Assembly: GCA_026993075.1 (NCBI GenBank)
Contig: JALWUQ010000077.1
Coordinates: 1-35,980, forward strand
Length of the DNA stretch: 35,980 bases
Direction: 5' to 3'
Origin: Campylobacteraceae bacterium
GTDB taxonomy: Bacteria; Campylobacterota; Campylobacteria; Campylobacterales; JALSKU01
Under the pieces are notes generated by a model that searched no databases, was not told where the DNA came from, and worked only from the letters and a program-made list of their open reading frames with translations. Both the position numbers and the translations under genes were made by a program. This document shows, one piece after another, positions 1 to 35,980 of the stretch. Every line of letters begins with the position of its first letter. Position 1 is the first letter of the stretch.

Positions 1-1
1 A

Positions 2-109
2 GGAAAATTTAGAAAGAGAGCTGGCAATTATCGAATTATATATTTAAAAGAAAATGATTATTTAGTTATTTCGGTTATCAGAATTGCACATAGGAAAGAA
101 GTTTATTAA
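2..109 (+). CDS. RelE/ParE-family toxin, C-terminal part (5' end outside window)
   Basis: An open frame enters from the left edge and stops at 107-109. The 35 visible residues include GNYRIIYL, then a short beta-strand stretch, and finish with IRIAHRKEVY. This matches the end of the RelE/ParE/YoeB-like fold: a Y-R-I-I-Y strand followed by a terminal H-R-K-x-x-Y segment. In RelE-type toxins these C-terminal basic and Tyr residues contribute to ribosome-dependent mRNA cleavage, while ParE members instead poison gyrase; the fragment cannot tell them apart. The antitoxin gene is expected just upstream but lies outside the window. The stop codon sits 2 nt before an attC-like repeat, so this is probably the coding part of an integron cassette, where toxin-antitoxin pairs are common. 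The family call is fairly firm; the subfamily is not. Confidence 0.72.
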   Translation, partial: GKFRKRAGNYRIIYLKENDYLVISVIRIAHRKEVY

Positions 110-111
110 GC

Positions 112-182
112 TTATAACAAAACAGAGTAGCCGATAAATTACCTAGCGGAAATTTATCGGCTATCTTCGGCCATTGTTATAT
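112..182 (+). repeat. attC-like recombination site 1 (putative integron cassette end)
   Basis: This is a nested inverted repeat. The outer arms are TTATAAC (112-118) and GTTATAT (176-182); with flanking bases TATAACAA pairs TTGTTATA over 8 bp. The inner stem is a perfect 13-bp pair, TAGCCGATAAATT (128-140) with its complement at 151-163, around a 10-nt loop. AGA at 124-126 pairs with TCT at 164-166, leaving G127 unpaired like the extrahelical base of an attC L'' box. Outer R boxes, an unpaired spacer, L boxes with one extra base, and a variable central stem is the attC plan. The left and right spacers are uneven (3 and 7 nt), which is a weakness. No T-run follows, so an intrinsic terminator is less likely. 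Confidence 0.6.
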
Positions 183-561
183 TACATAAGGAGAATAAAC
201 ATGACTATTATGAGATTATGGCATGGAGAAGTTGCAATTGAAAAAGCAGACGATTATGAGAAATTCATGATTGAAAGAGCTGCTCCAGACTATGGCTCTG
301 TTGAAGGCCTTCTTAAATTATATTTTCAGCGTAAAAATGAAGAAACAAAAGCACACTTCCTGTTAGTAACACTTTGGGATTCGATCGATTCTGTTAAAAA
401 ATTTGCAGGCGATAATCCCGAAATTGCAAAGTATTACCCTGAAGATGATGACTTCTTGATAGAAAAAGAAAAACATGTATCTATGTATAAAGTTTTCTAT
501 GAGAAGTAATATAACCCATCAATGAAGAGGGACTGGGCAAAGGTGACATCATTTAGGCAGG
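177..561 (+). mobile_element. Putative integron gene cassette carrying the ABM-fold ORF
   Basis: Inference from the two attC-like sites. Integron recombination cuts between G and TT of the R' heptamer, so the cassette would run from 177 to 561, about 385 bp. It holds one short forward ORF that nearly fills it. The ORF starts 18 nt after the first R' box and its stop codon overlaps the second R'' box. No convincing promoter is visible inside. This compact single-ORF layout is the hallmark of cassettes. The integrase gene and attI are not in the window and would be expected to the left. The claim depends on the attC assignments. Confidence 0.5.
201..509 (+). CDS. ABM-fold (dimeric alpha/beta barrel) small protein, possible cassette gene
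   Basis: A 102-residue soluble protein beginning MTIMRLWHGEV. It shows the pattern of the antibiotic-biosynthesis-monooxygenase-like fold: an R-x-W-H-G-x-V first strand, a helix with a Y-E-K-F-like segment, a strand with T-L-W-D-S-I-D, then a F-A-G-D-x-P-E-I-A-K-Y-Y-P-E-D segment before the last strand. Members are small homodimeric proteins; some are cofactor-free oxygenases and many have no known substrate, so no reaction is assigned. The ATG at 201 is chosen because AAGGAG lies about 7 nt upstream (188-193); an upstream in-frame TTG at 174 sits inside the attC-like R' arm and is unlikely. The gene lies between two attC-like repeats with no visible promoter of its own. Confidence 0.75.
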   Translation: MTIMRLWHGEVAIEKADDYEKFMIERAAPDYGSVEGLLKLYFQRKNEETKAHFLLVTLWDSIDSVKKFAGDNPEIAKYYPEDDDFLIEKEKHVSMYKVFYEK

Positions 562-567
562 TTATAT
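509..567 (+). repeat. attC-like recombination site 2 (putative integron cassette end)
   Basis: The outer arms ATATAAC (509-515) and GTTATAT (561-567) are perfectly complementary, and the pairing extends to 10 bp (507-516 with 560-569). An inner pair, AATGA (521-525) with TCATT (549-553), is separated from the outer arms by unpaired spacers of about 4 and 6 nt. The interior is G-rich. The right-hand heptamer GTTATAT is identical to that of the first site. At 59 bp it is at the short end for attC. The inner L-type stem is weaker than in site 1, with no clear extrahelical base, so the call leans on the pairing with site 1 and on its position at the ORF stop. Confidence 0.5.
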
Positions 568-610
568 TAAATACAAATTAATAGGCTTTGAGTTAAAATA
601 TTATTGAGTT

Positions 611-651
611 CTGGTGATAGTGATATCATAAAGTACTATCGCTATCACCAG
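611..651 (+). terminator. Strong hairpin, probable terminator between cassette region and feo operon
   Basis: CTGGTGATAGTGATA (611-625) pairs with 637-651 over 15 bp with one G-T wobble around an 11-nt loop. It is followed by a T-rich run from about 656 to 680. It would terminate transcripts leaving the cassette region before the feo promoter. The rest of 568-736 holds only this hairpin and the Fur-type promoter elements. Confidence 0.6.
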
Positions 652-682
652 GTACATTTTTATATTTTTATTTTCTTTTTAT

Positions 683-697
683 TGATAATGATTATCA
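683..697 (+). promoter_or_regulatory. Fur box overlapping the feo promoter
   Basis: TGATAATGATTATCA is a perfect 7-1-7 palindrome and closely matches the classical Fur consensus built from GATAAT hexamers. It lies about 14 bp upstream of a TAATAAT -10-like element at 712-718, so bound Fur-Fe(II) would cover the -35 area and repress feoA-feoB in iron-replete cells. The location directly upstream of an iron uptake operon makes this a confident assignment. Confidence 0.85.
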
Positions 698-760
698 CTT
701 TAAGTAATTTTTAATAATGTTTTAGTTAAAATCCGTATGAATTTTAATTATGGAGTTATC

Positions 761-1003
761 TTGAAAAAAGTTTCTGATTTAAAGATTGGTGATGAAGCAA
801 TCGTAAAAAAAATTATAGCAAAAGAGCCTGTAAAAGGCAGACTGAGTGCTATGGGTATCATAAAAGGTGCTAATGTAAAGGTGTTAAAACATACTTTAGC
901 AAAACAAACTTGGGATATTCTTGCCAATAGTACAAAAGTTGGATTAAGAGAAGAGGAAGCCAAAAATATTTTAGTGGATAACATGGATAACAAAAATGAA
1001 TAA
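761..1003 (+). CDS. feoA: Ferrous iron transport protein A (FeoA)
   Basis: An SH3-like small cytosolic protein of about 80 residues that assists FeoB in Fe(II) uptake. It shows the FeoA pattern: V-S-D-L-K-I-G-D near the start, then G-R-L-S-A-M-G-I-I-K-G-A-x-V, and a terminal L-R-E-E-E-A region. A TTG start at 761 is preferred: GGAG lies at 752-755, and homologues start right before the SDLKIG segment. The in-frame ATG at 737 has no ribosome binding site and would sit only about 12 nt after the predicted transcription start. The gene overlaps feoB by 8 nt, and the operon follows the Fur box. Confidence 0.9.
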   Translation: MKKVSDLKIGDEAIVKKIIAKEPVKGRLSAMGIIKGANVKVLKHTLAKQTWDILANSTKVGLREEEAKNILVDNMDNKNE

Positions 1004-3095
1004 AAAGATAAAAGTAGTAGTTGCCGGACAGCCAAATGTCGGAAAATCTACTATATTAAATACAATAAGTAATGCAAAGCTTCATACCGGAAACTTTTCA
1101 GGAGTTACTGTTGATAAAACAGTAGTTGAGATAAAAAAGAGTGATTATGATATAAAAATGGTGGATCTTCCCGGTATTTACTCTTTAAATGCATATACTC
1201 CAGAAGAACAGGTAGCAAAAAATTACCTTTTTGATAAAGAATATGATGTTATCGTAAATATAGTAGATGCCAATATTTTATCAAGGAACCTTATATTTAC
1301 TTTACAGCTTTTAGATATGCAAAAGAAAATGATTCTAATCGTAAATATGATAGATGAGGTTGAGGGAAAAGGTGGAAGTATAGATAAAAATAGACTAGAA
1401 ATACTTTTGGGAATTCCTGTGATTTTAACTTCTGCAAAAGAGCATAGAGGGGTTGATGAGATAGTTGAAACCATTATACAAACTTATGAAAAACAAAAAC
1501 AAAAAAATAAAATATACTATAACGAACGAATTGAACTTAGAATTGAGAAATTAGCTTCAATTCTAAAAAAATCACCGCATTTTAAAGATATAAATTATGC
1601 AAGATTTGTAGCAATAAGATTACTTGATAGGGATGAAAATACTTATAAAACAATCCATGATTTGCCGATTTTTATTGAAGTGCATGATGTTCTTGAAAAG
1701 ATGTATAGAAAACTTGAAACAGAATTTGATGAAGAGAGTACAAGTGATATACTCTCCAATGAAAGAGCTGCAATATCATACAATTTGCAAAGAGAAACTT
1801 TAAAAATACCGGAAATCAAAGAGAGTTTTAGTGAAAAAGTAGATAATATTTTAATACATCCGATATTTGGATTACCGATATTTTTGTTTTTTATGTGGGC
1901 ACTTTTTCAATTGACTTTTCAACTTGGCAATATACCTATGAATTGGATAGATATTGCTTTTAGCTCAACAGCAAATTACCTTTCAGAGATTTTGCCACAA
2001 GGAAGTTTCAATTCTCTTTTGACCGAAGGAATTATACCTGCGGTAGGAGCTGTTGTTATGTTTTTGCCAAATATATTGATACTGTTTTTTGGTATAAATC
2101 TTTTGGAACAAACAGGATACATGGCAAGGGCTGCATATTTGATGGATGGATTTTTGAAGAGATTTGGGCTTCAGGGGAAAGCTTTTGTGCCGTTAGTCAG
2201 TGGATTTGGTTGTACAGTTCCTGCATATATGGCAGCAAGGACTCTTAAGAATCCAAAAGATAGGATTATCACAATGCTGGTTTTAGGTTTTATGAGTTGT
2301 GGTGCAAGGCTTCCTATATATGTTTTAGTTATTGCAGCTTTCTTTGCAAATCATAACCCGGGGAATGTTTTATTTGCTATTTATATAGGAGGAGCAGTAT
2401 TGGGTTTGATTGTTGCAAAAATACTGAGGACTGTTTTATTTAAGGGTGAACCTGAACCATTTGTAATGGAGATACCACCTTATCGTTTTCCATCTGTAAA
2501 ATCACTTTTTATGGATTTGTGGATTAAAACAAGAATGTTTTTGAAAAAAGCCGGAACATTTATAGCCCTTGCTGCGATGGTTGTATGGTTTTTAAGCACA
2601 TATCCACACCATCCTAAAATTGTTCAATCCTATGAAAAAAAGATAGAACTCGCTACTACAAAAGTGCAAAAAGATAAATTAAATGATGAAATGAGTGCAA
2701 AGTTATTGGGGGAAAGTTATATAGGTACAATAGGCAAAACAATAAATCCTGTATTTAAACCATTGGGTTTTGATTGGAGAATGACAGTTTCTGTTATAGC
2801 CGGATTAGCTGCTAAAGAAGTTGTAGTATCAACTATGGGTACACTCTATGCTGTAGGAAATCATGGTAACAATACAGGTCTTATCAAAAAAATGCAGCAA
2901 AATATCAGCTTTAGAGCAGCTATTGCACTTGTAATTATTATAATGATATATTCTCCTTGTTTGGCGGCGATGAGTACATTTTATGCAGAAGTACCTCAAT
3001 GGGCCTGGAGAACATTTTATACTATTTATCCAAATGTTGTGGCTTGGATATTAGCATTTTTTGCTTATAAGGCTTTAGGCTTATTGGGATATTAG
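996..3095 (+). CDS. feoB: Ferrous iron transporter FeoB
   Basis: Inner-membrane Fe(II) permease with an N-terminal GTPase. Residues 1-165 form the G domain: G1 GQPNVGKS at 11-18, switch Thr near 38, G3 DLPG at 57-60, G4 NMID at 117-120, and an SAK G5 motif. A helical linker follows, then a membrane region from about residue 285 with several hydrophobic helices and the conserved segments V-S-G-F-G-C-T-V-P-A and S-C-G-A-R-L-P, the Cys-containing Gate motifs. At 699 residues it is of typical bacterial length. It overlaps feoA by 8 nt (ATGAATAA) and is followed 57 nt later by a second feoA-like gene. Regulation is expected through the upstream Fur box. Confidence 0.96.
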   Translation: MNKKIKVVVAGQPNVGKSTILNTISNAKLHTGNFSGVTVDKTVVEIKKSDYDIKMVDLPGIYSLNAYTPEEQVAKNYLFDKEYDVIVNIVDANILSRNLIFTLQLLDMQKKMILIVNMIDEVEGKGGSIDKNRLEILLGIPVILTSAKEHRGVDEIVETIIQTYEKQKQKNKIYYNERIELRIEKLASILKKSPHFKDINYARFVAIRLLDRDENTYKTIHDLPIFIEVHDVLEKMYRKLETEFDEESTSDILSNERAAISYNLQRETLKIPEIKESFSEKVDNILIHPIFGLPIFLFFMWALFQLTFQLGNIPMNWIDIAFSSTANYLSEILPQGSFNSLLTEGIIPAVGAVVMFLPNILILFFGINLLEQTGYMARAAYLMDGFLKRFGLQGKAFVPLVSGFGCTVPAYMAARTLKNPKDRIITMLVLGFMSCGARLPIYVLVIAAFFANHNPGNVLFAIYIGGAVLGLIVAKILRTVLFKGEPEPFVMEIPPYRFPSVKSLFMDLWIKTRMFLKKAGTFIALAAMVVWFLSTYPHHPKIVQSYEKKIELATTKVQKDKLNDEMSAKLLGESYIGTIGKTINPVFKPLGFDWRMTVSVIAGLAAKEVVVSTMGTLYAVGNHGNNTGLIKKMQQNISFRAAIALVIIIMIYSPCLAAMSTFYAEVPQWAWRTFYTIYPNVVAWILAFFAYKALGLLGY

Positions 3096-3152
3096 GTGTG
3101 AAGCGATATAATGCGTAAGGTTCGATATTATATTTGAGAGGGAAATTTTTTG

Positions 3153-3419
3153 ATGAAGTTAAGCCAGTTGCAAAGGGGTCAAAGAGCTGTTATAAAAAAT
3201 ATAGATTTGCCTGAAGATATAAAAGAAAGATTAAGCTCTATGGGATTTATAAAGAATGAATTAATTTTTATATGCAGAGTTGGTCTTTTGCGAGGTAGTT
3301 TTTATATTAAAATAAACTGTAGCTCATGTATAATCATAAATAAAAATGAAGCCCAAAATATAGAGGTAGAATTGCTGGGCAACGCTCATAGATACAGATG
3401 GGGTAAACACTTAGGTTAG
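3153..3419 (+). CDS. Second FeoA-domain protein with CxxC motif
   Basis: An 88-residue FeoA-domain protein downstream of feoB, with L-S-Q-L-Q-R-G-Q at the N terminus and K-E-R-L-S-S-M-G-F-I-K-N-E matching FeoA. The ATG at 3153 is preferred over the preceding TTG; GAGAGGGA lies just upstream. It differs from the first copy: it has Cys41 and a C-x-x-C pair at 56 and 59, and a C-terminal tail with His and Arg residues. The Cys set could bind metal, and the protein may take the place of the FeoC found in enterobacterial operons, but that is inference. The stop overlaps the convergent cation-efflux gene by 4 nt. Confidence 0.85.
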   Translation: MKLSQLQRGQRAVIKNIDLPEDIKERLSSMGFIKNELIFICRVGLLRGSFYIKINCSSCIIINKNEAQNIEVELLGNAHRYRWGKHLG

Positions 3420-4318
3420 GAATTTATTTGTGAATCATCATAAGGATCTAAATGTATGATTATACTCCAATCGTTATCATTTGATAATGTTTTGATTTTA
3501 TCTTCTATATTATCTGAGATCCTATGTGCTTCCAATAATGAAATATCAGGTGTCATTACAATATGAACATCTACAAAATTTGTATTCCCGGCTTTTCTTG
3601 TTTTTAAAAAGTGATAGTTTGTAACTCCATTTTCACTGATAATTGTATCTTTGATTTTTTCTACCATTTCATCATCAAGTGCGATATCAAGAAGCATCAA
3701 AACTCCCTCTTTAATGATTTCATAAGATGAATAAATTATATAAATAGCTATCAGTCCGCCAAAAATAGAATCTATGATTTGTATACCGGTATATTTTATG
3801 AGTATAAGTGCAAGAAGTATGGCTCCATTGCTGTATATATCTGTTTTGTAGTGAAGTGCGTCAGATTTGATTACTAAATTATTTGTTTTTTTTGCTACTG
3901 TATTTAAAAATATGACAAGAATAATTGTCAAGATAATGGATATCACCATTACAATAATAGATGTTTGAATTAACTTTGTTGGCTCACTATGTATAGCTTT
4001 TTTTACAGCTTCATAAAATATGAATATTCCAGACATTGCTATGATAGTGCCTTCTATTACTGCAGCAAGAGCTTCTATCTTTCCTCTTCCATAATTAAAA
4101 TCTTTATCAGCTGGTTTTTCTGATTTTGTGATAGCAAAAAGATTAAAAGCCGAGACTATCAAATCAAGCACAGAATCAATAGCACTTGCCAAAACAGCTA
4201 TGGAGCCACTGAGAATTCCTATGGTTAGCTTTATAAATATTAGTATAGTTGCTATTATGCTTGAGACAATAGTTGCTTTTTTTTGTAATGTCAAATTTAT
4301 ATCCTTAGTTTTGCCCAT
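3416..4318 (-). CDS. Cation diffusion facilitator, FieF-like
   Basis: A 300-residue inner-membrane metal/proton antiporter of the CDF family, with about six transmembrane helices followed by a cytosolic C-terminal domain with H-I-V-M-T-P-D-like strands. Helix 2 carries D-S-V-L-D and helix 5 H-Y-K-T-D, the D-x-x-x-D and H-x-x-x-D pairs of the FieF-type site, which in known members moves Zn, Fe, Cd or Mn. The segment F-N-Y-G-R-G-K-I-E-A-L-A is a family signature. Its start lies inside the last codons of the agmatine deiminase gene (22-nt overlap), so the two are co-transcribed. It converges on the Feo operon, so an iron-efflux role is plausible but the metal cannot be read from sequence. Confidence 0.88.
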   Translation of the reverse strand: MGKTKDINLTLQKKATIVSSIIATILIFIKLTIGILSGSIAVLASAIDSVLDLIVSAFNLFAITKSEKPADKDFNYGRGKIEALAAVIEGTIIAMSGIFIFYEAVKKAIHSEPTKLIQTSIIVMVISIILTIILVIFLNTVAKKTNNLVIKSDALHYKTDIYSNGAILLALILIKYTGIQIIDSIFGGLIAIYIIYSSYEIIKEGVLMLLDIALDDEMVEKIKDTIISENGVTNYHFLKTRKAGNTNFVDVHIVMTPDISLLEAHRISDNIEDKIKTLSNDNDWSIIIHLDPYDDSQINS

Positions 4319-5295
4319 CTATTCATAGTGGCACAATGTATGCTTCCGTGTTCTCTTATGAGGATTGTGGAATCTATTGGAATTATATCGAGATTTATAT
4401 AAAAAGATTTGAAAAAGTCTAAAATTTCTTTATCTTTTTCGTCATTATACTGGGGTACTAAAACAGCACCGTTTATAAAGAGAAAATTTATGTAAGTCGC
4501 AGGTAATCGTTTGCCCTTAAAATAAACAGGAGAAGGAAGGGGGAGTGCAATCGTATCAAACCCACTGTTTTTTAACTCTTTTTCCATATTTTGCAACTCT
4601 TCAAAATGTTCATCATTTGCATTTTCACATTTAGCATAAACTATAGTTTTTTCATCAATAAATCTTGCAAGAGTGTCGATATGTGAATCTGTGTCATCTC
4701 CTTTTAGATATCCATGTTCAAGCCAGATAATTTTATTCAAGTTAAAATTATCTGTTAAAAATAACTCTATTGATTGTTGTGAAAGAGTAGGGTTTCTATT
4801 TTTTTCAAGCAAGCATTTTTTTGTTGTCAGTAAAACTCCTTTACCGTTAGTGTCTATGCTTCCACCCTCTAAGACAAAATCTTTTTTTATAAGAAAAGTA
4901 TTTAGTATCTGTTTTTCATTAAGATTTTGGTTGAATTTATTATCTAAAAAAGCATCAAATTTTAAACCCCATCCATTAAATATAAAATCGTATGATATTA
5001 TTTTATCTTTGTCTATCATATCTATACAGCCATAGTCTCTTATCCAAGTATCATTTGTTTTTATCCGGATTAAAAATATATTTTTATTTAATACATTGGT
5101 ATTTTTCAGTATATTTTTTACTCTTAAAATATCATCGCAAATTATCAAACATTTTTGATATAGAGAAATCTTAGTAATTATCTGAATATAAGTTTCAGTA
5201 ATTTCATCCAAACAATACACCCAGTCACTTTGAAAATGCGGAAAACACACCATTGCAAATTCTTGTTTTTCCCACTCAGCAGGTAGCCTTTTCAC
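4297..5295 (-). CDS. aguA: Agmatine deiminase (peptidyl-arginine deiminase-like fold)
   Basis: A 332-residue cytosolic guanidino-modifying enzyme that hydrolyses agmatine to N-carbamoylputrescine and ammonia, a step towards putrescine. Visible motifs in order: W-E-K-Q near the N terminus, N-D-T-W-I-R-D-Y-G, L-E-G-G-S-I-D, G-D-D-T-D-S-H-I-D-T, and the catalytic block H-G-S-I-H-C with Cys321 as nucleophile. One position in the GDDTD block is Ser where most relatives have Gly. The start is GTG at 5295 with GGAG about 8 nt upstream. No carbamoylputrescine amidase is nearby. A porphyromonas-type peptidyl-arginine deiminase is the main alternative, but the length and motifs favour agmatine. Confidence 0.85.
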   Translation of the reverse strand: MKRLPAEWEKQEFAMVCFPHFQSDWVYCLDEITETYIQIITKISLYQKCLIICDDILRVKNILKNTNVLNKNIFLIRIKTNDTWIRDYGCIDMIDKDKIISYDFIFNGWGLKFDAFLDNKFNQNLNEKQILNTFLIKKDFVLEGGSIDTNGKGVLLTTKKCLLEKNRNPTLSQQSIELFLTDNFNLNKIIWLEHGYLKGDDTDSHIDTLARFIDEKTIVYAKCENANDEHFEELQNMEKELKNSGFDTIALPLPSPVYFKGKRLPATYINFLFINGAVLVPQYNDEKDKEILDFFKSFYINLDIIPIDSTILIREHGSIHCATMNRWAKLRI

Positions 5296-5323
5296 TTTAT
5301 TTGCTCCAAATTTTTTTTATGAT

Positions 5324-5329
5324 ATTATA
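5324..5329 (-). promoter_or_regulatory. -10 element for the agmatine deiminase / efflux operon
   Basis: On the minus strand the hexamer reads TATAAT, within the 53-bp AT-rich gap between two divergent genes. It is about 29 nt upstream of the GTG start. The plus-strand kinase gene must use a promoter in the same gap, but its -10 is ambiguous among several TATA-like runs. Confidence 0.5.
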
Positions 5330-5348
5330 TACATAAATTATAAATAAA

Positions 5349-6959
5349 GTGATTAATTTGAAAAAATTTTTTAAAAATAAAAGCATAAATCAAGCAAATA
5401 TCGTCAGTATTATTTTTTCGGGTACTTTCGCGGTACTGCTTATACTTGTGATGGCGTATAATAATTATATTGATTATAAAAAGGAAGAAGTTGATATAAA
5501 AAAAACTTATTTAAAGGATCAGAAAAAACTTATTGTAAATGAAACGAATAGAGCTTTGAGATATATAAATTATGTTGCAAAACATCCAAACAATAACACT
5601 AAAAAAGAGCTTCAAAAAGAGATAGTGGATGCTATTGAAAATATGAGAAATGAGCGGGATGGAACAGGGTATATTTTTATATATACTTTCGATGGAGTCA
5701 ATATAGCTGATCCGATTCTTAAGCAAAATATGGGAAAGAATCTTTTGAATTTTAAAGATCCAAATGGAAAAAGAGTTATATATGACCTTATTCAAGTATC
5801 AAAAAAGAAAAATGGAGGGTTTGTCAAGTATGTCTGGAATAAACCAATTCTAAATACACTATCCCCCAAGATATCTTATGCAAAAGCTTATAAACCTTGG
5901 AGGTGGATGGTAGGAAGTGGTGTTTATCTTGACAATGTTCGAAAAGTACTTCAAAAGAAGCAAAAAGAATATACAAAGAAAATGATTGGATATTTATTTC
6001 AAATAATTATTTTTGTAGTGTTATTATTTGCAGGCAGTATGGTCATATATCAGTACATAACACACTGGATAACCAAAGATATTAATTACATTAAAAGTAA
6101 ATTTGAATTTGTATTTCAAAATTATGACTTGCTTGATGAGGAGAAAATCTTATTTAGAGAATTCAGAGAGATTTCAAAATATGCAAATAAAATGATAATT
6201 CAAACAAAAGAAAAAAGTCTTGCGCTAAATGAATTGAATGATACTCTTGAAAGAAGGGTGAAGAGAAAAACAATTATGCTCGAAAATGCTAAAAATACTG
6301 CAGAAGAATTATTAGAAAAGCAAGATAAATTTATCACAAATGCAATTCATGAAATAAATACACCACTAAGTATCATACTGATAAATATAGAACTTTATAA
6401 TTTAAAATATAAAAAAAATACTTATTTGACAAAAATTGAAGCCGGTATAAAAATCATACACAATATTTATAATGATTTAAGTTACCTTGTCAAAAAAGAT
6501 ACAATGGAGCACAAAAAGATTAAGATTAATTTTTCCAATTTTTTAAATGAAAGAATTTTATTTTTTGATGATGTAGCACTTGGAAATTCTTTGAAGATTA
6601 TCAAAGATATCGAAAAAGATATATATATTTTCTTTAATGATATAGAATTGCAAAGGATTTGTGATAATAATATTTCAAATGCTATTAAATACTCTTTTGA
6701 GAATAGTCAAATTTTTATTAAACTTTTTCTTGAAAAAGAGGCTATAATATTTACAATAACCAATAATGGAGAAAATATAAAAAATTACAAAAAATTATTT
6801 GATAGATTTTACAGGGAAAATGCTGCAAGAGGAGGTTTTGGGCTGGGGCTAAATATAGTTGGGGAAATATGCAAAAAAAATCATATTAAGATTTCTGTGG
6901 TATCAAAAAATAATTTTACAACTTTTAGTTATCGTATTTTAAAAAAGGATATTTTATGA
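5349..6959 (+). CDS. Membrane sensor histidine kinase with periplasmic sCache_2-type domain
   Basis: A 536-residue sensor of a two-component system. Helix 1 is at about residues 18-38, followed by a periplasmic Cache-like domain to about 205 (with D-G-T-G-Y-I-F and the W-R-W-M-V-G-S-G-V-Y end motif), helix 2 at about 212-234, a coiled segment, the HisKA box with phospho-acceptor His334 in I-H-E-I-N-T-P-L, and an ATPase domain with N-N-I-S-N-A-I-K-Y and G-G-F-G-L-G-L-N. The D-x-G-x-G box is degenerate (N-N-G-E-N). Such Cache domains usually sense small organic acids or similar ligands; the ligand here is unknown. GTG at 5349 or TTG at 5358 could be the start; neither has a clear ribosome binding site. 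The stop overlaps the regulator's ATG (ATGA). Confidence 0.9.
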   Translation: MINLKKFFKNKSINQANIVSIIFSGTFAVLLILVMAYNNYIDYKKEEVDIKKTYLKDQKKLIVNETNRALRYINYVAKHPNNNTKKELQKEIVDAIENMRNERDGTGYIFIYTFDGVNIADPILKQNMGKNLLNFKDPNGKRVIYDLIQVSKKKNGGFVKYVWNKPILNTLSPKISYAKAYKPWRWMVGSGVYLDNVRKVLQKKQKEYTKKMIGYLFQIIIFVVLLFAGSMVIYQYITHWITKDINYIKSKFEFVFQNYDLLDEEKILFREFREISKYANKMIIQTKEKSLALNELNDTLERRVKRKTIMLENAKNTAEELLEKQDKFITNAIHEINTPLSIILINIELYNLKYKKNTYLTKIEAGIKIIHNIYNDLSYLVKKDTMEHKKIKINFSNFLNERILFFDDVALGNSLKIIKDIEKDIYIFFNDIELQRICDNNISNAIKYSFENSQIFIKLFLEKEAIIFTITNNGENIKNYKKLFDRFYRENAARGGFGLGLNIVGEICKKNHIKISVVSKNNFTTFSYRILKKDIL

Positions 6960-7624
6960 AAATTGCACTTTTGGAGGATGAAACAATGTTGAGAAGTTCC
7001 ATACAAGAATATTTGAAATCTCTAAATCATAATGTTATTTCTTTTTCATCTGGAGAGAATGCTAAAGAGACTATATTATCAGAACCATTTGATCTTTTAA
7101 TTTTTGATATAAATATCCCAAAAATAAATGGTTTTGAACTTTTAAAAACTCTACATGATTATGGTGTGTTTATGCCGGTTATTTATATAAGTGCCAACAT
7201 AAATATAGAAGATATTGAAAAAGCTTATGCTCTTGGTGCTGCTGATTATATAAAAAAACCTTTTCACTTAAAAGAGTTGGCATTAAGGATAAATAAAGTT
7301 GCTAAACTTATAGAAGATAGCAAAAGACAGCATATTTTACTAAGCAGAAACTATTCGTTTTCAAAGATTCATAATGTATTGCTTTATAATAACATTGCTC
7401 AAGAATTAACAAAAAAACAAATTGGAATTGTAAAAGTTTTAAGTTTAAATGTAAACAGTGTTGTTAGTTTTGAAAATCTAAGGGAGTATGTTTGGAATGG
7501 CGAGCCTATAGATAATGCATCTATAAGAGTAGAAATAAGCAGACTCAGGAAGATGTTAAAAGAAGACTTTATAAAAAGTGTTAAAGGCATCGGGTATAAG
7601 GTTGAGAGATATATCAAATCTTAA
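6956..7624 (+). CDS. OmpR/PhoB-type response regulator
   Basis: A 222-residue DNA-binding response regulator, partner of the kinase immediately upstream (4-nt ATGA overlap). The receiver domain covers about residues 1-115, with the acidic pair E7/D8, phospho-acceptor Asp51 in F-D-I-N-I-P-K-I-N-G, a conserved Ser/Thr region and Lys101 in K-K-P-F. The winged-helix DNA-binding domain follows at about 125-220 with R-V-E-I-S-R-L-R-K-M-L and V-K-G-I-G-Y-K-V. Targets are not predictable; no neighbouring transporter or enzyme operon is obviously controlled by it. The last codons contribute one arm of a large inverted repeat with the downstream convergent gap. Confidence 0.93.
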   Translation: MKIALLEDETMLRSSIQEYLKSLNHNVISFSSGENAKETILSEPFDLLIFDINIPKINGFELLKTLHDYGVFMPVIYISANINIEDIEKAYALGAADYIKKPFHLKELALRINKVAKLIEDSKRQHILLSRNYSFSKIHNVLLYNNIAQELTKKQIGIVKVLSLNVNSVVSFENLREYVWNGEPIDNASIRVEISRLRKMLKEDFIKSVKGIGYKVERYIKS

Positions 7625-7661
7625 TAGCCAGCCTTTGATATAATCATTAAACGATGCCTTT
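7583..7661. terminator. Nested inverted repeat at a convergent gene junction
   Basis: The outer arms are AAAGGCATCG (7583-7592, inside the regulator's coding end) and CGATGCCTTT (7652-7661). The inner arms are TATATCAAA (7610-7618) and TTTGATATA (7634-7642) around a 15-nt loop that includes the stop codon. Together they could form a long interrupted hairpin acting as a terminator between the convergent regulator and biotin carboxylase genes. The T-tails are modest on both sides. Confidence 0.5.
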
Positions 7662-7670
7662 TGGACTCTT

Positions 7671-9116
7671 TTATTGCCTTACTTTTAAATTATTCTTTTT
7701 AATACTTTCGATAACTTTAATAATATTTTGCATCTTTTTTGTTTCCTGCTCTATGTCATCTATTGCGTGAAGGCTAAAATGAGATAACTTTTTATCAAGA
7801 TAACCTGTATCAAACACCCCATCTATAAAGTCTTTATCTCTTACGATTTGCCTATGTAGCGGGATATTGCTTGAGACGCCCCTTATGATAAACTCATCCA
7901 AAGCTCTTCTTGCTTTATTTACCGCACCTTTCCAGTCCAAGCTCCATACGATAAGTTTTGTTATCATAGAGTCGTAATATGGGGGAATTTCATACCCTTT
8001 GTATGCGACTGAATCAAGTCTGACACCAGGACCACCCGGAGAAAGATATTCGGTGATTTTTCCAGGACATGGGGCAAAATCTTTTTCAGGATCTTCAGCA
8101 TTTATACGAAATTCTATGGCATAACCCTTAAATATAATCTCTTCTTGTAAAAATCTAAGTTTATCGCCTCCGGCAAGCTCAATCATCCTTTGTACAAGAT
8201 CAATGCCGCTTACTGCTTCAGTAATTGTATGTTCTACCTGAATACGGGTATTCATCTCTATAAAATAAAAATTATCATCTTTATCTATAAGAAACTCTAT
8301 AGTGCCGACACTCTCATAGCCCAATTTAAACATTGCTTTTTGAGAAGTTCTGTAAAGTTCTCGCCTGAGAGAATTTTTAAGATTTGGTGACTTGGACACT
8401 TCTATAACTTTTTGGTGTCGTCTTTGAATAGAGCAGTCTCTTTCTCCCAAATGTAAAACATTACCAAAGCTGTCTGCTATGATTTGTATCTCTATATGGC
8501 GGGGATTTTCAAGGAATTTTTCTATAAATACAGCCCCATTACCAAAAAAACTAAGTGCTTCTTTTGTAGCAGCTTCATACATTTTTTTAAATTCAGATGG
8601 ATTATTTACTACTCTCATACCTCTTCCGCCACCACCAAATGATGCTTTTATGATAACAGGGAATCCTATCTCTTTAGCTTTTTTTTCAGCTTCATTTAGA
8701 TTGTCTATTGGCTCATCAGTTCCAGGGAGCACAGGAATACCTACTTTTGCCATTGCAACTTTGGATGCAATTTTATCACCAAAAAGTGCTATATGTTCTG
8801 CTCTTGGTCCTATAAATGTAATCTTGTTATCTTTACAATATGTAGCAAATTCAGCACTTTCAGATAAAAATCCATAACCAGGATGTATTGCATCACAATC
8901 AGCCTTTTTTGCTAGGGAAACGATTTTTTCATAATCCAAATAAGCCTTTATAGGATCTCCAAGTATCGGATAGCATTCATCAGCTTTTTTAAGCCAAACT
9001 CCTTGAATATCAACTTCAGAAAAGATGGCAACACTCTTTATGCCAAGTTCCTTACAAGCTCTTATGATCCTTAGTGCAATTTCACCACGGTTTGCTATTA
9101 AAATTTTTTTTATCAT
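7671..9116 (-). CDS. Biotin carboxylase subunit (AccC/PycA family)
   Basis: A 481-residue ATP-dependent biotin carboxylase. It has the N-terminal fold start K-I-L-I-A-N-R-G-E-I-A, H-P-G-Y-G-F-L-S-E, the ATP-grasp glycine loop F-G-G-G-G-R-G-M, the catalytic H-L-G-E-R-D-C-S-I-Q-R-R-H-Q-K block, and E-M-N-T-R-I-Q-V-E-H. It carboxylates biotin on a carrier protein using bicarbonate. There is no biotin-carrier gene next to it, unlike the usual accB-accC pair, and the C-terminal part is about 30 residues longer than typical AccC. I therefore lean to the stand-alone type that serves pyruvate or 2-oxoglutarate carboxylase with an unlinked biotinylated subunit. AccC of acetyl-CoA carboxylase remains possible. 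AAAGGGA precedes the ATG. Confidence 0.9.
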   Translation of the reverse strand: MIKKILIANRGEIALRIIRACKELGIKSVAIFSEVDIQGVWLKKADECYPILGDPIKAYLDYEKIVSLAKKADCDAIHPGYGFLSESAEFATYCKDNKITFIGPRAEHIALFGDKIASKVAMAKVGIPVLPGTDEPIDNLNEAEKKAKEIGFPVIIKASFGGGGRGMRVVNNPSEFKKMYEAATKEALSFFGNGAVFIEKFLENPRHIEIQIIADSFGNVLHLGERDCSIQRRHQKVIEVSKSPNLKNSLRRELYRTSQKAMFKLGYESVGTIEFLIDKDDNFYFIEMNTRIQVEHTITEAVSGIDLVQRMIELAGGDKLRFLQEEIIFKGYAIEFRINAEDPEKDFAPCPGKITEYLSPGGPGVRLDSVAYKGYEIPPYYDSMITKLIVWSLDWKGAVNKARRALDEFIIRGVSSNIPLHRQIVRDKDFIDGVFDTGYLDKKLSHFSLHAIDDIEQETKKMQNIIKVIESIKKNNLKVRQ

Positions 9117-9147
9117 TTGAAGTCCCTTTGTTTATATTGTAACAAGT

Positions 9148-10353
9148 CTATTGATCCGGTATAGGATAATTTTCCGTAACAAAATCTATATCTTTATCGC
9201 CTCTGCCACTTAAATTTATCAAGATTGATTCTTTTGGATTTTCTTTTGCCAATTTCATAGCAAAAGATACAGCATGAGAACTCTCAAGTGCAGGAATGAT
9301 CCCCTCTAACCTTGATAACTTGTAAAATGCATCAATACTCTCTTTATCATTTGCAGTTGCTATGATGGTTCTTCCTATTGTTTTAAGATGAGCCTGTTCC
9401 GGTCCGACAGATGGATAATCAAGTCCACTTGCTACTGAGTAAACCGGAGCCGGCTCTCCTTTTTCATCTTTTAACATTATAGAATTAAATCCATGCATTA
9501 TTCCCTCGCTACCATAAGTTAAACTTGCCGCATGTTCACCCAATCTAGTACTTTTTCCAAGAGGCTCAACACCATAAAGTTTAACCGGATCATCTATAAA
9601 GCCGCTAAACAGGCCCATAGCATTGCTTCCTCCACCCACACAAGCTACTACACTATCAGGTAAAGAAGCAGTCATTTCATAAAATTGTTCTTTCGCCTCA
9701 AGACCTACGACTCTTTGGAAATCTCTTACCATTTTTGGAAATGGATGAGGTCCTACAACTGAGCCTATCGCATAAAAAGAAGTATCCGCCTGTGCTACAT
9801 AAGCTTGAAAACAGCTGTCAACCGCCTCTTTTAAGGTTTTTAAACCAAAAGTTACAGGTACTATTTTTGCTCCTAATATTTTCATTCTTATGACATTTGG
9901 TTTTTCTTTTATGATATCAACTTCACCCATGTGTATTTCACACTCTAGCCCAAAGTAAGCAGCAGCAGTCGCAAGAGCCACGCCATGCTGACCGGCACCA
10001 GTTTCAGCCATTATCTTTTTTTTGCCAAGATACTTTGCTACCAAAGCTTCTGCCATGCAGTGATTTAGCTTATGGGCTCCTGTGTGGTTTAAGTCTTCTC
10101 TTTTAAGATAGATTCTCCCGCCTCCTACAAAATCGCTTAATCTTTTTGCATAAGATATGGGAGTAGGTCGTCCTTGATAATGTTTTCTAATACTTCTTAA
10201 CTCTTCTAAAAAATCATAGCTTTTTGAGAGTCTATCGTAAGCTTCATTGATTTGTGCAAAAGGCTTTTCAAGAGGTGGTGGTATGAAAGCACCTCCAAAT
10301 TTACCGAAATATCCCTTTTCGTTGGGGTTTGAATTAAGATAAGATTTTTCCAT
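9148..10353 (-). CDS. trpB: Stand-alone tryptophan synthase beta subunit (TrpB)
   Basis: A 401-residue PLP enzyme. Motifs: F-G-G-A-F-I-P near the N terminus, G-R-P-T-P, PLP lysine Lys95 in H-T-G-A-H-K-L-N, catalytic Glu117 in A-E-T-G-A-G-Q-H-G, phosphate loop G-G-G-S-N at 240-244, and the terminal N-L-S-G-R-G-D-K-D. It condenses serine with indole to give tryptophan. No trpA or other trp gene is nearby. It abuts a LysE-type exporter gene with zero spacing. The extended start and I-G-S-V-V-G-P-H-P differ slightly from the TrpB of complete trp operons as I remember them. It may be a second, TrpA-independent copy that salvages indole; it is not the longer TrpB2 type. Confidence 0.88.
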
Positions 10354-10968
10354 TTATATTCCTTTTATAGTATTTATCAACATTCCTATAGCAAAAAAAA
10401 GTAGTATTCCTGCTGCTATAACGGATATATTTTTTATAATTATTTGAGAGAAAAGATGTTTTGTTTTATGGACAAACAAAGGCATCAAAGTTATCCATAA
10501 AAATATAGCACAAAAAAGACCTAAAAGAGTGAAGCCAAAAGATATATTTTTAGTATTTATATAAGCTGAAATACTTATCCAAAAGCCTATGGTATAAGGA
10601 TTTAAAAGTGTAATACTGTAACCTTTTAGATAGTTTGTTATTATTTTATTGTTTTCACTTTTTGCACCACTGCTATGTATGATAATTTTTTCATTTCTGT
10701 TTTTATATATTAAATATGCAATGTATATCAAAAAAATTGTACCAAAAAGCCCAAGAGCCATCTGCACTGAGCTGTTTTTAACAAAAACAAAAAATCCAAA
10801 AAGTATCAAAGTAAGATAAGTTATATCCGCACTCATAGCTCCAAAGCCAATACTTACTGCATTTGTATAGTTTTTAAGAGCTTTTGTCATGATAAGTATA
10901 TTGACCGGACCCACAGGAACAGCAGCCCCAAGTCCTAAAACAAACCCCTCTGTAAAAGCTTCTATCAT
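10354..10968 (-). CDS. LysE/RhtB-family amino acid exporter
   Basis: A 204-residue membrane protein with about six hydrophobic helices and the family signature near the N terminus: G-L-G-A-A-V-P-V-G-P-V-N-I-L, followed by a helix with G-F-G-A-M-S-A-D. LysE-family proteins export amino acids or derivatives across the inner membrane using the proton gradient. The substrate is unknown, but the gene is immediately followed by trpB with no intervening base, so an aromatic amino acid or related compound is a reasonable guess. GGAG lies about 9 nt before the ATG. This appears to be the first gene of an exporter, trpB, biotin carboxylase transcript. Confidence 0.88.
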   Translation of the reverse strand: MIEAFTEGFVLGLGAAVPVGPVNILIMTKALKNYTNAVSIGFGAMSADITYLTLILFGFFVFVKNSSVQMALGLFGTIFLIYIAYLIYKNRNEKIIIHSSGAKSENNKIITNYLKGYSITLLNPYTIGFWISISAYINTKNISFGFTLLGLFCAIFLWITLMPLFVHKTKHLFSQIIIKNISVIAAGILLFFAIGMLINTIKGI

Positions 10969-11038
10969 CTAATAAACTCCATAATTTATATTACACAATA
11001 AGTCTTTGGATTATATCAAAACCCTTTACAATATTACC

Positions 11039-13138
11039 TTAACTGCAATCGGCAGGATTTTTATCTTGGAACATAAAAAGATACTCATATTTTACAAGAT
11101 TTTGTCTGAGCTTGGAGATATTATGAAGTTTTAATCCATCCTTAATCCAGCTTTTTATATCTTTTGGAAAGTTATCTACAAGAGGTTGCAAAAGTGTATT
11201 TTTCATAGTTTTATCTATTTGATTGTTTTCGTATAAAGCAGTAACATGTGATATAATAGTTGTATCTTTGAGTTCTCTTTTTTCACAAATTTCTGAGATA
11301 TTTTTACCTTCTTTGATGAGTAAAAGTGTTTCTTTGTGGGTTTTGCTCAACTCCTTTGGAGCAATTTCTTTTATATCTTTGCATAATTTTAGAAATTCTT
11401 TTCCATATCTTTCAAGCTTTTTCTCTCCGACACCTGATATTTGCAAAAACTCATCTTTGTTTATGGGCAATTTTTTTGAGATTTCCAGCAGAGTTTTATC
11501 ACTAAATATAATATAAGCAGGAACATCATCTTTTTTTGATAGAGTAGTTCTTAGTTCTCTTAGCTTTTCAAAAGTTTCATTGGTATTTTCATCTTTTTTA
11601 TACTCTTTAAAACTTTTTTTTATTTCCAAATCCCTGGCATTAATGTTGACAGTTTTTTCTTTTTTTAGTATTTGCTTTGCAATATTTGTAACTTTTAATG
11701 AGCCGAACTCTTTATCAATATACAGTGCTTCTTCATCAAGAAGTTTATCGAAGATACTCCCCCATTGCAATTTACTCAAATCCTGCCCTATACCGTAAAC
11801 AGAGAGCTTGTCATGACCAAAATCAAATATTCTTTTAGCTCTTGAGCCTCTTAAAACATCTATGATGTAGGCACTGCCAAATCTTTCTTTGCATCTTAAA
11901 ATCGTTGAGATAAATTTTTGGGCTTCGAGTGTAATATCTAAAAATTCTACATCTTTATCCAGACAATTATCACAAAGGATTTCGCATTTTTGTATCTCAT
12001 CTCCAAAGTATTTGGCAATTGATTGGTGGCGACATTTTGAAGATATGGCAAATCTGTACATTTGTCTTAATTTTTCATATATATTTCTTTTGTATTCGGA
12101 TTCTGGTAACTCATCGATAAAAACTCTTTTGCTTATCTCATCGGCTTTTGAGTAAAGCAATAATGTATCACTCATAAGCCCGTCTCTACCGGCTCTTCCA
12201 ATCTCTTGAAAATAATTTTCTATGGTTTTTGGCATTGAAGTGTGTAAAACAAATCTAATATTGCTCTTATCTATACCCATGCCAAAAGCTATGGTTGCAA
12301 CGATGATTTTCAAAGAGTCATTTTTGAAATCTTTAAATATTTTCTCTCTTTTGTTTACACTAAGTCCTGCATGGTAAGCTTCTGTGATAAAGCCTTTATC
12401 ATTTAAATAACTTGATAACCTTTCGGTCTCTTTTCTTGTAAAGCAGTAAATTATCCCACTCTCGTCTTTATGAGTATGTAAAAACTCAATAATTTGCTCT
12501 TTGGCATTTCCTATTCTTTTTTGAGATCTTATTATGAGGTTGTTTCTGTTGGCTTTTGCTCTTAAGACTTGTTTTTTATCTATTTTAAGGGTTTTTAGTA
12601 TATCTGATTGTACGGTTTTTGTAGCGGTTGCAGTAAATGCGGTGACGGGAGTATCTTTAAACCACTCTTTCAAATGTTGTAATTTTCTGTAATCATCTCT
12701 AAATTCATGCCCCCATTCACTAACACAATGTGCCTCATCTATAACAAAAAAGTTTATCTTTACTCTTTTTAGATTTTGTAAAAAATACTCATTTACAAAT
12801 CTTTCAGGCGCAACATAAAGAAATTTTAACTTATTGTTGAGCAATTCATCCATAGTTTGAGCATTTTCTTTTTGAGTGTTGCTTGAGCTTATCATTTTGG
12901 CATTTATGCCATTTACTCTAAGAGAGCTTACTTGATCTTGCATAAGAGCTATAAGAGGAGATATAACTATGCTAACACCATCCATCATCATAGTAGGCAG
13001 TTGGTATATTAAAGATTTTCCACTGCCTGTCGGTAAAATAACGAGTAAATCATTTTTGTGTAGTATCTCTTGTATAGCTTTTTTTTGGATAGGTTTGAAC
13101 TCATTAAAACCAAACTGTTCTTTGAGGATTTTATACAC
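11039..13138 (-). CDS. recQ: ATP-dependent DNA helicase RecQ
   Basis: A 699-residue superfamily 2 3'-5' helicase for recombination and fork repair. Walker A is in P-T-G-S-G-K-S with Lys41, the D-E-A-H box at 134-137 is followed by C-V-S-E-W-G-H-x-F-R, and motif VI is Q-E-I-G-R-A-G-R-D-G. A zinc-binding set with C-R-H, C-E-I-L-C-D-N-C lies at about 370-395, then a winged-helix RQC region and an HRDC domain near 540-600 (I-S-G-V-G-E-K-K-L-E-R-Y-G). It is longer than E. coli RecQ because of a C-terminal helical extension. The start is GTG at 13138. It is divergent from the aldehyde dehydrogenase and preceded on its strand by a TATAAT element. Confidence 0.94.
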   Translation of the reverse strand: MYKILKEQFGFNEFKPIQKKAIQEILHKNDLLVILPTGSGKSLIYQLPTMMMDGVSIVISPLIALMQDQVSSLRVNGINAKMISSSNTQKENAQTMDELLNNKLKFLYVAPERFVNEYFLQNLKRVKINFFVIDEAHCVSEWGHEFRDDYRKLQHLKEWFKDTPVTAFTATATKTVQSDILKTLKIDKKQVLRAKANRNNLIIRSQKRIGNAKEQIIEFLHTHKDESGIIYCFTRKETERLSSYLNDKGFITEAYHAGLSVNKREKIFKDFKNDSLKIIVATIAFGMGIDKSNIRFVLHTSMPKTIENYFQEIGRAGRDGLMSDTLLLYSKADEISKRVFIDELPESEYKRNIYEKLRQMYRFAISSKCRHQSIAKYFGDEIQKCEILCDNCLDKDVEFLDITLEAQKFISTILRCKERFGSAYIIDVLRGSRAKRIFDFGHDKLSVYGIGQDLSKLQWGSIFDKLLDEEALYIDKEFGSLKVTNIAKQILKKEKTVNINARDLEIKKSFKEYKKDENTNETFEKLRELRTTLSKKDDVPAYIIFSDKTLLEISKKLPINKDEFLQISGVGEKKLERYGKEFLKLCKDIKEIAPKELSKTHKETLLLIKEGKNISEICEKRELKDTTIISHVTALYENNQIDKTMKNTLLQPLVDNFPKDIKSWIKDGLKLHNISKLRQNLVKYEYLFMFQDKNPADCS

Positions 13139-13157
13139 AATAACTCTTTTTATTTTT

Positions 13158-13163
13158 ATTATA
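13158..13163 (-). promoter_or_regulatory. -10 element for recQ
   Basis: The minus strand reads GATATAATAA here, with TATAAT about 20 nt upstream of the GTG start, in a 68-bp divergent gap shared with the aldehyde dehydrogenase gene. Confidence 0.5.
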
Positions 13164-13206
13164 TCATTTTGTGCTAAAATAATACAATCATAACAAGGAG
13201 TATATT

Positions 13207-14622
13207 ATGCAAGCAAAGATTTTTTTTGGAAGCGAAGAAGCAACAAAAGATGAGTGGATCGAAATAAAAAATCCTTTTAAAGAAAAAATTGTCTCAATGT
13301 ATTCAAAGTGTGATGAAAATGATGCAAAGAAAGCTCTTTTGGTAGCAAAAGAAGCTTTTAAACAAACAAAAAATTCTACTTTAAATCAGAGGATAAAATG
13401 GCTTGAAGATGTTGCAAGCAAGTTGGAAGAAAAAAAAGATGAATTTGCAAAAACTATAACAAATGAAGTTGGCAAACCCATAAAATTTTCTATTATTGAA
13501 GTTGAAAGATGTATAGAAACTATCAAATTAACAATTTCAGCAGTTATAGAATTAAGTGGAGAAACTTTTAATAGTGATGCTATGCCAAGCGGTAAGAAAA
13601 CTATAAGTCTTTATAAAAGAGTTCCATGTGGTGTTGTTGTGGCTATTACGCCTTTTAATTTCCCACTTAATTTAGTAGCCCACAAGATAGTTCCAGCTCT
13701 TGCTGTTGGAAATACAGTAGTTCTTAAGCCAACTCCGGAAGCTCCACTTATAGCTTATAAATTTACAAAACTGTTTATACAGAGTGAATTTGCCATAAAA
13801 GATGCTTTAAGTATCGTGTATGGGGACAGCAAAGTAGGCTCCGCTCTTGTAAGTAGTGAAATACCCAGAGTTATAAGTTTTACAGGAAGCGTTGCAGTTG
13901 GTAAAATTATTACCAAAAATGCCGGTATTAAAAAAGTGGCGCTTGAACTTGGTGGAAATGCAGCAACTTTTATCGAAAAAAGTTCTGATATCAAAGAGGC
14001 AGCTTTGAAGTGTGCAGCAGCAGCATTTTACAACTCTGGGCAAGTTTGTATATCTCTTCAAAGAATTTATGTGCAAGATGAAGTTTATAGGGAGTTTGCA
14101 AAATTATTAGTAGAAGAGACAAATAAATTAACAATAGGTGATCCATACGAAAAAGATACTTTTATAGGGCCGCTTATCAATCAAGAAGCTATAAACAGGG
14201 CGAAAAATTGGGTCAAGAGTGCTATTGGGGAAGGTGCTAAAGTATTGTGTGGCAATAAAGCAGAAGATAAAGTTTTTTATCCTACTGTTATGGGAAATGT
14301 TAAAGATGATATGATGATAATCTGCGAAGAAGTATTTGCTCCTATTGTCTCTTTGATAAGGGTAAAAGATTTTGACGAAGCTGTTAAAAAGATAAATAAC
14401 TCACCTTACGGACTTCAGTACTCCATATTTACCAATGATTTAAATTTGACAAAAAGAGCTATAGATGAATTTGAGTGTGGAGGAGTTGTGGTAAATGATA
14501 TTCCTACTCTTAGATTTGATATTCAACCTTATGGAGGAGTCAAGCTAAGTGGAACAAGCAGGGAAGGTCCAAAATTTGCCCTTGAAGAGTTTAGTGATAT
14601 AAAGTCAGTTGTGATTTGTTAA
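13207..14622 (+). CDS. NAD(P)-dependent aldehyde dehydrogenase
   Basis: A 471-residue ALDH-superfamily enzyme that oxidises an aldehyde to a carboxylate. The cofactor region has I-T-P-F-N-F-P and K-P-T-P-E-A-P, followed by F-T-G-S-V-A-V-G. General base Glu247 lies in L-E-L-G-G-N, catalytic Cys281 in N-S-G-Q-V-C, and E-E-V-F-A-P is present. It resembles the lactaldehyde / non-phosphorylating glyceraldehyde-3-phosphate dehydrogenase branch, such as the archaeal lactaldehyde dehydrogenase, but substrate cannot be assigned from motifs. AAGGAG lies about 7 nt before the ATG. It is monocistronic and converges on ribF with a 4-nt overlap at the stops. Confidence 0.9.
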   Translation: MQAKIFFGSEEATKDEWIEIKNPFKEKIVSMYSKCDENDAKKALLVAKEAFKQTKNSTLNQRIKWLEDVASKLEEKKDEFAKTITNEVGKPIKFSIIEVERCIETIKLTISAVIELSGETFNSDAMPSGKKTISLYKRVPCGVVVAITPFNFPLNLVAHKIVPALAVGNTVVLKPTPEAPLIAYKFTKLFIQSEFAIKDALSIVYGDSKVGSALVSSEIPRVISFTGSVAVGKIITKNAGIKKVALELGGNAATFIEKSSDIKEAALKCAAAAFYNSGQVCISLQRIYVQDEVYREFAKLLVEETNKLTIGDPYEKDTFIGPLINQEAINRAKNWVKSAIGEGAKVLCGNKAEDKVFYPTVMGNVKDDMMIICEEVFAPIVSLIRVKDFDEAVKKINNSPYGLQYSIFTNDLNLTKRAIDEFECGGVVVNDIPTLRFDIQPYGGVKLSGTSREGPKFALEEFSDIKSVVIC

Positions 14623-15425
14623 ATATATAAGGATACCTTAGCTATTGAAATATCATTTTTGATTTGTTCTTTAAGTTCTTTTAAAGAGTTAAACTTTTTA
14701 TTATTTCTTATTTTTTGGTAAAACAATATCTCAATTTCTTGTGCTTTATGCCTTATATCGGTATCTAAAATATGAGTCTCTATGCTAAAATTATTATCTG
14801 TTGTCTGTCTATTTCCTATAAAAGTAACAGAATCATAAATAGTGGAATTTATCTTAGTCTTTGTAGCATAAACTCCACTCATAGGCAATAAAAAATCTTT
14901 TATAGTTATATTAATGGTAGGAACCAACTCTTTAGCGCCTAAACCCTGTCCTGGTACTGTATCGCCTTTTATTGAGTATGCTCTACCTAAAAGTTTATTT
15001 GCTTTCTTAATTTTTCCGTTTTGTAAAAGTTTTCTTATCGCCCCAGAATGTACAGAAATGTCATCAACAATAACTTCATCTATCACCTCAATTTCAAAAA
15101 AACTTTTCAAATCTTCAGAAGTACAGCACCTGTTTTTGCCAAACCTGAAATCATATCCTACAACAATTTTTTTCAATTTTGGAAACTCTTTTTTTAAAAA
15201 AGAAGCAAATTGAGTCTTTTTGAACTCTTTTATACTTTCAAGCTCATAAAAAAAACAAGGAAATTTAGTAAATTTACATCTGTACTTGCCCGGAGTTAAG
15301 CTTGAATTGTATTTATTGATGATCATCAATGCCCCGTTTTTATCCAATTTTTCCAAAAGCGCCTTATGAGCTAAATGTATGCCGTCAAACCCACCAATCG
15401 CCAAAGAAGTTACTTTATTTTTCAT
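14619..15425 (-). CDS. ribF: Bifunctional riboflavin kinase / FAD synthetase (RibF)
   Basis: A 268-residue protein that makes FMN and FAD from riboflavin. The N-terminal nucleotidyltransferase half shows G-G-F-D-G-I-H-L-A-H (the H-x-x-H form of the cytidylyltransferase motif) and V-G-Y-D-F-R-F-G-K. The C-terminal flavokinase half contains G-Q-G-L-G-A-K-E-L-V-P-T-I-N and G-V-Y-A-T-K. It is shorter than the roughly 310 residues of enterobacterial RibF, as in Campylobacter. It is the last gene of the ligA operon and overlaps tlyA by 11 nt. The tlyA-ribF pairing is conserved in Campylobacterota. Confidence 0.9.
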   Translation of the reverse strand: MKNKVTSLAIGGFDGIHLAHKALLEKLDKNGALMIINKYNSSLTPGKYRCKFTKFPCFFYELESIKEFKKTQFASFLKKEFPKLKKIVVGYDFRFGKNRCCTSEDLKSFFEIEVIDEVIVDDISVHSGAIRKLLQNGKIKKANKLLGRAYSIKGDTVPGQGLGAKELVPTINITIKDFLLPMSGVYATKTKINSTIYDSVTFIGNRQTTDNNFSIETHILDTDIRHKAQEIEILFYQKIRNNKKFNSLKELKEQIKNDISIAKVSLYI

Positions 15426-16164
15426 AAGCTTTGACCTTAGAATTTAAATTTTTGAGATAATAGAAAAATTCACTATTTCCCTCTTTTCCTTTTATTTTAG
15501 ACTCTTCTTTGGATATGATTTGTAACTTGTATTTTATAAGCTCACTTTCAAATTTTATACAAGCTCTTTTTAGAGCATTTGTATCTTTGACAACGCCTCT
15601 TTTATCTCTTTTGACATTTTTACCTACTTCAAACTGTGGTTTAAAAAGTATAATTATCTCATTTTTTGCAAAGTTTATCAAACTGTTTAAAATATATAAA
15701 ATACTGATAAAAGAAACATCACAGGTCACCAAATCAAACTTTTTTTTACATTTAAGTTTTCTTATATCCTGGCTCTCCTTAGAAATAATTTTTTTATTTT
15801 CTTTCAAAATTGGATGAAGTTGTCCCTTTCCGACATCAACTGCATATATTTTTTCAGCATTCATCTCAAGTAAAACTTGTACAAATCCTCCTGTACTGCT
15901 ACCAACATCAAGACAAATTTTATTGTTTATTTCAATATCTTTATCTTTTAAAAACTCTTTTAATTTATCTCCTGCTCTGCTGACATATCTTTTTTTTTCC
16001 AAAACCTCTATTTTTTCACTATTTTTAATTTTAAATGATGGCTTGTCGATAATCTTTCCGTCAACTTTTATATTTCTGTTTTTTATTGCTTCATTGGCTT
16101 TGTTTCTGCTGTTAAAGAAATCATTTTCTACTAAAAAAATATCTAATCTCTTCATGTTATTCAT
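15415..16164 (-). CDS. tlyA: TlyA family rRNA (cytidine-2'-O)-methyltransferase
   Basis: A 249-residue protein with an N-terminal S4 RNA-binding domain (R-L-D-I-F-L-V through the S-R-A-G-D-K-L junction) and a FtsJ-like SAM methyltransferase domain with D-V-G-S-S-T-G-G-F and L-F-K-P-Q-F-E. TlyA methylates cytidines in 16S and/or 23S rRNA and its presence governs capreomycin susceptibility in species studied; short forms like this one modify mainly 23S rRNA. The start at 16164 overlaps the moeA stop as ATGA, so translation is coupled. Campylobacter tlyA is likewise near ligA and ribF. Confidence 0.93.
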   Translation of the reverse strand: MNNMKRLDIFLVENDFFNSRNKANEAIKNRNIKVDGKIIDKPSFKIKNSEKIEVLEKKRYVSRAGDKLKEFLKDKDIEINNKICLDVGSSTGGFVQVLLEMNAEKIYAVDVGKGQLHPILKENKKIISKESQDIRKLKCKKKFDLVTCDVSFISILYILNSLINFAKNEIIILFKPQFEVGKNVKRDKRGVVKDTNALKRACIKFESELIKYKLQIISKEESKIKGKEGNSEFFYYLKNLNSKVKAYEK

Positions 16165-17354
16165 ATTAAAATAGCCTCTGTGACTTCACCCTCATTTATA
16201 TTTCCTTGATTTTCATCTACTATAACGAGCGCATCACTCTTGCTTGTAGATAAAAAATTAGAAGTTTGTTGAGAAGATGCATTTTTGGCAAATATTTTAC
16301 CATTTTTGTATGATAAAGTAACTCTTGCAAAATCAACTCTATTTTCTTTTGATTTAATAATCTCTTCGACAATAACGGTAATCTTTTTATTTTTATATTC
16401 TTTTATACCGGCTATTTTCTTAACCGCCGGAAGTAAGAAATCATAAGAATTTATCAGTAATGCAGATGGATAGCCCGGTAATCCAAAAAATAGTTTTTCT
16501 TTTTTTACTCCAAATATCAAAGGTCTGCCGGGACGAATATTGGTCATAGTAAATTTTGTATCCAAACCAATATCTTTTGCAATATCTTTTGTAAAATCAT
16601 ATTTACCTTTAGATGCTCCGGCACTACTTAAAAGGATATCATTTTGTTTTAAAGCCGAAGCAAAAAGTTTATTCATAGTGCTTGGTTCATCTTTGACTTT
16701 TCCAAGATAAACAATATCGGCAAATGGCTCTAACATGCCTTTTAAGATATAAAAATTTACATTTTTTACTCCTGCCTTATAACTTTGTTCCCAAGGTTCT
16801 TGTATTTCATTTCCTGTTACTATGATGCCAATACTCGGCCTTGTATAAACTTTTATTTGATAAAATCCAAGATTTGCCAGTAGAGATACTTTTTTATAAT
16901 CAAGTACTTCACCTTGATGTAGTATTGTTTCATCTTTTTTTATTTCACTCCCAGCTAAGTCTATTAAATCTCCTTTTTTGGGTGCTTTTTTGATAATAAT
17001 TTTATCTTCGTCTATCTCTACATCTTCTATTCTGACAGCTGTATCAGAATTTTCGGGAATGATGCTTCCTGTCATAGTAAAGATAGCCTCATTTGCTTGT
17101 ACTTTTTTTCTCTCTTTGTCTCCTGCTTTGCTTTCACCTGTGATTTTTAATATTGCGGGATAGCCTTTTATATCTTCTATGTGGAAACAAAAACCGTCGA
17201 TTGCACTTTTGTCAGATTCTGGAATATTATATTTTGCATAAATATTTTCATATAAAACTCTATTATAAGCATTTTCCAATGTTACTACTTCAAAGCTTTG
17301 TGTTTTTACGGCATTTAATATAATCTCTTTGGCTTCATTTCTTGTTACTTTCAT
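16161..17354 (-). CDS. moeA: Molybdopterin molybdenumtransferase (MoeA)
   Basis: A 397-residue enzyme of molybdenum cofactor synthesis that inserts molybdate into adenylylated molybdopterin. It has the N-terminal MoeA segment with N-R-V-L and S-A-I-D-G-F, then T-G-S-I-I-P, a central MoCF-binding domain with G-I-I-V-T-G-N-E-I and a L-S-S-A-G-A-S-K-G-K-Y-D loop, and G-L-P-G-Y-P near the C terminus. The loop has A-G-A where the common form is S-G-G-V-S, a mild divergence. It overlaps both neighbours by 4 nt (ATGA). A second MoeA-like gene is directly upstream. Tungsten use is also possible in this family. Confidence 0.9.
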   Translation of the reverse strand: MKVTRNEAKEIILNAVKTQSFEVVTLENAYNRVLYENIYAKYNIPESDKSAIDGFCFHIEDIKGYPAILKITGESKAGDKERKKVQANEAIFTMTGSIIPENSDTAVRIEDVEIDEDKIIIKKAPKKGDLIDLAGSEIKKDETILHQGEVLDYKKVSLLANLGFYQIKVYTRPSIGIIVTGNEIQEPWEQSYKAGVKNVNFYILKGMLEPFADIVYLGKVKDEPSTMNKLFASALKQNDILLSSAGASKGKYDFTKDIAKDIGLDTKFTMTNIRPGRPLIFGVKKEKLFFGLPGYPSALLINSYDFLLPAVKKIAGIKEYKNKKITVIVEEIIKSKENRVDFARVTLSYKNGKIFAKNASSQQTSNFLSTSKSDALVIVDENQGNINEGEVTEAILI

Positions 17355-18346
17355 CTTATATCCTTTATAGATTCCAAAAGCCCGCCATGAGCTCTTTTCA
17401 AAACTTCTTCTTTGCTGATTTTGTCACCTATTAAAAATCTGCCAATCCATATATCAAAGGCGGTTTTTTTATAAAAAAGTGCCGCAGCGGGAACTGCAGT
17501 TACTGGAGTATCTTTTATCCAACCTATTGTGAGCATATTGCCAGGTTGTATAGGGTTGCCTCTTATAAAATTATCCACTCCGGCATCAAAAATAGCTTTA
17601 TAAGTTACATCATCAGGATCTACCGAAGTTCCTCCAGTTAGTACAACTAAATCAAACTTCTCTGCAAACTCGATAATTTTATCTTTTATCTGTATTTTGT
17701 CATCAGGTAAAATTATTTTTTCTTCTATATTGCAAGAAAATTCAGCAAGTTTTGGTTTTAACTTATCATAAAATTTATCTTTGATTCTACCATGATAAAC
17801 TTCATTACCAGTTATTATCAATCCAGCTTTTTTATGCGTAAAAGGTACTATTTTTATGATTCCTTCTCCTGCAATTTTTACAGCATCTTCTACATCTTTT
17901 TTTGGAGAAAGCAAAGAGATGATTCTAACAGCAGCAACTTTATCGCCTTTTTTGACAATAGAATTATTGTAAATAGTAGGCATAGAGGGTTCACCGACAG
18001 AGTTAAATCTAAAAAGTTTTTTAACATCAATTTTACAAACTCCAAAAATATTTGAGAATATTGTGATTTTTCCCTCTTTTGGCTCTTTACTTATGTAAGT
18101 ATTTTCTCCTGATACAGCATTTGACAATATCTTTGCTGCATCATTTTCATGGATTTTATCATCTCCTATTTCAAAAACATATATATGGTCTTTTCCAACT
18201 TTTTTTAATGTTTGAATATCTTCTTGTTTTACAATATGACCTTTTTTGAAAATTCTACCCTTAAATCCTTGTTCAGGATCTACTTTTGTTATGTCATGAA
18301 GTAAAACTTCTCCAATGGCATCCTCAACCTTTATCATTTTTGCCAA
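17351..18346 (-). CDS. MoeA-like molybdopterin-binding protein
   Basis: A 331-residue protein with a C-terminal MoCF_biosynth domain (A-G-L-I-I-T-G-N-E-V-Y, then V-V-L-T-G-G-T-S-V-D-P-D-D) but an N-terminal half unlike true MoeA, matching what I know as the MoeA_like molybdopterin-binding family of uncertain step. It may bind or deliver Moco or act on MPT-containing substrates. TTG at 18346 is the likely start: AAGGA lies 6 nt upstream, whereas the in-frame ATG at 18337 would be 15 nt away. The start lies within ligA (23-nt overlap) and the stop overlaps moeA. Confidence 0.82.
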   Translation of the reverse strand: MAKMIKVEDAIGEVLLHDITKVDPEQGFKGRIFKKGHIVKQEDIQTLKKVGKDHIYVFEIGDDKIHENDAAKILSNAVSGENTYISKEPKEGKITIFSNIFGVCKIDVKKLFRFNSVGEPSMPTIYNNSIVKKGDKVAAVRIISLLSPKKDVEDAVKIAGEGIIKIVPFTHKKAGLIITGNEVYHGRIKDKFYDKLKPKLAEFSCNIEEKIILPDDKIQIKDKIIEFAEKFDLVVLTGGTSVDPDDVTYKAIFDAGVDNFIRGNPIQPGNMLTIGWIKDTPVTAVPAAALFYKKTAFDIWIGRFLIGDKISKEEVLKRAHGGLLESIKDIR

Positions 18347-20294
18347 AATTTATCCTTTTTATTATTTCTTCTTCACTTATTACTTTTACACCCATCTTTT
18401 TTGCCTTTTCAAACTTACTTCCAGCATCTTTTCCATAAATAAGAAAATCAGTTTTTTTACTCACGCTAGAAGTAACTTTTGCACCATATTTTTCAAGAGT
18501 CTCTTTTATCTTGTCTCTTGGCTTACTCATGCTTCCAGTGATTACCACTGTTTTATCTTTTAGAAAAGAGTCTGCAATATTTATTTTTTTAGGTTCTTTG
18601 GGTGAGATGATATCAAGAAGTTTTAGAATGAGTTCTTTATTTACCTTTATAAAATCCAAAAATGATTCAGCCATTTCTAAACCAAATCCATTTATTTCAA
18701 GTAATTCTTCTTTGGAAATTTCTAAAATTTTTGAACCAAATTTTTGACATATTTTTTTACTTGCCACTTCTCCGATATGCTCAATCCCCAAAGCATTGAC
18801 AAATCTCCAGCAATCTACTCCCTTGATATTTAAAATTGATTTCAATATATTTTTAACTTTTTTTTCTTTAAAACCTTCTAATTGTAAAAGTTTCTCTTCT
18901 TTTAACTTGAAAAGATCAAGTACACTTTTAATGATTTTTTTATCATACAAAAGTTTAACTATCTTATCACCCAATCCTTCTATATTTAGACACTGCTTAC
19001 TGGCAAAGTAGATTATAGAGTTTACAACTCTGGCTTCACACAAAAGATTTTGACATTTTAAAAGTATTCCCTCATCCAAAAGTTCACTCCCGCAAACTGG
19101 GCAATGAGTTGGTCTTTGAACTCTCCTTTCACTACCATTTCTAAAATTTGTTTGGACTTTTATGATTTTAGGTATTACATCTCCGCTTCGTATGATGATG
19201 ACGGTATCATTTATCCGTATATCTTTTCTTTTTATCTCATCGAAGTTATGCAATGTTGCTCTTTCAACAATAACTCCTTCTATATTGACAGGATTAACTA
19301 TCGCAACAGGAGTAACTACGCCGGTTCTTCCAACTTGAAAAATCACATCTTTTAATTTTGTCATTTTCTCAATCGCGGGAAACTTGTAGGCACACATCCA
19401 TTTTGGGTATTTTACAGTATAGCCAAGACTTTCTTGTAAAGATATATCATTTATCTTTACGACAAGCCCATCAAGCATCACCGAAAAGCTGTCTCTTTGT
19501 TTTATAAACTCTTGGTAGAGTTTTTCTATATCTTCTTTTCTTTGGCAAACTTCTCTTTTGGGAGGTTTATTAAAGCCCAAAGAATAAATAAAATCCATTA
19601 TATCTGAAAGTTTTTTATATTTTAAAGAATTTTTTCCAATGCCCCAAGTTTGAAAAACCAATTCTCTTTTAGCGGTGATGGAACTATCAAGTTGTCTCAT
19701 ACTTCCAGCAGCTGCATTTCTGGGGTTAGCGAAAAGCTGTTCATCTTTTTTTGCCCGATCTGTATTTAATCTTTCAAATTCATCTTTTGGCATCAAAACT
19801 TCGCCTCTTATTTCTATAAGTTTGTCATAATTTATATTTTGAGGGATAGAAGATATGGCTTTTGCATTGTGTGTCACATCTTCACCTATTACTCCATCTC
19901 CTCTGGTGATAGCCTGTTTTAACCTACCGTCTTCGTATATAAGATTTAAACTCGCTCCGTCAAATTTAGGCTCACAATAAAGCTGAGTTATGCCGACATT
20001 TTTATAAACTCTTTGCAGCCATTTATCAAGCTCATCTTCGCTAAATACATCTTCCATGCTCCACATTCTTTGGATATGTTTTGCTTTTACAAACTCATCA
20101 AGCACTTCGCCGCCGACTCTTTTTGTAGGAGAATTAGGATCTGCAAGCTCTGTATGTTTATCTTCAAACTTTTCTATCTCTTTGTAAAGTTTGTCGTACT
20201 CTTCATCTGTAACTAATGGATTGTCTTTGGTATAGTATGCCTCAGCCCATTTTTTAAGTAATTTTATTTTTTTCTTATACTCTTCTTTTGTCAT
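18324..20294 (-). CDS. ligA: NAD-dependent DNA ligase LigA
   Basis: A 656-residue replicative ligase that seals nicks using NAD. The domain Ia start (Y-Y-T-K-D-N-P-L-V-T-D-E-E-Y-D) is followed by the adenylylated lysine Lys110 in C-E-P-K-F-D-G, an OB fold, a four-Cys zinc site (C-P-V-C-G and C-Q-N-L-L-C), helix-hairpin-helix repeats and a C-terminal BRCT domain (V-V-I-T-G-S-M). The KxDG motif has Phe where Leu or Val is common. It is the first gene of the operon and is transcribed from a gap containing a perfect palindrome shared with divergent ogt. Confidence 0.96.
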   Translation of the reverse strand: MTKEEYKKKIKLLKKWAEAYYTKDNPLVTDEEYDKLYKEIEKFEDKHTELADPNSPTKRVGGEVLDEFVKAKHIQRMWSMEDVFSEDELDKWLQRVYKNVGITQLYCEPKFDGASLNLIYEDGRLKQAITRGDGVIGEDVTHNAKAISSIPQNINYDKLIEIRGEVLMPKDEFERLNTDRAKKDEQLFANPRNAAAGSMRQLDSSITAKRELVFQTWGIGKNSLKYKKLSDIMDFIYSLGFNKPPKREVCQRKEDIEKLYQEFIKQRDSFSVMLDGLVVKINDISLQESLGYTVKYPKWMCAYKFPAIEKMTKLKDVIFQVGRTGVVTPVAIVNPVNIEGVIVERATLHNFDEIKRKDIRINDTVIIIRSGDVIPKIIKVQTNFRNGSERRVQRPTHCPVCGSELLDEGILLKCQNLLCEARVVNSIIYFASKQCLNIEGLGDKIVKLLYDKKIIKSVLDLFKLKEEKLLQLEGFKEKKVKNILKSILNIKGVDCWRFVNALGIEHIGEVASKKICQKFGSKILEISKEELLEINGFGLEMAESFLDFIKVNKELILKLLDIISPKEPKKINIADSFLKDKTVVITGSMSKPRDKIKETLEKYGAKVTSSVSKKTDFLIYGKDAGSKFEKAKKMGVKVISEEEIIKRINFGKNDKG

Positions 20295-20303
20295 TTTTAT
20301 TTC

Positions 20304-20337
20304 TTTGTGATAAAATATTGTATAATTTTATCACAAA
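20304..20337. promoter_or_regulatory. Perfect 13-bp palindrome spanning the ligA/ogt divergent promoter
   Basis: TTTGTGATAAAAT (20304-20316) and its exact complement (20325-20337) flank the 8-nt centre ATTGTATA. A TATAAT hexamer at 20321-20326 in the centre and right arm is a good -10 for ogt, placing its start near 20333. The repeat lies between the two start codons, so it could be an operator controlling both genes or an RNA hairpin in the ligA leader. No known regulator is recognised. Confidence 0.6.
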
Positions 20338-20348
20338 AAGGCTGTATA

Positions 20349-20819
20349 ATGTTTTATACTATTTATGATACAAATTTTATAGGAAAAGTTATACTTTACG
20401 GAGATGATGCTTTTCTTTATGGGCTTGAATTTTACAAAGAGGATTTTATCCAACCGCAGTGGATTGAAAATAAAGATAAATTTAACAAAGTTATAACAGA
20501 GTTAGAGTTGTATTTTGAGGGAAAACTGCAAAATTTCTCTATACCACTAAAAATCAAAGGTAGTAAATTTCAACAACAAGTATATAATGCGCTTTTACAA
20601 ATACCTTATGGAAAAACGATAAGCTATAAAGAATTGGCAAAGAGTGCAGGCAATCAAAAAGCTTACAGAGCAGCCGGCAATGCTAATGGCAAAAACCATA
20701 TAGCCATCATCATTCCTTGTCACAGAGTTATAGCAAGTGATGGCAGTATAGGCGGATATGGCGGAGGACTTTTTATAAAAAGAAAACTTTTAAATCTTGA
20801 GGGAGTTTGTCTTGTATAA
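20349..20819 (+). CDS. ogt: Methylated-DNA-protein cysteine methyltransferase (Ogt/MGMT)
   Basis: A 157-residue suicide repair protein that transfers alkyl groups from O6-alkylguanine to its own Cys124, in the I-P-C-H-R-V motif. The Tyr/Arg helix-turn-helix region is seen in Y-N-A-L-L-Q-I-P-Y-G-K-T-I-S-Y and A-A-G-N-A-N-G-K-N; S-I-G-G-Y-G-G-G follows the Cys. It lacks the Ada N-terminal activator domain. The ATG at 20349 is chosen because AAGG lies about 8 nt upstream; the longer in-frame version would begin inside the palindrome. The downstream DUF2905 gene starts inside its last codons. Confidence 0.93.
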   Translation: MFYTIYDTNFIGKVILYGDDAFLYGLEFYKEDFIQPQWIENKDKFNKVITELELYFEGKLQNFSIPLKIKGSKFQQQVYNALLQIPYGKTISYKELAKSAGNQKAYRAAGNANGKNHIAIIIPCHRVIASDGSIGGYGGGLFIKRKLLNLEGVCLV

Positions 20820-21018
20820 GATATTTTTTTATATAGGAGGCATTTTTATCATTTTGGGTATTTTAACTTTTTTCTTTAACGGGTATTTTTTTAAACTCCC
20901 TGGCGATATAGTGGTAAAAAAAGAAAATTTCAGCTTTTATTTTCCTATAACTAGCATGATAATTTTGAGTATTGTTTTAAGTTTTTTATTTTCTGTATTT
21001 TCAAAATTTTTTAAATAA
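20812..21018 (+). CDS. DUF2905 small membrane protein
   Basis: A 68-residue protein with two hydrophobic helices separated by a polar segment containing L-P-G-D-I-V-V-K-K-E-N-F-S-F-Y-F-P, the recognisable DUF2905 core. Function is unknown; members are widespread small inner-membrane proteins. TTG at 20812 is the likely start, overlapping the ogt stop, with GGGAG at 20801-20805. The coupling suggests co-expression with ogt but no functional link is established. Confidence 0.85.
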   Translation: MYKIFFYIGGIFIILGILTFFFNGYFFKLPGDIVVKKENFSFYFPITSMIILSIVLSFLFSVFSKFFK

Positions 21019-21074
21019 GTCAACTATTATAGCACAATTATATAATCTAAATATAATGCACAACAACTAATAAA

Positions 21075-21136
21075 ATTTTTTATTGTTACTTTTTTATACA
21101 CTTTTTTATTTTTTTTATTAAATTATCTCATATAAT
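21075..21136 (+). promoter_or_regulatory. Campylobacterota-type sigma70 promoter with repeated T-tracts
   Basis: The 178-bp gap after the DUF2905 gene contains T-tracts at about 21075-21080, 21089-21095, 21102-21107 and 21110-21117, followed by TATAAT at 21131-21136. In Campylobacter, periodic AT stretches replace a -35 box. More T-runs continue to 21168, and a second TATAAA-like hexamer lies near 21168-21173. A CAGGAGAAG ribosome site precedes the ATG at 21197. Confidence 0.6.
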
Positions 21137-21196
21137 TCAAAACAACTTCTTTTTTTTCTATTTTTTTTATAAACTAAAAATACAGGAGAAGATGTT

Positions 21197-22282
21197 ATGA
21201 ACTTTAAAAAATGGAAAGATGGTAAGGATTATTCTCTCGGGGCAGAATTGGAGGCGAGATTTCAAGATAAAAAAAACTATAAACTTTTAAATCTCTCATC
21301 AAAAATGCAAAAACTTATAAATAAAAAATACAAAAAAAGAATTCACCAAGAGTTTTTAGAGTGTATGGTTGAATTTGTAAGCCCAATATGTAAAAACTCA
21401 CAAGAAGTTATAGATGAACTTCAAGACAGTATCAGATACTTTTTATCTTTAAGTGATAAATTTTTATTGAGCATATCAGGTTCTTATTCGCTACTGGTTG
21501 GTCCACTTAAGCATGTAGATGAGCAAAGATATGATTCTTTTGCAAATGAATACGGTATCCTTCTCTCTAGATTTCATATATGTGGATTTCATATACATGT
21601 TGGCATGCCAACAAGTGATGATGCGCTAAAAGCGTACAATGTAACTTTGGAATATCTTCCCGTATTTTTAGCTCTTAGTGCAAATTCTCCTTTTTTTAAT
21701 GGTGAATTCACAGGACTTTTATCTTACAGAGCCAAACTTTTTGAACAGTTACCAAGGGCTGGTCTTTCATCATATTTTGATACATTTGAAGATATGAAAG
21801 ATTTATATGAAAAAATGTATAAATCCGGTACCCTAAAAAGTCATAAGGATATTTGGTGGGATGTCAGAATCAGTCCTGTATTTAAAACTTTGGAGATTAG
21901 GATTTGTGATGCAAGCAATGATTTTGAAAGGTTAAGGCTTTTGATAAATCTTTTTCAAGCATTATGTCTTTACTCAAAAGAGATTGAGCTTAAAAAGATA
22001 CCACATCAAATACTTTTACAAAACAGATGGAATGCGGCTAGACATGGGCTTGATGGTATTTTTCAAAATAATGACAAGATTTGCACTATAAGAGAGCATT
22101 TTTTGGATTTATTGAAAAATATGGAAAAAAAGAGTATATTCTTAAAACTAAATACTGACAAATCAATAGAAAAATTAAAAAATTTAGCTTATGAAGATGA
22201 GTTGGCGAAAAAAAAGATAAGGACATTTGAGAAATATAAAAATCTTTTAAATGTAGAAAAGCTTGGAAAGGTAGAGATTTGA
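21197..22282 (+). CDS. GCS2/YbdK-like carboxylate-amine ligase
   Basis: A 361-residue protein of the glutamate-cysteine ligase type 2 family: L-G-A-E-L-E-A-R-F at the start (metal-binding Glu residues), G-F-H-I-H-V-G-M in the middle, R-A-G-L-S-S-Y-F, and D-I-W-W-D-V-R-I-S with K-T-L-E-I-R-I-C-D-A. These enzymes use ATP to join a carboxylate, often the gamma-carboxyl of glutamate, to an amine; YbdK itself has weak gamma-glutamylcysteine activity. The substrate is unknown. The stop overlaps the start of the next gene, a GGT-family hydrolase, so synthesis and cleavage of a gamma-glutamyl bond could be paired. No glutathione synthetase gene is nearby. Confidence 0.85.
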   Translation: MNFKKWKDGKDYSLGAELEARFQDKKNYKLLNLSSKMQKLINKKYKKRIHQEFLECMVEFVSPICKNSQEVIDELQDSIRYFLSLSDKFLLSISGSYSLLVGPLKHVDEQRYDSFANEYGILLSRFHICGFHIHVGMPTSDDALKAYNVTLEYLPVFLALSANSPFFNGEFTGLLSYRAKLFEQLPRAGLSSYFDTFEDMKDLYEKMYKSGTLKSHKDIWWDVRISPVFKTLEIRICDASNDFERLRLLINLFQALCLYSKEIELKKIPHQILLQNRWNAARHGLDGIFQNNDKICTIREHFLDLLKNMEKKSIFLKLNTDKSIEKLKNLAYEDELAKKKIRTFEKYKNLLNVEKLGKVEI

Positions 22283-23802
22283 ATTTGGGAGTTATAAGTG
22301 CAGGGGATAAACAAACTTTAAAGGCAGGAGAATGGATACTAAAAATTGGTGGCAATGCTTATGACGCGATGCTCGCTTGCATGTTGGCCGCTCCTATTTG
22401 TGAGCCTATCTTTACTAGTCTTGGTGGTGGTGGTTTTATGCTTAGTGCAAAACAAGGCGATAAACCAAAGATATATGATTTTTTTGTAAATGTACCATCA
22501 AGCAAGATAGCAAATCCTGAATTTTTTCCCATTGAGGTTGATTTTAAAACTACAATTCAAGAGTTTCATATAGGATGTGGTGCGGCAGCGGTGCCTGGCA
22601 TGGTAAAAGGTATATGGAAAATTTATGAGGATTTGGCGAGCTTACCGTTTGAAACTATCGTACAACCTGCTTTGAAATATGCTACAAAAGGCATTCATCT
22701 ATCACCTATACAGGCAGATTTTATAAAACTTTTAAAACCGATATTTACTTCCACTAAAAGCAGTAAAAATCTTTATGTTAAAGATGGAAATCTTATCGAA
22801 CCGTCTCATCTTTTTACCAATTACGAATATGGTGATTTTTTAAAAGAGTTTGCCAAAAAAGGCTCTGACTTGTTTTACAATGGCGAGATAGCAAACAATA
22901 TAGAAAATATGTGCATAAAACATAATGGATTGTTGGATAAGAGTGAATTGGAAAACTATCAGGTAAAGATAAGAGAGCCAATCAATTTAAAATATAAAGA
23001 TTATGACATATTTACCAATCCGCCTCCCTCAAGTGGTGGTATTTTGACTGCTTTTAGCCTGCTTTTGTTAAATGATGAAGATTTAGGAGAATTTGGAAGT
23101 AAAGATTATCTTAAAAAACTTATAGAATCTCAAGAAATAACAACTCTATTTAGAAGTAAACATATCAATGAATTTTTGCATAAAAATGGTTTGGAAAATA
23201 TATTAAAAGATGATGTACTCTTGCAAACTTTCAAAAAAGATTTTCACTCCCGCTTAAATCTTTGGGGTAACACAACTCATATAAGTATCATAGATAAATA
23301 CGGTAACGGTGCAAGTACAACTACGACAAATGGTGAAGCATGCGGTCATTTGATCCCAGAATGCGGTATTATGCTAAACAATATGTTAGGAGAGGAGGAT
23401 TTGAACCCTCATGGCTTTTTTAAATGGAAAAGTGGCATAAGACTTCCCTCAATGATGGCACCTACAGTTGTGCAAAAAGATAAAAAAATTTCTTTGCTTT
23501 TAGGAAGCGCGGGGAGCAACCGTATAAGAAGTGCCATAATGCAGGTTATTATAAATCATCTTAATTTTAAAATGCCCATACAAGAAGCTATATCTGCACC
23601 AAGAGTACATTTTGAAAAAAATACGATTTTCACTGAACCGCCTTTAAACATAGAATTAAACAATGAATTAAAAAAGTTATATGAAGTTAAAAAATTTGAC
23701 AATTTAAATCTATTTTTTGGAGGGGTGCAGGCTGTAACAGGAGATTATGAAGCAGGAGCTGACCCAAGACGGGGTGCTTATAGTAAAGTTATTAAATTTT
23801 AG
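22279..23802 (+). CDS. Gamma-glutamyltranspeptidase-family Ntn hydrolase, no signal peptide
   Basis: A 507-residue protein that should self-cleave between Asn331 and Thr332 (N-T-T-H) to give two subunits, with Thr332 as nucleophile. Also visible are S-L-G-G-G-G-F-M-L, P-P-P-S-S-G-G-I, Asn in T-T-T-T-N, G-S-A-G-S-N-R-I and the terminal G-A-D-P-R-R. Unlike E. coli GGT it has no N-terminal signal peptide, so it is probably cytosolic. The Arg that holds the glutamyl alpha-carboxylate (D-F-R in E. coli) is Phe69 here. The start is TTG at 22279 or 22285, overlapping the upstream ligase gene. It may act on a related gamma-glutamyl or N-acyl compound rather than glutathione. Confidence 0.85.
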   Translation: MNLGVISAGDKQTLKAGEWILKIGGNAYDAMLACMLAAPICEPIFTSLGGGGFMLSAKQGDKPKIYDFFVNVPSSKIANPEFFPIEVDFKTTIQEFHIGCGAAAVPGMVKGIWKIYEDLASLPFETIVQPALKYATKGIHLSPIQADFIKLLKPIFTSTKSSKNLYVKDGNLIEPSHLFTNYEYGDFLKEFAKKGSDLFYNGEIANNIENMCIKHNGLLDKSELENYQVKIREPINLKYKDYDIFTNPPPSSGGILTAFSLLLLNDEDLGEFGSKDYLKKLIESQEITTLFRSKHINEFLHKNGLENILKDDVLLQTFKKDFHSRLNLWGNTTHISIIDKYGNGASTTTTNGEACGHLIPECGIMLNNMLGEEDLNPHGFFKWKSGIRLPSMMAPTVVQKDKKISLLLGSAGSNRIRSAIMQVIINHLNFKMPIQEAISAPRVHFEKNTIFTEPPLNIELNNELKKLYEVKKFDNLNLFFGGVQAVTGDYEAGADPRRGAYSKVIKF

Positions 23803-23823
23803 TAAGCAATTAAAAATTTAGAC

Positions 23824-23849
23824 TTTATTGTGCAATTATCACAAATAAA
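23824..23849. terminator. Imperfect hairpin between convergent GGT and ruvX genes
   Basis: TTTATTGTG (23824-23832) pairs with CACAAATAAA (23840-23849) with one bulged A. It lies in the 48-bp convergent gap and could terminate both transcripts, though the stem is AT-rich and weak. Confidence 0.4.
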
Positions 23850-23850
23850 A

Positions 23851-24249
23851 TTAGATTGATTGCATAGACTCGATCCACCTTTGAAGTATCAAAGAGGCGG
23901 CTATGGAGTCAACTTTTCCGTCTTTTTTTTGTTTTGTTATGCCTTTTAGTTTTTCTTTTGCTTCTTCGCTTGTACCGTATTCATCCTGATATACTATCTT
24001 GCCTCCAAACTCAAGAAGCGAGACAAAATGTTTTATACGACGCCCCATCTCCTTTTCACTGTTTCCTCCTTTTGGAAGACCCACTACCAAAAGCTCTATA
24101 TGTTTCTCTTTCAAAAGTTGTGAAATCTCTTTTGCCGCCTGATTTCTGTTTTTTCTGATTATTGCAGGCGCACTCAAGATAATATTATCCACCAAACAAG
24201 TTGCAAAACCTATCCTTTTAAGACCTATATCAACAGAGGCTATATTCAT
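23851..24249 (-). CDS. ruvX: Holliday junction resolvase-like RuvX/YqgF
   Basis: A 132-residue RNase H-fold protein, starting M-N-I-A-S-V-D-I-G-L-K-R-I-G with the first catalytic Asp, then V-V-G-L-P-K-G-G-N and Y-Q-D-E-Y-G-T-S-E-E-A (second acidic site), and a C-terminal K-V-D-S-I-A-A-S-L-I-L-Q-R. The family acts in 16S rRNA 5'-end maturation and possibly junction processing. The ATG at 24249 is chosen: it overlaps the dprA stop as TGATG and has AGGG upstream. Two in-frame TTG codons just before it are less likely. dprA-ruvX adjacency is conserved in Campylobacterota. Confidence 0.92.
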   Translation of the reverse strand: MNIASVDIGLKRIGFATCLVDNIILSAPAIIRKNRNQAAKEISQLLKEKHIELLVVGLPKGGNSEKEMGRRIKHFVSLLEFGGKIVYQDEYGTSEEAKEKLKGITKQKKDGKVDSIAASLILQRWIESMQSI

Positions 24250-25022
24250 CAACAAACCCTAATGATACCATTTTCAACAGTTATCTCGCCATTTAATTCA
24301 GCTTCAAAAACTCTGTCTTTGTATATCTTGATCGCTTCTTGGTATTTTGGAAAGTTAGAGCAGAACTCCCAAAATTTGTCTTTTATGGGTTTAGTATTTA
24401 TATTGTTGCTGATTTTTGCAACAAATTCGTCTATATCATATATCACATTTGCTTTTTTGTCATGCAAGAGCTTATTTGTTCCGAGACTCTCGCCTAATCT
24501 ATGAGGTAAAACAAATATCTCTTTATTTTGCTCTAATGCAAATTCTGCACTTCTCATAGAGCCACTGTTTATATCGGCTTGGGCGATGATAACCGCATCT
24601 GCTAATGCTACTACTATCTTATTTCTAAGAACAAAACTCCATGGAGTAGCTCTAAAACCCGGTTCAAACTGACTTAAAGCAAGTCCTTTTGTTTCGATAT
24701 TTTTTATAAGGTTATTATTGATTTTGGGATATACTATATCAAGGGCATTTCCCATAACTGCGATAGTATTGTTAACTCCTGCACTACTGTGAGCGATAGC
24801 ATCAACTCCCATAGCAGCCCCGCTAACTATACAAATATCGGCATTTGACAGTTTCTTGGACAATTCATATACAATATTTTTGGTATATGAATATGGTCTT
24901 CTTGAGCCAACTATGGCAATTTTCTTCTTTGCCAATAGCTTTACATTACCTTTATAAAAAAGTTGCTTGGGTGGATTTTTCAAATCCGATAATTCATTTG
25001 GTAGAGTATGAAGAGTTTTCAT
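24249..25022 (-). CDS. dprA: DNA processing protein DprA
   Basis: A 257-residue DprA/Smf Rossmann-fold protein that loads RecA on incoming single-stranded DNA during natural transformation. Visible: I-V-G-S-R-R-P-Y-S-Y, I-V-S-G-A-A-M-G-V-D-A-I-A-H, A-V-M-G-N-A-L-D-I-V-Y-P and the G-S-M-R-S-A-E-F-A-L segment. It is short, lacking a full N-terminal SAM domain and most of the C-terminal winged helix, as is usual in Campylobacter. Its start lies within the 3' end of the deacetylase gene (29-nt overlap). It is coupled to ruvX downstream. Confidence 0.93.
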   Translation of the reverse strand: MKTLHTLPNELSDLKNPPKQLFYKGNVKLLAKKKIAIVGSRRPYSYTKNIVYELSKKLSNADICIVSGAAMGVDAIAHSSAGVNNTIAVMGNALDIVYPKINNNLIKNIETKGLALSQFEPGFRATPWSFVLRNKIVVALADAVIIAQADINSGSMRSAEFALEQNKEIFVLPHRLGESLGTNKLLHDKKANVIYDIDEFVAKISNNINTKPIKDKFWEFCSNFPKYQEAIKIYKDRVFEAELNGEITVENGIIRVC

Positions 25023-26076
25023 ATATATCTTTTACATAAACAAGCTTTACGCCTTTTAAAATATCTAAAGACTCTCTTAATGCTTTCATAGTGGCTAAAT
25101 GAGGATGTCCTATGGCTATGGCATATCCATTTTTTTTAGCTATTGCTACAGCTTTTTTTAACTGATTTTTGATATAACTCACTTTTGCAATATTGTCCAA
25201 AAAAACATTTCTACTGAGCAGCTTTTCATGAAATTTTTGTGCAACTTTAAAAGCAACCGTAGCAGCACTGGTTCTGCTGTCAACAAATATAATATGATTT
25301 TTTTTCAAAGCTTTAAAAAGTTTAACCATAGCATTGTAATTTGAAGTAAATTTACTCCCTGTATGATTATTTAAAAACTTATCTCTTGGAAACCACTTTT
25401 TAACATTTTCTATTCTTTTTTCTATTGAAGCACTAGAGCTTGTGATTAGCAAAGTATTTGGCTCCGGATGAGAATAGTCGTATGCCTGCAAGGGTAAGTG
25501 TACCATATAAAAGCTAAATTCTTTTGCAAGTTTTGGAGTATTTGGATGCACTTTTGTCGGTGGAAATATCGAAGGAGTCACTTTAAAAGGTAATTTTTTT
25601 ATATTATTTACTTCATTTTGAAAGGATACATCATCTATAATTATGGAAAGTAACGGTTTTTTTGATACAACTGTTATATTCTTTTCTCTTTTTACTTTTT
25701 TTTGCTTTGTTTTTATGCTTAAGCTTTTTTTATAATCAATAGCTTCTGAAGAAAGTTTTATTTTTGTAATTTTTTTGCTATTGTTTTTATCTCTTTTTTT
25801 TACTTTCGATATTCTTTTTATCTCTTTTTTTAAGATATCAACTTTTCTTTTTTGCTCTTGTAGCATTTTATTCATTTTCTTGATGATACTCTTGTCAAGA
25901 TATACTTTTTTTTGCTTTGTTTTTTGATTTGAAACAGTTTGAGTGTATTCATAAGTGATATAGGCAACAGGAAGCAACAATAATATAACAATAAAAATAG
26001 ATAATCTCTTTTTATATTTTTGAAAAAAGCTAACTCTTTTTTTTATTCTTTTTTTATACTTTCTTTTTTTTGTCAT
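24994..26076 (-). CDS. Divergent polysaccharide deacetylase family protein (YibQ-like)
   Basis: A 360-residue, very Lys-rich protein with an N-terminal cytosolic basic stretch, one transmembrane helix at about residues 25-45, a long charged, probably coiled-coil region to about 135, and a periplasmic catalytic-like domain beginning L-S-I-I-I-D-D-V-S. The pattern D-D, H-L-P-L-Q, N-N-H-T-G-S and F-V-D-S-R-T is that of the divergent polysaccharide deacetylase family, which keeps the fold and part of the metal site; its substrate is unknown. The position between ilvC and dprA matches Campylobacter order. Confidence 0.85.
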   Translation of the reverse strand: MTKKRKYKKRIKKRVSFFQKYKKRLSIFIVILLLLPVAYITYEYTQTVSNQKTKQKKVYLDKSIIKKMNKMLQEQKRKVDILKKEIKRISKVKKRDKNNSKKITKIKLSSEAIDYKKSLSIKTKQKKVKREKNITVVSKKPLLSIIIDDVSFQNEVNNIKKLPFKVTPSIFPPTKVHPNTPKLAKEFSFYMVHLPLQAYDYSHPEPNTLLITSSSASIEKRIENVKKWFPRDKFLNNHTGSKFTSNYNAMVKLFKALKKNHIIFVDSRTSAATVAFKVAQKFHEKLLSRNVFLDNIAKVSYIKNQLKKAVAIAKKNGYAIAIGHPHLATMKALRESLDILKGVKLVYVKDIYENSSYSTK

Positions 26077-26091
26077 GAAATATCTTTAAAG

Positions 26092-26119
26092 TAAGAGCAA
26101 GTATTTTAACTTGCTCTTA
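26092..26119 (-). terminator. Intrinsic terminator after ilvC
   Basis: An 11-bp perfect stem, TAAGAGCAAGT with its complement (26092-26102 and 26109-26119), around a 6-nt loop, lies 7 nt past the ilvC stop on the minus strand. The downstream run (CTTTAAAGATATTTC) is only partly T-rich, so readthrough into the deacetylase-dprA-ruvX genes is likely. Confidence 0.65.
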
Positions 26120-26125
26120 AGAGGA

Positions 26126-27151
<1,026 letters not shown>

Positions 27152-27272
27152 CTATCCTTCATATTAAATTTCCATAATTTTACAAAAAAATTACTTTATA
27201 TGTATTTAAAAGCAAAATCTAAACTCTTAAAAGATAAAATTACGGATAAACTTATGATAGAAGGTACTTAAA

Positions 27273-28085
27273 ATGGATGAATCGCTTATAAAAAGGGTTA
27301 AAAATTTTCCACCATTAGATGAAACTATAATAAAAATACAAGAAATTGCAAATAGAAAAAATAGTTCTCTAAGAGAGTTGGTGCAAGTTGTAGAAAAAGA
27401 TCCAATGTTAACAGCAAATATATTAAAAGCGACAAACTCTCCTTTGTATGGTTTTACCAGAGAGATAAAGAGTGTAAATCAGGCTGTTTCTCTTTTTGGA
27501 ATGGCCACTATAAGAGGTTTTGCATTATCTTCAATGATGCAAAGCAGTATAAAAATGGATCTTTCACCATACAATCTGAGTAAAGAACAGTTTTTAAATA
27601 TATCCTTAGCACAGAATGCTTTGATGTTTTCATGGTATTCTAGAGTTGAAAGATCTATGATGGATGTATTGATGCCGGCTTCTTTTCTTATTGAAATGGG
27701 AAAAATTATATTAGCCGAAGAGTTAAAAGAAGAAAACAAAGCAAAACAATTTTCCCAAGAATTGTCAAATAGAAAAACGGCACTCGAAATATCACAACTT
27801 GAAGAAGAGTATCTAAATGCAAGTAGTGAAGAGATGACTGCTGCAATATTGGAGCATTGGAATATTGAATATAAAATTGTCAATGCTATTAGATATTCAC
27901 TTGAAATTGAGAAAGCAGATGAGAATACCAGACCTTATGCTATAGCTTTAAATGTAGTAAAAAATGCAATTAATAGCAATGGACGATTTAAAAAAGACGG
28001 ATTACAAGAAGCATATAATACGATAGAAGATTATGGACTCGAAAGAGAAAAATTTACAAAATCTTTGGAGATGATGCAAGGGTGA
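27273..28085 (+). CDS. HDOD domain protein
   Basis: A 270-residue protein whose residues 10-200 match the HDOD fold: F-P-P-L-D-E-T at the start, V-V-E-K-D-P-M-L-T-A-N-I-L-K-A-T-N-S-P-L-Y-G, then V-N-Q-A-V-S-L-F-G-M-A-T-I-R-G. HDOD proteins resemble metal-dependent HD phosphohydrolases but lack the full HD metal site and act in signalling; no catalytic role is claimed. No GGDEF, EAL or receiver domain is attached. GAAGG lies about 8 nt before the ATG. Its stop overlaps the rnr GTG start, so it is coupled to RNase R, an arrangement without a known functional link. Confidence 0.88.
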   Translation: MDESLIKRVKNFPPLDETIIKIQEIANRKNSSLRELVQVVEKDPMLTANILKATNSPLYGFTREIKSVNQAVSLFGMATIRGFALSSMMQSSIKMDLSPYNLSKEQFLNISLAQNALMFSWYSRVERSMMDVLMPASFLIEMGKIILAEELKEENKAKQFSQELSNRKTALEISQLEEEYLNASSEEMTAAILEHWNIEYKIVNAIRYSLEIEKADENTRPYAIALNVVKNAINSNGRFKKDGLQEAYNTIEDYGLEREKFTKSLEMMQG

Positions 28086-30001
28086 GAGAATTTTTATATG
28101 CACTTACCAAAGGTGTGACAAAAGAAGATATACCTGAAGATTATACATACCTTATAAATGATTTTTTCAAGTTAAAATCTATAAAACAATATAAAAATAC
28201 TTATAAATTAAATTCTGATTTTAGATTTGGTTCTGTGGATATCACAAGGTCAAATCTTGGCTTTTTGGAAGTTATTACTGAAAAGAAAGTAAAAGACTTA
28301 CTAATTGAAACGAAAGATTTAAAAAACTCTGAAAAAGGCGATATTGTCTTGGCAAAAAGAGTTTTTTCACATTATGGTAGGCCTAAAGCTAAGGTTGTCT
28401 ATATCATCAGAAAAAAAGATATTTTTCAAGTGGTATACACAAAGCTTATCAATAAAAAAATTGTTGGAATCAATATAAAAACAGGCTTGGAAAATATCAT
28501 AAGTGCTTCTCAAAAATCATTAAAACAGTTACCCAAAGAAGCAGTACTTAAAATAGATAGTAAAACTTCATCTATTATTGAAGTTTTAGGAGTTTTAAAA
28601 GATCCAAAAGTTGATGAAAAAATCTCTATGACTCTATATAATAAAATAGAAATGTTTTCAAACAAGAGTGAGCTTGAAGCCAAAAGTTTTGGAGACTTTG
28701 TAGATAAAGATATGTATCCAGGCAGAGTAGATTTAACTGATTTGCCATTTTGTACTATTGACCCTGCAACTGCTAAAGATTTTGATGATGCGATATATTT
28801 TGATGTAAAAAATCATATCATTTATGTGGCTATAGCTGATGTCAGCGAATATGTATTTTATCAGGGAAATATAGACAAAGAAGCCATAAAGAGAGGTTTT
28901 TCCATATATTTTCCTCATAAATCCATCCCAATGCTCCCAAGAACTCTGAGTGAAAATATTTGTTCACTAAAACCAAATGAAGACAGGTTGACCTTTACAT
29001 TTAAAATCAAAATAAATCCCAAGACACTCGAAGTTGAGAATGAAGAGTTGATTGAGAGTATTATTAATTCTAAAAAAAGATTTACCTATGATGAGGTTGA
29101 TACTCTTTTGGATACTTCTTCAAGAGAAGATGATATTGTCTCTTATATAAAACCGTTAAATAAACTGGCACAAAAAATTAGAAAAAAAAGATTGGAAAAA
29201 GGGTATGATTTTCATTCATCTGAGACAAGAATGCTTTTGGATGCAGATCAAAATCTTCTTAAAACAATAAAAGAGTTTGAAACACCATCTCACTCGCTGG
29301 TGGAGGAGTGTATGCTTTTAGCAAATAAAGCTGCTGCTAAAATGTTTGATTATGGCATATTTAGAACTCATGAGCCACCATCTTATGATGATATTTCTAA
29401 TTTATTGGAGCAGGTTGCAGAACTTGGTATATTTGTTCATTTTAAAACCGATTTACACTCTTTGATCTTGGAAATTCAGCACAAAGCAAAAAAATTAGGA
29501 CTTGAAGAGCATGTTGACAAACTTATTATAAGAGCTCAAAAACAAGCCCGCTATACTGCTGAAAATACTGGGCATTTTGGACTTGGTTTTAAAAGATATA
29601 CCCATTTTACTTCACCCATTAGAAGATACAGTGACTTAACTCTTCACAGACTCTTAAAATCTATCATAAGAAAAGATGAAAGATTTAAACAATTTCTACT
29701 AAAAGATATCAAGTTTCTTTGTGAAAAACTTAGTGAGTTAGAAAGAGAATCTGATAAGGTTGCTTATGATTTTATGGATAGAAAATATGCCAGATGGGCA
29801 AAAGATAATATAGACAAAATCATTAATGCCATCATATCAAGCAATCATTCCACTCCAATAGCTTCAAGTGATGGCAATATAAAAGGGGCTAGAGTATTTC
29901 TTCCAAATGAAGAGGTTGAATTGTTTGAAAAACTCCAGATTAAATTATTGCAATCAGATATAGCAACAACAAAAATAATAGGCACTAAAGCAAATGTATA
30001 A
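28082..30001 (+). CDS. rnr: Exoribonuclease RNase R / RNB family
   Basis: A 639-residue 3'-5' processive exoribonuclease. After N-terminal cold-shock-like OB regions, the RNB domain begins near residue 215 with T-I-D-P-A-T-A-K-D-F-D-D-A-I-Y (catalytic Asp cluster), continues through E-E-C-M-L-L-A-N-K-A-A-A and ends with Y-T-H-F-T-S-P-I-R-R-Y-S-D-L. The region after RNB is short, so the C-terminal S1 domain is reduced, as in Campylobacter RNase R, which is of similar size. The start is GTG at 28082, overlapping the HDOD stop. The stop overlaps holA by 8 nt. It degrades structured RNA and helps in rRNA quality control. Confidence 0.94.
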   Translation: MREFLYALTKGVTKEDIPEDYTYLINDFFKLKSIKQYKNTYKLNSDFRFGSVDITRSNLGFLEVITEKKVKDLLIETKDLKNSEKGDIVLAKRVFSHYGRPKAKVVYIIRKKDIFQVVYTKLINKKIVGINIKTGLENIISASQKSLKQLPKEAVLKIDSKTSSIIEVLGVLKDPKVDEKISMTLYNKIEMFSNKSELEAKSFGDFVDKDMYPGRVDLTDLPFCTIDPATAKDFDDAIYFDVKNHIIYVAIADVSEYVFYQGNIDKEAIKRGFSIYFPHKSIPMLPRTLSENICSLKPNEDRLTFTFKIKINPKTLEVENEELIESIINSKKRFTYDEVDTLLDTSSREDDIVSYIKPLNKLAQKIRKKRLEKGYDFHSSETRMLLDADQNLLKTIKEFETPSHSLVEECMLLANKAAAKMFDYGIFRTHEPPSYDDISNLLEQVAELGIFVHFKTDLHSLILEIQHKAKKLGLEEHVDKLIIRAQKQARYTAENTGHFGLGFKRYTHFTSPIRRYSDLTLHRLLKSIIRKDERFKQFLLKDIKFLCEKLSELERESDKVAYDFMDRKYARWAKDNIDKIINAIISSNHSTPIASSDGNIKGARVFLPNEEVELFEKLQIKLLQSDIATTKIIGTKANV

Positions 30002-30977
30002 ACAAGCTTTAGACTCCCTCTTAAGAGATAATTCTCTACCTAAATCAATAATGCTTTATGGAGAAAGTGAATATTTAAGAAGTATTTATCTTGATAAAAT
30101 ATCATCAGTGTATGCAGATAAAGAGGATGAATTAAGGTTTTATTTTGATGAGTATGATTTTGGCAGTGCAAAAACTTTTGTTTCGCAGTCTTCACTTTTT
30201 GGAAATAAAAATCTGCTTATTATCAAATCAGAAAAAGCAATTCCCAAAAAGGAGTTGGAGGCTATCATAAAAAGCTGTCAAAAAAACAGTAACAGTTTTT
30301 TTGTATTTGAATATTTTGGAACCTCGGCAAAAGCAAAAGATATATCAAAAGTTTTTGCAAAGAAATATTCTGCTGATTTTGTGAGATTTTTCAAACCCAG
30401 CAGATACGAAGCTATAACTTATTTGCAAAATATTGCAAATAATAAAAAACTAAATATAAATACCCTTGCGATTGAATATCTGTATAATTTACAAAATGAA
30501 AATATAGCCTTATGTGTGAAAGAGTTGGAAAAACTATCTATCCTTGAAAAAAATATAAGTACAAATGATATAGAAAATTATTCTTTTGGACTCGGTATTG
30601 TTAGTTTGGATACTCTGATAGAAAAATTTATTAAAAAAAAAGATATAACAGTAATTATACAAGAGTTGGACGAAATTGTAAATTCTAATGAAATTTTTAT
30701 AATAAATGCGATTGAAAATTATCTTACTACACTTTTTAAATTTCATATTTATATAAAGAGTTTTGGACATTTTAATGCTAAAGATATAGTGGGTTATCCA
30801 TTGCCTCCGCTACTTGCAAAACAAAAGGCTGAACTTAGTATAAAAATAAATCTACAAACTTACCAAAAACTTTTTAGTGAACTTTTGAAGATTGAATTGA
30901 CACTGAAAAAATCTGTACACATTGATAAAAATGCTTTCTTTGTATCTTCTTTAATAAAATTACAAAGTTTTTTATAG
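29994..30977 (+). CDS. holA: DNA polymerase III delta subunit
   Basis: A 327-residue clamp-loader subunit. Residues 1-140 form an AAA-like N-terminal domain (L-P-K-S-I-M-L-Y-G-E-S-E-Y-L; no functional Walker A, as expected for delta), followed by helical domains with L-Y-N-L-Q-N-E-N-I-A-L-C-V-K-E-L-E-K-L and a terminal L-L-K-I-E-L-T-L-K-K-S. Delta opens the beta sliding clamp. The order rnr-holA-rpsF matches Campylobacter. The next promoter begins directly after its stop codon. Confidence 0.9.
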   Translation: MYKQALDSLLRDNSLPKSIMLYGESEYLRSIYLDKISSVYADKEDELRFYFDEYDFGSAKTFVSQSSLFGNKNLLIIKSEKAIPKKELEAIIKSCQKNSNSFFVFEYFGTSAKAKDISKVFAKKYSADFVRFFKPSRYEAITYLQNIANNKKLNINTLAIEYLYNLQNENIALCVKELEKLSILEKNISTNDIENYSFGLGIVSLDTLIEKFIKKKDITVIIQELDEIVNSNEIFIINAIENYLTTLFKFHIYIKSFGHFNAKDIVGYPLPPLLAKQKAELSIKINLQTYQKLFSELLKIELTLKKSVHIDKNAFFVSSLIKLQSFL

Positions 30978-30983
30978 TATAAT
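30978..30983 (+). promoter_or_regulatory. -10 element for the rpsF-ssb-rpsR operon
   Basis: TATAAT directly follows the holA stop codon (30975-30977), with a T-tract upstream (about 30968-30973). The predicted start near 30990 gives an rpsF leader of about 87 nt. Confidence 0.7.
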
Positions 30984-30989
30984 ATCAGC

Positions 30990-31054
30990 TTGTTCTACGC
31001 AAAGTTGAACAATATTAACACAATCCTTACTCTTAAAAAGCCAAATTTAAGAGT
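30990..31054 (+). promoter_or_regulatory. Structured 5' leader of rpsF, possible S6:S18 autoregulatory element
   Basis: Two hairpins precede the ribosome binding site: TTGTTC (30990-30995) with GAACAA (31007-31012), and a perfect 9-bp stem ACTCTTAAA (31029-31037) with its complement (31046-31054) around an 8-nt loop. Many bacteria repress rpsF-rpsR through an S6:S18-binding leader structure. I do not see the conserved bulge clearly, so the regulatory role is inferred. Confidence 0.45.
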
Positions 31055-31076
31055 TAGAGATCCACAAGGAGAAAAA

Positions 31077-31508
31077 ATGAGGCATTATGAACTGTTGGTC
31101 ATACTTAAACCGACACTTACAGATGAGGAAAAACTTTCACAGGTTGATTTCCTAAAAGAGTTGTTGTCCAAAAATGAGGCGACTATCGAAGTTATTGAAG
31201 ATAAAGGTACAAGAGTTTTAGCTTATGAAATTCAAAAACATAAAAGAGCTCATTATTTTGTATTTTATTTTACAGCCCATGGAAGTTCTATATCAGAGAT
31301 AGAAAGAATGATAAGATTTAACGAAGATATTATCAAGTTTATGACTGTTAAATATGAGAATAAAAAAGAAGTATCTTTTTGGGAGACTTTAGTCAATAGT
31401 GTTAAAAAAGATAATGGTAAAAAAGAAGAAGATAAAATAACACAAGAAAAGAAAAAAGAGACTGAAGCAGACAAAGAGATAAATGAGGAAGCTACAGAAG
31501 AAAAATAG
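31077..31508 (+). CDS. rpsF: Small ribosomal subunit protein bS6
   Basis: A 143-residue ribosomal protein that pairs with bS18 on the 30S platform. It starts M-R-H-Y-E-L-L-V-I-L-K-P-T and contains the typical I-E-V-I-E-D-K-G-T-R-V-L-A-Y-E-I and R-M-I-R-F-N-E-D-I-I-K-F segments. The last 35 residues are a Lys/Glu-rich tail longer than in E. coli. The ATG at 31077 is chosen because AAGGAG lies about 6 nt upstream and it matches the conserved S6 start; the longer frame to 30990 lies within the leader. First gene of the rpsF-ssb-rpsR operon. Confidence 0.96.
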   Translation: MRHYELLVILKPTLTDEEKLSQVDFLKELLSKNEATIEVIEDKGTRVLAYEIQKHKRAHYFVFYFTAHGSSISEIERMIRFNEDIIKFMTVKYENKKEVSFWETLVNSVKKDNGKKEEDKITQEKKKETEADKEINEEATEEK

Positions 31509-31519
31509 GAGGAAATATT

Positions 31520-32014
31520 ATGTACAACAGAGTTATACTAGTAGGCAGACTTACAAGAGATCCTGAGCTTAGATATTTACCTAGTGGTACGGCAGTTGCG
31601 ACATTTGGTATAGCTACCAGTAGAAGCTGGACAGATAAAAATACAAATGAAAAAAAAGAAGAAGTTATGTTTATAGATGTAACATCTTTTGCAAGAAGTG
31701 CCGAAATAGTAAATCAATATTTAAAAAAAGGTAATAAAGTCCTTGTCGAGGGTAAACTCATACTTGATAGATGGACTGACCAAAACGGTCAAAACAGAAG
31801 CAAGCATAGTGTTCGTGCAGATACTGTACAGTTTATGGAGTCAAAAGCCCAGGCACAAGAGAGTGCATCTTCATACAGCAGTGGGCAAAAAAATGAATAC
31901 TCAGATAACCAAAGCAGACAAACCAACAATAAACAATATAGTAATTCTTCATCAAAACCTCAAGAAGAAAAAATTCCTGAGATTGATATAGATGATGAAG
32001 AGATACCATTTTAA
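31520..32014 (+). CDS. ssb: Single-stranded DNA-binding protein
   Basis: A 164-residue OB-fold SSB. It starts M-Y-N-R-V-I-L-V-G-R-L-T-R-D-P-E-L-R-Y and continues through V-A-T-F-G-I-A-T-S-R-S-W, followed by a Ser/Gln/Asn-rich linker and the acidic tip D-D-E-E-I-P-F that recruits partner proteins. It acts as a tetramer in replication, recombination and repair. AGGAGG precedes the ATG. Its location between rpsF and rpsR is conserved in many bacteria. Confidence 0.97.
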   Translation: MYNRVILVGRLTRDPELRYLPSGTAVATFGIATSRSWTDKNTNEKKEEVMFIDVTSFARSAEIVNQYLKKGNKVLVEGKLILDRWTDQNGQNRSKHSVRADTVQFMESKAQAQESASSYSSGQKNEYSDNQSRQTNNKQYSNSSSKPQEEKIPEIDIDDEEIPF

Positions 32015-32031
32015 AATAAAAGGAAATAACA

Positions 32032-32295
32032 ATGGCAGAAAGAAGAAAATATTCAAAAAAATATTGTAAATACTGTGAAGCAAAAGTTGATATGATAGAT
32101 TATAAAAACTTAGGGCTTTTAAAACAAACTCTCTCAGAGAGATATAAAATAATGCCTAAAAGATTGACAGGCAATTGTAAAAAACATCAAGAAATGGCTG
32201 AGAAAGCTATAAAAAGAGCAAGGCAAGCAGCATTTATTCCATATATCGTAGATAGAAACAATGTAGCTGTTACTCCGTTTGAGTTGTTGAGATAA
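32032..32295 (+). CDS. rpsR: Small ribosomal subunit protein bS18
   Basis: An 87-residue ribosomal protein, starting [16 protein letters not shown], with the L-P-K/R-R-L-T-G-N-C-type RNA-binding segment (here M-P-K-R-L-T-G-N-C) and [13 protein letters not shown]. It has paired Cys residues at 12 and 15 and another Cys at about 46, so it may be a zinc-binding C+ form. AAAAGGAAA precedes the ATG by about 7 nt. It forms a heterodimer with bS6 and ends the operon, facing lon across a shared hairpin. Confidence 0.96.
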
Positions 32296-32297
32296 CT

Positions 32298-32324
32298 TTT
32301 GTTGGGGATTTATTCCCCAACAAA
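32298..32324. terminator. Bidirectional terminator between rpsR and lon, overlapping lon codons
   Basis: An 11-bp perfect stem, TTTGTTGGGGA (32298-32308) with its complement (32314-32324), encloses the 5-nt loop TTTAT. It begins 2 nt after the rpsR stop. The right arm consists of the last lon codons (Phe-Val-Gly-Glu region) and the loop carries part of the lon stop, so the hairpin serves both convergent transcripts. It is a rare GC-rich element in this region. Confidence 0.75.
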
Positions 32325-34733
32325 TGCTTCTTTTAAAACTTCTTCTATCCTAGTTACAGGTATTATCTGTATATTTTCTTTTACTTCATCAGGGATATCA
32401 TCTAAATCTTTTTCATAATTTTTCTTACAAATTATCACTTTTTTAATCTTAGCTTTATAAGCTGCTATCATTTTTTCTTTTAACCCGCCTATTGGTAATA
32501 CTTTACCTGTTAATGTAAGCTCGCCAGTCATTGCCACATCAGCTCTTACCTTTTTTTGAGACAGTATTGATGCTATTGCGGTTGCCATTGTGATACCGGC
32601 ACTTGGACCATCTTTTGGAGTAGCACCTTCTGGAACATGTAAATGCAAGTCAAATCTTCTATAAACTTCGCTACTTTCAAGTTTCTTTTTATTGGTTTCT
32701 TCTTTTTCAAGTTTTGGGATTATCTCTTGAGGTATTTTTATCTTATGATTATCTATCATAACTTTTATGACACTTAAGGCTATCTTGGCTGATTCTTTCA
32801 TGACATCTCCCAAAGAGCCGGTGAGCTGAAGTAATCCTTTGCCTTTTATCTTGATAGCTTCTATCTTTAAAACATCACCACCCACTGCTGTCCAGGCAAG
32901 GCCATTTACTATACCAATAGTATCTTTTTTGTCTTTTTCTTCTATTTCAAAAACCTCTTTTTCAAGGTATTCATTTATATTGTTTTTTGTTATAGTAACT
33001 TTTTTTGTTTCAGGTTCGAGAAGCATTTTTTTTGCAACTTTTCTAAGGATCTCGGCAATCCTCCTTCTTAGATTTCGCACTCCTGCTTCTCTTGTATAGT
33101 TTGATATAATCTTATCAAGTGCTGGTTTTAAAAACTTGACTTCATACTGCTTTAAGCCATGTTTTTTAAGTTCTTGAGGTATGAGGTATTTTTTTGCTAT
33201 CTCATACTTCTCTTTGGGAGTATATGAGCTTAAAAATATAAATTCCATCCTGTCTCTAAGGGGAGCTGGAATATAGCCTATTTCATTTGCGGTTGCTATA
33301 AATATGACCCTGCTTAAGTCCATATTGAAATTTAAGTAATAATCTCTAAATTTATTGTTTTGTTCAGGATCAAGTATCTCTAAAAGTACGCTGGTAGGAT
33401 CACCTCTTTGACTCCTTGAAACCTTGTCTATCTCATCAAGTACCATTACAGGATCCATCTGTTTTGCTTCTATGAGACCTTGTACTATTCGCCCGGGCAT
33501 TGCACCTATATAAGTTCTTCTGTGACCTCTTAGCTCATTTACATCTTCAAGTCCACCAAGAGCAATTCTTATAAGATGTCTTTTAAGTGCTGTTGCAATA
33601 GAGTTTGCCAAAGATGTTTTACCGACTCCTGGAGGTCCTGCAAAACAGATGATAGCACCTTTGTTTTCTTGATTTTTTATACCTCGTAATTCTAAAAGTT
33701 CTTTAACAGCAAAATACTCTTCAACTCTGTCTTTTGGCTTTTCAAGAGAATAATGATCAGTATCAAGCTGTTTTCTAACAGCATTTATATCAAGCTTTTT
33801 CTTGGAGTAAACGCCAAAAGGTATCTCCAAAACCCAGTCAAGATAACCTTGCAATACATTTGCATCAGCTGAGTCTGGGTGCATTCTTGAGAGCCTGTCT
33901 ATCTGTTTTTTTATCTCTTTGTACGCATCTTCACTCATACCTGATTTTTTAAGTTCAAGTTTCTTTTTGTATTCTTCTATTTCTTCGTCTCTTTGAGTAT
34001 CAGCCCCTAACTCTTTTTGTATCTGTTTTAACTGCTCTTTTAAAAAATACTCTTTATTTACCTTATCTATTCTTGAGTGGGCTTTTGATTTTATCTCTTT
34101 TTGAAGTTTGCTCGCCTCAACTTCCTCTATGATATAGTCGATGAGTTGTAACAGTCTTTTTTCAGTATCAAATTGAGTAAAAAGTTCATAAGCCTGTTCT
34201 TTTTTCAATCGTATCGTACTTGATATAAGATCTGCTATTCTGTCTATATCACTATTTTCTTCAATAGTACGCAAAAAATCAGGTGGCAGATATGGACTTA
34301 CTGATGATAGTGTTTTTAATTTTTCCATCAAAACAGATAATATAGCATCTTTTTTTACCTCGTCTATTATGGAAGGCTCTATAACTGCTACGGTTGCAAC
34401 AAGAGGGTTTTTCGTAACTTCTTTTACTATTTTACCTTTTGTTATACCTTGAAAAAGTATCTTGATTCTTCCATCGGGAAGAAGAACTTTTCTCATAATA
34501 GAGCCTATGACTCCAACATCATATATACTCTCAAAACTCCTTTCTCCTTCTTGAGATGGTTTTGTTGAAGCAACTAAAATCAAAGAATTATCTTCAAGTG
34601 CTTTATTTACAGCATCAATATTTTCCTTGTCGCTTAAGAATATAGGTGATATCATAAATGGATATAAAAATTGTTCATCTTCTATAACCACTGGAATATC
34701 AGCCGGAAAATTATTATAATCACTTAGTTGCAT
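32310..34733 (-). CDS. lon: ATP-dependent protease Lon
   Basis: An 807-residue LonA serine protease with an N-terminal substrate-binding domain (V-V-I-E-D-E-Q-F-L-Y-P-F), a coiled linker, an AAA module with Walker A G-P-P-G-V-G-K-T and Walker B V-M-V-L-D-E-I-D-K, and a C-terminal protease domain with the catalytic Ser in K-D-G-P-S-A-G and Lys in G-G-L-K-E-K-M-I-A-A. It degrades misfolded and selected regulatory proteins as a hexamer in the cytosol. It follows bamD by 20 nt on the same strand, as in Campylobacter. No heat-shock operator is seen in that gap. Confidence 0.97.
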   Translation of the reverse strand: MQLSDYNNFPADIPVVIEDEQFLYPFMISPIFLSDKENIDAVNKALEDNSLILVASTKPSQEGERSFESIYDVGVIGSIMRKVLLPDGRIKILFQGITKGKIVKEVTKNPLVATVAVIEPSIIDEVKKDAILSVLMEKLKTLSSVSPYLPPDFLRTIEENSDIDRIADLISSTIRLKKEQAYELFTQFDTEKRLLQLIDYIIEEVEASKLQKEIKSKAHSRIDKVNKEYFLKEQLKQIQKELGADTQRDEEIEEYKKKLELKKSGMSEDAYKEIKKQIDRLSRMHPDSADANVLQGYLDWVLEIPFGVYSKKKLDINAVRKQLDTDHYSLEKPKDRVEEYFAVKELLELRGIKNQENKGAIICFAGPPGVGKTSLANSIATALKRHLIRIALGGLEDVNELRGHRRTYIGAMPGRIVQGLIEAKQMDPVMVLDEIDKVSRSQRGDPTSVLLEILDPEQNNKFRDYYLNFNMDLSRVIFIATANEIGYIPAPLRDRMEFIFLSSYTPKEKYEIAKKYLIPQELKKHGLKQYEVKFLKPALDKIISNYTREAGVRNLRRRIAEILRKVAKKMLLEPETKKVTITKNNINEYLEKEVFEIEEKDKKDTIGIVNGLAWTAVGGDVLKIEAIKIKGKGLLQLTGSLGDVMKESAKIALSVIKVMIDNHKIKIPQEIIPKLEKEETNKKKLESSEVYRRFDLHLHVPEGATPKDGPSAGITMATAIASILSQKKVRADVAMTGELTLTGKVLPIGGLKEKMIAAYKAKIKKVIICKKNYEKDLDDIPDEVKENIQIIPVTRIEEVLKEAFVGE

Positions 34734-34753
34734 TAATGTTCCCCTTTAGTTTT

Positions 34754-35395
34754 TTATTCAAAAATCTCTTTATACCATGCAATATTTGGTTTTATCATTT
34801 TTACATTTTTGTACCAGGCATGATCTAATCTATTTTCATATATCTTTGCCGCTTTTGGCTTTCCTGTTCTTTTATAAAGCGAGATTATCTCCAAATCCAT
34901 ATTTTTTTGTGCCAAAGAAAGTTTTGTAAGCATAGTTTGAACAAGTGGTAGATATATCGAGTTTGGGTATGTTTTTATATATGAGCTTGCATCTTTTATA
35001 GTTTTATTTAACAGTACCTGGTCTCTTCGAGGATAAGCAAATGCATAAAAATTGGTTTTAATTTTTAAAAATTTTATATATTTTATGCTGTCACTGTTGC
35101 CATATCTTCTTATATATTCATTAAGATAAAAATTTGCCAATATATACTCTTCGTTTTTATTATGAGCTTGTGCGAGTATCAACATACTTGTTTTTAAAAG
35201 TGGTGACTCAATATGCTCAGAAGACAAAGATGTATAATAATCATCAGCTTTATCCAGATTTCCAGATCTTATATTTTTCATAATTCCCTGATACCAAAAC
35301 ATAGCCGGTTTATTGTAAATACTCTCCTTTTTTGCAGAACAACCGCCCATCATAAACAATACCGCAAATGCCAGTGCTATACCAATATATTTCAT
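34754..35395 (-). CDS. bamD: Outer membrane assembly lipoprotein BamD
   Basis: A 213-residue lipoprotein. The signal peptide ends in a lipobox M-G-G-C with Cys19 as the lipidated residue. The rest is helical TPR-like, with a series of Y-x-x-A-x-x-Y segments and P-N-S-I-Y-L-P, typical of BamD/YfiO, which docks to BamA and helps insert beta-barrel proteins at the outer membrane. The order bamD-lon beside fliW is as in Campylobacter, where the gene has been called comL. Lower conservation than other genes here, but position and lipobox support the call. Confidence 0.88.
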   Translation of the reverse strand: MKYIGIALAFAVLFMMGGCSAKKESIYNKPAMFWYQGIMKNIRSGNLDKADDYYTSLSSEHIESPLLKTSMLILAQAHNKNEEYILANFYLNEYIRRYGNSDSIKYIKFLKIKTNFYAFAYPRRDQVLLNKTIKDASSYIKTYPNSIYLPLVQTMLTKLSLAQKNMDLEIISLYKRTGKPKAAKIYENRLDHAWYKNVKMIKPNIAWYKEIFE

Positions 35396-35444
35396 TTTTT
35401 CTCCAATTCCGTAACTTAAGCTGTTATTTTACCTTTTTATTTAT

Positions 35445-35470
35445 TAAAAATAACTCATATCAGCCGATAT
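35445..35470 (+). promoter_or_regulatory. Putative sigma28 (FliA) promoter for fliW
   Basis: TAAAAATA (35445-35452), a 10-nt spacer and GCCGATAT (35463-35470) resemble the FliA consensus TAAAGTTT-N11-GCCGATAA. Start of transcription near 35478 would leave about 20 nt before the ATG at 35498. It is in the 102-bp divergent gap between bamD and fliW, which also has an AT-rich stretch that could serve bamD. Confidence 0.55.
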
Positions 35471-35497
35471 AGTAAAAAATATAACTTAGGAATGATA

Positions 35498-35890
35498 ATG
35501 ATATACAAAGTAGTAAGCCCTTTGCTTGGTTTTGAAAATATAAAAGAGATGCAGTTACTAAAAATAGATGATATATTTTTCAGCTTAAATGATGTTAACA
35601 AAGACAATGGTATTATCTTTACCCTAATAGATCCTTACAAGCTAAGAAACTACGATATAGAAGTTCCAAAATCTTATCAAGAACTTTTAAGACTCACAAA
35701 AAAGAGTGATATAAGAGTTTGTAATATTTTAATACTCCAAAACCCCATAGAAAATTCGACTGTAAATTTTCTGGCACCACTGATATTTAACAAAACCGAC
35801 AAGTTGATGGGACAAATAGTCTTAGATAATATAAAATATCAAAACTATTCTATAGTGGATAAGATTTCAAACTATTTAAGTAAAAGTTAA
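35498..35890 (+). CDS. fliW: Flagellar assembly factor FliW
   Basis: A 130-residue protein that binds flagellin and antagonises the RNA-binding regulator CsrA, linking flagellin export to its translation. Recognised from the start I-Y-K-V-V-S-P-L-L-G-F-E-N-I, the F-T-L-I-D-P-Y motif and the terminal V-N-F-L-A-P-L-I-F-N-K-T-D-K-L-M-G-Q-I-V-L-D. The ATG at 35498 is favoured over 35492: AGG at 35488-35490 has better spacing and homologues start here. It sits beside bamD as in Campylobacter and has a sigma28-like promoter. Confidence 0.93.
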   Translation: MIYKVVSPLLGFENIKEMQLLKIDDIFFSLNDVNKDNGIIFTLIDPYKLRNYDIEVPKSYQELLRLTKKSDIRVCNILILQNPIENSTVNFLAPLIFNKTDKLMGQIVLDNIKYQNYSIVDKISNYLSKS

Positions 35891-35894
35891 AGCT

Positions 35895-35912
35895 AAACAT
35901 TATAAAATGTTT
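35895..35912 (+). terminator. Small hairpin after fliW
   Basis: AAACATT pairs perfectly with AATGTTT around ATAA, 4 nt after the fliW stop. It is short and AT-rich, with no long T-run, so it is at best a weak terminator. Confidence 0.4.
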
Positions 35913-35960
35913 TATTGGGGATATTATAGTGATTTTTTAATATTTTCTATATGCTACAAA

Positions 35961-35974
35961 GGTGGGTGGTTGGG
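35961..35974 (+). other. G-rich tract with two-tetrad quadruplex pattern at window end
   Basis: The run has four G-tracts of 2-3 bases separated by 1-2 T, in an otherwise very AT-rich region, and is flanked by GCTAC (35953-35957) and GTAGC (35974-35978), a 5-bp inverted repeat. No coding frame passes convincingly through it. It may be the start of a structured RNA or of a feature beyond the window. Confidence 0.3.
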
Positions 35975-35980
35975 TAGCAA

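What the first reader, a model, noticed from the sequence alone, without database searches (positions are those of the whole stretch)
112..567. Two attC-like sites bracket a lone ORF: likely integron cassette array end in a Campylobacterota chromosome
Directly seen: nested inverted repeats at 112-182 and 509-567 share the right-hand heptamer GTTATAT and have complementary left heptamers TTATAAC and ATATAAC. Each begins within 3 nt of the preceding stop codon, and between them sits a single forward ORF without an evident promoter. The item to the left is a RelE/ParE toxin end, a typical array-stabilising cassette. Known: attC sites consist of R''-L''-L'-R' boxes with variable centres, and Vibrio repeats use TTATAAC/GTTATA-type R boxes (from memory). 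Inference: 1-567 is the distal end of a cassette array; what follows is stable core chromosome.
Basis: partly seen in the sequence, partly recalled or inferred. Interest (0 to 1): 0.82.

Follow-up and report, generated by a model that had tools for sequence, protein, structure and literature searches.

The report
Stray integron gene cassettes beside feoAB
The left end of this contig carries integron gene cassettes (the end of a toxin gene and one small gene, with a well-supported attC recombination site between them) that sit in the chromosome away from the recognisable integrase gene; this is a known kind of element, found here in little-studied Campylobacterota.

Summary
The hairpin at 112-182 is a real attC site. 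A model built from 33 related sites scores it 85.8 bits, it folds far better than shuffles (z -7.2), and its family recurs at about 60 sites in Sulfurimonas, Sulfurovum and relatives, with covarying stem pairs and abrupt divergence outside. One relative has the same attC family beside a full integron integrase. The second hairpin (509-567) has perfect outer arms directly after a stop codon, but no significant fold, model support or relative: a plausible degenerate attC. The genome holds an integrase C-terminus, but next to an rluA-like gene. By synteny with a close relative lacking the insert, the window's cassettes lie between a DUF302-like gene and feoA, with no integrase at the visible left border. 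Best reading: a small cluster of attC sites lacking an integrase (CALIN), one of at least three cassette blocks in this genome, not the end of a classical integron; an assembly gap leaves some doubt. Known kind, new member. All three blocks abut a REP-like palindrome, unexplained.

The parts
2..109 (+). C-terminal end of a ParE/RelE-type toxin gene (cassette 1, cut by the contig start)
   Evidence: Open frame to stop 107-109; Pfam ParE_toxin E 6.8e-6; homologues followed by the same attC family in L157 and L161, and partly in G003:C7
112..181 (+). attC1: R'' box 112-118, imperfect stem about 126-166, right-hand core triplet A^TT 173-175 (crossover between 173 and 174 by comparison)
   Evidence: 85.8 bits with model R1; fold z -7.23; covariation in 33 sites; core placed by junctions in L085, L146, L157
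174..561 (+). Cassette 2 (388 bp) if attC2 is accepted as its attC
   Evidence: Left end from the attC1 crossover; right end from the G of GTTATAT 561-567 (inference)
201..509 (+). 102-aa ORF with an ABM-like (dimeric alpha/beta barrel type) fold, passenger gene; AAGGAG upstream as likely ribosome-binding site
   Evidence: Pfam ABM E 0.016, below cut-off; model pLDDT 66 matches ABM-fold structures; found in 2 of 100 relatives
509..567 (+). attC2-like inverted repeat: R'' 509-515, R' 561-567; plausible degenerate attC, not shown
   Evidence: 7/7 outer and 6/7 inner arms, 0.18 expected per strand; against: 6.2 bits, z -0.21, no relative
611..651 (.). REP-like palindrome at the right border of the block; half copy of the same variant at the left border on contig C35
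761..1003 (+). feoA-like gene, first gene right of the block (start TTG 761 as in G003, or ATG 737)
   Evidence: matches G003 feoA, 95% identical over 665-2944; gene name from sequence, no family search run
996..3095 (+). feoB-like gene, core chromosome right of the block
   Evidence: present in the same order in G001 and G003

Best explanation
Window 1-567 is the right end of a small block of integron gene cassettes inserted in the chromosome between a DUF302-like gene and feoA. attC1 folds as a single-strand hairpin of the kind an integron integrase recombines, so the toxin cassette and its neighbours can be exchanged one at a time (exchange at the core triplet is shown by comparison; the enzyme step is inferred from known integrons). 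The block has no integrase at its visible left border, and the recognisable integrase fragment of this genome lies next to an rluA-like gene. The block is therefore a CALIN, most likely seeded by that integrase acting in trans at a secondary chromosomal site, or left over from an older array (inferred). The toxin-antitoxin cassette probably stabilises the block (inferred from other integrons). The 102-aa gene is a passenger, translated from its own ribosome-binding site and probably transcribed by read-through (inferred).
For: attC1: family of about 60 sites in Campylobacterota with sharp edges, covariation in 14 of 24 pairs, 85.8 bits, fold z -7.23. Cassette exchange: one toxin cassette with three different downstream neighbours, and one downstream cassette behind two different upstream genes, all switching at the core triplet. 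Same attC family in cis with a full integron integrase in L147; full integrases in five genus relatives. Location: G003 has the DUF302-like gene and feoA adjacent without cassettes; in this genome the DUF302-like gene ends contig C35 and is followed by a small ORF and an attC start, no intI. Integrase C-terminus next to an rluA-like gene on C83. At least two further cassette blocks elsewhere.
Against: C35 and C77 are joined only by synteny with G003; the gap between them is not assembled and no contig overlaps the ends, so an integrase inside the gap is not excluded. PMC9024848 warns that broken assemblies yield false CALINs. The integrase of this genome is seen only as its last 54 residues, so its activity is unknown. 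attC1 has A, not G, at the crossover base. attC2 lacks support beyond its arms.
Confidence: 0.78

Rival explanations
1. It is the distal end of a complete sedentary integron whose integrase lies in the unassembled gap, or is linked to this array in a way the contigs hide.
For: The gap between C35 and C77 is open; the genome does hold an integrase fragment at a contig start; integrons with the same attC family exist in relatives.
Against: The integrase fragment is continuous with an rluA-like gene, a position shared with G007. The left border of this block follows the DUF302-like gene directly, where an attI and intI would be expected. No other integron integrase was found in the genome.
Confidence: 0.14
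2. The block reached the feoA site by recombination between dispersed REP-like palindromes (or by a larger transfer between relatives), not by integrase action at a secondary site.
For: A REP-like motif lies within 100 bp of a border of all three blocks in this genome; a rough estimate for three blocks is about 4e-6 if placement is limited to intergenic DNA. Both borders of the feoA block share the variant CTATCGCTATCAC, found at only these two places.
Against: Cassette blocks in G003 contigs C33, C301, C116 and C283 and in G006 have no such motif near them; the shared repeat is only about 26 bp. The estimate was made after seeing the pattern.
Confidence: 0.1
3. The inverted repeats are ordinary terminators or repeats unrelated to integrons.
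For: attC2 on its own would not be convincing.
Against: Family recurrence, covariation, exchange at the core triplet and a relative with the same sites beside an integron integrase. No terminator-like site was found in 1-800.
Confidence: 0.02

Closest known systems
CALIN elements (clusters of attC sites lacking an integron integrase)
   Same: Cassettes with attC sites and no integrase at the visible border; proposed origins include off-target insertion by an integrase located elsewhere in the genome (PMC8618304).
   Different: The count of attC sites and the absence of an integrase cannot be settled because of the assembly gap.
Sedentary chromosomal integrons of Campylobacterota
   Same: Same attC family, toxin cassettes and mostly unknown genes; L147 has intI, cassettes and family attC sites together. 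The phylum is already listed among those with integrons (PMC8618304).
   Different: In the window's genome the cassettes at feoA are not next to the recognisable integrase fragment.
Cassette insertion at attG sites (Loot et al. 2024, known here only from its citations in PMC11023631 and PMC12901181)
   Same: Cassettes in chromosomal positions away from attI.
   Different: The junction could not be matched to a defined attG site, and the block holds several cassettes.
   Same: R'' box and nested hairpin layout (from memory).
   Different: Shorter loop and a different stem sequence (from memory); not compared with tools.

Membership tests
attC site (attC1) | R'' and R' core boxes (…AAC / GTT…) | tested here: met
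   AAC conserved; the homologous core in the family is GTT, here ATT at 173-175. Met for the family, with one base changed in this copy.
attC site (attC1) | Imperfect hairpin with unpaired bases in the stem | tested here: met
   Fold z -7.23; unpaired base in the stem and covariation.
attC site (attC1) | Marks the boundary at which cassettes are exchanged | tested here: met
   Different neighbours joined exactly at the core in window, L085, L146, L157.
attC site (attC2) | R and L boxes with a stable hairpin | tested here: inconclusive
   Boxes present, fold not significant, 6.2 bits.
attC site (both) | Recombined by an integron integrase | not testable with these tools
   Needs an assay.
Complete integron | intI and attI next to the cassettes | tested here: not met
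   No intI in the window or on C35 beside the block; fragment on C83 next to an rluA-like gene. The gap is untested.
CALIN | At least two attC sites with no integrase nearby | tested here: inconclusive
   attC1, attC2-like and an attC start on C35, no integrase seen; the gap prevents a firm statement. IntegronFinder was not available.

The most novel reading that the evidence does not exclude
In this lineage cassettes leave the integron and settle at REP-like palindromes across the chromosome, so that a repeat family rather than attI serves as the landing place, and the blocks differ between close relatives.
Probability: 0.12. Interest if true: 0.6.

Novelty: new member of a known kind. Interest (0 to 1): 0.33.

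Why it matters
Complete integrons in public genomes are counted mostly in Gammaproteobacteria (PMC9024848). Here one attC family is shared across Sulfurimonas, Sulfurovum and other Campylobacterota, and a genome with an integrase gene at one place carries cassettes at several others that are free of cassettes in a close relative. If an intact integrase is confirmed, this would be a natural case of off-platform cassette insertion that can be tested by comparing strains.

Tried and rejected
Rfam scan of the window: no match. Exact R''...R' pattern search of the genome: fewer matches than the reversed control. A first structure string on a 9-row alignment was out of register and is not used. Pattern scan of viral contigs: nothing. 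The ends of C35, C77 and C83 do not overlap any other contig, so the gap could not be closed. NCBIfam gave no family for the 102-aa ORF and the PDB sequence search gave no credible hit. Spread by REP recombination was considered and kept as a rival. The idea that the shared A at the crossover locks toxin cassettes in place was considered; it cannot be tested here.

Full report
What is there. The window is contig C77 (35,980 bases) of a 1.9-Mb assembly in 88 contigs. The contig opens inside a ParE-type toxin gene, then attC1 (112-181), a 102-aa ORF (201-509), a second inverted repeat (509-567), a REP-like palindrome (611-651) and feoA- and feoB-like genes (named from sequence, no family search).

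attC1 is real. An exact pattern from its left half matched 50 stretches of genome contigs, nearly all Campylobacterota; about 60 sites line up, with abrupt loss of similarity on both sides (a few are the same record held twice). In 33 aligned sites 87% of pair cells form standard pairs and 14 of 24 pairs change on both sides, with 0 of 500 shuffles as high; slid versions pair at 29-45%. A covariance model gives the window site 85.8 bits. The window site helped to build that model, but the near-identical sites elsewhere make the point without it. The bottom strand folds with z -7.23.

Where the crossover is. The toxin cassette of the window has homologues in G003:C7 (L085) and L157. All three run together through the attC and then part: CCA|TTGTTATATTAC in the window, CCA|TTAGCAACACAAAAGG in G003, TCG|TTAGACTACTAT in L157. 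The DNA that follows in G003 also follows a different upstream gene in L146, there as CCG|TTAGCAACACAAAAGG. The usual first base is G: a simple pattern scored GTT at 49 of 53 sites and ATT at 2. Whether A blocks recombination is not tested.

attC2. Perfect 7/7 outer boxes and 6/7 inner boxes start on the last base of the ORF stop. Shuffled windows give 0.18 such sites per strand, so the placement is suggestive. But the fold is no better than shuffled sequence (z -0.21), the model score is 6.2 bits, and no relative was found among the loci held. It is called plausible, not shown.

Integrase. Five genus relatives (G002, G004, G005, G006, G007) have full-length integron integrases over the curated cut-off; G005:C54 also has an attC of the broader family on the same contig. 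L147 has intI on the minus strand at 1305-2273 and family attC sites at 3249 and 4176. In the window's genome only the last 54 residues of an integrase were found, at the start of contig C83, followed by an RluA-like pseudouridine synthase gene. G007 has the same pair of neighbours.

The feoA site. G003 is 95% identical over feoAB, but only from window position 665 rightwards. There feoA follows a DUF302-like gene across a short intergenic stretch without cassettes. In the window's genome that gene lies on contig C35, 95% identical up to 21442; the contig then shows a small ORF and the start of an attC (AGCATAACAAAACCTTG) and ends at 21727. So the block is bounded by two genes that are neighbours in G003, and the part nearest the expected attI side shows no integrase. 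None of the contig ends overlaps another contig, so the interior is unknown. Both borders carry the variant CTATCGCTATCAC, found at only these two places in this genome.

Other blocks. The broader model finds further sites in this genome at C3:984 and C3:1779 and at C63:13445 (the same site as C43:3; the two contigs overlap by about 127 bases), and nine matches in G003, of which two are the two strands of one site. G003 shows no cassettes at the flanks matching these places and has cassettes elsewhere; at the C63/C43 place the two flanks are not adjacent in G003, so that comparison is weaker.

The passenger gene. The 102-aa protein is found in 2 of 100 relatives; the G004 copy has no attC in the 300 bases downstream by eye. 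Pfam ABM is below its cut-off. A moderate-confidence model (pLDDT 66) matches ABM-fold structures, including haem-degrading IsdG and IsdI. Fold likeness does not give the reaction.

What is inferred. Integrase action in trans, stabilisation by the toxin-antitoxin cassette and transcription by read-through are inferences from known integrons. Integrons in Campylobacterota are already recorded, and off-target insertion is a proposed origin of CALINs (PMC8618304). The caution that broken assemblies produce false CALINs comes from PMC9024848.

Noticed in passing
window 611-651; G000 C35:21447, C3:1867, C63:12691: A REP-like palindrome (half CTATCRCTATCAC, 13 exact matches in this genome) lies beside all three cassette blocks; in G002:C106 a copy sits at the end of a Y1 transposase gene, as in RAYT/REP systems.
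   Followed up: partly
L180 (G000:C3) 1-1850: Second cassette block: an unknown gene, attC, a BrnT/BrnA-like toxin-antitoxin pair (named from sequence), attC, then the palindrome; the contig starts right at an attC end.
   Followed up: partly
L007 (G000:C63) 12774-13569 and L008 (C43) 1-127: Third block: a long attC-like hairpin, a toxin-antitoxin cassette and an attC of the window's family ending in ATT, next to a der-like GTPase gene.
   Followed up: partly
L149 and L152: Contigs titled Crocinitomix (Bacteroidota) and Candidatus Gracilibacteria carry the same attC family; either binning errors or cassette transfer.
   Followed up: no
L028 (G011:C1:310639-311583) and L032 (G014:C14:46218-47162): Integron integrases of related genomes with one in-frame stop each, possibly decayed.
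   Followed up: no
L147 1-2273: Here the integrase lies next to an aconitase-like gene, not an rluA-like gene, so the integron platform differs in place between lineages.
   Followed up: no

Follow-up and report, generated by a model that had tools for sequence, protein, structure and literature searches.

A YbdK-type ligase and a remodelled gamma-glutamyltransferase-family hydrolase encoded by a conserved, overlapping gene pair in Campylobacterota

To our knowledge, the cellular role of the YbdK-type carboxylate-amine ligases is still open. BesA of the beta-ethynylserine pathway is a possible precedent for the gene pair described here; in ergothioneine biosynthesis, the hydrolytic partner, EgtC, belongs to a different Ntn family. 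The ergothioneine pathway has a logic in common with the pair, employing both a gamma-glutamyl ligase (EgtA, a gamma-glutamylcysteine synthase) and an amidohydrolase (EgtC), as described in PMC6154287. The GCS2 family, to which the YbdK-type ligases belong, takes in gamma-glutamylcysteine ligases, and activity of this kind, weak in E. coli YbdK, is ascribed to YbdK by a title cited in PMC2588565; the characterised ligase relatives named in the same article all use the glutamyl gamma-carboxylate or a similar one. For the gamma-glutamyltransferase (GGT) family, the review PMC8062742 describes several extremophile members as intracellular and devoid of the lid loop, the native Picrophilus enzyme having hydrolytic activity alone, and gives the role of the cytosolic GGT-like YwrD as unassigned.

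The window, i.e. the whole stretch of DNA that was analysed, is an entire contig of 35,980 nucleotides from a genome of 1.9 Mb in 88 contigs; its closest match among genome contigs is a Campylobacteraceae MAG, with 98% identity for the ligase. The ligase gene (positions 21197..22282, forward strand) starts with ATG, encodes 361 amino acids and is preceded by a putative Shine-Dalgarno-like AGGAGA (21184..21189, forward strand). The hydrolase gene (22279..23802, forward strand) starts with TTG and encodes 507 amino acids. The stop of the former and the start of the latter share the four nucleotides TTGA (22279..22282, forward strand), and a second putative Shine-Dalgarno-like stretch, GGAAAGG (22265..22271, forward strand), lies within the 3' end of the ligase gene, just 5' of the hydrolase start. 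This stretch corroborates the TTG start, as does the same overlapping start in relatives, where it is mostly ATGA. The overlap of four nucleotides is kept in 19 of the 23 distinct loci with both genes, the other four having gaps of 30-274 bp; L043 was left out of this count as a duplicate of L032, and L040, L041 and L082 because they contain a single gene of the two. Most of the 18 loci inspected have a purine-rich, ribosome-binding-like stretch before the second start, which in overlapping loci falls within the end of the ligase gene. An earlier note on this DNA had proposed translational coupling through the TTGA overlap; both reading frames lie exactly where it placed them, and the proposal holds.

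In the window, the pair sits between an Ogt-like gene and ruvX, and the same arrangement is found in L023 and L024 (neighbours named by eye). The ruvX-dprA-ilvC block is intact without the pair in G001, G007 and G008 (again named by eye), and in G005 ruvX has a different neighbour and the pair is located on another contig. The two genes therefore behave as a unit that can be missing or relocate. In the window, the interval from the Ogt-like gene to the ligase also contains a 73-residue membrane-protein-like reading frame (20797-21018), DUF2905-like by eye. Further upstream, at 16161-18346, two MoeA-like (molybdopterin) reading frames of 397 and 331 residues, named by eye, lie side by side.

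The ligase matches the GCS2 profile PF04107 (E=8.5e-41) and passes the YbdK family model TIGR02050 with 206.3 bits (cut-off 176.4). The GhExE motif is present in all 23 aligned ligases, E. coli YbdK included. A predicted model of medium confidence (pLDDT 70.8) has YbdK (PDB 1r8g) as its top structure match (E 3.2e-18), followed by ligases of glutathione synthesis and Pup enzymes. The protein thus shares with E. coli YbdK its fold, motif, length and a score above the family cut-off, at an identity of 24-25% over most of its length (plasmid-borne copies compared); unlike E. coli ybdK, the ligase gene of the window is coupled to a GGT-like gene. From its family membership, the ligase probably forms a gamma-glutamyl bond.

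The hydrolase is a member of the GGT family of Ntn hydrolases, with 318.1 bits against PF01019 (gathering score 27, E=1.5e-94), but stays below the cut-off of the NCBIfam GGT equivalog TIGR00066 (345.0 bits versus 357.85). Residues were compared by aligning 18 complete paired hydrolases with 11 separate GGTs of Campylobacterota and with E. coli GGT; the contig-cut sequences of L028, L030, L032, L033 and L041 (genome G044) and the interrupted frame of G330 (L090) were left out. The nucleophile and its TTH motif are retained, Thr332 (codon 23272..23274, forward strand) taking the place of E. coli GGT Thr391, with Thr in 18/18. The carboxylate clamp of true GGTs is lost in all 18. At the place of Arg114 (E. 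coli numbering throughout) there is Phe, Phe69 in the window (codon 22483..22485, forward strand), where the 11 separate GGTs all have Arg; Ser463 is replaced by Met, such that the Ser462/Ser463 pair aligns with Ser-Met. Further pocket changes common to the 18 are Q430 to M, P482 to A, G484 to S and D433 to E, the last being Glu372 in the window (codon 23392..23394, forward strand). On the amine side, an Asn-containing TxN-like motif, the gap placement of which is uncertain, and an acidic residue are kept in all 18; the alignment around N411 and S462 depends on gap placement. The motifs YDFFV, NNM[LM]GEEDLNP, RLPSMM and GSAGSNRIRSA are found in 18/18 paired hydrolases and in 0/11 separate GGTs. 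The AF2 model of the hydrolase is poor (pLDDT 59.4) and unfit for pocket analysis.

Compared with the true GGTs of E. coli and of the Helicobacter/Campylobacter type, with which they have PF01019, the nucleophile Thr and TTH in common, the paired hydrolases also lack the lid-loop segment (18/18 by alignment) and a signal peptide (none seen in 18/18); identity to same-phylum GGTs is about 31%. Their N-termini start just 6-11 residues ahead of a conserved AGD, and the maximal 12-residue mean hydropathy within the first 30 residues is at most 1.11, versus more than 2.1 in 10 of the 11 separate GGTs. The eleventh, L081, lacks an evident hydrophobic stretch at the N-terminus when the script's choice of start is used. 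The short N-terminus and its low hydropathy make a cytosolic enzyme likely, and with no signal peptide on the hydrolase the two proteins would meet in the cytosol. In being intracellular and lid-less, and in the change at the Arg114 place, they resemble the GGT-like proteins of Geobacillus, Thermus and Picrophilus and YwrD (PMC8062742); those proteins, however, have Ser at the Arg place and an altered TTH in the clades of PMC4568574 (YwrD by description only), whereas the paired hydrolases have Phe and an intact TTH.

Published substitutions help in reading this pocket. In B. licheniformis GGT, replacing the matching Arg by Phe made the activity undetectable, whereas R109S left 85% of it; R114L likewise made the activity of E. 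coli GGT undetectable; extremophile enzymes with Ser at this place exist, and some hydrolyse gamma-glutamyl substrates (all PMC8062742). The loss of the Arg counts against plain gamma-glutamyl transfer, though not decisively, and on its own leaves the donor unfixed, since some Ser-type enzymes hydrolyse such substrates and R109S stays largely active. According to PMC4568574, the TxN residues are assigned to the amino group of the donor and the Ser pair to its carboxyl group; in the alignment, the retained TTH, TxN-like motif and acidic residue suggest continued recognition of the amine of the donor. With the clamp gone and these elements kept, the probable donor is either a gamma-glutamyl compound with a masked alpha-carboxylate or an amine-bearing acyl group without such a carboxylate.

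Among certain marine relatives of Campylobacter, the two genes are rarely apart. Among 397 Campylobacterota genomes, 11 contain both, one the ligase only, none the paired hydrolase type only and 385 neither, the hydrolase adjoining the ligase in 11 of the 12 ligase-bearing genomes (Fisher p ~1e-20 for co-occurrence, with genomes taken as independent of kinship). Thirteen genomes had passed the ligase threshold; G194, with a 70-residue match of 33% identity in a 605-residue frame, was dropped. Only lower-identity GGTs are present in 70 of the 397, the full-length ones at no more than 34%. Among 100 relatives, the ligase occurs in nine genomes, the window's own counted, and each of the nine also encodes a hydrolase with 50% identity or more. 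G044 adds a tenth hydrolase above this threshold, which starts at a contig edge, so that whatever adjoins it there lies beyond the sequence, and which is the sole case of the hydrolase type without the ligase; two more relatives hold distant GGTs only (31% and 23%). G374 has the ligase (L082 7770-8855) without any PF01019 gene in its genome, a natural instance of the ligase at work by itself, which fits the ligase acting first. Where genomes have a PF01019 gene, that of the pair is the sole one in 17 of 18. In G330, the frame of the paired hydrolase has an in-frame TAA (L090 7289-8809), and the same genome contains a second, unpaired GGT-family gene.

Taking both genome samples together, the pairs are spread over six families (f1, f6, f9, f18, f20 and f22). 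One of the carriers is a named strain, Sulfurospirillum arcachonense DSM 9755. For the 16 complete pairs, the identity matrices of the two proteins correlate (Mantel r 0.84, 0/5000 permutations) and the ligase and hydrolase trees agree in their main groups. The earlier note had named a pair not conserved in neighbours as the outcome that would speak against its idea; the pair proved conserved (9/9 in the 100 relatives, 11/12 in the 397 genomes), and its view of the two genes as one functional unit is upheld by co-occurrence and overlap. Near-strict pairing of this kind in small genomes offers a direct handle on the compound that one enzyme makes and the other consumes, and identifying one substrate would shed light on both families, each of them poorly understood. 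A literature search for YbdK-type or GCS2 ligases with GGT gave, among the matches listed, no title or abstract start describing the pair; such neighbourhoods may already figure in a survey of amidoligases.

Pathway families were sought by profile search in 19 genomes, namely the pair carriers plus G374, with its lone ligase, and G044, with its hydrolase at a contig edge. E. coli-type GshA (PF04262) was above cut-off in 0/19. PF02955 was above cut-off in 15/19, with full-length strong GshB-like matches in 3/19; in the window's genome, its matches are RimK-like ATP-grasps, not GshB. The earlier note had seen no glutathione synthetase nearby, and indeed there is none among the reading frames at 15-30 kb, named by eye. 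An ordinary glutathione cycle in the window's genome is unlikely. On another contig of this genome (C74; L098 914-6990), an M14 carboxypeptidase, two RimK-like ATP-grasps and an M20 peptidase lie together; this cluster was considered as a specific partner of the pair and rejected, its 471-residue ATP-grasp being present in 33 of the 100 relatives and in six of the nine ligase-bearing ones.

We propose that the pair encodes a single amide module of the cytosol: the product of the ligase, probably a gamma-glutamyl amide, or a derivative of it, would be acted on by the remodelled hydrolase; we give this about an even chance of being right. By analogy with its family, the ligase would use ATP to activate a carboxylate, most likely that at the gamma position of glutamate, for coupling to an amine. 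The hydrolase would cleave itself before Thr332, which may then remove or transfer the acyl group from what the ligase makes or from a derivative that arises later. Of the gamma-glutamyl module put forward in the earlier note, the coupling, the conserved pairing and the single unit thus stand. The chemistry it gave the hydrolase, breakage or transfer of an ordinary gamma-glutamyl bond, is weakened and not supported in that form: the residues that hold the alpha-carboxylate are replaced in 18/18 and the window protein falls short of the TIGR00066 cut-off. A point against the module is that the two enzymes by themselves resemble a futile cycle. An intermediate step encoded elsewhere would remove this objection, but none was found.

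Other explanations differ in which of these observations they accommodate. Two unrelated enzymes might merely travel together, as the ligase retained alone in G374 and the 0/12 GGT count near GCS2/YbdK genes inspected outside Campylobacterota would allow; co-occurrence in 11/12 genomes, the conserved overlap, the agreeing trees and the joint presence or absence of both genes at one site nearly refute this, and we consider it very improbable. Less probable still, to the point of being negligible, is that the pair serves a known gamma-glutamyl pathway such as that of ergothioneine, with the GGT-like protein replacing EgtC: the shared ligase-amidohydrolase logic speaks for it, but it is contradicted by the search for the EgtD-type histidine methyltransferase (PF10017), which was above cut-off in 0/19 genomes with one weak match below, and the EgtA model gives the ligase 13.8 bits against a cut-off of 370.8.

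Plain turnover of gamma-glutamyl thiols, with the ligase making gamma-glutamylcysteine and the hydrolase degrading it in a glutathione-like cycle without glutathione synthetase, draws on the gamma-glutamylcysteine ligases within GCS2 and the weak YbdK activity, on the GshA place that the ligase could fill in these genomes, and on the GshB-like proteins of three of them. It is unlikely in our view: the clamp is missing throughout, with the Arg-to-Phe exchange leaving the B. licheniformis enzyme without detectable activity, the PF02955 matches in the window's genome are of the RimK type, and breakdown of glutathione or gamma-Glu-Cys by Gram-negative GGTs is usually periplasmic, unlike a hydrolase without signal peptide. 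Slightly better placed, if still improbable, is a hydrolase that no longer performs gamma-glutamyl chemistry and hydrolyses a different amide, the ligase likewise using another acid. The same family contains HpxW (oxamate) and, as a precedent, the class IV cephalosporin acylases; the clamp has given way to hydrophobic Phe and Met, and single D433 changes conferred cephalosporin acylase activity on E. coli GGT (PMC8062742). Set against this are the amine-side acidic residue and TxN-like motif kept in 18/18, and the use of the glutamyl gamma-carboxylate or a similar one by the characterised ligase relatives.

Returning to the cytosolic amide module, a more specific version is a self-contained module of two genes in Campylobacterota for amide protection and deprotection, at work in cells that lack the usual glutathione route. 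The ligase would cap an amine with glutamate, the alpha-carboxylate would be masked or removed, and the re-tooled GGT-family enzyme, keeping amine recognition and discarding carboxylate recognition, would release or transfer the group. We put this forward tentatively, as a speculation with rather less than an even chance.

Outside the phylum, plasmid searches gave no ligase or hydrolase of at least 60% identity. No annotated GGT lay within about 3-6 kb in 12 GCS2/YbdK neighbourhoods inspected outside Campylobacterota, and the pair was in none of five GGT neighbourhoods inspected. Absence outside the phylum stays unproven, because the plasmid ligases are about 24-36% identical and the PLSDB gene tables incomplete. 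A Picosynechococcus plasmid (L104 3989-5509) encodes a short GGT-like protein with part of the paired-type small-subunit motif; its residue at the R114 place is something other than Phe or Arg.

Some neighbours recur beside the pair or the ligase. A divergent SixA-like histidine phosphatase gene is found just 5' of the ligase in L026 (5343-5846), L027 (62-568), L028 (5258-5758), L029 (67-594), L031 (5378-5974), L033 (884-1384), L035 (5165-5665) and L082 (7157-7696); His_Phos_1 was confirmed for L026 only, and the gene is absent from the window. In L027, L029, L033 and L035, a small reading frame of 86-93 residues lies between it and the ligase. The phosphatase was dropped as a candidate pathway partner, being frequent beside the pair but not constant. 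Three genomes of family f9 have an N-formylglutamate amidohydrolase-like gene, or pieces of one, near the pair on the opposite strand (L085 9380-10198, with a Pfam match under the cut-off; L086 13304-13999; L090 9638-10456). Finally, two Legionella plasmids (L036 8114-9028, L115 1934-2737) carry a class II glutamine amidotransferase, of another Ntn family, near a YbdK gene, a possible parallel to the pair.
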